The translations under genes and the position numbers were made by a program. Positions 1 through 46,767 of a stretch of 46,767 nt of DNA are shown here, in pieces; positions within the stretch are counted from its first letter, which is position 1; every line of letters begins with the position of its first letter. Under the pieces are notes generated by a model, which saw only the letters and a list, made by a program, of their open reading frames with translations, was not told where the DNA came from and did no database searches. Source of the stretch: Terriglobia bacterium (lineage in GTDB: Bacteria > Acidobacteriota > Terriglobia > Acidiferrales > UBA7541); contig JAIQES010000034.1 of assembly GCA_020073705.1 (NCBI GenBank), positions 1 through 46,767 on the forward strand, written 5' to 3'.

Positions 1-243
1 TTCGACGGCGGCAAACAAGGCAAGCACATCTGCGCGCTTTGCGACATCCGCCTGGATGGCCACGGCGCGCCGTCCTGTGGCGGAGATTTGCGCGACGACT
101 TCCTCGGCTTCCGCTCTTGAACTGCGGTAATTCACGGCGACGTCCGCGCCCTCCGTGGCCAGCCGCAAGGCCACGCTCCGGCCAATGCGTTTGGCTGCCC
201 CCGTAACCAGCGCCACTTTCCCCGCGAGCGGTAATTCAGACAC
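1..243 (-). CDS. SDR-family oxidoreductase, N-terminal part (truncated by window edge)
   Basis: The reading frame runs off the left edge, so only the first 81 codons are visible. It begins with GTG at 243, preceded on the minus strand by a near-perfect AAGGAGG. The N-terminus has a Rossmann strand followed by TGAAKRIG, the TGxxx(A/G)xG dinucleotide-binding motif of short-chain dehydrogenases. The next strand ends in NYRSS, where the Arg after Asn-Tyr suggests NADP(H) preference. FabG-like reductases and pteridine reductase-like SDRs share these features. The catalytic Tyr-x-x-x-Lys lies outside the window, so the substrate cannot be inferred. It is divergent from the bacillithiol gene at 504. 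Confidence 0.85.
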
Positions 244-316
244 GAGATGTTCCTCCTTCCCCAGGCCGCCAATCATCCTATCGCATTTCCCACTGTAATT
301 CGGTAGCGCCGCCTAA

Positions 317-456
317 ACAGGCTGCGGAAAAAGTGGGTTCTGGTGTCATTCCGAGCGCTCGCGCTGAGGCCTCGCGCTGAAGCGTTCTCGGTGAACCGAG
401 ACCCCGACCCGGTCGGGGCTCGGAATGACAACGTGTTGAGTTTTTCCGCAGACTGT
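317..456. repeat. REP/MITE-like nested inverted repeat, copy 1
   Basis: Outer arms ACAGGCTGCGGAAAAA (317-332) and TTTTTCCGCAGACTGT (441-456) are inverted with one mismatch. Inner arms TGTCATTCCGAGC (344-356) and GCTCGGAATGACA (418-430) are exact complements, and a third hairpin (CCCCGACC/GGTCGGGG) sits at about 402-419. The element fills the gap between two divergent genes. A second element with the same TGTCATTCCGAGC arms lies at 43113-43256. The short frame crossing it is an artefact of the repeat. Confidence 0.75.
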
Positions 457-503
457 AACGGCTGTGCTACTCTTCGATATTTGGCGGGGCTTTGGGAGGA
501 GTG

Positions 504-1223
504 ATGAAACTCGACCTGCTGGCTATTGCGGCGCACCCGGACGACGTCGAATTGACCTGTGGCGGCACTCTGCTTAAGGCGGCCGAACAGGGTTACAAGA
601 CCGGCATCCTGGACCTGACCGCTGGAGAGATGGGAACGCGGGGAACTGCGGAAACGCGATTGAAGGAGGCCGCCAAGGCCGCCCGAATCTTGCGCGTTTC
701 ACATCGGGAGAACCTGCGGTTCCCGGACGCGCACCTCGAAGTCAGCCAAGAGTACAAGCTGGCCATTGCGCGGCGCATCCGCGCGCTCAGACCCCACACC
801 GTGATTCTTCCCTATTGGGAGGGCCGACACCCGGACCACTACACGGCCGCGCGGCTGGGCTATGAAGGCTGCTTTCTGGCGGGATTAAAACAATTGCCTA
901 TTGAAGGCCAAGCGTTTCGTCCGTTCAAGATCCTGTACTCGACGGTCTACTACCGTGACGTACGCCCCACTTTTGTCGTGGACATCACACGCCATTTTGC
1001 GCGGCGATACCGGTCCATCCTGGCCTACCACTCGCAATTCCGCCCCAGAGCTAAGGACAGGAAATCGAAAGTGGACATTCCGCTCGACCGCCTGCACCAT
1101 GAGGTGAATCTGATCGCGCGCTACTATGGGCAGATGGCCGGAGTTGAATATGCGGAACCTTTTCTTGTGAGAGAAGTGATGCAGATTGAGGACGTGGTAA
1201 GCCTGCCGGTGCGGTCGGTCTAA
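504..1223 (+). CDS. bshB1: Bacillithiol biosynthesis deacetylase BshB1 (PIG-L/LmbE family)
   Basis: A 239-residue LmbE/PIG-L zinc-dependent N-deacetylase. The N-terminus carries AHPDDVE, whose His-Pro-Asp-Asp motif supplies zinc ligands and the catalytic Asp. It is followed by CGGTLLKAAEQG and a TAGEMGTRG segment typical of the BshB1 subgroup. The C-terminal half contains GRHPDHYTA, with the third zinc-ligand His. The family removes acetyl from GlcNAc-malate to give GlcN-malate for the low-molecular-weight thiol bacillithiol. ATG 504 is chosen because GGGAGGA ends four bases upstream; in-frame GTG 501 and TTG 492 are alternatives. No bshA or bshC is in view. Family assignment is firm; the exact substrate is inferred from subgroup resemblance. 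Confidence 0.88.
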   Translation: MKLDLLAIAAHPDDVELTCGGTLLKAAEQGYKTGILDLTAGEMGTRGTAETRLKEAAKAARILRVSHRENLRFPDAHLEVSQEYKLAIARRIRALRPHTVILPYWEGRHPDHYTAARLGYEGCFLAGLKQLPIEGQAFRPFKILYSTVYYRDVRPTFVVDITRHFARRYRSILAYHSQFRPRAKDRKSKVDIPLDRLHHEVNLIARYYGQMAGVEYAEPFLVREVMQIEDVVSLPVRSV

Positions 1224-1240
1224 GGGCAATCCAGACTGCT

Positions 1241-1462
1241 CTAGGCAACCTCATTTCCCTGGGCCATGGCAAATCCCGGCAAACCTTGACTGCTTCCCTG
1301 CCGTTCGACGCGAACACGGAGCATGGACTCGGTTGCCGCCCCGGTGGGCCGTAGCACGGCGATGGTGCTCAGTGCCTCGTTATAGAGCTTGGTAACGAGG
1401 AAAGTTTCTCCGGTGTCAACTTTCTTCCACACCTGGCCGATTTGGATGCGTTGAGCCGCCAT
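1241..1462 (-). CDS. Small conserved-looking hypothetical protein (73 aa)
   Basis: This 73-codon frame is convergent with bshB1, starting 18 bp beyond its stop. It reads as a compact beta-rich protein (IGQVWKKVDTGETFLV, then STIAVLRPTG), with no signal peptide, membrane segment or cysteines. The amino-acid composition and regular strand pattern look like real coding sequence. I recognise no domain. The ribosome-binding site is weak (CTGAAGACG region). It could be a small soluble domain of unknown role; nothing in the context suggests a function. Confidence 0.55.
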   Translation of the reverse strand: MAAQRIQIGQVWKKVDTGETFLVTKLYNEALSTIAVLRPTGAATESMLRVRVERQGSSQGLPGFAMAQGNEVA

Positions 1463-1570
1463 CTATATGCGTCTTCAGGGTAGTGAGAACTCCGGCAGGT
1501 GTCAACATCCCGCCCGGCAGGACTTTCCATGCCCCCCGAGGAAACCCATTTATATCATCCCTCATCTGAG

Positions 1571-1606
1571 TTGACAGAGCATGGTCTATGCGGGTGGGTG
1601 TATAAT
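1571..1606 (+). promoter_or_regulatory. Possible promoter of the M48 protease gene
   Basis: A perfect TATAAT lies at 1601-1606, about 20 bases before the ribosome-binding site. A perfect TTGACA sits at 1571-1576, but the spacer is 24 bp rather than 16-18. The two boxes may therefore not form one promoter. The -10 box alone is the better-supported element. Confidence 0.35.
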
Positions 1607-1634
1607 GGCTCACACCAGCTTTGAGGGAGGAGCA

Positions 1635-2840
1635 ATGAAACGCCTCTGCAATGTAATCAATGTTGCGATTTTGGCGCTTTCGATGGCAGTTCCGGCAGCT
1701 TTCGCAGCGCCCCAACAACAGCAAACGCAGGGACAACAGCCACAAACTGCCCCTGCCGATCCGGCTCAACAGCCACCGCCACCGTCTTCTCCCGACCAGG
1801 AACAGGCGCAGCAGCCGCAGGCTGCCCCCAACAATCCGGCTCAACAGCCATCGTCTTCTTCCGACCAGGAACATGCGCCGAAGGGCGTCAAGCCCGGTTC
1901 CGAAAAAGACGTTAACTCCGTCGGGAACCGGAATGTCGGAAAGGGCATGAACCTCTACTCCCTTGAGCGCGAGATCGCGCTGGGAAAGCAGGCCGCCCAG
2001 GAAGTCGAAAAGTCCGCAAAATTGATCACTGATCCTATGGTCACCGAATACGTGAACCGGGTCGGGCAGAATCTCGTGCGGAATTCAGACGCTAAAGTGC
2101 CCTTCACCATCAAGGTCATCGATTCGGATGAAATCAACGCCTTCGCTCTGCCGGGCGGCTTTTTCTATGTAAACAGCGGTTTGATTTTGCACGCCGACGA
2201 AGAAGCGGAACTGGCGGGCGTGATGGCGCATGAAATCGCGCACGTCGCCGCGCGGCACGGCACCAGGAATGCTACCAAGGCGGAGATTGCGCAGTTTGCG
2301 GCGATCCCGCTGATCCTGCTCGGGCCCGGCGGCTGGGCTGGTTACGGTCTTTACCAGGGACTCAACATGGCGATTCCCATTGGCTTCCTGAAATTCTCGC
2401 GCGACAACGAACGTGAGGCCGACTACCTTGGCCTGCAATACATGTACAAGGCCGGTTATGACCCGAACGCGTTCGTGAGCTTCTTCGAAAAGATCGAGGC
2501 GGAAGAGCGCCGGCATCCGGGCAGCATCCCCAAGCTCTTCGCCACGCATCCGCCGACGCCGGAACGCGTCCGGAAAGCGCAACAGGAAATTGCAACCATC
2601 CTGCCGACACGGGAAGAATACATTGTCACCACGTCGGAGTTCGACGTGGTCAAGGCCCGGCTGAACAAGATCGAAAACCGAAACAAACTGGACGATAAAA
2701 AGACAGCCGGAGATAAGCCCACATTGCGTACGCGAACCGAACAACAACAGGACAAGACCAATAAACAGCCGACGCAAACGGGTGACGATTCCGATCCGGA
2801 CCGGCCGACGCTTAAGAAACGGACGGACGACGGACAGTAA
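1635..2840 (+). CDS. Secreted M48-family zinc metalloprotease (BepA/YfgC-like)
   Basis: A 401-residue exported peptidase. Residues 1-26 form a signal peptide (KRLC..., hydrophobic core, AFAA cleavage region). A Gln/Pro-rich low-complexity linker with repeated Q-QP-AP-PAQQP units runs to about residue 75. The catalytic core has HEIAH at 199-203, the HExxH zinc motif, and NEREAD supplies the third ligand as in M48 enzymes. The tail contains two RPTLKKRT-like basic repeats (KPTLRTRT, RPTLKKRT). ATG 1635 is preferred over the upstream in-frame start because GGGAGG lies four bases upstream and it gives a proper signal peptide. The likely role is periplasmic protein quality control or outer-membrane assembly, as for BepA; substrate unknown. 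A terminator follows at 2868. Confidence 0.88.
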   Translation: MKRLCNVINVAILALSMAVPAAFAAPQQQQTQGQQPQTAPADPAQQPPPPSSPDQEQAQQPQAAPNNPAQQPSSSSDQEHAPKGVKPGSEKDVNSVGNRNVGKGMNLYSLEREIALGKQAAQEVEKSAKLITDPMVTEYVNRVGQNLVRNSDAKVPFTIKVIDSDEINAFALPGGFFYVNSGLILHADEEAELAGVMAHEIAHVAARHGTRNATKAEIAQFAAIPLILLGPGGWAGYGLYQGLNMAIPIGFLKFSRDNEREADYLGLQYMYKAGYDPNAFVSFFEKIEAEERRHPGSIPKLFATHPPTPERVRKAQQEIATILPTREEYIVTTSEFDVVKARLNKIENRNKLDDKKTAGDKPTLRTRTEQQQDKTNKQPTQTGDDSDPDRPTLKKRTDDGQ

Positions 2841-2867
2841 CTCGCCCGATATCATCTGAAACATTCG

Positions 2868-2904
2868 AGGCCGTCCGGTGATCGCGGACGGCCTTCTTTA
2901 TTTT
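2868..2904 (+). terminator. Rho-independent terminator after the M48 protease
   Basis: AGGCCGTCC (2868-2876) pairs exactly with GGACGGCCT (2886-2894) across a nine-base loop and is followed by TCTTTATTTT. The stem begins 27 bp past the protease stop. Confidence 0.85.
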
Positions 2905-2940
2905 CATGTCTTGCAGTCCCTCTGGAATTTTCCCGTAAGA

Positions 2941-3237
2941 TTACTGCGCACTGGGATGATGGGCGACACCCATGCGACGCATCTCTTCCGCGTAATACTT
3001 GCGATAGAGCAGGTCCCATTCTTCGCTTCCTTCGAGGATTTCCCTTTTCTGTGAGCTGATTTTCTTGCGGACTTCCGTGTCCACTGCCTCTTCTTCCTTG
3101 AGAAGCTCCTGAAGAATCTGCACGGTTTTTTGCCGGATGGTGTCGCGGTCTTCGATGAATTCGACTTCGTTGCTCGATACCAAAACGTCGGTGATGATAT
3201 GGGAGAGACGAATTGTCTTTTCGCGGCTCAGTCGCAT
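2941..3237 (-). CDS. DUF507 family protein (second of a tandem pair)
   Basis: A 98-residue, mostly helical and charged protein beginning MRLSREK and ending EEMRRMG plus a short tail, matching the small DUF507 family in length and pattern. The start at 3237 is chosen because family members begin with MRLSRE-like sequence. An in-frame upstream start at 3294 would add 19 unconserved residues. The ribosome-binding site is poor, consistent with translation coupled to the paralogue 67 bp upstream at 3305-3586. The family has no established biochemical role; it appears cytosolic. Confidence 0.8.
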   Translation of the reverse strand: MRLSREKTIRLSHIITDVLVSSNEVEFIEDRDTIRQKTVQILQELLKEEEAVDTEVRKKISSQKREILEGSEEWDLLYRKYYAEEMRRMGVAHHPSAQ

Positions 3238-3304
3238 CGGTTGGTTTTGGCTTTTCCCTTTCGCCCTGCTCCGCCACACAGGGGTAGCCGGCAAGTGACT
3301 GGCG

Positions 3305-3586
3305 CTAACGCAGGATCAACTTCCTCTGACGCGCCAGTTCGCCCTTCACTTTCTTGAACATTTCCTGATACGACGCGCCGGCACGGCGCATGTCATCTGC
3401 ATATTGCGTCAGAATCTGGCGAACCTCTTCGTTCACGCGGTCCTCAACACTGATTTCATCCTGCATCGCGATTCGCAGACGCTGCGCCAATGCATCGGCC
3501 GAAGGGGTCTCAACCATTTTCGACGCAACCAGCCGCTTGACGACTTCCCCTGCCATGTACGCCACGTAATCCCGCGAGAGCAGCAT
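3305..3586 (-). CDS. DUF507 family protein (first of a tandem pair)
   Basis: A 93-residue helical protein beginning MLLSRDYV and sharing the DUF507 layout of its downstream neighbour: N-terminal (M)xLSR helix, acidic middle (EISVEDRVNEEVRQIL), then DDMRRAG near the C-terminus where the partner has EEMRRMG. The two proteins look like diverged paralogues that may act together, for example as a heterodimer, though that is speculation. A GGGG-containing stretch precedes the start. Function unknown. Confidence 0.8.
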   Translation of the reverse strand: MLLSRDYVAYMAGEVVKRLVASKMVETPSADALAQRLRIAMQDEISVEDRVNEEVRQILTQYADDMRRAGASYQEMFKKVKGELARQRKLILR

Positions 3587-3769
3587 CGTGTCCGGCCCCT
3601 GACAATTCAGGCAAAGCAGTGTACTGTCCCGCGCGAAGAAGTGTCAAGGAAGGTTCGTTTCCGATAGCGCATCAGATTGGTTCCGGATTCATTCTCAAAC
3701 TCCTGTGTCATTTCCCGGGTCTTGCATTTCGCAGTTTTCCCTCAATGGCTAATCGTAGTGTGCGGCCTC

Positions 3770-4648
3770 TCACGCTGACCCACGAACCGTGAGGACCGGG
3801 CAGACCGCCTGACTTACAACTTTGTATGCTATAGCCATTCCTAGGTGAGTCGCTGCCCCCGCAAGTCTTGCCACGTGCTTTGTCCCGAGGACGATTAAGT
3901 CCGCATCAAGCTCCTCAGCGAAGTCCGCAATCTTCTGCGCTGCATCCCCGGATTCAACATAAGGTTTCGGCTCACACCAAAGTCTTGCTTCCGGGGGAAC
4001 CAGAGTTCGCAGTCGACTCGTCAGAGAAGCCCCCACAGAGGCATTTACAGGGCTGGGTGTGACATGCAACAGGTAAAGACGCGCCGCATTTTCCTGCGCC
4101 AAGGAAATCGCGTAGGGAGCGGCAGCCAACGACTCGGAACTGAAATCGATGGGATACAGAATTGTACGCATATCTACAATGCTATCGGGCTCGCCAGAAA
4201 CATTTGGCCCAACCGTAAGGACCGGGCAGGGCGCTTGCCGGAAAATCTTTTCTGCGACAGAACCCGTGAGCAACTTGCTGACACCTGTGCGACCGTGAGT
4301 TCCTACTACAACCAAGTCAATTCCCTTATTGTCTATGATTGCGGCCAGCTCATTCCAAACATCACCTTTGCGAATCAATACCTCGTGCGGAATCGCCTTC
4401 AATTGCGGCTCGAGTTTCGCCATGGCCTCGCCGGCTTCACGCACCGCTTGCGAAGAGATCGCCTGCAACGCCAAGGTGGGTGAAGAAGCCGGGAAAGGGG
4501 ACAAAGAGATTACGTGCACGGCAAATATTGTTGACCCATACTTGCGAGCAATGGACAGTGTATAGGGCAGTGCTTCAATTGAGTGCCGGGAGAAATCGGT
4601 CGCGTAGAGGATATTTTCCAATGAAACTCGTTCGGATGCGACTTGCAT
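3770..4648 (-). CDS. Tandem-domain universal stress protein (UspA family)
   Basis: A 292-residue protein of two Usp domains (about 10-145 and 155-290). Domain 1 carries the nucleotide motif GTHGRTGVSKLLTGSVAEK, fitting G-2x-G-9x-G(S/T), and ends in CPVLTV. In domain 2 the equivalent stretch is GTKHVARLAGAATHLGMA, which breaks the motif, so only domain 1 is likely to bind ATP. Tandem Usp proteins typically respond to starvation or hypoxia. It lies 15 bp downstream of a single-domain usp gene (4664-5143), so the two form an operon reading left from a CRP/FNR-type operator at 5219. A missing second ATP site suggests a regulatory or dimerising role. Confidence 0.93.
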   Translation of the reverse strand: MQVASERVSLENILYATDFSRHSIEALPYTLSIARKYGSTIFAVHVISLSPFPASSPTLALQAISSQAVREAGEAMAKLEPQLKAIPHEVLIRKGDVWNELAAIIDNKGIDLVVVGTHGRTGVSKLLTGSVAEKIFRQAPCPVLTVGPNVSGEPDSIVDMRTILYPIDFSSESLAAAPYAISLAQENAARLYLLHVTPSPVNASVGASLTSRLRTLVPPEARLWCEPKPYVESGDAAQKIADFAEELDADLIVLGTKHVARLAGAATHLGMAIAYKVVSQAVCPVLTVRGSA

Positions 4649-4663
4649 TTTCGTTAGCTCCCT

Positions 4664-5143
4664 CTAGCGCTTCGATCTGCCGGCTCTTGTTCGCTTCGCT
4701 GCGCTTCGAATTCGGACAACTTGGACCGAGCATCCTGCATGTCGAATCACGGCTTCCGACACACTTCCCATGAGGAACCGGCCCAAACCTCTCCAGCCAT
4801 GTGAACCGAGGACGATTAAGTCAGGGTGCCACTCCGCCGCGCGATCGATGATTTTCACCTTCGGGTCTCCCGCGTCCACGATTCCCTTCGCTCTGAAACC
4901 GGCTTTTCGGAGCTTCCGGACCGCGCCCTGCACAAGTTTTTTCGCCTGTTTCCGCCGGTCTTCCTCCACCGCCGCGACGTAAGGGACCAAGTGCGGGACC
5001 ATCCCCGCGGAAATATAGGCAGCAATTGGTGCGACTACATGCAGCACTCGAACTAGATTCCCTTTAGGCTGAACTTGCTTGAGAAGGGAGCGGATCGCTT
5101 CCTGCGAGAATCGGGAATCGTCGATTGCTAAAATGATTCTCAT
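4664..5143 (-). CDS. Universal stress protein, single domain (UspA family)
   Basis: A 159-residue protein starting MRIILAIDDS, the first Usp strand with the adenine-contacting Asp. It contains GSHGWRGLGRFLMGSVSEA, a complete ATP-binding G-2x-G-9x-GS motif, and a basic tail (AAKRTRAGRSKR) that is unusual for the family. It is first gene of the leftward two-gene usp operon. A -10-like TAGCAT at 5192-5197 and a CRP/FNR-type operator centred 29.5 bp further out precede it. It probably binds ATP and signals or protects during energy stress. Confidence 0.92.
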   Translation of the reverse strand: MRIILAIDDSRFSQEAIRSLLKQVQPKGNLVRVLHVVAPIAAYISAGMVPHLVPYVAAVEEDRRKQAKKLVQGAVRKLRKAGFRAKGIVDAGDPKVKIIDRAAEWHPDLIVLGSHGWRGLGRFLMGSVSEAVIRHAGCSVQVVRIRSAAKRTRAGRSKR

Positions 5144-5218
5144 TGCACTTCTTCTAATCTTCGTGTGTTCCAGCCTCTTTAATCCGGCTCTATGCTAGGA
5201 CTATGGGGGAATGCTATC

Positions 5219-5234
5219 TGTGATCGCTCTCACC
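5219..5234 (-). promoter_or_regulatory. CRP/FNR-type operator, usp operon side
   Basis: TGTGATCGCTCTCACC matches TGTGA-N6-TCACA with one mismatch at the last base. On the minus strand a TAGCAT hexamer (5192-5197) begins 29.5 bp from the operator centre, exactly the class II geometry (operator centred near -41.5). It would drive the usp genes. Confidence 0.65.
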
Positions 5235-5240
5235 ATTGCA

Positions 5241-5256
5241 AGTGAGCAATGTCACA
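5241..5256 (+). promoter_or_regulatory. CRP/FNR-type operator, NAD-salvage side
   Basis: AGTGAGCAATGTCACA matches TGTGA-N6-TCACA with one mismatch at the first base. Its centre is 22 bp, two helical turns, from the operator at 5219-5234. A TAGGAT hexamer at 5283-5288 may be the -10 of the rightward unit, though its spacing (34.5 bp from centre) is looser. Confidence 0.55.
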
Positions 5257-5371
5257 TACAGGGCATCCTCATCACGCGCAAATAGGATTGACAGGAAGCA
5301 AGAAGTTGTTCTAGCGGAACGGGGATGCTGTTGGAATATTGGCGATCACTATGACAACGGAGTTTTAAGCC

Positions 5372-5548
5372 ATGCTTGAAATTACGCCGTCCTTGCTCAT
5401 CTTCTGCCGCCTATTCAACGCATTCGGGATAGCGCTACTGGCCTTGTTCCTGATTCGAGAAGGGGTCCTGACGGGGATGTTTCGGCTCACAGCACATGCG
5501 GCCCTGGCCCGTCATCGGCATCCTACGGCCGGCAGAGCGTCCAGATGA
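5372..5548 (+). CDS. Possible small membrane protein translationally coupled to pncB (58 aa)
   Basis: A 58-codon frame starts at ATG 5372 with GGAG nine bases upstream. It ends in TGA at 5546-5548, overlapping the pncB start as ATGA. Residues about 6-30 (PSLLIFCRLFNAFGIALLALFLI) form one plausible transmembrane helix, followed by a basic Arg/His-rich tail. pncB itself has no convincing ribosome-binding site, so coupling through this frame is attractive. I recognise no family. It could be a true small membrane protein or a leader whose translation delivers ribosomes to pncB. Confidence 0.45.
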   Translation: MLEITPSLLIFCRLFNAFGIALLALFLIREGVLTGMFRLTAHAALARHRHPTAGRASR

Positions 5549-6876
5549 GGATGGCTCTCTTTGCGGACCTCTACGAATTGACCATGGCGCAGGCATATCA
5601 AGCCGAACGTATGGATCAATTGGCGGTGTTTGAGCTTGCCTTTCGCGAGATGCCGCGGAACCGTAATTACATTGTTGCGGCCGGCTTTGAGGATGTCGCC
5701 GATTTCTTGACCACATTTCATTTCACTGCCGGCGAACTGGACTATTTGCGCGGGCGAGGGGAGTTTTCGGAGGAATTTCTCAAAAGCTTGGGATGTTTGA
5801 GATTCACCGGCGATGTTTATGCAGTGCCCGAAGGGACTGTTGTTTTCCCGAACGAACCCATGGTGCAGGTGATTGCGCCAATATTGGAAGCGCAGTTAGT
5901 CGAGACCTTTATCGTGAATCAGGTCCATTTTCAGAGCTTGGCGGTGAGCAAGGCTGCGCGCATTGTGACGGCCGCTCAGGGCCGGACGGTCGTGGATTTC
6001 GGCTCGCGGCGTTCCCCTGGAATCGATGCCGCCGTCAAAGTGGCCCGAGCCACTTATCTTGCCGGAGGAGATGGAACTTCAAACGTGCTGGCTGGGAAGA
6101 TCTGCGGCATACCAATATTCGGCACCATGGCGCACAGCTACATACAGGCGCACGACGAGGAATTCGCGTCGTTCGAATCCTTTGCGGCGCTCTATCCCGA
6201 AACCACCCTTCTGGTGGACACCTACGACACTCTCGAGGGTGTACGCAAGGTGATTGAACTAAGCAGAAAGCTCGGGGAGCGGTTTCACGTGCAGGCTGTG
6301 CGGCTGGATTCCGGCGATTTGGGCAACTTGGCGGCACACACGCGCAGGATGCTTGACGAAGCCGGTCTGCGAAGTGTGAAGATCTTCGCGTCGAGCGGCC
6401 TCGACGAATACAAGATTCAGGACCTCGTGAACTCCGCGGCGCCGATTGATGCATTTGGCGTGGGAACCAAACTGGCCGTGGTAGCGGATGCGCCGGAACT
6501 CGACATGGCTTACAAACTGGTGGAGTATAGCGGCAAGGGGCGCCTGAAGCTTTCAACAAGAAAGCTACTATACCCAGGTCGCAAACAAGTATTTCGGCAA
6601 GTTGAGAATGGGCAAATGGTGCGCGATGTGATCGGGCGATTTGATGAGCGACTGCCCGGAAAGCCGCTGCTTCAGCCGCTGTTGCTGAACGGCCAGCCGA
6701 TTACTCCCATCAATCTGAAAGAATCGCGAAAGCGCTTGCAAAGAGAATTGGAACAACTGCCACATCACTTTCACAAGCTGGAGCCAGTGTCGGCTCCCTA
6801 TCCCGTGAGTTTCAGCGAGCATTTGCGGGCTGACCTCAATGCCATTCGGCGGAGACTAGGATTTAGCAGTACTTGA
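5545..6876 (+). CDS. pncB: Nicotinate phosphoribosyltransferase
   Basis: A 443-residue NAPRTase that condenses nicotinate with PRPP, using ATP, to make nicotinate mononucleotide for NAD salvage. Visible landmarks are FADLYELTMAQAY (6-18), DFGSRR (151-156), GTMAHS (193-198) with the phosphorylatable His197, RLDSGDL and ASSGLDE of the phosphoribosyl site, and FGVGTKL. The length is normal. The start ATG overlaps the upstream 58-codon frame by four bases; a second ATG lies at 5551. It belongs to a rightward unit with an APH-fold phosphotransferase and a CysC-like kinase, opposite two usp genes. Its co-substrate PRPP could come from the synthetase at 19338. Placement with stress genes recalls the DosR-controlled second NAPRTase of mycobacteria. 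Confidence 0.95.
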   Translation: MRMALFADLYELTMAQAYQAERMDQLAVFELAFREMPRNRNYIVAAGFEDVADFLTTFHFTAGELDYLRGRGEFSEEFLKSLGCLRFTGDVYAVPEGTVVFPNEPMVQVIAPILEAQLVETFIVNQVHFQSLAVSKAARIVTAAQGRTVVDFGSRRSPGIDAAVKVARATYLAGGDGTSNVLAGKICGIPIFGTMAHSYIQAHDEEFASFESFAALYPETTLLVDTYDTLEGVRKVIELSRKLGERFHVQAVRLDSGDLGNLAAHTRRMLDEAGLRSVKIFASSGLDEYKIQDLVNSAAPIDAFGVGTKLAVVADAPELDMAYKLVEYSGKGRLKLSTRKLLYPGRKQVFRQVENGQMVRDVIGRFDERLPGKPLLQPLLLNGQPITPINLKESRKRLQRELEQLPHHFHKLEPVSAPYPVSFSEHLRADLNAIRRRLGFSST

Positions 6877-6945
6877 AGCGCACCCGATTCGGAGCCAGTC
6901 ATGGGCCGCGCGCCATTATGACGAAGATCTTGGAGGAACCCGATT

Positions 6946-8034
6946 ATGCCTGAACTGAAACTGGAACAGGTTGAGTACTACCTCAAGTCCCTCCTTGGAA
7001 AGGAGATAACCGTCCTGGGCTTAACTCCATTAGGCCATCCCCCTGAGGACAAGGCTCTGAAAGGTTATGGCTATGGGACCCCTCTGCGGGTCGATTACCA
7101 GGGCGCCGATCACCGGCGCCAAAGGGCCGTGCTGCACACGATGAGCCCGGGACCCTTTGGACACGAGCACATGGCGGACCGAGCCCAGGTCTTGCTTTGG
7201 GAAAATCAGGCATTCAATCACCTGCCTCGTCACGTCCGGTCCCTAGACGTAGGCGGCTTTCAATCCGACGGGGATCTGATTTCTCTGGGCAAGGTGGAGG
7301 AATTCTATTTGCTGACGGAGTATGCCGATGGCCAGGATTATTCCCTGGACCTCGAACGTCTCCGGGACAGTGATACGCTCACCGAACTCGATTTGGCTCG
7401 CGCCGATGCCCTGTGCGACTACTTGGTTAAAATTCATGCGGTGCCGGGGAATGATCCCGGGCTATATACGCGGCGCATCCGCGAATTAGTGGGACACGGA
7501 GAATGCATCATGGGCCTTACCGACTCCTACCCTCAGCATCCGCTCTTCACGGCGCAATTGCTTCAGGAGATCGAGCACCGATGCGTAAGGTGGCGATGGC
7601 GGTTGAAAAGTTTGAAACACCGGCTGCGCCAGATCCACGGGGATTTCCATCCGTGGAACATCCTGTTTCGGTCCGGAGTGGACTTCCGGCTCCTCGACCG
7701 TTCTCGAGGAGAGTACGGGGACCCCGCAGACGATGTAACCTGCCTGACATTGAATTATTTCTTTTTTTCCTTGCAGCGCAGCGGACGCCTGGAGGGAAGC
7801 CTGGAAACATTGTTTCTCCGCTTCTGGGAGCGTTACCTGGAAAAGAGTGGAGATCGTGAAATGCTTCGAGTGGTTGCCCCATTTTACGCTTTTCGGGGCC
7901 TGGTGGTTGCCAGTCCGCTTTGGTACCCCACCTTGTCGGATACAGTCCGTCAAAGACTCCTTGCATTTGTACTTGCCCTGCTGGAGAACGAGAGCTTTGA
8001 TCCCACTCACGTGAACACTTATTGTGGAGCGTAG
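6946..8034 (+). CDS. APH-fold phosphotransferase
   Basis: A 362-residue protein with the aminoglycoside-phosphotransferase/choline-kinase fold. The catalytic loop is HGDFHPWNILF (around residues 229-239), a Brenner motif with catalytic Asp. It is followed by LLDRSRGEYGDPADD, where the LLD Asp should bind Mg2+ and GDPADD is the usual family tail. The N-terminal lobe is poorly conserved. A GGAGGA ribosome-binding site precedes ATG 6946, 69 bp after pncB. The next gene, a P-loop kinase, overlaps its end by 11 bp, so the two proteins are probably made together. The substrate is unknown; antibiotic resistance is unlikely in this stress/NAD-salvage context, and a sugar, nucleoside or small-metabolite kinase is more probable. 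Confidence 0.8.
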   Translation: MPELKLEQVEYYLKSLLGKEITVLGLTPLGHPPEDKALKGYGYGTPLRVDYQGADHRRQRAVLHTMSPGPFGHEHMADRAQVLLWENQAFNHLPRHVRSLDVGGFQSDGDLISLGKVEEFYLLTEYADGQDYSLDLERLRDSDTLTELDLARADALCDYLVKIHAVPGNDPGLYTRRIRELVGHGECIMGLTDSYPQHPLFTAQLLQEIEHRCVRWRWRLKSLKHRLRQIHGDFHPWNILFRSGVDFRLLDRSRGEYGDPADDVTCLTLNYFFFSLQRSGRLEGSLETLFLRFWERYLEKSGDREMLRVVAPFYAFRGLVVASPLWYPTLSDTVRQRLLAFVLALLENESFDPTHVNTYCGA

Positions 8035-8560
8035 AATCCAAGACGGTTTTGCCGTGTGGATAACCGGTCTTCCAGCCTCCGGAAAATCGACTATCGTCGC
8101 ATCTTTGACGGCTCAACTCGCCGCTCGAGGGGTAGATGTGGCCGTACTTGAATCCGATTTGCTGCGGCAGATCTTTACCCCCCATCCGCGCTACGACGAG
8201 GAGGAACGCGATAATTTCTACAGGCAGATGGCTTATGTGGGCATTCTCCTCACCCAGCACGGCGTGCCCGTGATCTTCGACGCGACTGCCAACCGCCGCA
8301 TATACCGGGACCGAGTGCGGCAGCAAATTGCCAAATTCTTGGAGGTTTACGTGGACTGTCCCTTAACGATCTGTATTTCCCGAGATCCCAAGGGAATCTA
8401 TCGCGCAGCCCGCATGGGAACAGCAAATGCTGTACCTGGCCTTCAGGCAGTGTATGAGCCCCCTCAAGAGCCGGACTTGGTAGTGCGCGGGGACGAAGAG
8501 GCGCCTGAGGTTGCGGCTCAGCGAATCGTCGCCAAGCTGGTAGAAAAGGAGTACGTGTAG
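8024..8560 (+). CDS. CysC-like P-loop kinase (adenylylsulfate kinase family)
   Basis: A 178-residue kinase with Walker A GLPASGKST at about residues 15-23. The segments SDLLRQIFTPHPRYDEEERDNF, FDATANRR, VDCPL and ISRDPKGIYRAAR, and the YEPPQEPDL finish all follow the APS-kinase layout. APS kinase phosphorylates adenylylsulfate to PAPS. Without ATP sulfurylase nearby, and paired with an APH-fold protein, another substrate is possible. It starts with GTG 8024 inside the preceding gene (11 bp overlap), indicating coupling. Some bacteria carry an APH-like and a P-loop kinase domain fused in one chain; this may be the unfused form. Confidence 0.82.
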   Translation: MERRIQDGFAVWITGLPASGKSTIVASLTAQLAARGVDVAVLESDLLRQIFTPHPRYDEEERDNFYRQMAYVGILLTQHGVPVIFDATANRRIYRDRVRQQIAKFLEVYVDCPLTICISRDPKGIYRAARMGTANAVPGLQAVYEPPQEPDLVVRGDEEAPEVAAQRIVAKLVEKEYV

Positions 8561-8611
8561 AGACGCCGCAGGCTTCCCATCGTTACCAACCTACCAGGTT
8601 CAGGTCATTCG

Positions 8612-8648
8612 AATCCGATTAAGCCCGGATTTCCGATTTGCAAATCGG
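8612..8648. repeat. Two adjacent palindromes downstream of the kinase gene
   Basis: AATCCG (8612-8617) pairs with CGGATT (8626-8631) over an eight-base loop. Immediately after, CCGATTTGCAAATCGG (8633-8648) is a perfect 16 bp palindrome. They lie between the kinase stop and the IS1380 fragment. They may act as a transcription end, an insertion-site remnant or a protein-binding site; there is no clear T-tract. Confidence 0.5.
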
Positions 8649-8729
8649 CGATAAGAGCGTAGAAGATCTGCATCGCCTGTGTTCATGCGTGAGCCGAGCA
8701 CACGGAAGCCTTCCGGAGGTGAACACCCA

Positions 8730-8976
8730 GTTGGGTGAGAGCCACAATCAGATCTTTCAACTTTCCTTCAACAGGTTTTTGCGCGTAGATTTTCAAGGAT
8801 CACGGGTGACTTCGGATGGCGGTCTGCTGCTCGTTCGCGAACTCGATGAACGCCTCGGTCTGACAGGACTCACTCAGGATCACTTGGTGGATCTGTTCCG
8901 GCAGTCCGCCTACAACCGCGGAGAGATTAAAGTTGAAAATCGAACATTTCGCTTGACATTACTAATAAGGAGGTGA
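8730..8976 (+). pseudogene. IS1380-family transposase remnant, N-terminal part
   Basis: From about 8755 the frame reads FNRFLRVDFQGSRVTSDGG followed by LLLVRELDERLGL, the characteristic start of IS1380-type DDE transposases. After LVDLFRQSAYNR it collapses into unrelated residues and stops at 8976, with no catalytic core. The natural continuation (Arg-Leu-Ala-Gly-Tyr-type segment) is missing, so the copy is internally deleted and dead. No intact terminal repeats were recognised. A middle fragment of the same transposase type lies at 39165-39494. Confidence 0.72.
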
Positions 8977-8979
8977 TAC

Positions 8980-9105
8980 ATGCCTCTACCAGTATTACAA
9001 GCCGGATTATTCTCCGGTTTCGAGGGCTCCGTATTCGGGGTTCTGAACGCTCTCGCTAAGGGTTGGGCGAGGGTGCGGCAGCATCCGCAGGTCCTAAATC
9101 GATAG
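8980..9105 (+). CDS. Possible 41-residue small protein with an exceptionally strong Shine-Dalgarno
   Basis: AAGGAGGTGAT at 8967-8977 is an uninterrupted 11-base complement to the usual 16S rRNA 3' end, ideally spaced before ATG 8980. The frame runs 41 codons to TAG 9103 (MPLPVLQAGLFSGF..., ending HPQVLNR). It is mildly amphipathic with no clear membrane helix. TTGACA occurs at 8953-8958. The TonB receptor gene starts 18 bp later, so this could be a genuine short protein, a leader peptide, or a sequence that arrived with the adjacent transposon debris. No family is recognised. Confidence 0.4.
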   Translation: MPLPVLQAGLFSGFEGSVFGVLNALAKGWARVRQHPQVLNR

Positions 9106-9122
9106 TGAAAATGGGGGTGTTT

Positions 9123-12100
9123 ATGAAGTCACTTCATCGCCTTTTCCATTTGTTGGGCATGTGTGTTGCTTTCTTCTTGCTGAGTCTGTCCGCCTACGGG
9201 CAGGGCGGAGATGTGGGCAGTATTATCGGGCAGATTACTGACAAAAGCGGCGGAGCACTGGCCGGCGCCACGGTCAGCGTCATCGATACGCAGAGAGGTG
9301 TTACGCGTACTCTGACGACGGATGACAATGGCTCATACTTCGCGCCCAACCTGACGCCCGGCACCTACACAGTTAGGGCCGAATACACAGGTTTTCAAAC
9401 GCTGGAGCGGCGAAACATACTGGTCCAGGTCACGCAGCAACTCCGAATCGACCTCTCCCTACAGCCGGGTGAGCAAACGCAGACGATCACTGTCACGGAA
9501 GAAGCTCCCCTGGTGGAAACCACGAACGCCACTCTCGGTGGCGTGCTCAGCAACGAACTCATCAGCGACCTGCCCCTCAACGGCCGCAACTTCAACCGGC
9601 TGCTGGACCTGCAACCGGGCTTCTACGTCCAGCCGGGCAGCGGCAAATGGGGCCAACAATCCAACGGAATGCGCGCTGAGCACAACATTTACATCCTCAA
9701 CGGTATTGACACCGTGGAAGGATTCTCGTCCCAGAGCGTGCTGAATGCCACTCCTGTGTTCGGCGACACCACTACGGTTCTGCCGATTGACGCCATCCAG
9801 GAGTTCAAAACCGAACAGAATCCTTCCGCGGAGTTCGGCTGGAAACCCGGCGCCATTGTGAATGTGGGCTTGAAGTCCGGCACCAATAGTTTCCATGGCA
9901 CGGCCAACGCGTTTGGGCGCGCCGACTTCTTGGACGCCACGAACCCTTTCATCAATTTCGCCAATGCGGCCAATCTGGCTAAAGGTTCGAATGTCCTCTC
10001 CGCGAAGCAGCAGACAGCCATCGAGACCTTTGGCGCCACCCTGGGCGGCCCCATTGTCAGGAACAGGTTGTTCTTCTTCATCGGTTACGAGGGGCAAAGG
10101 AATCACATCAGCGCCCCGTCCGCGTCGGGCTCGTTGCCGACGGTTGACCCCCTGACGTCGAGTACTCCCCTAAACAAGGTCACCTGGAGCGCACTTGACG
10201 CCTGTAATCAACTCACGACGGCGCCCAGTCCTCTCAGCCTCAAGCTGGCCGGCCTGACTTATGGCGGGCCTGGCAATTGCGCCGTGACTTCACCGTACAC
10301 CGGCATTTTCATCACCGCTCCTACTGAGGGCATCGACTTGGTGACACCGATTGGCGATAGCACGTCAAACAACGGGCTCGCCAAAGTTGATTATCATTTG
10401 AATGAAAAGAACACGCTCAGCGGCGAATTCTTTATTGGAAACTGGGACGGATTGGGATTTCAGGGTTCTCCCCTCCAGCCTTATTGGGACATCCGGTCGC
10501 ACGCAAAAGCCATGATCATAGGAACCCACTGGACGTGGCTGCCGAAATCCAGCGTAGTGAACGAGGCGCATTTCGGCGTGAACCGTTTCTACCAACCAAG
10601 CTACCCGGGCGATTGCGGCAGTATTGGGCAGCCGTCGGGCGAACAGGGCATCAATTGGGGCACTCAGTCAACAATTATTCCCCAGACCGGTCTTTCCGGG
10701 AATTGCGGGATGCCGACCATCAGTATTTCAGGCTTCACAAACAATGGTATTGGTTGCTGCTCTTCGTTCCCCAAGATGCAGGGTCCGGACTACACCATCC
10801 AGGTTGACGAAGCCTTGTCCTACCTCCATGGGGCTCATTCGTTTAAGTTCGGCGGCGAAGCGCGCCGCATGAGCACTTTCGAAGGGACCTTTCAGGGCTC
10901 GCGCGGAAACATTGTATTCCCGCCCACGACCACGACAGGTTGCACGAGTATTCCTATTCCTACGACCTGCGTGACAGGGCTCATGAAATTCATGCTCGGC
11001 ACCACATCCTCAACGACTCTTCCTTCGGAACTAGTGGGCACCCCGAACGTCCACGTGTCGAATCATGGTTATGCGCTGTTTGCGCAGGACGATTGGCGCA
11101 TCAGGCGCAGTTTAACGCTAAATTTGGGCGTGCGTTTCGAGCGCGTCTCGCCGTTGCAGGAAGCTCACAATCAGTTGGCTAACTTCGACCCCTCCACACC
11201 CACAGGCCTGACGCAGCTTGGCCTAACAAAGAACATCTTCCCCGCCTGGAATAACTTTGCACCGCGCATCGGATTTGCCTGGGACATAACAGGCAATTCC
11301 AAGTGGGTGCTGCGTGGCGGATTCAATATGATTTACGTGCTGGAAGGCTTCAACGATTTCATCTCCCAGCAGAACACCAACCCTATCACCACCGGTCTGA
11401 ACACGATTCCCAGCGGGGCTACCCTGCATACTTGTGTTCTGGCAGGCACAACCTGTACTGACACCCCCGTGGCAGGCCCTGGCAACATGCAAACGGTGAT
11501 ACTTCCATTCCAGTCGATTAACTGGGCAGCCTGGAACTCGGCCACAAACCCAGCAGTTTTCCCCAGTGTGACGTCCATCGTTTGCGGTGACCCAAGGCTT
11601 GCTGCTCCGAACAGCACCCCCTGCGCGATCATGGCCGTAGATCCGAATCTGAAGAGGGCCTACGTGCCGGGCTGGAGCATCGGTATCCAGCACGCTTTCA
11701 CCAACTCCCTATCGCTACAAGTCGTTTACGTCGGAAACCATGGCGTAAGGCTACTGGGCTTGAATGACGCCAACCCGCCGGCGCCGGGCTCCGGATGGGA
11801 AGCGTATAGCTCCACGAACAAGACGTGCAGCCCCGGTGGTGCGCCAGGGGGGTCCATCAGTCAGACCTGCCAGAATCTCAGCAGAAAATACTTTAGTAAG
11901 TTCCCCTATTTGTCCCAAATCAATGAAATGCAGAATCTGGATGCGAGCAAGTACAACTCGTTGCAGGTGACATTAACCCAGCGGGCGTGGCATCGACTGA
12001 ATTACGTATTGGGCTACGTCTACGGCCATTGTTTTGAGATGATGTCGAGGGCTGGGGCCGCGGGCGGCTCTTGGCTCCCCGGGAACATATATAACGTTGC

Positions 12101-12842
12101 CGCCGACTACGGGAATTGCGATTTTGACGTGCGGCACAACGTGACCCTGTCGCTTACCTATGCCTTGCCCGGAAAGAAGGGTTATGGCCAGATGCTCGAG
12201 GGCTGGAAAATCAATTCCGTTTTCAGATACCAGACCGCAATTCCCTGGAGGGTGGAGGACACGAAAGACAACATCAGCGGAACGAATTCACTCCGCGATC
12301 ATTGGGATTTCTTTGGCAACATTAATGACTTCAACAACCAACAATATGCCGGCATTGCCTACTACACCGGCACTGCTAACACCGGTACAAATTCCGCGCA
12401 ATTTAACCAATGCTTGACGCAAGCTATAGCTTTGGATTCAGGTTATACCCCTGTTTTTTCGGGTTGGACCGTCGCTAACTCGGGACACGAGGCCGCTCTC
12501 CTTAAATTCGGCTGCTTCGTCAATGGCAGCTCGGTCCAGATTCCTCCCGCCTATGGAACGTGGGGCAATGAGGGACGCAACATGTTCCGTGGCGAACCGT
12601 TCCACACGTGGGACCTGTCGCTTGCGAAGGCGTTCCGGTTCACCGAACGTGTCAACGCGGAGTTCCGCTTTGAGTCTTTCAATATTCTTAACCAGACGAA
12701 TTATTACACCAACACTGGCGACCCCTCGGCAACCAGTACCTTTGGCGCTTCCCGCCAAACACCGGACGTGGGCATCTCCAACGCGACAGTAGGAAGCGGT
12801 GGACCTCGCTCTATCCAGCTTGGGTTTAGGCTTACGTTCTAG
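9123..12842 (+). CDS. TonB-dependent receptor with N-terminal carboxypeptidase-like domain (Oar-like)
   Basis: A 1239-residue outer-membrane protein. Residues 1-26 are a signal peptide (MKSLHRLF..., ending SAYGQ). Residues about 30-115 form a CarboxypepD_reg/CNA-B-like beta-sandwich (GQITDKSGGALAGATVSV, TDDNGSY). A plug follows with TEEAPLVETTNA, LPLNGRNF and LNGID, then a long beta barrel ending in FRLTF, the C-terminal aromatic signature used by the BAM machinery. ATG 9123 is chosen for the signal peptide; a GGGGG stretch precedes it. Such receptors in Acidobacteriota are numerous and probably import glycans or other large nutrients; the ligand cannot be told here. It stands alone, without a SusD partner, and a terminator follows. 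Confidence 0.93.
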   Translation: MKSLHRLFHLLGMCVAFFLLSLSAYGQGGDVGSIIGQITDKSGGALAGATVSVIDTQRGVTRTLTTDDNGSYFAPNLTPGTYTVRAEYTGFQTLERRNILVQVTQQLRIDLSLQPGEQTQTITVTEEAPLVETTNATLGGVLSNELISDLPLNGRNFNRLLDLQPGFYVQPGSGKWGQQSNGMRAEHNIYILNGIDTVEGFSSQSVLNATPVFGDTTTVLPIDAIQEFKTEQNPSAEFGWKPGAIVNVGLKSGTNSFHGTANAFGRADFLDATNPFINFANAANLAKGSNVLSAKQQTAIETFGATLGGPIVRNRLFFFIGYEGQRNHISAPSASGSLPTVDPLTSSTPLNKVTWSALDACNQLTTAPSPLSLKLAGLTYGGPGNCAVTSPYTGIFITAPTEGIDLVTPIGDSTSNNGLAKVDYHLNEKNTLSGEFFIGNWDGLGFQGSPLQPYWDIRSHAKAMIIGTHWTWLPKSSVVNEAHFGVNRFYQPSYPGDCGSIGQPSGEQGINWGTQSTIIPQTGLSGNCGMPTISISGFTNNGIGCCSSFPKMQGPDYTIQVDEALSYLHGAHSFKFGGEARRMSTFEGTFQGSRGNIVFPPTTTTGCTSIPIPTTCVTGLMKFMLGTTSSTTLPSELVGTPNVHVSNHGYALFAQDDWRIRRSLTLNLGVRFERVSPLQEAHNQLANFDPSTPTGLTQLGLTKNIFPAWNNFAPRIGFAWDITGNSKWVLRGGFNMIYVLEGFNDFISQQNTNPITTGLNTIPSGATLHTCVLAGTTCTDTPVAGPGNMQTVILPFQSINWAAWNSATNPAVFPSVTSIVCGDPRLAAPNSTPCAIMAVDPNLKRAYVPGWSIGIQHAFTNSLSLQVVYVGNHGVRLLGLNDANPPAPGSGWEAYSSTNKTCSPGGAPGGSISQTCQNLSRKYFSKFPYLSQINEMQNLDASKYNSLQVTLTQRAWHRLNYVLGYVYGHCFEMMSRAGAAGGSWLPGNIYNVAADYGNCDFDVRHNVTLSLTYALPGKKGYGQMLEGWKINSVFRYQTAIPWRVEDTKDNISGTNSLRDHWDFFGNINDFNNQQYAGIAYYTGTANTGTNSAQFNQCLTQAIALDSGYTPVFSGWTVANSGHEAALLKFGCFVNGSSVQIPPAYGTWGNEGRNMFRGEPFHTWDLSLAKAFRFTERVNAEFRFESFNILNQTNYYTNTGDPSATSTFGASRQTPDVGISNATVGSGGPRSIQLGFRLTF

Positions 12843-12861
12843 CCTCGACCCACCTAAACGC

Positions 12862-12900
12862 AGAAGGGGGCCGGACGCAAGTTTGGCCCCTTCTTGTTTT
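12862..12900 (+). terminator. Rho-independent terminator after the TonB receptor
   Basis: GAAGGGGGCC (about 12863-12872) pairs with GGCCCCTTC (12885-12893), with one bulged G, followed by TTGTTTT. It starts 20 bp past the receptor stop and insulates the following operon. Confidence 0.8.
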
Positions 12901-13037
12901 CGGCCCGCCCTTTGCCCTACTTTGGACTTTGTCCCCAGATCTTTTCGCGCGAATCCTCGAACGGGCAGACGTGCACCATCCAGCTGAAAATTATGGTTAA
13001 GAGTGTAGGGACCGTGGCAAACCGGCCAATCATGCGT

Positions 13038-13053
13038 TGTGATGAGCGTCACA
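13038..13053 (+). promoter_or_regulatory. CRP/FNR-type operator upstream of the OsmC-acetyl-CoA operon
   Basis: TGTGATGAGCGTCACA is a perfect TGTGA-N6-TCACA. It lies 113 bp before the OsmC start. A TAAACT hexamer at 13082-13087 may be the -10; its distance from the operator centre, 36.5 bp, is longer than at the other sites. Confidence 0.7.
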
Positions 13054-13166
13054 TGTCTGAGTGCGAATGATCACGGCGTCGTAAACTGACGACGGCTAGC
13101 ATTACATGATAGGGGCTGGTGACAGTTGCCAGTCCCGATTGTCGATGCACTGAGCTGGAGGACAAC

Positions 13167-13649
13167 ATGAAAAATGAACACATATACCGAGTCAACGCGT
13201 CTTCGACGATTGCCCGAAGCGGAATTGCAACTGCCGAGGAAATTCAACCTTCCATTATTTTTAGCGCTCCGCCCGAATTTCGCGGCCAAGCCGGCCATTG
13301 GACGCCAGAGCATTTGTTCGTGGCGGCTGTGGCAAGCTGTTACGTCAGCACTTTTTCTGGAATGGCCGACGTCTCTAAGTTCGAATTCCTCTCGCTTAAC
13401 CTGGAAGCCGAGGCAATCGTCGGGAAGGATGAAAAAGGCTGGCTCTTTACGCAGGTTATCCTGCGTCCTCGATTGAAAATCGCTCAAGATACGGATCGCG
13501 AACGGGCAAATCGCTTGCTTCGTAAGGCAGAAGAGGCCTGTCTGGTGGCACGCTCCCTGAACTGCCGGATTACCTTGGAGCCTGAAGTTGCGATAGAAGA
13601 GGAGATGTTGGAATCCGAAAAGATGGGTGAATCCATCCCTATCACCTAG
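13167..13649 (+). CDS. OsmC/Ohr-family protein
   Basis: A 160-residue OsmC-fold protein. [19 protein letters not shown] (about 47-65) contains the first conserved cysteine, and [13 protein letters not shown] near residue 127 contains the second, the pair that reduces organic hydroperoxides in this family. Typical length is about 140; here a short acidic tail is added. ATG 13167 follows CTGGAGGA, and the upstream extension is unlike the family. It is first gene of the operon continuing with acetyl-CoA synthetase 122 bp downstream, and lies behind a perfect CRP/FNR-type operator. Peroxide protection is the expected role; the operon context may point to a related thiol function. Confidence 0.88.
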
Positions 13650-13771
13650 TGACGCATTTCGCGTGGCGTCGATTTTTGCTGTTCACTTCGTCGCTGGCGA
13701 TTTGCATTCGTCGAACGACAACTTTAAACCATCCTGTCCGAGTTCCGATTGAACCTTGCAAGGAAGGTGAT

Positions 13772-15535
13772 ATGGCCTGGGGAACTATCGTTAAATCAAA
13801 GCATGACTGGGCCGTCGAACCCAACCTTGCAAATTATGAGCAAGCCAGAAGGACATTCTCCTGGGAAGACGCGCGTCGTGAACTCGATGGTCTTCCCGGG
13901 GGAGGGGGAATAAACATCGCTCACGAAACCGTCGATCGTCACATAAATAGCCCTCTCCGCGATCATCTAGCGATTCGGTGGCTTGGCAAGAATGGTGAGG
14001 TATGGGACTACACCTACGGTCAACTTCGTGATCTGACGAATCGCTTCGCCAACGCTTTACAAGACCTCAGGGTGAACAAGGGGGACCGGGTTTACGTCTT
14101 GGCGGGGCGAATCCCTGAGTTGTATATCATTGCCCTGGGCACTCTGAAACACAGAAGCGTCTTCTGTCCTCTTTTCTCGGCATTCGGTCCCGAGCCGATT
14201 CGTACACGCCTCACCATCGGCCGCGCCAAGGTCCTCGTGACCACGCAGTCTCTCTACGAGAGAAAAGTGAAATCATTGCGGGCGTCGCTGCCCTTCCTGG
14301 AGCACATTGTGTTGATCGGAGATGATCATGGGTTCACGAACGTTCCGGACACCATAGACTATCGCCGGCTAATCGAAAACACATCGAATTCCTATACCAT
14401 CCAGCCGACCGACCCGGAAGATATGGCCCTTCTCCACTTCACGAGCGGGACAACCGGCGCCCCGAAAGGAGCCATGCACGTCCACGGCGCCGTCGTTGCT
14501 CATCACATCACCGCAAAACTTGCGCTGGATTTTCATAGGGACGACATCTTTTGGTGCACCGCCGATCCAGGATGGGTAACGGGGACTTCCTATGGCATCA
14601 TCGCCCCACTTACAAGTGGTATTACGAGTATCATCGACGAAGGGGACTTTGACGCGGAGCGTTGGTACGGGATTCTGCAATCTCAGAAAATCACCATCTG
14701 GTACTCAGCGCCAACGGCGATCCGCATGCTGATGAAGGCTGGTTCCGATGTCGTCCGCAAATATGACCTGCGTTCGCTCCGGTTCCTGTCGAGCGTCGGA
14801 GAGCCGTTGAATCCCGAAGCAGTCGTCTGGAGCAAGGAGGCTTTCGGGCTGCCCTTCCACGACAATTGGTGGCAGACGGAAACAGGCGGAATTATGATCG
14901 CCAACTTTGCGGCCATGAACATTCGGCCCGGATCAATGGGGCGCCCGTTGCCTGGTATTGATGCAGCCATTGTGCGAATGACGGGGGACGGCTCGGTGGA
15001 AGAGATCCGAGAGCCCGATGTCCAAGGCGAATTGGCCCTTCGCCCGGGCTGGCCATCCATGTTTCGGGCATACTGGGACGAGCCGGAGCGCTACAAGAAA
15101 TGTTTTGCGGGAGGTTTTTATCTTACCGGGGACCTCGCGAAACGAGACCAAGATGGTTATTTCTGGTTCATTGGACGCAAAGACGACGTGATCAAGACCT
15201 CGGGACACCTGATCGGCCCCTTCGAAGTAGAAAGCATCTTGATGGAACACAAGGCCGTCGCTGAATCCGGCGTTATTGGCAAGCCCGACCCGGTGGCACT
15301 GGAGATCGTGAAAGCTTTTGTGGTTCTTCGCGAGGGATACAAGCCAAGTGAAGACCTGCGGCGTGCGTTGCTGGCGTTTGCGCGCACGCGTTTGGGAGCT
15401 GTCGTGGCTCCGAAGGAAATTGAGTTTGTAACTTCGGTGCCAAGGACGCGCAGCGGCAAGATCATGCGCCGTCTGCTCAAGGCACGAGAACTCGGTCTCC
15501 CTGAAGGGGATATCTCCACACTGGAAGCAGACTAA
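13772..15535 (+). CDS. acsA: Acetyl-CoA synthetase, AMP-forming (AcsA type)
   Basis: A 587-residue ANL-superfamily ligase that activates acetate via acetyl-AMP to acetyl-CoA. Landmarks are [14 protein letters not shown] (ATP P-loop), [51 protein letters not shown] around the hinge, and [11 protein letters not shown] with the catalytic Lys near the C-terminus. Order and wording closely follow the Bacillus AcsA subgroup. ATG 13772 is preceded by AAGGAAGGTGAT; in-frame sequence upstream of it is not family-like. The E1-alpha start codon follows the stop directly, so both routes to acetyl-CoA, from acetate and from pyruvate, are co-transcribed. Confidence 0.93.
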
Positions 15536-16534
15536 ATGGCCGTTAATACTATGCCGGAGCGTCCGCTGCTCAACCGTGAACATGCCCAATTCTTGTTGCG
15601 CGAAATGCTGCGCATCCGCCGGTTCGAAGAGAAATCAGCGGAAATGTACAGCCTGCAGAAAATTCACGGATTCCTTCATCTTTATATCGGAGAGGAAGCC
15701 GTAGGTGTCGGAGCCATGCAGGCGTTCACTCCGGACGACGCCATTGTTGCAACGTACCGCGAGCATGGCCACGCGCTGGCGCGGGGTCTGCCTGCCACCG
15801 TCTTAATGGCCGAGATGTTTGGAAAGGCTACAGGATGCAGCCATGGCCATGGCGGCTCGATGCACTTTTTTGACGCGAGCCGGCGCTTTTACGGCGGGTA
15901 TGCCATCGTCGGAGGCGGCTTACCCATTGCGGTCGGCTTGGCTCTGGCTGACAAACTCCAGAATCGGCAAGCAATCACGGCCTGTTACTTTGGAGACGGC
16001 GCGGTTGCCGAAGGCGAGTTCCATGAATCCCTGAACCTTGCCGCACTCTGGAAGCTTCCCGTCCTTTTTCTCTGTGAGAACAACCTTTACGCCATGGGCA
16101 CGGCGTTGGCACGGCATCAGGCACAGACCAATATCAGTCTGAAAACGGGGGGCTACGGGGTGGCTTCCAATGCTGTCGATGGGATGGATGTTCTTGCCGT
16201 TGAAACAGCCACAAAGCTAGCGGCCGATTCCGTGCGCAGCGGGAACGGGCCGTTCCTTTTGGAGTTCCGAACCTATCGCTTCCGCGCCCATTCCATGTCC
16301 GACCCCGATTTGTATCGCACCAAAGAAGAAATCGAAGAATGGAAGAAACGCGACCCCATCTCGCTTTTTCAAATCCGCCTGAGAGAGTGGGGAATGCTGA
16401 CAGAATCAGACTTGGCGCGCGTCGAGGCAGAAGTAAGTGCGGAAATCGAAGAGGCTGTCCGGTTTGCAGAGGTGAGCCCTTGGGAACCAGCTGAAAACCT
16501 GCTCAACGATGTCCAAGGACGGGCAACGCCGTGA
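15536..16534 (+). CDS. pdhA: 2-oxoacid (pyruvate-type) dehydrogenase E1 component, alpha subunit
   Basis: A 332-residue ThDP enzyme subunit. [19 protein letters not shown] ending in CENN is the GDG-x(n)-N thiamin-diphosphate/Mg2+ motif. [12 protein letters not shown] and [15 protein letters not shown] are E1-alpha signatures, the latter being the phosphorylation-loop region in homologues. With the beta subunit it decarboxylates a 2-oxoacid and acylates E2. Pyruvate dehydrogenase and acetoin dehydrogenase E1 are hard to separate by eye; next to acsA, pyruvate is the likelier substrate. ATG 15536 abuts the acsA stop with no gap, and its own stop overlaps the next gene by four bases (GTGA). Confidence 0.9.
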
Positions 16535-17514
16535 CCAAAATGACCTATCGCGAAGCAGTGCGGGCAGCCCTGCGCAAAGCCCTTCAAAGCGATCCGCGAG
16601 TATTCCTGATGGGAGAGGACGTGGGGCGCTACGGCGGAGCGTTTGCCGTAAGTCATGGACTTCTGGAGGAGTTCGGACCGGAGCGGATCCGCGACACCCC
16701 ATTGTCGGAATCCACTTTCCTCGGCGCAGGTATTGGGGCGGCGCTTGGAGGAATGCGCCCGATTGTGGAGATTATGACGGTCAACTTCAGCTTGTTGGCC
16801 ATGGATCAGATTCTGAACAATGCAGCGACTTTGAGGCACATGTCCGGTGGGCAGTTCCACATACCACTGGTGGTGCGCATGGCGACAGGTGGAGGACGCC
16901 AGATGGCGGCACAGCACTCCAACAGCTTGGAAGGGTGGTACGCCCATATTCCCGGCATCAAGGTCCTGACGCCTGCGACTGTGAGCGACGCCTACGGAAT
17001 GCTGCTGGCGGCAATTCGCGACCCCGACCCGGTATTCCTTTTCGAGCACGCGACCTTATATCCGCTGGAAGGCGAATTGGACGAAGCTGCAGAACCGGCG
17101 GACATAACCCGGGCGGCGGTCGTCCGTTCCGGGAAGGATGTGACCCTCATCACCTACGGGGGAACGCTTGGCAAGACAATGCAGGCGGCCGATCATCTCG
17201 CGAAACAAGGTATCGAAGCGGAAGTGATTGATCTGCGCAGTCTTCGGCCACTCGACAATCCGACGATTATGAATTCTGTCGCGAAGACGCACCGCGCCGT
17301 TGTCGTAGGTGAGGCTTGGCGCACTGGCAGCTTCGCTGCTGAAGTCAGCGCGCAGATCATGGAATGTGCCTTCGACGATCTGGACGCACCGGTTGCGCGC
17401 GTGTGCAGCGCCGAAGTGCCCATGCCCTACGCAAAGCATCTCGAGCAAGCGGCTCTGCCCAAGGTCGAGGAAATCACCAGCGCGGCACAGGGGACAATCT
17501 CTCGCCATGGCTGA
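16531..17514 (+). CDS. pdhB: 2-oxoacid (pyruvate-type) dehydrogenase E1 component, beta subunit
   Basis: A 327-residue transketolase-type subunit. [32 protein letters not shown] and [10 protein letters not shown] are the conserved N-terminal elements, with Glu of the SE motif near the thiamin ring. The C-terminal domain shows the transketolase C-fold ([19 protein letters not shown]). GTG 16531 overlaps the alpha-subunit stop as GTGA; ATG 16540 is an alternative start. The E2 gene begins eight bases before this gene ends. It forms an alpha2-beta2 heterotetramer with pdhA. Confidence 0.9.
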
Positions 17515-18688
17515 GTTTGTCATGCCACAGCTCGGGGCGGACATGAGTGCCGGAAAACTCTTGGGCTGGCGCAAGAGAGTTGGAGACCGGGTGCAGCGGG
17601 GTGAAATCATCGCGGACGTAGAAACTGACAAGGCAGATATCGAGGTCGAAGTCTTCGCCGTCGGAGTGATTGAAAAGATACTCATTCGGCCGGGAGAAAA
17701 GGTCCCCGTTGGAACCGTCCTGGCGATTATCCAGGAAGAAGGAAGACCCGCAGAGGCCGAAACTCCTTCAGCGCCGCAAGCGATGCGCGGTGAGCCGCCT
17801 CCAGCCGCAGCCGCGGTTCCCGTGCGTCCTATCCCAGTACGGCCGTCTGTGCTCACACCAGGGACTCCCCGACTGCATATCTCTCCTGTTGCGAAGAAAC
17901 TCGCGGCCGACCTTGGGATCAACCCTGCTTCTATCGCAGGGACAGGCCCCGGAGGCCGTGTCACGCTGGAAGATGTCCAGAAAGCAGCGCAAATCCAGCC
18001 GACGCCTGTCGCGGAACCGGATCGACGGGCTCGAATGCGGCAAGCAATCGCCGCCGCGATGGCAAGATCCAAGCGTGAAATCCCGCACTATTACTTGAGC
18101 ACAACGATCGACCTGAGCCGGGCCATGGAGTGGCTAAATCAGGAAAATCTCAAGCGCTCTGTCGAGGATCGGCTTGTCTACGGTGTGCTCCTCATCAAGG
18201 CGGTGGCTTTGGCCCTGCGTCAAGTTCCGGAGCTGAATTCCATCTGGAGTGGCGAAAAGGCGCTTCCGTGTCCTGATGTGCACGTAGGAGTGGCAATTTC
18301 GCTGAGAGGCGGCGGCCTTATCGCGCCAGCATTGCACCATACGGATCGCCAGACCCTTGATGAGCTCATGAAAAACTTTCGTGATCTAGTTCAGCGGGCG
18401 CGCGCGGGTTCTCTTCGGAGTTCGGAACTCAGTGACCCGACTGTCACGGTTACAAGTCTCGGAGAACAAGGGGTAGAAGCCGTCTTTGGCATCATATACC
18501 CTCCCCAAGTCGCACTGGTGGGCTTCGGCAAGGTCGTTGAGCGTCCCTGGTCGGCAGAAGGACAAATCGTCTCCCGGCCAGTCATCACAGCCACACTTTC
18601 CGCGGACCATCGTGTGAGCGACGGACACCGCGGGGGGCTTTTTCTCTCTGCCGTGGATCGCTGCCTCCAGGAAGCCGAGAAGCTATGA
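17507..18688 (+). CDS. pdhC: 2-oxoacid dehydrogenase E2, dihydrolipoamide acyltransferase
   Basis: A 393-residue E2. One lipoyl domain (1-78) carries the lipoylated Lys42 in [11 protein letters not shown] Pro/Ala-rich linker follows. The peripheral subunit-binding domain (about 123-160) includes [14 protein letters not shown] and [13 protein letters not shown]. The catalytic acyltransferase domain ends in [11 protein letters not shown], with catalytic His368 and Asp372. It transfers the acetyl group to CoA. ATG 17507 is used because the lipoyl domain starts there; the longer upstream frame is the antisense-phase shadow of E1-beta. No E3 (lipoamide dehydrogenase) follows, so E3 must be encoded elsewhere. 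Its stop overlaps the ACP start (ATGA). Confidence 0.93.
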
Positions 18689-18936
18689 CGAAAGACAAAA
18701 TCAGAGAAACCGTTCTTCGCGCGCTTGGCGGGGTTGCGCCAGAAGCGGACTTGTCGCAGATCAAGCCCGATCTCAGAATCCGCGATCAGTTGGACATTGA
18801 TTCCATGGACTTGTTGAATTTTGTAATCGGGCTGCACAAGGAATTGAAAGTTGACATTCCCGAGGCGGACTATCCCAGGCTCGCCACGCTGGACGGTTGC
18901 ATCGAGTATCTCGCATCGCTTCGGGACCTTCGGTAG
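18685..18936 (+). CDS. Acyl carrier protein
   Basis: An 83-residue four-helix carrier protein. [10 protein letters not shown] contains Ser40, the site for 4'-phosphopantetheine, in the DS(L/M) motif. It is acidic overall, of normal length, and overlaps the E2 stop by four bases, so translation is coupled. A dedicated ACP in a pyruvate dehydrogenase operon is unusual. It might serve octanoyl/lipoyl assembly for the E2 lipoyl domain, or have worked with the acyltransferase whose remains follow downstream. The specific partner is inference. Confidence 0.88.
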
Positions 18937-19271
18937 TCCATTGCAGTTCCAGTGGTCCCGATGTTGATCCGTCCCGCTGTTGCCGAGACGTCCCGGCAGC
19001 GTTCGACGGCATGTTCGGTGTCTGGCCACGCAATCGCGCCCTCCGTTGGAGCGCTTTTCTTCCGTGGAAGCGCACCCGGGTGCACCTTCGCTTCGGCCAA
19101 GTGCTCTCACCACCGGCTGCTCCAGCCCCTGGCGCTTCTGCTGCACAGCTCGAAGCGCACTATGCGCGCTTTGCGGAGCATTTGCGAAAGGCCGTTGAGG
19201 AAATGCAACTTGCCCTCCGGCGCGAATCCGCAGCAGCGTCTGTAGAATCGCGTGCCGCTCCACACAGATAG
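18937..19271 (+). pseudogene. Possible remnant of a PlsC-type acyltransferase C-terminus
   Basis: One frame just after the ACP reads VPMLIRPAVAET, resembling the PVVPVLIRG strand of lysophospholipid acyltransferases. After a frame change, another reads WPRNRALRWSAF, then RVHLRFGQVLSPP and a helical tail LEAHYARFAEHLRKAVEEM, resembling the family C-terminus (RVxxxFGxPI then a helix). No N-terminal HxxxxD motif is present. The pieces suggest a decayed end of an acyltransferase that once used the adjacent ACP. The resemblance is modest; it may be chance. Confidence 0.35.
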
Positions 19272-19337
19272 CGGACTAGACTGATCTCTTAATATTCTCA
19301 AGCTAAATGTGAGAAATCATTAGCTACGAGCGTCCAT

Positions 19338-20246
19338 TCATCGGGTCCCTTCATCCCATGATGAAAGAAAGGATTTTTGGAGCAGCGGCGCTGTCGAAAG
19401 GACAGTAATGCTTGTTGCTTCGATGTCTGTGCGCAGGGGGACTGTGTCAGCGCAGAATATGTGTTTTACCCGGAGCGACCATAATTTTGTCCAATTTGTC
19501 CCCGTAAACAGACCGTGTGTGACTAGAATGTAGATCTCTTCGACGTTGGCTTCCGTAAGCTTTTCACAGGCAGAAACGAGGGTCCCGCCAGTATCGAGCA
19601 TGTCGTCGATGATCACGACTCTGGAACCTACTTTGCCAATCGGACCGTGATGGATTATCCCTTTCTCAGTCCGGCTTTTCTCAAAGTATGGTGTATCCGA
19701 AATCGGCATTCCTGCCGCGGCTTTGACTGCTTCACAACGCCGAATTGCCCCATTGTCCGGAGCCACGATGGTTGCGTCGGTTAGCCGTTGTTTTCTTATG
19801 GCCGTCCCAAAGATACCAGCCGTGGAAAGGGAGATGAGGGGCAGGGGGAACAATTGTTTGTCGCGTTCGCTGTGTACGTCCACCGTGAGGACCTGATCAA
19901 ATCCGGAGATTCTCAGCAGAGACCCAATCCAGGCGGTTGCCAAGCTTTCTCCGGGCTTGTCTTTGTCCTGCCGGCTGTAGGCAAGATAAGGAAGAATGGC
20001 TGTCAGCTTCTCCGCTCCCTCTTTCTTAAGCGTGTGGGCAAGCAATAGGATAGACAACGCCTGCTCGTCCGGAGGAGCAATTGAACCGAGAATGAAGCAG
20101 TGCTCGCCGGAGACGGGCCCATGTGTAATGGCGTACAATTCCTGGTTGTCGTACCGAGCGATCGTAAATTGCCCCAGGCGGAGAAAAGGAACGGTCTGCA
20201 GCTGGCGCGCGATATGTCCATAATCCGGAAAGCTAAAGAGGATCAT
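19338..20246 (-). CDS. prs: Ribose-phosphate pyrophosphokinase (PRPP synthetase)
   Basis: A 302-residue enzyme making PRPP from ribose 5-phosphate and ATP. The PRPP-binding loop VVIIDDMLDTGGTLVSAC is clear. LPYLAYSRQDKDKPGES corresponds to the ATP flexible loop, and VLTVDVHSER to the catalytic His region. The DKxKPGES wording and the absence of the usual DLHAxQIQGFF make it look closer to archaeal-type (class III) synthetases than to housekeeping bacterial Prs. That suggests a second, stress-linked isozyme, possibly without ADP/Pi regulation. It lies 62 bp downstream of the hibernation-factor gene on the same strand and can feed the PncB reaction encoded at 5545. Confidence 0.9.
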   Translation of the reverse strand: MILFSFPDYGHIARQLQTVPFLRLGQFTIARYDNQELYAITHGPVSGEHCFILGSIAPPDEQALSILLLAHTLKKEGAEKLTAILPYLAYSRQDKDKPGESLATAWIGSLLRISGFDQVLTVDVHSERDKQLFPLPLISLSTAGIFGTAIRKQRLTDATIVAPDNGAIRRCEAVKAAAGMPISDTPYFEKSRTEKGIIHHGPIGKVGSRVVIIDDMLDTGGTLVSACEKLTEANVEEIYILVTHGLFTGTNWTKLWSLRVKHIFCADTVPLRTDIEATSITVLSTAPLLQKSFLSSWDEGTR

Positions 20247-20308
20247 GATTGTTTAAGCTCGTGGCGCATGTGCTGTTTCACAAACCCACGTTCCCGACTG
20301 AAATACAA

Positions 20309-20959
20309 TCAGCCCGCAGAGGCTGCCGCCGGTCGAGGCGCCCGGCGAATGCCGTGCCTGCCAATGATCCGCACCGTGCTTGCTTGAGGGCCCTTTTCTC
20401 CTTGTTCCTCCACAAAGCTCACGGTTGTCCCAACTCTTAAGCGACGGAAGGCTTGATTAAGAACACTGTCTTTATGAAAATAAATCTCTCGCCCATCATC
20501 GGTCACAAAAAAACCGTAGCCTTCATCCCTGAGAAGTTTGCTGACGCGCGCCTCGGGAAGCGGTTCATGACTCTTGACATCACCGCGCTGGCGGCGAGAG
20601 AAGTCCTGTAAACGCCGGCCTGCGGCTTTGAACGCATCATGAATCGCCAGACGAAGACTCTTGTGCGGGGTTTCTACTTCCAAACGCTTCGAAACCTCCG
20701 CTTCGCCTGCCCTCCGGGTCCAATTACTTAGGTTTGGCTCACGTTTTATCACAATTTCTTTGCCGGGTAAGATTAGGTCAATACGAACATGATACAGTTT
20801 GCCTTTCCTGTGGTGACCATGCGGGATCTCAACAGCCACATGACAACCCATAATCTGGTTGTAGAAGGTATCGAGCTTTGCTGCCTCCTCGCCGATCCAT
20901 TCCTCCACGATCCGCGACGATTCCATATTCCGAAATGTGATTTGTAGCGGAAGTTTCAT
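20309..20959 (-). CDS. Ribosome hibernation factor (HPF/RaiA domain) fused to a cold-shock domain
   Basis: A 216-residue two-domain protein. Residues 1-115 match the HPF/RaiA fold: KLPLQITFRNMESS, a helix VEEWIGEEAAKLDTF, then HVRIDLILPGKEIVI. Residues 148-205 form a cold-shock domain with EGYGFFV (RNP1-like) and REIYFHKDSV (RNP2-like). HPF domains sit at the 30S decoding centre and silence ribosomes in starvation; the CSD may grip mRNA or rRNA. ATG 20959 is preferred over ATG 20965 because AAGGAG is seven bases upstream of the former and only one upstream of the latter. PRPP synthetase follows 62 bp later. Confidence 0.9.
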   Translation of the reverse strand: MKLPLQITFRNMESSRIVEEWIGEEAAKLDTFYNQIMGCHVAVEIPHGHHRKGKLYHVRIDLILPGKEIVIKREPNLSNWTRRAGEAEVSKRLEVETPHKSLRLAIHDAFKAAGRRLQDFSRRQRGDVKSHEPLPEARVSKLLRDEGYGFFVTDDGREIYFHKDSVLNQAFRRLRVGTTVSFVEEQGEKGPQASTVRIIGRHGIRRAPRPAAASAG

Positions 20960-21107
20960 GGCCATACTCCTTAAGTGAATTCTTGTACTGCCCAGATCCC
21001 GCGGGATCACCCGGCCTGCCAGGAGCAATTGTTCGTGGCCAAAGTGTCCTCAGCGCAGCTTCGCGAACCGTTGCTGAATGTTCATGTTCTCCGCCTCATG
21101 AGCCGGG

Positions 21108-21392
21108 TCAGTCACCACCGTTCTCTCGAACCGTCGCCTGCTGGCTGCTCCTCGGTTTCCCCAGGATTGCCATGGGGCGCTCGCGCCAGACCTCATCTTC
21201 GTGATACTTCAAAGTGTAGATATGCAGCAAACGCCACCCTTCCTGGAGCAGGCGGTTTACCTCCTCCCGACCGCGCGCCTCCAGGTTGTGCCCTGTAAGC
21301 TCGATGATATCCAGTTGCCACAGGGGAAGCGTTTCGACCACACTGAGCGGTGCTTTGTCCGACTCTTTCCTACGCTTTTGTCTCTCGACCAT
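21108..21392 (-). CDS. Hypothetical protein (94 aa)
   Basis: ATG 21392 is preceded by GGGAGG at three-base spacing, and the frame encodes MVERQKRRKESDKAPL followed by a compact domain with LEARGREEVNRLLQEGWRLLHIYTLKY. The helix-turn-strand with EGWRLLHI resembles small DUF4177-like domains, but I do not claim that family. The same frame stays open upstream to about 21780, with a TTG at 21695, so a longer protein is possible. It lies within the leftward stress cluster, between ybaK and the hibernation factor. Function unknown. Confidence 0.55.
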   Translation of the reverse strand: MVERQKRRKESDKAPLSVVETLPLWQLDIIELTGHNLEARGREEVNRLLQEGWRLLHIYTLKYHEDEVWRERPMAILGKPRSSQQATVRENGGD

Positions 21393-21795
21393 ATGCCTCC
21401 CAGATCCCGCAAGGGAATTTGATTTCACCTTGAGAGACTTCTCTGAAGCCACTAGAGTGAGAAGCTGAATAGCACAATTCCGAACTCCAGCATACCGACG
21501 ATATCCCACACAACCAAGGACAAGCCGTTCCTCAAGCAGGCCGCTGAACCAGATGCTCTCCATGTTGGGATTGAATTTCACGCGAACCTGCTCATCCAGC
21601 CTGGGTAGGGTAAATAATAGAAGTTCATGCCCACAGCGCCAGCCCGTTCCTCCAGAACTGAGATCGAGCACTGGCTGGAGATCTGCGCGATGCAAGCAGC
21701 GGCGATAATACCGAGCATATTGAGGGCGCCTTTCGCGTTCGAGTTGTGAAATTAAATTAGTTCGTCTGCGTAAACCGCATCATCAGGGATCTTTT
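21393..21795 (-). other. Gap between ybaK and the 94-aa gene; open frame without a convincing start
   Basis: This 403 bp gap has no recognised gene, but the minus-strand frame of the downstream gene is free of stops to about 21780. Its translation (for example RVKFNPNMESIWFSGLLEE, then CVGYRRYAG) looks protein-like, not random. No ATG/GTG with a ribosome-binding site is visible there. It may be a 5' part of the downstream gene using TTG 21695, or a decayed gene. No promoter, terminator or RNA gene was recognised. Confidence 0.35.
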
Positions 21796-22323
21796 CTATT
21801 TGCCGCCTCCTTCCTCGAAGGGTACAAGGTCTGCCATGGCCTTCTCCCCCGCAATTTCGCCCCTCTCCGCAAACGAACAGATGCGGGGTATTGCCAGACG
21901 CACCAAATCTGCATAGCGCATCCGGATGCTCTCGGTAAGAGTCCCCGCACAGAAGATGATCTCCGGATTCTCAGAGAGGGCATCATCTAAGTAAACCGGC
22001 AGTCCATAGACTTCACCGAACGGCGGGACAGCCCCCGGCTGGCAATCGGGGAAGAGTTTGTGACATTCTTGTTCTCCGACAAGTTCAACTGGTGCTCCCA
22101 CCACAACCGCAAGTTTTTCCAGATTGATGTGGTAGGAACCCGGGAGCACCGCGAGTAAGAAACGTTTCCCGGCTCGGAGAACCACCGTCTTTGCTACCTC
22201 TTTTCCAGGGAGGTGAAGGAGGGAAGCGGCGTACTGCGAACTCCGTGCGGGCACATGGGAAACCAGAGAGTATTTGATATGCGTTTTCTCAAGGTACGTC
22301 CTCAGACCGATTGGCATTGTCAT
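21796..22323 (-). CDS. YbaK/EbsC-family aminoacyl-tRNA deacylase
   Basis: A 175-residue member of the YbaK/ProX/EbsC family, which hydrolyses mischarged aminoacyl-tRNAs. Visible features are YSLVSHVPARSSQYAA at the N-terminus, GKEVAKTVVLR with the conserved Lys used in catalysis, AVLPGSYHINLEKLA, and PFGEVYGLPVYLDDAL with the family GxxxPF-like segment. ATG 22323 is chosen because GAGG lies seven bases upstream; TTG 22329 is an in-frame alternative. It sits 51 bp after the basic-acidic protein in the leftward cluster that continues to the hibernation factor. A link to translational fidelity under starvation is plausible but inferred. Confidence 0.9.
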   Translation of the reverse strand: MTMPIGLRTYLEKTHIKYSLVSHVPARSSQYAASLLHLPGKEVAKTVVLRAGKRFLLAVLPGSYHINLEKLAVVVGAPVELVGEQECHKLFPDCQPGAVPPFGEVYGLPVYLDDALSENPEIIFCAGTLTESIRMRYADLVRLAIPRICSFAERGEIAGEKAMADLVPFEEGGGK

Positions 22324-22374
22324 TATCAATCCTCGAAAGCCTTCACGTTGCTGCTACGGCTACGATTCGGCTGA

Positions 22375-22683
22375 CTATACAACTTCTTCCTCAGTTTCTT
22401 CCGGCACAACTTCCGCCTCGTCGGCGTTCGCTTCGGTGTTTAACACCCCGACTTCGAATACTTCGATCACATCTACAATGGCCTCTCTGTCTGCATCCGT
22501 GACTTCGGGCAGGCTTCTTAAAGCGCCCGCGTTCGATCCGAGCTCCTTTGGTTCAACTACCGCCTTCCTGGTGGGCTTCCTCTTGCGTGCAACTGTCTTC
22601 TTGCGCATCGGTTTCCTGAGCACCGTCTGTCTTCTTAGTCTGGCTACCTTGTTTTTGTTCTTTCGGTTCGCTTTCTTTTTCAT
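22375..22683 (-). CDS. Small bipolar protein: Lys/Arg-rich N-terminus, acidic C-terminus
   Basis: A 102-residue protein of striking charge layout. Residues 1-45 are almost entirely Lys, Arg, Asn, Thr and Val (MKKKANRKNKNKVARLRR, then RKKTVARKRKPTRK). Residues 46-85 look like a short helical domain (EVTDADREAIVDVIEVFEVG), and the end is acidic (ADEAEVVPEETEEEVV). ATG 22683 follows GAGG at eight-base spacing; the longer upstream frame has no family-like sequence. The basic arm resembles nucleic-acid-binding tails of histone-like or ribosome-associated proteins. It is first gene of the leftward cluster behind the operator at 22815. I know no named family. Confidence 0.6.
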   Translation of the reverse strand: MKKKANRKNKNKVARLRRQTVLRKPMRKKTVARKRKPTRKAVVEPKELGSNAGALRSLPEVTDADREAIVDVIEVFEVGVLNTEANADEAEVVPEETEEEVV

Positions 22684-22814
22684 GTGTGTCGTACCTCGCA
22701 TTCTTGTCGGCGTTAGAATCTTGCAATGCCGCGCTTGGTGCGCAAACGCGCCACGAACACGACAACGTATAGAAGATTGTCTGCCGGGCAGCGATGACGG
22801 AGCGCACACCTCCT

Positions 22815-22830
22815 TGTGATTGAAATCACA
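22815..22830. promoter_or_regulatory. CRP/FNR-type operator between the hibernation cluster and the ACT gene
   Basis: TGTGATTGAAATCACA is a perfect TGTGA-N6-TCACA with the longer half-site TGTGATT/AATCACA. Rightward, TGCTAGCCT gives an extended -10 whose hexamer (22853-22858) starts 30.5 bp from the centre, class II geometry. Leftward, a TATACG hexamer (22766-22771) is 51.5 bp away, close to class I geometry. One site could activate both directions. Confidence 0.75.
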
Positions 22831-22878
22831 TTCGGGAAGAGTCCAGTTCTGCTAGCCTGGCGTCAAGAGGTAACGACA

Positions 22879-23292
22879 ATGCCCATGGCAAAGCGGCTTA
22901 CCGTCTCTCGGAAGGCAAAACAACTTAGCGTCACATGCGAGGATCGGCCTGGGACATTAGCCCGGCTCGCGACAGTGCTGGGCGATTCAAAAGTGGATAT
23001 TGTGGCGATGACCTGCGCGCCGTTTGGTGTGCAGGGTACTGTCCGAATCGTCGTGGACGATGTGAATCGGGCAAGGAAGGTGCTGGACCGTGAGCATCTT
23101 CCCTATACAGAACAGGACGTGCTCCAGGTCGAGTTACCGAATTTACCCGGATGCCTGGGAGAGTTTGCTGGAAAACTGGCCAAACAAGGTATCAACATCA
23201 CGACAGCCTACGGGACCGCTGCAAAGGGGTGCAAGAAGGCCACCGTCATTCTCAAAGTATCTGATTTGGACAAGGCCGCTCGTATCCGTTAG
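22879..23292 (+). CDS. Tandem ACT-domain protein
   Basis: A 137-residue protein made of two ACT modules. The first has CEDRPGTLARLATVLGDSKVD; the second has LPNLPGCLGEFAGKLAKQGIN. Each shows the beta-alpha-beta pattern with the ligand-contacting Pro-Gly turn. No catalytic domain is attached. Stand-alone ACT proteins sense amino acids and act as regulators. ATG 22879 follows AGAGG at eight-base spacing, about 50 bp behind a perfect CRP/FNR-type operator. It converges on the sigma-factor gene. The effector and target are unknown; a role in sensing amino-acid starvation fits its neighbours. Confidence 0.88.
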   Translation: MPMAKRLTVSRKAKQLSVTCEDRPGTLARLATVLGDSKVDIVAMTCAPFGVQGTVRIVVDDVNRARKVLDREHLPYTEQDVLQVELPNLPGCLGEFAGKLAKQGINITTAYGTAAKGCKKATVILKVSDLDKAARIR

Positions 23293-23361
23293 CTGCTGAA
23301 CGGAACACAGATGGCTAATTTCTGACTCGGTTGATTCTTCATTCGTCCAGGGGGCGAATCC

Positions 23362-24867
23362 TCAGCAGGCCCGCCGAAGGAAAGAACGCGCTGCGTCCGA
23401 ATTCGGGGCCGCGTGCAGATTGCGAAGAGCCTCATTTTCGATCTGGCGAGCGCGCTCGCGAGTAACACCGATCGACTGGCCGACTTCCTCAAGCGTGTGC
23501 TCCTCGCCGTCTTCGAGTTGGAAGCGCATCTTGATGACTTTTTCCTCGCGCGGCGTGAGCGTCTTCAGCATCATGGCCGTGTGCTCCTTTAGATCCATGT
23601 CCATCACAGAATCCGAGGGAGACATAGCTGACTTATCTTCGATTAACTCGGCCAGATGGGACTCCTCATCTGCACCGATCGGGATTTCAAGTGAAATAGG
23701 CTCCTGTGCAATCTTCATCAAGCTGCGCACCTTCGCCGCAGAGAGCCCCATCCGCTTGGCGATCTCCTGGGGAGAAGGCTCACGTCCCAGTTTGCGGACC
23801 AGTTCGCGATTCGCGCGCATTAGATTGTTGATTGTGTCGACCATGTGCACAGGGAGTCGAATGGTACGGCCTTGGTCGGCAATGGCGCGCGTGACGCCCT
23901 GGCGGATCCACCAGGTCGCGTAAGTCGAAAACTTATAGCCGCGGCGCCAGTCAAATTTCTCGACAGCTCTCATCAAACCAATGTTACCTTCCTGGATCAA
24001 GTCGAGAAATGGCAGCCCACGGTTCATGTAGCGCTTCGCAATCGACACGACCAGCCGCAAGTTGGCCTCCGTCAGTTCCTTCTTCGCCTGTTCGGTTTCG
24101 GCCTCACCTTTCGAAATGAGCTGAAGCGTTCGCTTCAACTCAACGATGCTGACCTCGCTTACTTTGTCGATCCCCATCGAGCCGTTACGGCGAGAACGCG
24201 GCCCTTTGCGCTGTTCACGGTCCAGTGCGAAAGATTGTTGACTGGCCGACCGGAGCGCCTGGAGAAGGCGTTTTCTCTCAGAAAGCTTAAAGTCGATCGA
24301 CCGCACCAGTCTAGACATTCTGATCCGCGTCCGCGCGAGCCGAACCTTTGCGCGCAAATAGGCGCCAGTCTTCGGCTGCGGCATGCCCTTCAATCTCTCT
24401 GCTTGTCTGATCGCGACCTTATAGAGTTTGCCGATTTGAGTAATGGTTTCGAGAGTCCGTTTGATTTCAATGTTCGCTTCAGCCTGGTCGTTTGCATCCA
24501 TCTCAACGATTTGCTTGATGGACCGCATTTCACGGCGAAGGGCGTCTCCGACCACCATAAGTTCCCTCAATATCACAGGGGAACGGGAAATTGCCTTGAG
24601 CACGCGTGTCTCGCCGCGCTCGATCCGTTTGGCAAGGATTACTTCGCCCTCGCGCGTCAGAAGCGGGACAGCGCCCATTTCGCGGAGGTAAGCCCGCACG
24701 GGCTCAGGCGTATCCTCGACCCCGGGTGTCAGATCGAGGTCCGTTTCGTCGAAGGCGTCCCCTCGGTCTTTCATCGAACCACTCGATTCGATTTCCGACA
24801 CGACGGAGCCGCCCTTCCTTTCGGTCGGGACGGCCAGAACATCGGAAGTAAAATCCATCTCTAACAC
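23362..24867 (-). CDS. Primary-type (sigma-70) RNA polymerase sigma factor
   Basis: A 501-residue RpoD-like sigma. Region 1.2 is [16 protein letters not shown]-like ([13 protein letters not shown]). A non-conserved insert of about 130 residues, rich in Arg and Lys, follows. Region 2 has [21 protein letters not shown] and [14 protein letters not shown] with the -10 reading helix, then RTIRLPVHM. Region 4.2 is [24 protein letters not shown] 24867 is used because AAAGG lies eight bases upstream; ATG 24858 is possible. Region 4.2 ends [18 protein letters not shown], differing from the usual RpoD tail, so this may be an alternative primary-like sigma serving the surrounding stress genes and not the housekeeping one. 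No anti-sigma is adjacent. Confidence 0.9.
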
Positions 24868-25238
24868 GATAATTACCTTTCGCTCCTATGACCAAGCGAT
24901 TCGCTATCACTCGATGCGATGCTTTGGTTGTCTTGGCGGCTAACTCTCAATGTATCTATAACTTACAAAAGAGGACAGCGCTATGTGATTCTGAGACTGC
25001 CAAGTATAATCACAATCATTTGATGCGCTATTCAGGCCGGAAGATGCGCTGGTCCTCCATGTTGTGATTTCCGACTCCTTCTCCGGTCGAAGCTGCCACA
25101 AGCTTGATTTTTCTCAAAGATTGTTCGGAATCTTATGTTTTCTATGCTATAGAAGGCGGGGCCTGACCGCGTGCGATTTCCATCCCCAGATCAGGTTGAC
25201 ACCCTTGCGATGCCAACTGATGCCAAGTCACATCTCTT
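24868..25238. other. Intergenic region between the sigma gene and the hyp operon
   Basis: This AT-richer spacer holds divergent control signals rather than genes. Unpaired operator halves TGTGATT occur near 24982 and 25063, AATCACA near 25011, and AGTCACA near 25226. The complete operator begins at 25239. No ORF, RNA gene or terminator was recognised. Confidence 0.5.
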
Positions 25239-25254
25239 GGTGATGCAGGTCACA
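25239..25254 (+). promoter_or_regulatory. CRP/FNR-type operator of the hyp operon
   Basis: GGTGATGCAGGTCACA matches TGTGA-N6-TCACA with one mismatch. GATACT at 25277-25282, close to TATAAT, starts 30.5 bp from the centre, as expected for class II activation. That places a transcript start near 25289, about 280 bp before hypC and just ahead of the frame at 25321. Confidence 0.65.
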
Positions 25255-25320
25255 GAATAGAAAGGGATTGCAACCTGATACTTAGACGGCCGAAGGCGCC
25301 GGGCGCAGGGAGAAAGTATC

Positions 25321-25572
25321 GTGAAACAGGGGCGGATTATGTGCTCTCTGAAGAATGAATCCACGGACTCGCTCGGGTACGCCTCCAAATCCTTCCTATC
25401 GATTCACTTGATTCTTGCCAACGGCGCGCGCAACGGCTTGTCTGCCAGACACGGCGATCCAAAGCCGTGCGATTCGATTGCGTTCCGATTCAAGCAAGCC
25501 TTCAAGCCAACTATTCCAGTGTCCGGCGAAAGACTCAAAACGAAGGCAAAAGCGATCCCAGGAGAGCATTGA
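25321..25572 (+). CDS. Possible first gene of the hyp operon, unknown (83 aa)
   Basis: GTG 25321 is preceded by GGGAGA at seven-base spacing and lies about 32 bp after the predicted transcript start. Its stop overlaps the hypC start by one base (TGATG), an arrangement typical of real coupled genes and repeated at the hypD/hypE boundary. The protein is basic, with one mildly hydrophobic stretch (SFLSIHLILANGA) and no recognised domain. Against it, the composition is unremarkable and the frame could be a chance opening in the 5' leader. Confidence 0.35.
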   Translation: MKQGRIMCSLKNESTDSLGYASKSFLSIHLILANGARNGLSARHGDPKPCDSIAFRFKQAFKPTIPVSGERLKTKAKAIPGEH

Positions 25573-25832
25573 TGTGCCTCGCTATACCGGGCAAGATTTT
25601 GACCACCGAAGATCGCAATGGGATTCGGACCGGGAGAGTTCAATTTGGGGGTATTACGCGCGAAATCTGCCTTGATTTTCTTCCCGAAGCGGCGGCCGGC
25701 GACTACGTAGTTGTTCACGTAGGATTCGCGATCAGCCGGGTAGATCGGGAGGAGGCAGAGAGAAGCTACCAGCTACTCGAATCCATGGGATTACTCCAAG
25801 GAGAATTGGAATCCGATGTGGACAACTCGTGA
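25572..25832 (+). CDS. hypC: Hydrogenase maturation chaperone HypC
   Basis: An 86-residue HypC beginning MCLAIPGKI, with the conserved Cys2 that, with HypD, carries the Fe(CN)2CO precursor. VHVGFAISRVDREEA is the second family signature. The C-terminal helix is normal and an acidic tail follows. AGGAGA precedes ATG 25572 by eight bases. It leads the hypCDEABF order, and hypD starts 84 bp later. It probably delivers the iron moiety to the large subunit encoded at 32929. Confidence 0.95.
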   Translation: MCLAIPGKILTTEDRNGIRTGRVQFGGITREICLDFLPEAAAGDYVVVHVGFAISRVDREEAERSYQLLESMGLLQGELESDVDNS

Positions 25833-25916
25833 ACAAACTGCCGGAATGTTCTCCAGGCCCAATCTGGGGACTCATGGCCGCTGGTCCCACGGCAAGAGTT
25901 TGGCACCGAGGGTCCG

Positions 25917-27026
25917 GTGAAATACATTGACGAATATCGAGATGAGCGTATCGCCCGGGAACTTTCGGCTGAGATTGCCCGCCGCACAACCCGGCACTGG
26001 GTGTTAATGGAAATCTGCGGAGGGCAGACGCACACCCTGATGCGTTTCGGGATCGATGAAATGCTCCCGGCGAACACAGAAATGGTACACGGTCCCGGGT
26101 GCCCTGTTTGCGTAACTCCATTGGAGATGATCGACAAAGCCATCGAGGTTGCGTTGCGCCCCGGAGTCATCCTCGTCTCTTACGGCGACATGTTACGCGT
26201 TCCGGGATCACACACAGATTTGTTTCATGTGAGGGCAACAGGAGGCGATGTACGCATCATCTATTCTCCGACCGAAGCCCTGAAGATCGCCCGCGCTAAT
26301 CCGGATCGAAGAGTAGTTTTTTTTGCAGTCGGATTTGAGACTACTGCCCCGGCGAACGCCATGGCGATTTGGCAGGCGAAGCGGGAGGGCCTTAAGAACT
26401 TCTCCATGCTGGCATCCCACGTTCTTGTGCCGCCGGCGATTCGGGCGCTGTTGAGTTCACCACGCAATCGAGTTCAGGGCTTCATCGGCCCGGGACACGT
26501 TTGCACCGTGATGGGCTATCGGGAGTATGAGGATCTCACCCGGGAATTCCACGTTCCAATTGTTGTGGGCGGCTTCGAACCTGTGGATCTCTTGGAAGCC
26601 ATTTTGATGCTTGTAACACAGCTCGAAGAAGGACGGGCACAGGTGGAAAACCAGTACGTCCGGTCCGTCACATATGAAGGCAATAAGCTTGCGCAAAAGA
26701 TTCTCGGACAGGTTTTTGAGGTCTGTGATAGGAAATGGCGGGGTATAGGCGGCATTCCCGAGAGCGGCCTAGGCATACGGCAGGAGTATGAGGATTTTGA
26801 TGCCGACAAGATCTTCGCGCTGGAAGGATTGACAGCCGAGGAACCGCCTGAGTGCATCAGCGCCGAAGTGTTGCAAGGGTTGAGTAAGCCAATCGACTGC
26901 CCCGCTTTTGCTACCCGTTGCACGCCAGAAAGTCCGTTGGGTGCTCTGATGGTCTCTTCAGAGGGCGCCTGTGCGGCTTATTACCAATATCGGCGGCATA
27001 TGGTAGCCGGACGTGGAGGAAATTGA
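25917..27026 (+). CDS. hypD: Hydrogenase maturation protein HypD
   Basis: A 369-residue iron-sulfur protein that assembles the Fe(CN)2CO unit with HypC. Signatures are [10 protein letters not shown] (Cys ligand), [30 protein letters not shown] and the C-terminal cysteine set [25 protein letters not shown]-like (here [15 protein letters not shown]). The GTG start at 25917 is the first in frame; no strong ribosome-binding site is visible. Its TGA overlaps the hypE ATG by one base (TGATG). Confidence 0.95.
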
Positions 27027-28087
27027 TGCAACGAGGAAGACCCATCGACATCGGGTTGAGCTGTCCCTTGCCAATCCCCGCTCATGATTCCGTGCTGCTG
27101 GGTCACGGGAGCGGAGGCAAGATGAGCGCCGAAATGCTCCGCGACATCTTTTTGCCGGCTTTCCAGAATCCCATCCTTGCGCGGCTGGACGATCAGGCCA
27201 TTGTTGAAGTTCATGGCTGCCGCTTGGCCTTCACCACGGATTCTTTCGTTGTGAAACCCCTGTTCTTTCCTGGCGGTGACATCGGAACTCTTGCCGTAAA
27301 TGGGACAGTGAACGATCTCGCCATGGGCGGGGCTGAGCCTTTGTTCCTGAGCCTGGCTTTCATCTTGGAGGAAGGTCTTCCGATGCATGTCCTGCGGCAG
27401 GTCTCTGAATCCGTAAAACATGCGGCGGCCCGGGCTGGCGTGCAGATCGTCACTGGTGATACGAAGGTTGTCGAAAAAGGCTGCGGGGATGGACTGTTTG
27501 TGAACACCTCAGGAATCGGGTTGGTCTCCCGGGAAGTGCACCTCTCGGCAAATCAAGCGCGGCCGGGTGACCGCGTGCTTCTGAGCGGCATGATCGGAGA
27601 TCATGGGATCACGATTCTTGCTCAGCGCGAAGGATTTTCGTTCGAAAGTTCCATCGAAAGCGACACGGCAGCGCTGCATGGCCTTGTAGCTGACATGCTC
27701 CGTGTGAGTACGGGAATTCGGTGCCTTCGCGACCCGACCCGCGGCGGGCTTTCGAGTTCTCTGAATGAAATTGCGGAGCGTTCTGGCGTGGGGATCGAGT
27801 TGCAAGAAAGCGCCATCCCTGTCCGCGAGGAGGTCCAGGGCGCGTGTGAAATGTTGGGACTTGACCCGCTGTACGTGGCAAATGAAGGCAAGCTTGTCGC
27901 TATCGTCGCCCCTGATGCTGCTGATATTCTGTTGGCTGCCATGCGGCAGAATCCACTGGGCCGCGACGCCCAGATTGTCGGGACTGTCACCGGCGCTCAT
28001 CCTGGGATGGTGACGACTCGGACTCGGCTGGGCACGTCCAGAATCGTGGACCTATTGTCAGGCGATCAATTGCCGCGGATCTGTTAG
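27026..28087 (+). CDS. hypE: Hydrogenase maturation protein HypE
   Basis: A 353-residue AIR-synthase-fold enzyme that dehydrates carbamoylated Cys to thiocyanate, supplying cyanide ligands. LLGHGSGGKMSAEML is the ATP-binding start, and VNGTVNDLAMGGA and LRDPTRGGLSSSLNEIA are core motifs. The protein ends in PRIC, whose terminal Cys353 receives the carbamoyl group from HypF. ATG 27026 overlaps the hypD stop and follows GGAGGAAATTG. hypA begins nine bases after the stop. Confidence 0.95.
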   Translation: MQRGRPIDIGLSCPLPIPAHDSVLLGHGSGGKMSAEMLRDIFLPAFQNPILARLDDQAIVEVHGCRLAFTTDSFVVKPLFFPGGDIGTLAVNGTVNDLAMGGAEPLFLSLAFILEEGLPMHVLRQVSESVKHAAARAGVQIVTGDTKVVEKGCGDGLFVNTSGIGLVSREVHLSANQARPGDRVLLSGMIGDHGITILAQREGFSFESSIESDTAALHGLVADMLRVSTGIRCLRDPTRGGLSSSLNEIAERSGVGIELQESAIPVREEVQGACEMLGLDPLYVANEGKLVAIVAPDAADILLAAMRQNPLGRDAQIVGTVTGAHPGMVTTRTRLGTSRIVDLLSGDQLPRIC

Positions 28088-28096
28088 AGCTATCCA

Positions 28097-28462
28097 ATGC
28101 ATGAGATGGGCATTGCAAATGCCGTCCTGGATGCGGTTCGCGTCGAAGCGCTGCGATTCCCGGGTAGCCATGTCTGCAAAGTAGCGCTTCGGATTGGAGA
28201 GCTGGCGGGCGTGGCCCCGGATTCTTTGAGCTTCTGTTTTGAGGCTCTGGTTAGGGGGACGGAGATGGAACCGCTGACGCTTGAGATCCAATACTGCCCG
28301 CGGCGGCACCAGTGCCGGAGATGCGGGTGTTCATTCTCCGCAGGAATAGAAGGTTTGCCGTGTCCCGAGTGCGGCGGCGTGGATTCCTTTTTTGCCGGCG
28401 GAGACGAATTGGAAATTGCCTACCTGGAGGTCGAAGATGGAGCGCGTACCGCTGGAACGTAA
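28097..28462 (+). CDS. hypA: Hydrogenase nickel-insertion protein HypA
   Basis: A 121-residue nickel chaperone. The N-terminal MHEMGIA places His2 for Ni2+ binding. Two zinc-site pairs, CRRC and CPEC, lie in the middle third, then the acidic tail LEIAYLEVED. It works with HypB to load nickel into the large subunit. The start lies nine bases after hypE, and hypB begins 26 bp before this gene ends. An extra Cys (CGCSF) follows the first pair, as in some homologues. Confidence 0.94.
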   Translation: MHEMGIANAVLDAVRVEALRFPGSHVCKVALRIGELAGVAPDSLSFCFEALVRGTEMEPLTLEIQYCPRRHQCRRCGCSFSAGIEGLPCPECGGVDSFFAGGDELEIAYLEVEDGARTAGT

Positions 28463-29120
28463 GGTCCTGAACGAAAACGCGCGCGTAGCCTCAGAGTTGC
28501 GCGTCCGATTTACAGAACGCGGCATCCTCTGCCTGAACTTGATTAGTTCGCCGGGTTCGGGCAAGACCACTTTGCTCGAGCGCACGCTCGAGAGCTTCCC
28601 GGCAAGTGAGCGCGTCGCTCTGCTGACCGGTGATATCCAAACCGAAAATGATGCAAGGCGATTGGCGCGATTTGGCTTCCCTGTCAAGCAGATCACTACT
28701 GGAGGGACGTGTCATCTCGATGCGCGCATGATTGAGCGGGCGCTTGCCGATTGGGTGCTGGAGGACATTGATCTTCTGCTGATCGAAAATGTCGGGAATC
28801 TAGTCTGCCCGTCCAGCTACGATTTGGGAGAAGCCGCGAAAATAGTGGTCCTGAGTGTAACCGAAGGGGAAGAAAAGCCGCTCAAGTATCCTTCCATTTT
28901 CTTTAAGTCAGAATTGATGATCCTGAACAAGACTGACCTGCTGCCCCATGTGCCTTTTGACGTCGCGGCTGCCGAGCAGAATGCCCGGCAGATTCATGCG
29001 GGGATCGAGATCGTCCGCGTTTCCTGCATGAATCGGGACGGGGTGGACAATTGGCTTGGCTGGCTGCAACGAAAGCGTGCGGCGGCGCGCCTGGCCGCGG
29101 TTTCGGCGACCCAACCGTGA
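28437..29120 (+). CDS. hypB: Hydrogenase nickel-insertion GTPase HypB
   Basis: A 227-residue SIMIBI GTPase. SSPGSGKTTLLE is the P-loop, LLTGDIQTENDARRL and GGTCHLDA follow the HypB layout with the metal-site Cys-His, LLIENVGNLVCPSSYDLGE is the G3 region, and LNKTDLL the NKxD specificity motif. It has no N-terminal CxxCGC high-affinity metal motif and no His-rich nickel store, so it is the short HypB form. ATG 28437 lies inside hypA, and GGAGG eleven bases upstream supports that start. Confidence 0.94.
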   Translation: MERVPLERKVLNENARVASELRVRFTERGILCLNLISSPGSGKTTLLERTLESFPASERVALLTGDIQTENDARRLARFGFPVKQITTGGTCHLDARMIERALADWVLEDIDLLLIENVGNLVCPSSYDLGEAAKIVVLSVTEGEEKPLKYPSIFFKSELMILNKTDLLPHVPFDVAAAEQNARQIHAGIEIVRVSCMNRDGVDNWLGWLQRKRAAARLAAVSATQP

Positions 29121-29121
29121 T

Positions 29122-31404
29122 ATGCGCATTCGCAAGGAGATTCAGGTTTCGGGAATTGTGCAGGGCGTCGGCTTTCGTCCCTACGTGTTCCGGCTGGCGA
29201 CGGATCGTCACCTAAGTGGAAGTATCCGTAACACCTCTGCGGGCGTCACAATCGAAATCCAAGGGCCCGCCAACGAAGTGGAAGATTTCCTCGCACAGTT
29301 ACCGGCCGAAGCGCCTGCGCTGGCTCGCATTACACAGGTCACCACCCGTGAGATTCCATGCATTGGAGACGCAGAATTCCGTATCGTCTCCAGCATTATG
29401 GGAGAAACAGTTCGGGCGCTGATCTCGCCGGATGTGGCAATCTGCGACGACTGTCTCCGGGAGCTTTTTGATCCGGCCGACAGGAGATACCTATACCCTT
29501 TCATCAATTGCACCAACTGCGGCCCCCGCTTTACGATCATCCAGAGCATTCCATACGACCGCTCCCGCACTTCGATGGCGGTATTTCCCATGTGCGAGGA
29601 GTGTCGCAGAGAATACGAAGATCCCAAGAACCGGCGTTTCCACACGCAACCGAACGCCTGCTGGAAGTGTGGTCCGCAGCTTGAGCTGTGGGACACTGGT
29701 GGGCGGAGGGTGGCGTGTTCTGATCCAGTCACGAAAGCGGTCATGCGCCTCCGCATCGGCGATGTTATCGCCATAAAGGGCCTCGGCGGTTTTCATCTCG
29801 CAGTGGATGCCACAAATTCTTCCGGCGTCGAACTCCTTCGCCGGCGTAAGGGTCGTGCCGAAAAGCCTTTTGCCGTGATGGTCCCGGATTTGGAAGCAGC
29901 ACGAACTTTCTGCGAGATTGATGGAGCGGGGAAGGAAGCCCTGATCTCGCAGTATCGACCCATTGTGCTGCTTCCCAGGAGGTCCGGAACCACAATCACG
30001 GACGCAGTGGCTCCGTTCCAGCGCGATATCGGCATCTTTCTTCCCTACACGCCGGCACACTACTTGCTTTTCGCGGCCGGAAACTTTTCTGCTCTTGTGA
30101 TGACAAGCGCCAATCTGAGCGAGGAACCCATCTCGATTGATAATCGAGAAGCCGTCACGCGTTTGGCGGGCATTGCGGATGGATTTCTTGTGCACAACCG
30201 CCAGATTCTGTTGCGCTGTGACGATTCGGTGGTGAAACCCATGGCGGGACGCGTCCGGCAATTCCGTCGCTCGCGTGGCTATGTTCCCGGACCAGTGGAA
30301 TTGCACAAGGACGTCCCAACGATTCTCGCGGTTGGCGCAGAATTGAAAAACACAATCTGCCTGACTCGCGGACGGAGCGCCTTCCTCAGCCAACACATTG
30401 GCGACCTGGAAAATCTGGAGAGTTTCGAATTCTTTCGCGAAGCGGTGGAACATTTACAGACAATCTTGGAGATTCATCCGCAAATCATTGCGCACGACCT
30501 GCATCCGGATTATCTCTCGACAAAGTGGGCGCTGGCGCAAACAGGCGTTCGACTTGCCGGCGTTCAGCACCACCACGCGCACATCGCAAGCTGCATGGCG
30601 GAAAACGGGCTCGAAGGGCGGGTGATTGGTTTTGCGCTGGACGGAACGGGTTATGGCGCGGACAGCACTGTGTGGGGTGGAGAAGCTCTAATTGCGGGCT
30701 ATTCAAGATTCGAGCGAGCTGGTCATATTGAATACCTGCCACTGCCCGGAGGAGCAAAAGCAATTCGGGAACCCTGGCGCATGGGAATCAGCTACCTGGC
30801 ACATACATTTGGGCAAGAAGCCCTCGGCCTGGGGATTACCTTCATACACAAGGTGGCACGCGGCAAGTTCGAAATGATCCTCCGCATGATGAAACAGCAA
30901 GTGAATTCTCCGCTGACATCAAGCTGCGGAAGGCTTTTCGACGGAGTCGCAGCTGTGATTGGCATTCGCGAAGATGTAAGTTATGAAGCGCAAGCCGCCA
31001 TGGAAATGGAGGCGGCCGCTCTAGCAGCGCCGGCCAGTGCCGGTGCATATCCGTTCTCGCTCGTACGCGAAGACGGCTCCTGGCAAATCGGGGTGCGTCC
31101 ACTGTTCGAGGCGATTATCGAGGACTTGCGAAGAAAAACAACCGTCGAAGTAATTTCCGCGAGATTTCACAACGGACTCGTCGAGATACTGGCGCGTCTT
31201 GCGGAACATCTCCGGGAGGAATCTTCCTTGGGTCGCGTGTGTTTGAGTGGCGGCACATTCCAAAATGGCTATCTATTGAGCAATTTGATTCGAAGGCTTG
31301 AAGAAAGAGAATTCGAAGTCTTCACCCACGCGAAAGTTCCGGCCGGAGACGGTGGTTTGTGTCTCGGGCAAGCTCTAATCGCGGCACATGCCGCCGGTAA
31401 TTAG
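29122..31404 (+). CDS. hypF: Hydrogenase maturation carbamoyltransferase HypF
   Basis: A 760-residue enzyme that transfers the carbamoyl group of carbamoyl phosphate to HypE Cys353. Domains in order are acylphosphatase-like (about 1-90, GIVQGVGFRPYVFRLA), a zinc-finger pair (CDDCLRELFDP ... INCTNCGP and CEECRREYEDP ... CWKCGP), YrdC-like (DVIAIKGLGGFHLAVDATN) and a Kae1-like domain with HHHAHIASCMAENG and FALDGTGYG. ATG 29122 lies one base beyond hypB. The length is normal and no frame damage is visible. It is the last gene of the hyp operon and faces hyaD across a transposase scrap. Confidence 0.95.
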   Translation: MRIRKEIQVSGIVQGVGFRPYVFRLATDRHLSGSIRNTSAGVTIEIQGPANEVEDFLAQLPAEAPALARITQVTTREIPCIGDAEFRIVSSIMGETVRALISPDVAICDDCLRELFDPADRRYLYPFINCTNCGPRFTIIQSIPYDRSRTSMAVFPMCEECRREYEDPKNRRFHTQPNACWKCGPQLELWDTGGRRVACSDPVTKAVMRLRIGDVIAIKGLGGFHLAVDATNSSGVELLRRRKGRAEKPFAVMVPDLEAARTFCEIDGAGKEALISQYRPIVLLPRRSGTTITDAVAPFQRDIGIFLPYTPAHYLLFAAGNFSALVMTSANLSEEPISIDNREAVTRLAGIADGFLVHNRQILLRCDDSVVKPMAGRVRQFRRSRGYVPGPVELHKDVPTILAVGAELKNTICLTRGRSAFLSQHIGDLENLESFEFFREAVEHLQTILEIHPQIIAHDLHPDYLSTKWALAQTGVRLAGVQHHHAHIASCMAENGLEGRVIGFALDGTGYGADSTVWGGEALIAGYSRFERAGHIEYLPLPGGAKAIREPWRMGISYLAHTFGQEALGLGITFIHKVARGKFEMILRMMKQQVNSPLTSSCGRLFDGVAAVIGIREDVSYEAQAAMEMEAAALAAPASAGAYPFSLVREDGSWQIGVRPLFEAIIEDLRRKTTVEVISARFHNGLVEILARLAEHLREESSLGRVCLSGGTFQNGYLLSNLIRRLEEREFEVFTHAKVPAGDGGLCLGQALIAAHAAGN

Positions 31405-31444
31405 GAAACACTGTTTTGTCGTAACCCGGTTAAGTTTCATTTGG

Positions 31445-31615
31445 ATGGAAGAAACGCCGAGGAGAACAAAACGGTGCATACGCAAGTTACCGCGTTTTGG
31501 GGGAAAGAAAGTGAAGTTGCGGGAGACCCGACGAGTGGTGACGCCGTTCGGTGGGCTGATGATGTTCTACGAGTTCTTGCGGCTGTTGGGCTACCGGGAG
31601 GCAGCGAGCGAACAC
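31445..31615 (+). pseudogene. Transposase N-terminal scrap between hypF and hyaD
   Basis: A plus-strand frame reads METPRRTKRC-like start (MEETPRRTKRC), then RRVVTPFGGLMMFYEFLRLLGYREAASEH, resembling the beginning of IS1380/IS4-type transposases (VTPFGGL followed by an EFL...LGY helix). It then continues as nonsense. The last 25 bases overlap the 3' end of hyaD on the other strand, so the hyaD terminal codons appear to lie in transposon DNA. No catalytic part or inverted repeat is visible. Confidence 0.6.
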
Positions 31616-32112
31616 ATCCCCCCAAGCGCCGCGATCTCTTGCGACCAGCGGAACAACTGCTCGACCGCCGCATCCACCAGCGGCCCGAGTGCCGCTTCCA
31701 CCGGAGCCGATAGCTCCGTCCCCCAATCGGTGGAAGCCGGTTGCACGCCCAAAAGCACAATTTCCCTGGCCATCTCAGAAACCAGAGGCAAGGTCGCCAG
31801 CAGGTCCGCCACGCCGAGTTGGTGCACGCTTGCGCCGCAAGCTAGGCCCCGCAATTCGCTGTCGGCCATGCGTACCAAGGTTCCTGCCCGCTCGCCAACA
31901 TCGACGGCATCAAGCAACAGCAACCGAGAGGAGTCGTGAATGTAAGCTAGGAGCTCGATCCCGTGCGTACCTCCATCGATGAGGGTAACGTTGCTTGGCA
32001 GCCGCGGATCGCCTCGGAGCCTTTCGAGCGCGTGCACGCCGGCACCGTCGTCGGAATGGATGGTGTTGCCCACGCCTACCACGGTGATTTTGTACGCTGG
32101 TTTCAGTTCCAT
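31591..32112 (-). CDS. hyaD: Hydrogenase maturation endopeptidase (HyaD/HybD family)
   Basis: A 173-residue protease that removes the C-terminal peptide of the large subunit after nickel insertion. GVGNTIHSDDGAG carries the first metal-site acidic residue (Asp where E. coli HybD has Glu), LLLLDAVDVG the second, and ASVHQLGV the His. Its final residues (GGMCSLAASR) are read from DNA that on the other strand encodes a transposase scrap, so the natural C-terminus may have been replaced. It is the fourth gene of the hya operon, 74 bp beyond hyaC. Its expected cut is after His555 of HyaB. Confidence 0.9.
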   Translation of the reverse strand: MELKPAYKITVVGVGNTIHSDDGAGVHALERLRGDPRLPSNVTLIDGGTHGIELLAYIHDSSRLLLLDAVDVGERAGTLVRMADSELRGLACGASVHQLGVADLLATLPLVSEMAREIVLLGVQPASTDWGTELSAPVEAALGPLVDAAVEQLFRWSQEIAALGGMCSLAASR

Positions 32113-32186
32113 TTTCTACCGCCTGCACCGGTGCTCGCGCTGCGACCGCGAGTTTCGCCTTTCGGGGCTTAGACCTTACTCTCGTC

Positions 32187-32912
32187 TTATTCGTGCGAGG
32201 CGTCTTCCTTGATCCTGCTCTCAGAGAAAAACTTGTACCCCGAAAATATTCCGCCCACGAGTCCGCTGCGTTCCTCGATCCCAATGAGCACCGCGCTGTA
32301 AACGTGGTGAATGACGAACGCCCCAAAGGCAAACATGATAAGGAAATGGATCTCGCGCAGATAGCGGATGCTAATCAACATCGGAAGCCATCCGACGAAA
32401 AAGCCCAGCACCTTGCTGCCGAGTATACGATTGTAGAGAGCCAGCCCCGTCAGGATCTCGATCAGCATAAGAGCGAATATCATCGAATACGTGGCGCCTG
32501 CCAGCGGATTGTGACCCATACGGAACTCCGGTTTCCGCCGCACAAATAGGTAGTATTGAAGCTGCCCGATGAAGCCCTGCCATTGATATCTCCCGATCGG
32601 CAAGAATTGGCGCCACCGCGCCCACTTGTTTCCCTTGAAGAACCAGTAGACGCGCAGCAGAAAAGCGGCAACGAAGACGAACGCGGTGACCTCATGAATA
32701 AAGCGCATCTCCCCCATAAGAAATGCCCCGCTGCCTCTGGAAGTGATGAAGGGAGCGTACATATAGTACCCAGTGAAGCTGAGCACTACGATCGAGAGAA
32801 AAATCACCCAATGAGCGATCCGCACGGGCCATTCCCAAATATAGACCCGAACGAGCTTCTCTTCCGCTTCAGAAGGGCTCGTCCTGCCAATGGAGTGAGT
32901 TACCGTAGTCAT
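32187..32912 (-). CDS. hyaC: Ni/Fe-hydrogenase b-type cytochrome subunit
   Basis: A 241-residue inner-membrane cytochrome b that anchors the hydrogenase and passes electrons to quinone. Four hydrophobic segments are visible, with candidate heme His in RIAHWVIF (TM1), MRFIHEVTAF (TM2) and EIHFLIMF ... IHHVYSA (TM4). RSGLVGGIFSGYKF near the C-terminus is a family signature. ATG 32912 is supported by AGGGAG just upstream; the longer upstream frame reads back through hyaB and is not real. It lies 16 bp after hyaB. Its presence marks a respiratory uptake enzyme. Confidence 0.93.
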   Translation of the reverse strand: MTTVTHSIGRTSPSEAEEKLVRVYIWEWPVRIAHWVIFLSIVVLSFTGYYMYAPFITSRGSGAFLMGEMRFIHEVTAFVFVAAFLLRVYWFFKGNKWARWRQFLPIGRYQWQGFIGQLQYYLFVRRKPEFRMGHNPLAGATYSMIFALMLIEILTGLALYNRILGSKVLGFFVGWLPMLISIRYLREIHFLIMFAFGAFVIHHVYSAVLIGIEERSGLVGGIFSGYKFFSESRIKEDASHE

Positions 32913-32928
32913 AGCTCCCTCGCTCTCA

Positions 32929-34638
32929 TCAAATTTCCCGGCGAGCATAGGTTCGCCCGCGCGCATCCACCACGTGAACTGCACAGGCCAAGCACGGGTC
33001 AAAAGAGTGGACCGTGCGCAGGATTTCGAGGGGACGCTCCGGATCGGCAACAGGCGTCTTGAGCAGCGCCGTCTCATAGGGACCGCGCTGGCCTTTCGCG
33101 TCGCGTGGTCCGGCATTCCAAGTGGTCGGCACTACGATCTGATAATTCTTCACCAAGGTGTTCTCGATCTCCGCCCAGTGGCCCAGAGAGCCACGGGGGG
33201 CTTCGAACAAGCCGTAGCCCCTCGCCGAGCTAGGCCAAGTGCTCGGATCCCACTTCTCTCCATTGTGTATCCGAAGGTCTCCGCTGTTCATGTTCGCTCG
33301 CAACTCCTCGATCCAGCCCACGATGTGATTGGACAGCAACTGGGTCTCAAGAGCGCGAGCGGCGATGCGGCCCAACGTTGAAAACAGCGCCGTCGGCGGA
33401 GCCTTGAATTTCGCCAGCACCCCGTCCACCATTGCTTTCACTTCTGGCTGTCCGGAAGCATAGGCCACCAGCATCCGCGAAAGTGGGCCAACTTCCATGA
33501 CGCGATCCTCGTACCGGGGAGCTTTCAGCCAGGAATACTTCTTGTCAACATCGAGAAACTCGTAAGGTGGTTTCGGCCCGGAGTATTTGGGGTTTGTCTC
33601 GCCCTCCGACGGCGGTTTGGCCGCCTGATCCCCTCCGGCGTATTCGTACCAGGAACGGGTGACGTATTCGGCGACCTTGCCCGGATCAACCGGATACACC
33701 TTGGAGATGTCGTTATTGAGGATGATGCCTTGCGGCAGGAAATAGCGTGCGGTATCTTTGATGCCGCCCTGCGGGAATGCTCCGTAGCTCAGGTAGTTTC
33801 CCGGCCCTTCGCCTAGGGCGAACCAATCTTGGTAGAATCCGGCCACGGCCAACACGTCTGGAATCAGCACCTGATCCACGAAGGTCTTGGCGGTTTGAGC
33901 CACTTGGACTAGGAAGTCGAGCCGTTCCGGATTGAGTGGCGCCTGCGGCTCATTCGGATCGAGCGATGTCGTCATGCCACCGACCAGGTAACTCTGCAAA
34001 TGCGGATTCTTGCCGCCGAGCACCGCATGAATCCGAATAAATTCCCGCTGGAATTCAAGCGCTTCGAGATAGTGGGCCACAGCCATCAGGTCCGCCTCAG
34101 GAGGCAACCGGTAGGCCGGATGTCCCCAATACCCGCTGGTAAACAGGCTGAGCTGACGGCTCTCCACCAACGCCTTTACCCGATCCTGCACGCCTTTGAA
34201 GTATGCCGTGCTTGACTTGGGCCACGCGGACAGGGATTGAGCGAGTTGGGAGGTTTTTGCCGGATCAGCCTTCAGCGCTCCGGTGATATCGACCCAGTCG
34301 AGTGCGTGCAAATGGTAGAAGTGCACGACATGGTCTTGGATGTACTGGCTGGCCGAAATAATGTTGCGGACGAGACGGGCATTGTTCGGGACTTCGATGC
34401 CGAGCGCGTTCTCGACAGCGCGCACCGAAGCCAGCGCATGTACCATGGTGCAGACCGCGCAGATTCGCTGTGTCCAGAGCCACACTTCTCGTGGATCGCG
34501 GTTGCGAACAATCAATTCAATGCCGCGAAACATTGTCCCGGAGCTCCACGCGTCCGAAATCTTGCCCCCTTCCACTTGGGCTTCAATCCGAAGATGCCCT
34601 TCGATCCGGGTGACGGGATCCACTACGATGCGAGCCAT
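32929..34638 (-). CDS. hyaB: [NiFe]-hydrogenase large subunit, group 1 type
   Basis: A 569-residue catalytic subunit. The L1 motif is RICAVCTMVHALAS with Cys60 and Cys63; the usual RICGVC has Ala here in place of Gly. The L2 motif is DPCLACAVH with Cys549, Cys552 and His555. These four Cys hold the Ni-Fe centre. The 14 residues after His555 should be cleaved by HyaD. The tail, VDPVTRIEGH start and size are those of membrane-bound group 1 enzymes. It lies nine bases after hyaA. It oxidises H2 at the outer face of the inner membrane, co-exported with the Tat-signalled small subunit. Subgroup cannot be settled by eye. Confidence 0.95.
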   Translation of the reverse strand: MARIVVDPVTRIEGHLRIEAQVEGGKISDAWSSGTMFRGIELIVRNRDPREVWLWTQRICAVCTMVHALASVRAVENALGIEVPNNARLVRNIISASQYIQDHVVHFYHLHALDWVDITGALKADPAKTSQLAQSLSAWPKSSTAYFKGVQDRVKALVESRQLSLFTSGYWGHPAYRLPPEADLMAVAHYLEALEFQREFIRIHAVLGGKNPHLQSYLVGGMTTSLDPNEPQAPLNPERLDFLVQVAQTAKTFVDQVLIPDVLAVAGFYQDWFALGEGPGNYLSYGAFPQGGIKDTARYFLPQGIILNNDISKVYPVDPGKVAEYVTRSWYEYAGGDQAAKPPSEGETNPKYSGPKPPYEFLDVDKKYSWLKAPRYEDRVMEVGPLSRMLVAYASGQPEVKAMVDGVLAKFKAPPTALFSTLGRIAARALETQLLSNHIVGWIEELRANMNSGDLRIHNGEKWDPSTWPSSARGYGLFEAPRGSLGHWAEIENTLVKNYQIVVPTTWNAGPRDAKGQRGPYETALLKTPVADPERPLEILRTVHSFDPCLACAVHVVDARGRTYARREI

Positions 34639-34647
34639 CTGAGCCTC

Positions 34648-35763
34648 CTAGGATTGCGGAGAAGCCGGTTTTGTCTCTTCCTTTTGAATGTCTCCATTGC
34701 CTTTCTTCGCGCGAATCACGCTGCCCACCGCGTGTGCGGCGGTGAGGGCCGCCACCCCTCCGACTACCCCCCAGCCGATTTCTTCTGCGGCGACGTCAAC
34801 GCCAAAACCGGGGACCTTCGGCAGCGGCTTGTAGAACGGCGACATGGCGTCCCAGAACCGATGAGAGGCGCAAGCAATGCAGCCGTGCCCGGATTTCACC
34901 GGCCAACTCGTCCCGCCATTCCACCGGACCGTTGGGCAGTTGTACGTTGCGTCCGGGCCTTTGCAACCCATTTTGTAAAGGCACCAGCCTTTGCGGCTCC
35001 CTTCATCGCCCCATTCCTCGACGAACTGACCCGCATCGTAGTGCGCCCGGCGTTCGCATTGGTCGTGGATGAGCCGGCCGTAGGCGAACAATGGGCGGTT
35101 GTACTGGTCGAGCGCCGGCATTTCGTGGAAGGTTAGATAATGCACCAGGACAGCTGCCGTATTAGCCACGTTGTGCGGGCAGCCACCGAGATTCACGACC
35201 TTCACTCCAGGAACGGCTTCCTGCAATCCAACAGCGCCCGTCGGGTTCGGATTGGACCGCACGAGTCCTCCATCCCATGCACATGCGCCCACAGCAATAC
35301 ACGCGGCTGCGTGTGTGCAGACTTCGGTTGCAATATCCAGCGCCGTGCGGCCAGCAATCGTGCAATATACGCCGCCGTCTGCCGTCGGTATCGCGCCCTC
35401 GACAACCGCGATGTACTTGCCCGCATCCTGCTGGACAACTCGTTTGAGCGCCGCTTCCGCCTGTTTGCCGGCGCCGGCCATGATCGTTTCATGGTATTCC
35501 CAGGAGAGCAGATTCAGAACCACGTCGGCAACCGGTGGGTTGCTCGAACGAAGCATCGACTCCGTATTCCCTGCGCAATCTTGAAATTCCAGCCACACCA
35601 GGACGGGCCGGTCTGCCCGCTGTAAAGCATCCGCCACCGCCGCCAGGTATTGCGGCGGTAATGCCAGAGTCGCCACCATAGTGCTACAGAACTTCGCAAA
35701 TTCGCGACGTGATACTCCGCGAACCTTCAAAGCTTCTGCCAGAGTTCCCTTCAGCAATGGCAT
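34648..35763 (-). CDS. hyaA: [NiFe]-hydrogenase small subunit with Tat signal and C-terminal anchor
   Basis: A 371-residue iron-sulfur subunit. The N-terminus has a twin-arginine motif SRREFAK (18-24) and a hydrophobic stretch. The first proximal-cluster motif reads DCAGN (Cys63, Asn66) where standard subunits have CxxC. Other ligands are present: GACAW, GGCPH, IHDQC (His and Cys), GWCLYKMGC, TYNCP and GCIAC. Near the C-terminus WGVVGGVAALTAAHAVGSVI is a membrane helix, pairing with HyaC. It is first gene of hyaABCD, 154 bp from a perfect CRP/FNR-type operator at 35917. An Asn in place of the second Cys also occurs, to my knowledge, in some uptake hydrogenases. Confidence 0.94.
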   Translation of the reverse strand: MPLLKGTLAEALKVRGVSRREFAKFCSTMVATLALPPQYLAAVADALQRADRPVLVWLEFQDCAGNTESMLRSSNPPVADVVLNLLSWEYHETIMAGAGKQAEAALKRVVQQDAGKYIAVVEGAIPTADGGVYCTIAGRTALDIATEVCTHAAACIAVGACAWDGGLVRSNPNPTGAVGLQEAVPGVKVVNLGGCPHNVANTAAVLVHYLTFHEMPALDQYNRPLFAYGRLIHDQCERRAHYDAGQFVEEWGDEGSRKGWCLYKMGCKGPDATYNCPTVRWNGGTSWPVKSGHGCIACASHRFWDAMSPFYKPLPKVPGFGVDVAAEEIGWGVVGGVAALTAAHAVGSVIRAKKGNGDIQKEETKPASPQS

Positions 35764-35916
35764 CAGTCACCTCCCGAGTTCGCCGCGCTGAGCCTCATAC
35801 ATGGGGTCGGCGCGTGCTGTTCGCGCGTTGTTCTGTGGCTACCCCTTACATGGACGGATTGAGATGGAGCCCCCCTAAACGACGGTCGAGTATCTAATTG
35901 AAGCCTCTCTCAAGTC

Positions 35917-35932
35917 TGTGATCGCCGTCACA
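35917..35932 (-). promoter_or_regulatory. CRP/FNR-type operator of the hya operon
   Basis: TGTGATCGCCGTCACA is a perfect TGTGA-N6-TCACA. On the minus strand a TAGATA hexamer (35891-35896) begins 28.5 bp from the operator centre, giving class II geometry and a start near 35884, about 120 bases before hyaA. A lone TGTGATA half lies at 35954. Confidence 0.75.
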
Positions 35933-36056
35933 TTTCCTTATGACTGAACTTACTGTGATAGCTGGACAGGCTGCGTCTGGGCGGAACAAGTGGACTTTCT
36001 CGATGGCGGGACGCAGGGTCGAGCCTTGCTCGGCCATCTGAGCAACCTCACAATAG

Positions 36057-37760
36057 CTATGTAATTGCGACTTCTTCGTAGGTGCCGAAGACTACGCGAA
36101 AGACATCGCAGATTTCACCGAGTGTGGCGTAAGCTTTTACTGCTTCGCAGATGTGAGGCATTAGATTTTCAGTGCCTTCGGCGGCGCGGCGAAGGGCCGA
36201 GAGACAACGGTTCACTTCCTCATTTGACCGTTCGGCGCGGACTTTCCGCAGCCGTTCCGTTTGGCGAACGCGCACCGACTCATCAATCTGTAAAATATCG
36301 ATGGGCTTTTCCTCAATGATGTAATCGTTGACGCCCACGATAATTTTCTCCCTGCGATCGACTGCCGTCTGGTAGCGGTAGGATGCGTCTGCGATTTCGC
36401 GCTGCGGATACGACCGCTCGATCGCGCGCACCATTCCGCCCATCGCGTCAATCTTCTCGATGTAGTCCCATGCGCCACGCTCGACTTCGTTGGTCAGCGT
36501 CTCGACAAAGTATGAACCGCCAAGCGGATCGGCCGTGTTCGTGACTCCGCTTTCATGAGCAATGACCTGTTGGGTGCGGAGCGCAAGAGTGGCCGCGAAT
36601 TCGGTTGGCAATGCCCACGCCTCGTCGAGGGAGTTCGTGTGCAGCGACTGCGTGCCGCCAAGCACCGCCGCCAGCGCCTGGATGGCAGTGCGGACTACGT
36701 TATTGTAGGGTTGCTGTGCGGTGAGCGAGCAACCCGCGGTCTGCGTGTGGAAGCGCAGCGCCCATGAGCGTGGCGACTTGGCGCCGAAGCGTTCCGTCAT
36801 CGTCTTATGCCAGATGCGGCGCGCGGCTCGGTACTTGGCGATCTCTTCGAAAAAATCGCTGTGCGCATTAAAGAAAAAGGAAAGTCGCGGAACGAAATCG
36901 TCCACATCCAGTCCGCGGCGTATCCCCCTCTCAACATACTCGATGCCGTCGCGTAGCGTGAAGGCTAATTCCTGAATCGCAGTCGATCCTGCTTCTCGAA
37001 TGTGATAACCGCTGATCGAAATGGTATTGAACTGTGGTGTGTGACGCGTACCGAATTCAAACGTATCAATCACTAGCCGCATCGAAGGCTCTGGCGGGTA
37101 AATGTATTCCTTCTGGGCGATGAATTCCTTCAAAATGTCATTCTGAAGCGTCCCGCGCACATCTTTCCAGTCCACCCCTTGCTTTTCAGCGACGGCAAGA
37201 TACATGGCCCAAATGACAGCGGCGGGCGCATTGATCGTCATCGACGTCGTGACGCCACCGAGCGGGATCTGGTCGAAGAGCACTTCCATGTCGGCAAGCG
37301 AACTGATGGCCACGCCGCATTTGCCGACTTCACCTTCCGACAGGGCATGATCGGAGTCGTAACCCATCAGCGTCGGAAGATCGAATGCAACGGAAAGGCC
37401 AGTCTGTCCCTGGGAAAGCAGATAACGGAAGCGCTGGTTTGTGTCTTCCGCCGAGCCGAACCCAGCGAACTGCCGCATCGTCCAAAGCCGCCCGCGGTGC
37501 ATGGTCGAGTGGATGCCGCGCGTATAGGGTGGTTCTCCAGGCAAGCCCAAGTCACGATCCGGATCCCAAGTGGAAAGATCCGCAGGCGTGTAAAGCCTGC
37601 GAATCGGATGGCCAGAAATCGTGGTGAATTCCATAGCGCGCTCGGGAGACTTGTCGAGAGTGGGGCGGGGCGCGTTTATTTCCCATTCGCGCTCGCGCAC
37701 TGACGGCTTGCGCGCGGCCCTGCCGGCGAGAGAAGCAGGGTTCTTGCGTTCGTCATTCAT
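36057..37760 (-). CDS. icmA: Acyl-CoA mutase large subunit, isobutyryl-CoA-mutase-like
   Basis: A 567-residue B12-dependent mutase catalytic chain of the methylmalonyl-CoA mutase family. It has the TIM-barrel part ([20 protein letters not shown], ... NPADPLGGS-like [12 protein letters not shown]) but no cobalamin domain, so a separate B12 subunit is needed. Substrate-pocket residues are Phe98 (in RQFAGFG) and Gln216 (in [12 protein letters not shown]). In methylmalonyl-CoA mutase these are Tyr and Arg; in isobutyryl-CoA mutase they are Phe and Gln, with the same spacing of 118. So butyryl-CoA/isobutyryl-CoA interconversion is more likely. It is divergent from an acyl-CoA dehydrogenase, which fits branched or short-chain acyl-CoA metabolism. 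The symbol is a tentative subgroup call. Confidence 0.88.
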
Positions 37761-37955
37761 CTTTCATTCCGAATTTGCCGCATCATCACGCTGCAAGAAG
37801 TATATTGCACAGTTGGCTCGGCCGCCTATAACCATTCATTGAGCGCTGATTTTCGAAGAGGACAGGGACACATGCGAGACTGGCGGCTTCGCAATCATTT
37901 AGGCACAATAGTGCGCAGCGGGTGAAGCGAACAGTGATGACTCCGTGGAGGACAG

Positions 37956-39101
37956 TTGAACCTCAGCCTCACTGAAGAGCAGCAGTTATTACAGCGAACT
38001 GTACGCGAATTTGCCGAAAGTGAAATAAGGCCTCTGGCACGGGGACTCGATGAGACCGGCCATTTCCCCCGTGAAACGTTCCGCAAGGCCGCAGATTTGG
38101 GTTTAACGGGCGTGGCCGTGCCCGAATCCGAGGGCGGCGCGGGATTTGACCATATTTCTTACTCCATCGTAATCGAAGAGATTTCGCGTGTTTGCGCCTC
38201 AACCGGCGTAATCCTTTCCGTACAGAATTCTCTCTACTGCGATCCGATCCACCGATTCGGTAACGAACATCAGAAGAAACAGTTCCTTCTGCCATTTGCG
38301 CGCGGTGAAAAGATCGGCTGCTATGCCCTCACCGAGCCGCAGGCCGGCTCAAACGCCGCAGCGCTCACGACCAGAGCGGTCAAGAAGGGTGACCGGTACA
38401 TCATCAACGGCGCCAAGTCATGGATCACGAACGGCGGGGCGGCTGACGCCGCCATCGTTTACGTGAATACGGACCCCTCCAAGGGCGAACGAGGAATTAC
38501 AGCGCTGGTGGTCGAGCGCGGCACTCCCGGGTTCAAAGTCGGCAAGGAAGAAAAAAAACTCGGCATCAACGCTACAGCCTGCACCGAATTATCGTTCACT
38601 GACTGTGAAGTGCCTGTCGACAACCGGATCGGCAACGAGGGCGATGGCTACAAAATCGCACTCTCAACGCTGGACGCCGGGCGCATCGGCATTGGGGCCC
38701 AAGCCACGGGAATCGCTCAAGGCGCATTGGAGCAGGCCGTCGCCTATGCAATGCAACGGCAGGCCTTCGGGCACCCGATCGCGGATTTTCAAGCCATCCA
38801 GTTCATGCTCGCCGATATGGCGACGGAAATTGATGCTGCCCGTTTGCTGGTGCGCAAAGCAGCGTGGAAGCAGGACACAGGCGCGCGGTTTTCGATGGAC
38901 GCATCGATTGCAAAGTTATTTGCCTCGGAAACAGCGACGCGCGTGGCACATAAGGCCATTCAGATCCATGGCGGCAATGGCTATAGCCGTGAGTACCCGG
39001 TCGAGCGGATGTATCGCGATGCCCGAATTACAGAGATCTATGAAGGGACGAGCGAAATCCAGCGCTTGATCATCGGCGCCTGGGTCTTGAAATCGTATTG
39101 A
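37956..39101 (+). CDS. Acyl-CoA dehydrogenase (short-chain/butyryl type)
   Basis: A 381-residue FAD enzyme. CYALTEPQAGSNAAAL and WITNGG are the flavin/substrate signatures, and the catalytic Glu is in ITEIYEGTSEIQR near the C-terminus. RQAFGHPIADFQAIQFMLADM and AIQIHGGNGY are further family motifs. The length is typical of short-chain acyl-CoA dehydrogenases. Start TTG 37956 is backed by GGAGG at five-base spacing and the family N-terminus (NLSLTEEQQ). It faces the mutase across 195 bp, in which I see no operator of the TGTGA type. Butyryl- or isobutyryl-CoA are plausible substrates given that neighbour. Confidence 0.93.
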   Translation: MNLSLTEEQQLLQRTVREFAESEIRPLARGLDETGHFPRETFRKAADLGLTGVAVPESEGGAGFDHISYSIVIEEISRVCASTGVILSVQNSLYCDPIHRFGNEHQKKQFLLPFARGEKIGCYALTEPQAGSNAAALTTRAVKKGDRYIINGAKSWITNGGAADAAIVYVNTDPSKGERGITALVVERGTPGFKVGKEEKKLGINATACTELSFTDCEVPVDNRIGNEGDGYKIALSTLDAGRIGIGAQATGIAQGALEQAVAYAMQRQAFGHPIADFQAIQFMLADMATEIDAARLLVRKAAWKQDTGARFSMDASIAKLFASETATRVAHKAIQIHGGNGYSREYPVERMYRDARITEIYEGTSEIQRLIIGAWVLKSY

Positions 39102-39164
39102 CCCATATTTCCATTGTGAACTTCCTTCTGATGCTGGCCTTCATCAATATTCATGCGCGTTTGA

Positions 39165-39494
39165 ACGCGATGCGTCCACAGCGCTGAAGATTGGGAAGAG
39201 TTGCTGCTGCCGGAGATCGAGCGGCAGCAAGAGCTGGGCAAAGAAGTCGTGTTTCGAGCCGATGCCGCCTTTGCGAAGCCAGAGATCTACGAGTTGCTGG
39301 AGGAACGGGGCGTGAAGTATGCGATCCGCATCCCGGCTAACGACAGCCTGGTGCGAAACATCGAGGAGATGCTGACTAAGCCAGTAGGACGGCCCGGTCA
39401 TAAACCAGTGGTCTGGTACAAAGGCTTTCTCTACCAAGCAGCCAGTTGGAAAATGGTGCGACGGATCGAAGCGCTGCCAGTGCCAGCGGGCTAG
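39165..39494 (+). pseudogene. IS1380-family transposase remnant, middle part
   Basis: The frame SAEDWEELLLPEIERQQELG, then VVFRADAAFAKPEIYELLEERGVKYAIRIP and TKPVGRPGHKPVVWYKGFLYQAASW, is the catalytic middle of IS1380-type transposases, including the DDE-region Asp in FRADAAF. It begins after a stop at 39162 and degenerates after QAASW into MVRRIEALPVPAG and a stop. Both ends are missing, so it is inactive. It sits 63 bp after the acyl-CoA dehydrogenase. The N-terminal type of remnant lies at 8730-8976. Confidence 0.75.
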
Positions 39495-39795
39495 AGATTG
39501 GTCGCTGGCAGGCGACAATCTGGCAAAGAAAAGAACGGAGGCAGGGAAGCAGAGGTGTCTGCGGAATCAGCTAGAAAAGTGGGCATGTCTCGGCTTCGGC
39601 ACGTTCTGAAGGGCGGAACTACTCATGGCCGGGCAAATAGATCGTCCTGGTTTTTCATTCGATACTTGCGGACGATGGGCGGTTGGGTTATATGTGTCGG
39701 CTGTAAATTCCAAAATGGAAATCTCGGGTAACCTACGTGCCACTGGGAGCTGAAAGCAAAATTCCGATCGAATTCCAAGATCCAAGGAGGCACAA
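39495..39795. other. Non-coding stretch before soxC
   Basis: I see no gene here. A short plus-strand frame (39498-39731) has no credible start or protein-like pattern. The last 30 bases contain CAAGGAGG, the ribosome-binding site of soxC. No terminator or repeat was recognised. Confidence 0.5.
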
Positions 39796-41211
39796 ATGAG
39801 CGCGAAGAAATCTGACCGGAGGCAATTCCTGAGAAACAGTGCGGCCTTGGCCGCTTTTGCTGCGGGAGCAGCAGCGGTTCGATCTGCGGGCGCGCAGGCG
39901 CTTCCGCCCGCGAGCAACGGCGGGCGCGCCCCCGCCTACATCGAATGCGAGGGAAACGGTTGCGCAACCGCGAGCGGCCAGTCCCTTCAGGACGTGATCG
40001 CCCAGGCGGCCGCCAAGACGTATGAGGGAACACCCGGCCCCGGCCCGGGACAGCACCTCGATCCCATTTACGGCGTGCGCTCCCGTTATGAGACCGCAGG
40101 ACGCATCGGCGGCATAGGCGCCTTCCACCATGGCCCAAACGGGAAATTCAGCCGTCCTTTCCTTGGGGCATTAACTCCGATTCAAGATTTGACCGGGATC
40201 ATCACGCCAGCCCCGCTCCATTTTTACGAGTCTCACGGTTACATACCCCCAGACATCGACCCCAAGCAGCATCGTCTCCTGATTCACGGCATGGTGGACC
40301 GTAATATGATTTTCACCTTGGACGACCTGAAGCGCCTGCCTGCCGTGACCCGAACTCATTTCATCGAGTGCGCTGCAAACGGCGACTCCACCAGGCTTGG
40401 GAAAGAGCCGGAAGCGACACCGCAGATAACGCACGGGTACACTAGTTGCAGCATGTGGACCGGGGTGCAGCTGTCCCGGGTACTCGACATGGTGGGCGTG
40501 CAAAAAGGGGCGAGTTGGATTCTTGCGGAATCGGCGGAGGGGAGTCGCTTTTCGAAAGGCATTCCGATGGAGAAGGCGATGGACGACTGCCTGCTGGCCT
40601 ACGGCCAAAATGGCGAGGCCGTGCGTCCCGAGCAGGGTTACCCACTGCGGCTGATATCTCCCGGCTATGAAGGAATCTACAACGTGAAGTGGTTAAGCCG
40701 AATCGAGTTGGCGGACTCGCCCGCCATCACACAGAGGGAACTCTACTACTTCACTTCTGTGGAGGAGGGCAAGTATGCTGACCACAAATCGCGCTGGTTC
40801 CGATTCGAAATGGGAGCGAATTCTGTAATCACGCGCCCTGCCGGCGGACAGCGGCTGGAGAGCCATGGATTCTACGAGATCACCGGTTTGGCTTGGTCTG
40901 GTGCAGGCGCCATCCGCAGGGTCGAAGTATCCACCGACAATGGCCGGACCTGGAAGGACGCGGAACTCCAGGAGCCAGTGCTTCCAAAGGCGCATACCAG
41001 ATTTGGGTTTGCTTGGAATTGGGGCGGAGAAGAGTGTGTGCTTATGTCTCGCTCTACCGATGAGCGCGGCCAGGTTCAGCCGTCGTTGGTCGAGTTGGGC
41101 AAAATCTGGGACGTCGACGCGAATTATATTCACACGCATTGGCTAGGTCACGTGAATGCCATTCGACCCTGGAAGGTGACGGCAGATGGGAGCGTTTACA
41201 ATGCGATTTAG
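39796..41211 (+). CDS. soxC: Molybdopterin sulfite/sulfane dehydrogenase catalytic subunit (SoxC-like)
   Basis: A 471-residue exported molybdenum enzyme of the sulfite oxidase family. RRQFLRNS (8-15) with a following Ala-rich stretch is a Tat signal. HFIECAANGDS places the molybdenum-ligating Cys192. The C-terminal Mo-co dimerisation domain runs from about residue 340 (SHGFYEITGLAWSGAGAIRRVEVSTDNGRTW). The N-terminal extension (about 35-145, PGPGPGQHLDPIYGVRSRYE) is typical of SoxC rather than SorA. AAGGAGG precedes ATG 39796. The cytochrome gene overlaps its end by 11 bp. No other sox genes are in view, so sulfite is as likely a substrate as Sox-bound sulfane sulfur. Confidence 0.92.
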   Translation: MSAKKSDRRQFLRNSAALAAFAAGAAAVRSAGAQALPPASNGGRAPAYIECEGNGCATASGQSLQDVIAQAAAKTYEGTPGPGPGQHLDPIYGVRSRYETAGRIGGIGAFHHGPNGKFSRPFLGALTPIQDLTGIITPAPLHFYESHGYIPPDIDPKQHRLLIHGMVDRNMIFTLDDLKRLPAVTRTHFIECAANGDSTRLGKEPEATPQITHGYTSCSMWTGVQLSRVLDMVGVQKGASWILAESAEGSRFSKGIPMEKAMDDCLLAYGQNGEAVRPEQGYPLRLISPGYEGIYNVKWLSRIELADSPAITQRELYYFTSVEEGKYADHKSRWFRFEMGANSVITRPAGGQRLESHGFYEITGLAWSGAGAIRRVEVSTDNGRTWKDAELQEPVLPKAHTRFGFAWNWGGEECVLMSRSTDERGQVQPSLVELGKIWDVDANYIHTHWLGHVNAIRPWKVTADGSVYNAI

Positions 41212-41794
41212 CAATCTTTTCGTGCTGGCGGTGGCCCTGGTGGCTTGCGCTGCGGCATCCGCGCAGAGGGCGGAGTATGACAACGTTGGCCGGACCGCGA
41301 CCCCAGAAGAAATCCGGGCTCGGGACATCACTATCCTTCCTTCGGGACATGGACTTCCGCCTGGGAAGGGAACCGCCAAGGAAGGCGCCCCGATCTATGC
41401 GGCCTGGTGTGCGGTATGCCACGGGGCAACCGGGAAAGAAGTGGGCCCGCTCGCTCCGAAGCTGGTGGGGAACACATTTTATGATAGGGCTACGACATTC
41501 TGGCCGTTTGCCACGTCGGTGTGGGACTATATCAACCGCGCCATGCCCCGATATCAAGAGGGGACGCTCACACCGGATCAGGTTTACGCTGTGACGGCCT
41601 TTCTGCTCTATCGCGGCGGCATTATCAAGGAAAATGACGTCATGGATGCCAAAAGTCTGACGGAGCTCCGAATGCCGAATCGCGATGGATGGGTTCCCTC
41701 ACGTCTGGAGGATATCCCTGATTTAAAGAAACGCGCTGGCCGTAACGGACAATACCCAGGGCCTGATCCGGCTGCTACCCCTAAGGCTAAGTAA
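41201..41794 (+). CDS. c-type cytochrome partner of SoxC (SoxD/SorB-like)
   Basis: A 197-residue secreted monoheme cytochrome c. Residues 1-22 are a signal peptide ending ASAQ. CAVCHG gives Cys70, Cys73 and His74 for covalent heme. ITILPSGHGLPPGKGTAKEGAPIYAAWC and the later NRAMPR motif with the Met ligand match SoxD N-terminal halves. Full SoxD proteins carry two hemes; only one is seen here, so this resembles a single-heme acceptor such as SorB. ATG 41201 is chosen with GGGAG nine bases upstream and 11 bp overlap with soxC. It should accept electrons from SoxC and pass them to the respiratory chain. Confidence 0.9.
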   Translation: MRFSNLFVLAVALVACAAASAQRAEYDNVGRTATPEEIRARDITILPSGHGLPPGKGTAKEGAPIYAAWCAVCHGATGKEVGPLAPKLVGNTFYDRATTFWPFATSVWDYINRAMPRYQEGTLTPDQVYAVTAFLLYRGGIIKENDVMDAKSLTELRMPNRDGWVPSRLEDIPDLKKRAGRNGQYPGPDPAATPKAK

Positions 41795-41900
41795 CACCAG
41801 CGCGGTAACTGGCGGATGGTCTAGTCTCGCCTAGTGCGGGGCCAAACGCGGGCGGCGTGGACGTCCGCGAGGTCGCGCTTTCAGCGCCCGGCTTCCTTCT

Positions 41901-42055
41901 CGCTCCCAAAGCGATGTCGAAACCGTGCATCGCCTGGTCGAAGATGAGTTCTTCGATCTGGAAACCTGCTCCAGCCGCGGCGAATTCCTAGCCAAAGCAC
42001 AAACCTATCAGCTTTACTTTAACTTGGCTCGTCCGAACTCCCATAAAGGAAATCG
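41901..42055 (+). pseudogene. Integrase-core transposase remnant (C-terminal part)
   Basis: The frame reads DVETVHRLVEDEFFDLE, then AKAQTYQLYFNLARPNSHKG, matching the end of rve-type integrase-core transposases (the DDE Glu region followed by NLxRPNSHK). No start or upstream catalytic part is present; the adjoining frame is unrelated. It sits in the 475 bp gap between the cytochrome and the SAM hydrolase gene, the rest of which shows nothing recognisable. Confidence 0.7.
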
Positions 42056-42269
42056 GAGATTGAATCGGGGAACATGCTCCCCATGTGACAGCAGCCTTTG
42101 TGCCGAGTACGAATTTCCACGGAACAATCCTTCGGGGGACCGGCGTGCCGTAGCGACTCGGGCACCGCGGCTTGACAGCAGAGGTCACCTCCGATAGCGT
42201 GCGGAAGGATTAAAGTGCGCCGCAATTGTTCAGGCCGTTTGCGCACGCCCCCTTGAACGGAGACTTTCT

Positions 42270-43061
42270 TTGCCCGATCCCATCATTACTCTCACTTCAG
42301 ATTTCGGCACGTCCGACCACCTGGTCGGCGCCTTGAAGGGCGTTATTCTGAGCATCAATCCTGCCGCGCGCATCGTGGACATCAATCATCATGTCCCGCC
42401 GTTCGATATCCTCAGCGGGGCTCTTACGATTGCGAACACTTGCAACTATTATCCGCCACGCACGATTCACGTTGTGATTGTGGACCCCGGTGTCGGGACA
42501 CAGCGCCGCCCGCTGCTGGTAAGCGGACAAAAGCAATATTTCATCGCGCCGGACAACGGCGTCCTCTCCCTGATCCTAGAGCGCGAATCCTGCATTGTTC
42601 AGCACATCACCGCGGAGCACTATTTCCTGAATCCGGTCAGCCCTACGTTTCACGGCCGGGACATTTTCGCCCCTACTGCCGCGTGGCTTTCGAAGGTCTG
42701 GCAGACGGAAGCGTTCGGCGAAGAAATCACGGATTACGCGCGATTCGCAATACCGAAAGCGAAGGCCGCAGGCAAATCCATCAAAGGAGTTGTATTGCAT
42801 GTGGATGCGTTCGGCAATTTGATGACGAATCTCACCGCGGAAGATGTTCCTGAAGCGGCAATCGCCTCGGGCGCCGTCAAACTCTCCGTAAACGGCAAGG
42901 AAATCCAGAAGCTCGCGCGGACGTTTGCTTCAGGAACGCCCGGCGAACCCATCGCCGTATTCGGTTCGGCCGGTTTTCTCGAGATCGCCGTCAACCATGG
43001 CAGCGCCGCGCGCACGCTTGGCGCGAACCGCGGCGCGGAAGTCACACTCAACTTCGCCTGA
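42270..43061 (+). CDS. SAM hydrolase / SAM-dependent halogenase-family protein (DUF62)
   Basis: A 263-residue protein of the DUF62 family, which hydrolyses S-adenosylmethionine to adenosine and methionine using hydroxide. Landmarks are TLTSDFGTSDHLVGALKG at the N-terminus, the VDPGVGTQRRP segment, APDNGVLSLIL and FHGRDIFAPTAAWLS. These Asp, Asn and His residues line the adenosine pocket. The fluorinase-type chloride/fluoride loop is absent as far as I can judge, so hydrolysis is expected. TTG 42270 follows GGAGA at six-base spacing. It is followed by a REP-like element and is not obviously in an operon. Confidence 0.9.
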   Translation: MPDPIITLTSDFGTSDHLVGALKGVILSINPAARIVDINHHVPPFDILSGALTIANTCNYYPPRTIHVVIVDPGVGTQRRPLLVSGQKQYFIAPDNGVLSLILERESCIVQHITAEHYFLNPVSPTFHGRDIFAPTAAWLSKVWQTEAFGEEITDYARFAIPKAKAAGKSIKGVVLHVDAFGNLMTNLTAEDVPEAAIASGAVKLSVNGKEIQKLARTFASGTPGEPIAVFGSAGFLEIAVNHGSAARTLGANRGAEVTLNFA

Positions 43062-43112
43062 TGTTTTCAGAGCACTTCGCCATAGGCAAATTACAGAAAA
43101 CCACCGCCTGTA

Positions 43113-43256
43113 ACAGCTTGTTGAAAACTGTTCGTTACGGTGTCATTCCGAGCGAAGCGAGGAATCCCTCTGTGCGATAAGCCAAGAAAAAGAGAGATTC
43201 CTCGTCGCTTCGCTCCTCGGAATGACATGCACAGAGAGTTTTTCCAAAAGCTGCTA
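43113..43256. repeat. REP/MITE-like nested inverted repeat, copy 2
   Basis: Inner arms TGTCATTCCGAGCGAAGCGA (43141-43160, continuing GGAATC) and GATTCCTCGTCGCTTCGCTC followed by CTCGGAATGACA (ending 43227) are inverted copies. Outer arms ACAGCTTGTTGAAAAC and GTTTTTCCAAAAGCTGCT pair imperfectly. TGTCATTCCGAGC is shared with the element at 317-456. It lies between convergent genes and may also serve as a terminator. Confidence 0.75.
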
Positions 43257-43289
43257 AAGACGCGAACGACAACGCCCACACTTCATGCG

Positions 43290-44159
43290 CTAGCGCGGCA
43301 AATCCATCGTCATCAGAAATGCGCGCGTGCGCGGATCAAGCCAGTCGCGCAAGGCGTCTCCCAGGAGGTTGAACGCAAGGACCGCCGCCATAATTGCGAG
43401 AGCGGGAAATAGCACCAGATGCGGCGCATCGAAGAGATGATTCCGCGCGTCGTTGAGCATGGCGCCCCAACTCGGCGTCGGCACAATCACGCCGAGCCCC
43501 AGAAAACTCAACGTCGATTCCGCCAGAATCGCCCCGGCCATTCCGATCGTCGCTTGAATCAGCACGGGCGGCAGCGTGTTCGGCAGCAGGTGCCGCAGCA
43601 GGATGCGCGCGTGTGATGCGCCGAGCGACCTCGCTGCGAGGATGAACTCCATTTCGCGCACCTTCAGCACCTGTGCGCGCGCCAGCCGCGCGTAGCCTGC
43701 CCAACCTGTCACCGTCAGGGCCAGGATGACCTTGTCCAATCCCGGCCCGAGAAACGCCGCAAACGCGATGGCGAGAAGAATTCCCGGAAACGAAAGAAAC
43801 GAATTGATCAGGATAATGTTCACGAAGCGGTCGAATGCGCCGCCGAAATACCCTGCAAGCGAACCGAGCGCGAGACCCACAATTCCCGCGCTGAATACCA
43901 CCGATACTCCGACCGTCAACGAAACGCGCGCACCGTAAAGCGTGCGCGAGAAAACATCGCGGCCCAGCTCATCCGTCCCCATCCAGTGGTGCGCGTTTGG
44001 TGGCAGCAAACGCTCCGGCAGGCTCTGCGCCGAAGGATCTCGCGGCGCGAGCCACGGCGCAAAAACAGCCATCAGGACAAGCAACACGGCCACAGCAAGT
44101 CCCCAGCGCCCCAGCCCGCTCGTGCGCAGAAATTGCCGGACCGGCGATGCCTCTCTCAT
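43290..44159 (-). CDS. ABC transporter permease (DppC type)
   Basis: A 289-residue inner-membrane permease of the dipeptide/oligopeptide/nickel class. The N-terminal segment WGLAVAVLLVLMAVFAPWLAP is TM1, HHWMGTDELGRDVFSR is the DppC signature, and EAxxxG-type coupling appears in MEFILAARSLGASHARILLRH. AILAESTLSFLGLGV and PSWGAML are further DppC motifs. It follows dppB by 40 bp. No binding protein or ATPase gene is present in the window on this side, so the full transporter is incomplete here. Substrate unknown. Confidence 0.93.
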   Translation of the reverse strand: MREASPVRQFLRTSGLGRWGLAVAVLLVLMAVFAPWLAPRDPSAQSLPERLLPPNAHHWMGTDELGRDVFSRTLYGARVSLTVGVSVVFSAGIVGLALGSLAGYFGGAFDRFVNIILINSFLSFPGILLAIAFAAFLGPGLDKVILALTVTGWAGYARLARAQVLKVREMEFILAARSLGASHARILLRHLLPNTLPPVLIQATIGMAGAILAESTLSFLGLGVIVPTPSWGAMLNDARNHLFDAPHLVLFPALAIMAAVLAFNLLGDALRDWLDPRTRAFLMTMDLPR

Positions 44160-44199
44160 GGCTTTCTCTCGAATCCTGCCGTAAATCCATCCCTGTGCG

Positions 44200-45120
44200 T
44201 CATTGCAGCCGCACCCTCGGGTCCACCAAGGCGTAAACGAAGTCGGTAAGGAGGTTTACAGCAACATACGAAAGGGCAATCACCAGAATGCAGCCCTGCA
44301 GCAACGGGTAATCGCGCGCGGAAATTGCCTGCACGGCAAGCCGCCCGATGCCAGGCCAGGAAAAAATGGACTCCGTGACAATGGTGCCTGCCAGCAACGA
44401 CCCAAACTGCAACCCGACAATCGTGATGACCGGAATGAGCGCATTCGGAAAGGCGTGCCGGAACAGCACGGACGTCTCTGCGATGCCCTTCGCGCGAGCC
44501 GTGCGCACGTAGTCGCTCGAAAGCTCCTCAATCATCGATCCACGGACCATGCGAGTAAGAATTGCGGCCAATGCTGCGCCCAATGTGATGGCCGGCAGGA
44601 TCAGATGGCTCGCACCGCCTCGCCCCGAAACAGGCAGCCATCCGATCTCCACCGAAAAAACCAGTATCAGCACAGGCCCGAGAGCAAAATTGGGAACCGA
44701 AAGGCCAAGCAGCGTGAAGAACGACGCTGCTCGGTCCGCCCCGCTGCCACGGTGCCTGGCGGAAAATACCCCCGCAGGGATGGCAATCGCGATGCAGACG
44801 ATCAGGGCTGCCAGGGACAGCTCGAGCGTCGCTGGAAAACGGTTCAGCACGATTGCGCGCACCGGCGCCGCGAAGTGGAGCGACCTGCCCCAGTCGCCGC
44901 GCGCAAGGCCCTCAAGGTACCGCGCGTATTGCACGCCGAGCGGCTGGTCGAGTCCGAGCGAGTGCCGCAACTGCGTGAGATCTTCGGCGCGTGCATCCTG
45001 GCCGAGCATTTGCAGCACCGGATCACCCGGCACGATGTGAATCAGCAGAAAGACCATCGTGAGGATGAGCCACAGCGCAGGCAGTGTGTAGAGGACGCGA
45101 AGAAGGATGTGCCGAATCAT
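44200..45120 (-). CDS. ABC transporter permease (DppB type)
   Basis: A 306-residue permease partner of the DppC-like protein. Signatures are VFLLIHIVPGDPV, GLDQPLGVQYARYL, GDWGRSLHFAAPV, the coupling helix DYVRTARAKGIAETSVLFRHAFPNALIPVIT, and ESIFSWPGIGRLAVQAI. ATG 45120 overlaps the CorC-like stop as ATGA, so translation is coupled to that gene. Peptide or nickel import are the common roles. A nickel role could serve the hydrogenase, but nothing here shows it. Confidence 0.93.
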   Translation of the reverse strand: MIRHILLRVLYTLPALWLILTMVFLLIHIVPGDPVLQMLGQDARAEDLTQLRHSLGLDQPLGVQYARYLEGLARGDWGRSLHFAAPVRAIVLNRFPATLELSLAALIVCIAIAIPAGVFSARHRGSGADRAASFFTLLGLSVPNFALGPVLILVFSVEIGWLPVSGRGGASHLILPAITLGAALAAILTRMVRGSMIEELSSDYVRTARAKGIAETSVLFRHAFPNALIPVITIVGLQFGSLLAGTIVTESIFSWPGIGRLAVQAISARDYPLLQGCILVIALSYVAVNLLTDFVYALVDPRVRLQ

Positions 45121-46523
45121 TCCGTTTTCCGAGTGTTCTCGGCGCTGGGTCTCGCGTCCGGTTTGGATGCAGGAACCGGCGGCTCCCCCGGCTGCTTCAA
45201 GCGCTGGATCTTGATGCGCGCGATGCGCCGGCGGTCCATTTCCACAACGGTGAAGCGATACCCTTCGAAGTCAAAACTCTCTCCCCCGCGGGGAATGAAT
45301 CCGAGTTGGGCGAGAACGAAGCCTCCTGCCGTGGCGTATGCGGGATCCTCCGGCAAGATGATGTTGTACTGCGACTCCAGATCGCGCAGGCTCAGGGATG
45401 CGTCGAAAATCATCGCCGCATCGGCGCCGTGTCCAACGATGAGCGGCTTCTGCACCACATCGTACTCGTCATGAATCTCGCCGACGAGATGCTCCAGGAC
45501 GTCCTCGAGCGTCACCAGCCCCAGAATGCTGCCGAATTCGTCCACGACCATCGCTATTCCGGTGTGGCGAGAACGCAACTCTGCAAGCAGTTCGTTCGCC
45601 GGTTTGCTTTCCGGCACAATCAGCACTTCGTGCAATATGCGCCGCAGCTCGAACTTAGGCGCGGACCAGCCTTCCTCGGCGCGGCGCTCGCGATCGAGCA
45701 ATATCCACACGATGTCCTTAATGTGAATGTAACCAAGCACGTGGTCGCCGCCGTCTTCAAACACCGGCAGCCGCGTGCGCTGCGTCGTGACGAATACGCG
45801 CATCACATCGTCGAGCGTAGCATCGGCAGAAACCCAATGCACATCCGGCCGCGGCACCATCAGCTCTCGCACCTGCAGGCGGTCAAGCTCAATCGCGGCA
45901 AGGATCAGCTTTTCCTCCTCGACGCCGACCAACCCGCGCTCTCGCGCTTGCCGGATCTGAATCTGTAACTCCTCGGCGGAATGAACAAGCGTGTGGCTCT
46001 GGCGTCCGGACAATCCCAGCCCCCTCAGAATCCACCGGCTGGCCCCGTCGAGCAAATCGATCGCCGGCCAAAATGCGCCCAGATACCACTGGAAGGGCCG
46101 CGCCACCAGCAAGGCAACGCGTCCGGCACGCTGCAGGCTGATGCTCTTCGGAACCAACTCGCCGAGCACAACGTGCAGAATCGTTAAGAACATAAATGCC
46201 ACGGCGAGCGAAACCGCGTGCACGAGAACGACCGTATGCCGTCCCGGTATGTTCGCAACCAACGGCCTCAGCCAGGCTGCAAGTGTGGCCTCACCGAGCG
46301 CGCCGAACCCGAGACTGGTCATCGTTATGCCGACCTGCACCCCGGAAACCACGCGGTCGAGCCGCCCGAGCAGGTCCAGCACGATCCGGGCGCGCACGTC
46401 GCCTTCTTTCTCCAGTTGCTGCACACGCGATAGCCGCACCGCGACAAGCGAAAACTCCACGGCCGCGAAGAATCCGTTCACGGCCACCAGCGCCAGTAGT
46501 CCCAGCAGTCGCAGCGCGATCAT
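45117..46523 (-). CDS. CorC/HlyC-type membrane protein with CBS domains (DUF21 family)
   Basis: A 468-residue protein. The N-terminal DUF21 domain has four hydrophobic segments (LLGLLALVAVNGFFAAVEFSL, GALGEATLAAWLRPL, AVSLAVAFMFLTILHVVLGEL). Two CBS modules follow (MVPRPDVHWVSADATLDDVM; LAELRSRHTGIAMVVDEFGSILGLVTLEDVLEHLVGEI), then a CorC_HlyC domain with YATAGGFVLAQLGFIP and ESFDFEGYRFTV. The tail is Pro-rich. ATG 46523 is chosen with GGGGGA upstream; the longer in-frame extension lacks family sequence. Homologues are Mg2+/Co2+ efflux-related. It is the first gene of a leftward operon with dppB and dppC. Confidence 0.93.
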   Translation of the reverse strand: MIALRLLGLLALVAVNGFFAAVEFSLVAVRLSRVQQLEKEGDVRARIVLDLLGRLDRVVSGVQVGITMTSLGFGALGEATLAAWLRPLVANIPGRHTVVLVHAVSLAVAFMFLTILHVVLGELVPKSISLQRAGRVALLVARPFQWYLGAFWPAIDLLDGASRWILRGLGLSGRQSHTLVHSAEELQIQIRQARERGLVGVEEEKLILAAIELDRLQVRELMVPRPDVHWVSADATLDDVMRVFVTTQRTRLPVFEDGGDHVLGYIHIKDIVWILLDRERRAEEGWSAPKFELRRILHEVLIVPESKPANELLAELRSRHTGIAMVVDEFGSILGLVTLEDVLEHLVGEIHDEYDVVQKPLIVGHGADAAMIFDASLSLRDLESQYNIILPEDPAYATAGGFVLAQLGFIPRGGESFDFEGYRFTVVEMDRRRIARIKIQRLKQPGEPPVPASKPDARPSAENTRKTE

Positions 46524-46767
46524 GATGTCCCCCGGCGCCTCCGATTCTAACAGTGTCGGCAGCGCAGCCCAAGCAGCCACTTGTTGTTGTTGGGATTATC
46601 CTGAGTGAAGGGATTTCCGGGGAAATGAGGGTAACTGATAGAAAATTCTTGTTGTTGTGGGAGTTTTGCCGGTGGTGGGATTTCGCGGATTCTTTTGGAG
46701 TAGGCGCTAAAGTGTCCGTTGGAAGTTATTGATTCTACGTGCGGAGAGGCACGAAATCACCAAATCC
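46524..46767. other. Right-edge intergenic sequence
   Basis: No gene is recognised. The sequence holds TTGTTGTTG runs and G-rich patches (near 46584 and 46651). It presumably contains the leftward promoter of the CorC-like operon, but no clear -35/-10 pair was identified. The window ends before any further feature. Confidence 0.4.

Follow-up and report, generated by a model that had tools for sequence, protein, structure and literature searches.

A near-obligate pair of an APH-fold phosphotransferase and a CysC-like kinase, possibly a two-kinase module acting on a ribose-type sugar or a nucleoside

Introduction

Two kinase genes of different families overlap in the genome of a Terriglobia bacterium, the first coding for an APH-fold phosphotransferase and the second for a relative of the APS kinase CysC, and their arrangement raises the question of whether the two proteins belong together and on what substrate they would act. 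An earlier note on this DNA had read them as one functional unit, a two-domain kinase encoded in two separate genes, lying behind stress operators and perhaps tied to NAD or PRPP economy. Here we analysed the pair in its window, by which we mean the whole stretch of 46,767 nucleotides (contig JAIQES010000034.1), in the remainder of its genome, which is 3.79 Mb and 97% complete, and in relatives from other bacteria and archaea.

Results

The gene pair in the window

The pair, the gene ahead of it and the motifs discussed below are located as follows.

5545-6876, plus strand: pncB, nicotinate phosphoribosyltransferase (NF006696, 602.3 bits against a cutoff of 503)
6946-8034, plus strand: APH-fold phosphotransferase, 362 aa, ATG start, first kinase of the pair (PF01636, E 7e-10)
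7636-7659, plus strand: APH catalytic loop HGDFHPWN, residues 231-238, with H231, G232, D233, F234, H235, P236 and N238 invariant in 80 rows
7696-7734, plus strand: motif DRSRGEYGDPADD, residues 251-263, metal-binding in the APH fold, with D251, R252, R254, G255, G258, A261 and D263 invariant in 80 rows
8024-8034, plus strand: overlap of the APH gene and the CysC-like gene, 11 bp
8024-8560, plus strand: CysC-like P-loop kinase of the DAT clade, 178 aa, GTG start, second of the pair (PF01583 APS_kinase, E 6.9e-36)
8066-8089, plus strand: Walker A motif or P-loop GLPASGKS of the CysC-like protein, with G20 and K21 invariant in 76 rows
8279-8293, plus strand: DATAN motif, residues 86-90, with D86 and T88, in place of the ISPY loop of APS kinase

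The claimed 11-bp overlap and the position behind pncB were borne out by ORF coordinates and family matches. The pncB gene ends 69 bp before the APH gene on the same strand; it is a neighbour and probably no fixed part of the module. Judged by their sequences, both members of the pair keep their kinase catalytic residues. Directly 3' of the pair, a short ORF (8638-8976, plus strand) matches positions 2-47 of the DDE transposase profile PF13701 slightly below its cutoff and is likely a transposase remnant. On the other side, DUF507 is split across two adjoining ORFs (2941-3586, minus strand) that match profile positions 1-93 and 89-181.

Recurrence of the pair in relatives

A profile scan of named genomes with the APH protein returned 475 relatives, the best 80 of which were analysed. 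A CysC-like gene lay on the same locus in 76 of these best 80, and 71 of the 76 pairs were separated by a gap of between -115 and +98 bp. An 11-bp overlap was counted in 14 of the 76 relatives, although exact overlap counts depend on the choice of start codon, since the start of each relative was taken as the candidate nearest to that of the window protein. Three of the four loci without a CysC-like gene (L044, L063 and L087) stop 3 to about 350 bases past the APH gene; in the fourth, L054, the gene was absent within the 6-kb flank. According to their titles, the 80 loci come from Acidobacteriota, Nitrospirota, NC10, Planctomycetota, Myxococcota, beta- and deltaproteobacterial MAGs and Bathyarchaeota. 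The pair occurs in soil and groundwater bacteria as well as in archaea. The joint recurrence of the APH and CysC-like genes exceeds chance. A mirror-tree comparison of 73 pairs gave r = 0.857, a value that would be expected anyway for co-inherited neighbours.

For residue comparisons, the APH alignment (A6) combined the window protein with L005 and with the named loci other than L044 and L077 (78 of 80), and the CysC-like alignment (A7) held the window protein and 75 of the 76 relatives (without the truncated L076). The named loci and the genome set searched below overlap in part (for example, L205 and L052). Across 157 loci no ORF matched both profiles, and the proposal that the pair corresponds to a fused protein split into two genes thus found no support in this fusion check.

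The CysC-like protein forms a clade apart from APS kinase

One reading of the second kinase is that it is still an APS kinase making PAPS, with the APH protein using or accompanying sulfation, and several matches favour it. The best family of the protein is APS kinase; it narrowly missed the apsK equivalog TIGR00455 (138.3 bits against a cutoff of 138.7), and 17 of its 76 relatives reach E-values that correspond roughly to the apsK cutoff. Among solved structures, its profile matched at E 1e-5 APS kinases and, far more weakly, seryl-tRNA kinases, and nothing else. Against this reading stands the phylogeny: in a tree of 75 hand-picked rows, 27 canonical and 48 DAT-type rows were split with support of 100/100, and the split retained an SH-aLRT of 100 when the motif columns were removed. 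The tree therefore separates the clade of the CysC-like protein from that of canonical APS kinase.

The two groups differ most clearly at the ISPY site, where the consensus of the DAT clade is DAT(A/G)N. Both D86 and T88 are present in 48/48 DAT rows and in 0/27 canonical rows; position 86 is A, S or C in the canonical rows, and the P of ISPY is replaced by N, S or H. Elsewhere, the canonical Asn at position 65 becomes F, V, L or A in the DAT rows, I, V or L at position 66 becomes Y (48/48), Phe at position 137 becomes V, L, I or M, and T at position 138 becomes P (48/48). Residues common to at least 85% of both groups include K21, D45, R48, R62, R95, R120 and Y126, among others.

These positions can be related to M. 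tuberculosis CysC, for which the structural account (PMC4373884) gives Asp480 as the proposed base, Lys562 as stabilising charge, Arg483 and Arg497 as holding the phosphosulfate, and Phe492 and Phe576 as stacking the adenine. Motif-based mapping of these residues onto the window protein equates Asp480 with D45, Lys562 with K123, Arg483 with R48, Arg497 with R62, Phe492 with Y57 and Phe576 with V137, which puts Y57 and V137 at the sites of the two stacking Phe residues. K123 is replaced by R or T in some archaeal and class-b members (the latter described below). By this mapping, the proposed base, both Arg residues that bind the anion and the P-loop are retained, one of the two stacking Phe residues is lost and the loop beneath the phosphosulfate is altered; R48 and R62 would suit APS too. 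The protein would accordingly be an active kinase for an acceptor with a hydroxyl pair and an anionic group that lacks the usual adenine contact, and we consider it probable that it is not an APS kinase. The departure of its pocket from that of APS kinase, together with the separate clade and the DAT motif, agrees with the earlier note's description of the protein as CysC-like. Because the protein sits in a separate branch with an altered substrate pocket, the pair probably acts on some other sugar or nucleoside.

As to the sulfur background of the genome, it had been claimed that no sulfate-assimilation partners are present, and searches with PF01583, PF01507 and PF01747 indeed found nothing further on the window's contig, but a CysD-like and a CysH-like gene lie on another contig. 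In the whole genome, neither a second CysC (PF01583) nor an ATP sulfurylase (PF01747) was found, and a genome with CysD-like and CysH-like genes and no other CysC is what an APS kinase in the pair would fit. However, the CysH-like protein carries CC and CxxC pairs, a signature of APS reductases, so sulfate assimilation in this genome probably does not require PAPS. Moreover, of 24 genomes searched, 7 contain both the pair type and a canonical CysC (at least 183 bits with PF01583).

Co-occurrence of the two kinases, linked or not

The two genes were also followed across whole genomes. In 297 Acidobacteriota genomes, APH relatives were found in 6 by a search with one protein as query at E 1e-10, which distant relatives may escape. 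CysC-like matches above 200 bits occurred in 5, exactly the genomes with a non-degenerate APH protein; the sixth APH genome, G145, has a degenerate APH protein and no CysC-like match. The next 15 CysC-like matches in this phylum comprised 14 with (I/V)SPY, 1 with ISPC and 0 with DAT. The APH relative of G145 (L006, 1501-2577, minus strand) has the catalytic loop HGEFRPDH and is possibly a decayed or repurposed copy. That of G026 (L007, 688-2019, minus strand) matches over residues 197-358 only and is followed at about 290 bp by a CysC-like gene; its N-terminal part looks broken or misassembled.

In the phylum to which L060 (a Nitrospira) belongs, APH relatives are present in 112 of 198 genomes; they fall into two score classes, a and b, and 20 loci were taken from each. 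In class a, CysC adjoins APH in 19/20 loci, and the twentieth genome, G688, carries CysC elsewhere. In class b, CysC is on 1/20 loci, 4 kb from APH, and never adjoins it; a CysC-like gene with DAT(A/G)N is present somewhere in 19/20 of the genomes. The APH genes of the class-b loci (L185-L204) make up a second subfamily that is not linked to the CysC-like partner, and a gene read by eye as uvrC-like is often near them. In Bathyarchaeota, the phylum of L085, APH relatives were found in 37 of 250 genomes; CysC is on 27 of the 37 APH loci, on either side of APH, and 9 of the 10 others carry it elsewhere.

In a second set of genomes, the DAT type was present in 32 of 34 with APH (30 of which had been chosen for CysC not adjoining APH) as compared with 1 of 25 without APH; inclusion of G145, which was left out of this table, would give 32/35. 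The APH genomes without the DAT type were G717 and G322. In the single genome with the DAT type and without APH, G575, a contig begins 117 bases from the gene, so its APH gene may have been cut off. Nine CysC genes of APH-less genomes and that of G717 all carried the canonical motif (I/V)(S/A)PY. Fisher tests gave p = 3.6e-13 for the second set and 3.2e-10 for Acidobacteriota, uncorrected for kinship; since many loci share common ancestry, neither these values nor the neighbour counts represent independent events. Co-occurrence of the pair is near-obligate. The claim that the two genes are one functional unit is thus supported both by their adjacency in 76 of the best 80 of 475 relatives and by their co-occurrence even where they are unlinked.

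Fold of the APH protein

The APH protein scored 39.5 bits with PF01636 (cutoff 23.2), and its profile gave no match to a solved structure at E 0.01. A confident AlphaFold2 model (pLDDT 90.3, pTM 0.89) was compared with known structures by two methods. In VIA-align, the top match was the 5-methylthioribose kinase 9a5i, an integrative model (Z 22.1, rmsd 4.3, 318 residues aligned), with 2pyw at Z 21.7; 25-hydroxysteroid kinase (21.5) and Rv3168 (21.5) tied with these 5-methylthioribose kinases, and the first antibiotic kinase was APH(3')-Ia at Z 18.0. Ordered by Foldseek E-value, the list was headed by Rv3168, followed by APH(4)-Ia, with 5-methylthioribose kinase in sixth place. On the grouping with antibiotic kinases, a point raised in the earlier note, the two methods were divided: VIA-align favours the 5-methylthioribose kinases (22.1 against 18.0), but Foldseek places an antibiotic kinase second. 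As far as the model shows, the substrate is not nameable from the APH fold alone. A kinase similar to 5-methylthioribose kinase, the 5-deoxyribose kinase DrdK, salvages a SAM by-product (PMC6079011).

Neighbouring genes and a possible link to SAM by-products

Neighbouring genes were scanned in three sets of hand-chosen rows from which mostly short or very long ORFs were left out (A4, 73 of 77 upstream genes; A5, 67 of 73 downstream genes; A8, 110 of 130), and the 25 commonest families were listed. Because the ORF caller prefers the longest ORFs, some of the neighbours counted are spurious. Among the best 80 of 475 relatives, an archaeal-type SAM synthetase over the NCBIfam cutoff was present in 11 loci and was the next downstream gene in 7 of the 67 scanned. 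Upstream genes included SAM hydroxide adenosyltransferase (2/73), a PP-loop ThiI-like gene (7/73) and FBPase_3 (4/73, with 1/67 downstream; over its cutoff), and IMPase accounted for 5 of 67 downstream genes. Outside the window, neighbours hint at sugar phosphatases as well as at SAM by-products. The link was also seen in the 37 archaeal loci, 13 of which carry an SAH/MTA deaminase-like gene and 13 an SAH hydrolase (TIGR00936, over cutoff), with one or the other in 20; IMPase is present in 4. The closest solved relative of the deaminase-like gene is an MTA/SAH deaminase, and the representatives of the deaminase, IMPase and PfkB families fall below the curated cutoffs of the NCBIfam models that bear those names. 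Archaeal gene orders vary (CysC-APH-deaminase in L161 and L168, APH-SAH hydrolase in L178), and the variation of neighbours between loci indicates that the two genes move together as a unit of their own.

A PfkB nucleoside kinase lies near APH in 8 of the 20 class-b Nitrospirota loci, a count that leaves out L197, a distant PfkB of 23% identity. The pair and a PfkB kinase occur together in G229, G278, G300 and G307. We considered whether the CysC-like protein replaces a PfkB adenosine kinase; this idea was dropped, since class-b Nitrospirota and these four other genomes carry both.

In the window itself no SAM-cycle gene lies beside the pair, and ahcY is on another contig of the genome. Among the 80 loci, the only one with an Acidobacteria title to carry SAM synthetase is L028. 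The presence of ahcY in 74 of 80 genomes and of PF01008 in 76 of 80 does not discriminate, as both occur with or without the pair. A link to SAM by-products has more neighbourhood support than one to NAD or PRPP, though this support lies outside the window.

Stress operators and the NAD or PRPP link

The stress operators claimed for the locus were not borne out by the patterns tried. No inverted repeat was reported in 5100-5600 and no sigma-70-like promoter in 5000-9300, and a DosR-box pattern had 0 matches in the window, its looser version giving 8 against 8.4 expected. As for NAD or PRPP economy, the window does hold a PRPP-synthetase-like gene (19338-20246, minus strand) as well as pncB, but a pncB-like gene was found in the flanks of only 8 of the best 80 of 475 relatives, and a Usp gene in 10; neither the Usp nor the NAPRT cluster had a member in the 37 archaeal loci. 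The proposed link is therefore weak. Near the PRPP-synthetase-like gene are S30AE/cold-shock, tRNA-editing (YbaK-type) and sigma-factor genes, and two Usp genes lie near the pair. The M. tuberculosis gene Rv2004c belongs to the DosR regulon (PMC8701281, PMC5309233).

Discussion

The two genes form a conserved pair, which we regard as a two-kinase module with high confidence. What the module does can be proposed more tentatively: it may be dedicated to a ribose-type or nucleoside substrate that comes from SAM by-products and is not APS. The APH-fold protein, in the manner of 5-methylthioribose kinase, would phosphorylate a nucleoside or a small sugar of the ribose type, and the DAT-type CysC would then phosphorylate the product at a second hydroxyl. 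The latter protein would be a neofunctionalised APS-kinase paralogue that kept the catalytic base, both Arg residues that bind the anion and, in the case of the window protein, the Lys stabilising the transition state, and that partly lost the adenine pocket. The substrate would most likely derive from the nucleoside part of SAM by-products, such as adenosine, inosine, ribose or a relative; that it is SAM-derived at all we put forward as a tentative suggestion. The order of steps, the substrate and the pathway are what we infer from the comparisons above. A more speculative and rather doubtful extension is a two-step route, present in several bacterial phyla and in Bathyarchaeota, by which the APH-fold sugar kinase and the CysC-derived kinase would convert a ribose-type product of SAM by-products into a sugar bisphosphate that would enter central metabolism via FBPase/IMPase-type enzymes.

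Four other explanations bear on this proposal. The pair might belong to a stress or dormancy island serving NAD or PRPP economy, as pncB upstream, the two Usp genes and the PRPP-synthetase-like, S30AE/cold-shock, YbaK-type and sigma-factor genes of the window would suggest; such neighbours are a minority among the relatives, the 37 archaeal loci have no member of the Usp or NAPRT cluster, and no DosR-type operator was found in the window, so we hold this to be unlikely. It is similarly improbable that the two proteins make up one heteromeric kinase with one subunit mainly regulatory or scaffolding. Near-obligate co-occurrence and the tight overlap at many loci are what such a complex would predict, but the catalytic residues are invariant in both proteins, and CysC adjoins APH in none of the 20 class-b loci. 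A joint model of the two proteins, built on 11 rows, reached a pTM of 0.54, which speaks neither for nor against a complex.

Canonical APS kinase activity we rank low. The family and structure matches, the conserved D45, R48 and R62 and the CysD-like and CysH-like genes are weighed against the Asp and Thr of DAT in every row of the clade, the loss of Asn65 and Phe137, the coexisting canonical CysC and an occurrence that tracks the APH gene, and together these leave the activity improbable. Ranked lower still is an antibiotic-modifying or defence function, which is suggested by the APH family name, by the antibiotic kinases among the fold matches and by Rv2004c, a possible distant analogue for which mild phosphorylation of streptomycin is reported (PMC8701281). 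No match was found in PADLOC, in the plasmid collection or in viral contigs, a search of solved structures with the APH profile gave none at E 0.01, and a distribution over bacteria and archaea with the second kinase as a fixed companion speaks against such a function, which we consider very improbable.

If the two-step route to a sugar bisphosphate is real, it would be previously undescribed and would show the APS-kinase fold in a new role, with sugar phosphates as substrates; a search of the literature on the pair, on CysC paralogues and on SAH/deaminase recycling found no description of the pair in open-licence PMC papers. In all rows read, DAT(A/G)N as opposed to ISPY separates the CysC paralogue from true APS kinase. 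Since about 17 of 76 members score at the level of the apsK cutoff, genomes with the DAT paralogue can be wrongly credited with a PAPS route. The near-obligate kinase pair is now named, and its substrate is directly testable.

Among known systems, APS kinase CysC shares with the second kinase its fold family, the P-loop Lys, the catalytic Asp D45, both anion-binding Arg residues and, in the window protein, K123; it differs in having the ISPY-type loop where the paralogue has DAT(A/G)N, in the stacking Phe that the paralogue has lost, in its 100/100 separate clade and in an occurrence that, for the paralogue, follows the APH gene. The Campylobacter cytidine diphosphoramidate kinase Cj1415 is likewise a CysC-like enzyme with a different acceptor, in a different pathway, and is likened here by description alone. 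The first kinase has its top VIA-align fold matches in the 5-methylthioribose kinase MtnK; their identity is 13-14%, the steroid kinase and Rv3168 are tied with it, and neither an MtnA-type isomerase nor a fuculose-phosphate aldolase was among the 25 commonest neighbour families. The PfkB nucleoside or adenosine kinases (PDB 3b1n, 4o1g) resemble the module in having a relative near APH in class-b loci, but they belong to the PfkB family, neither APH nor P-loop, and class-b genomes hold the CysC-like gene too. Finally, Rv2004c of M. tuberculosis, an APH/AAA_33 fusion likened by description alone, shares the idea of an APH-like protein joined to a P-loop kinase; here, in contrast, the two are separate genes and the second kinase is of the CysC type.
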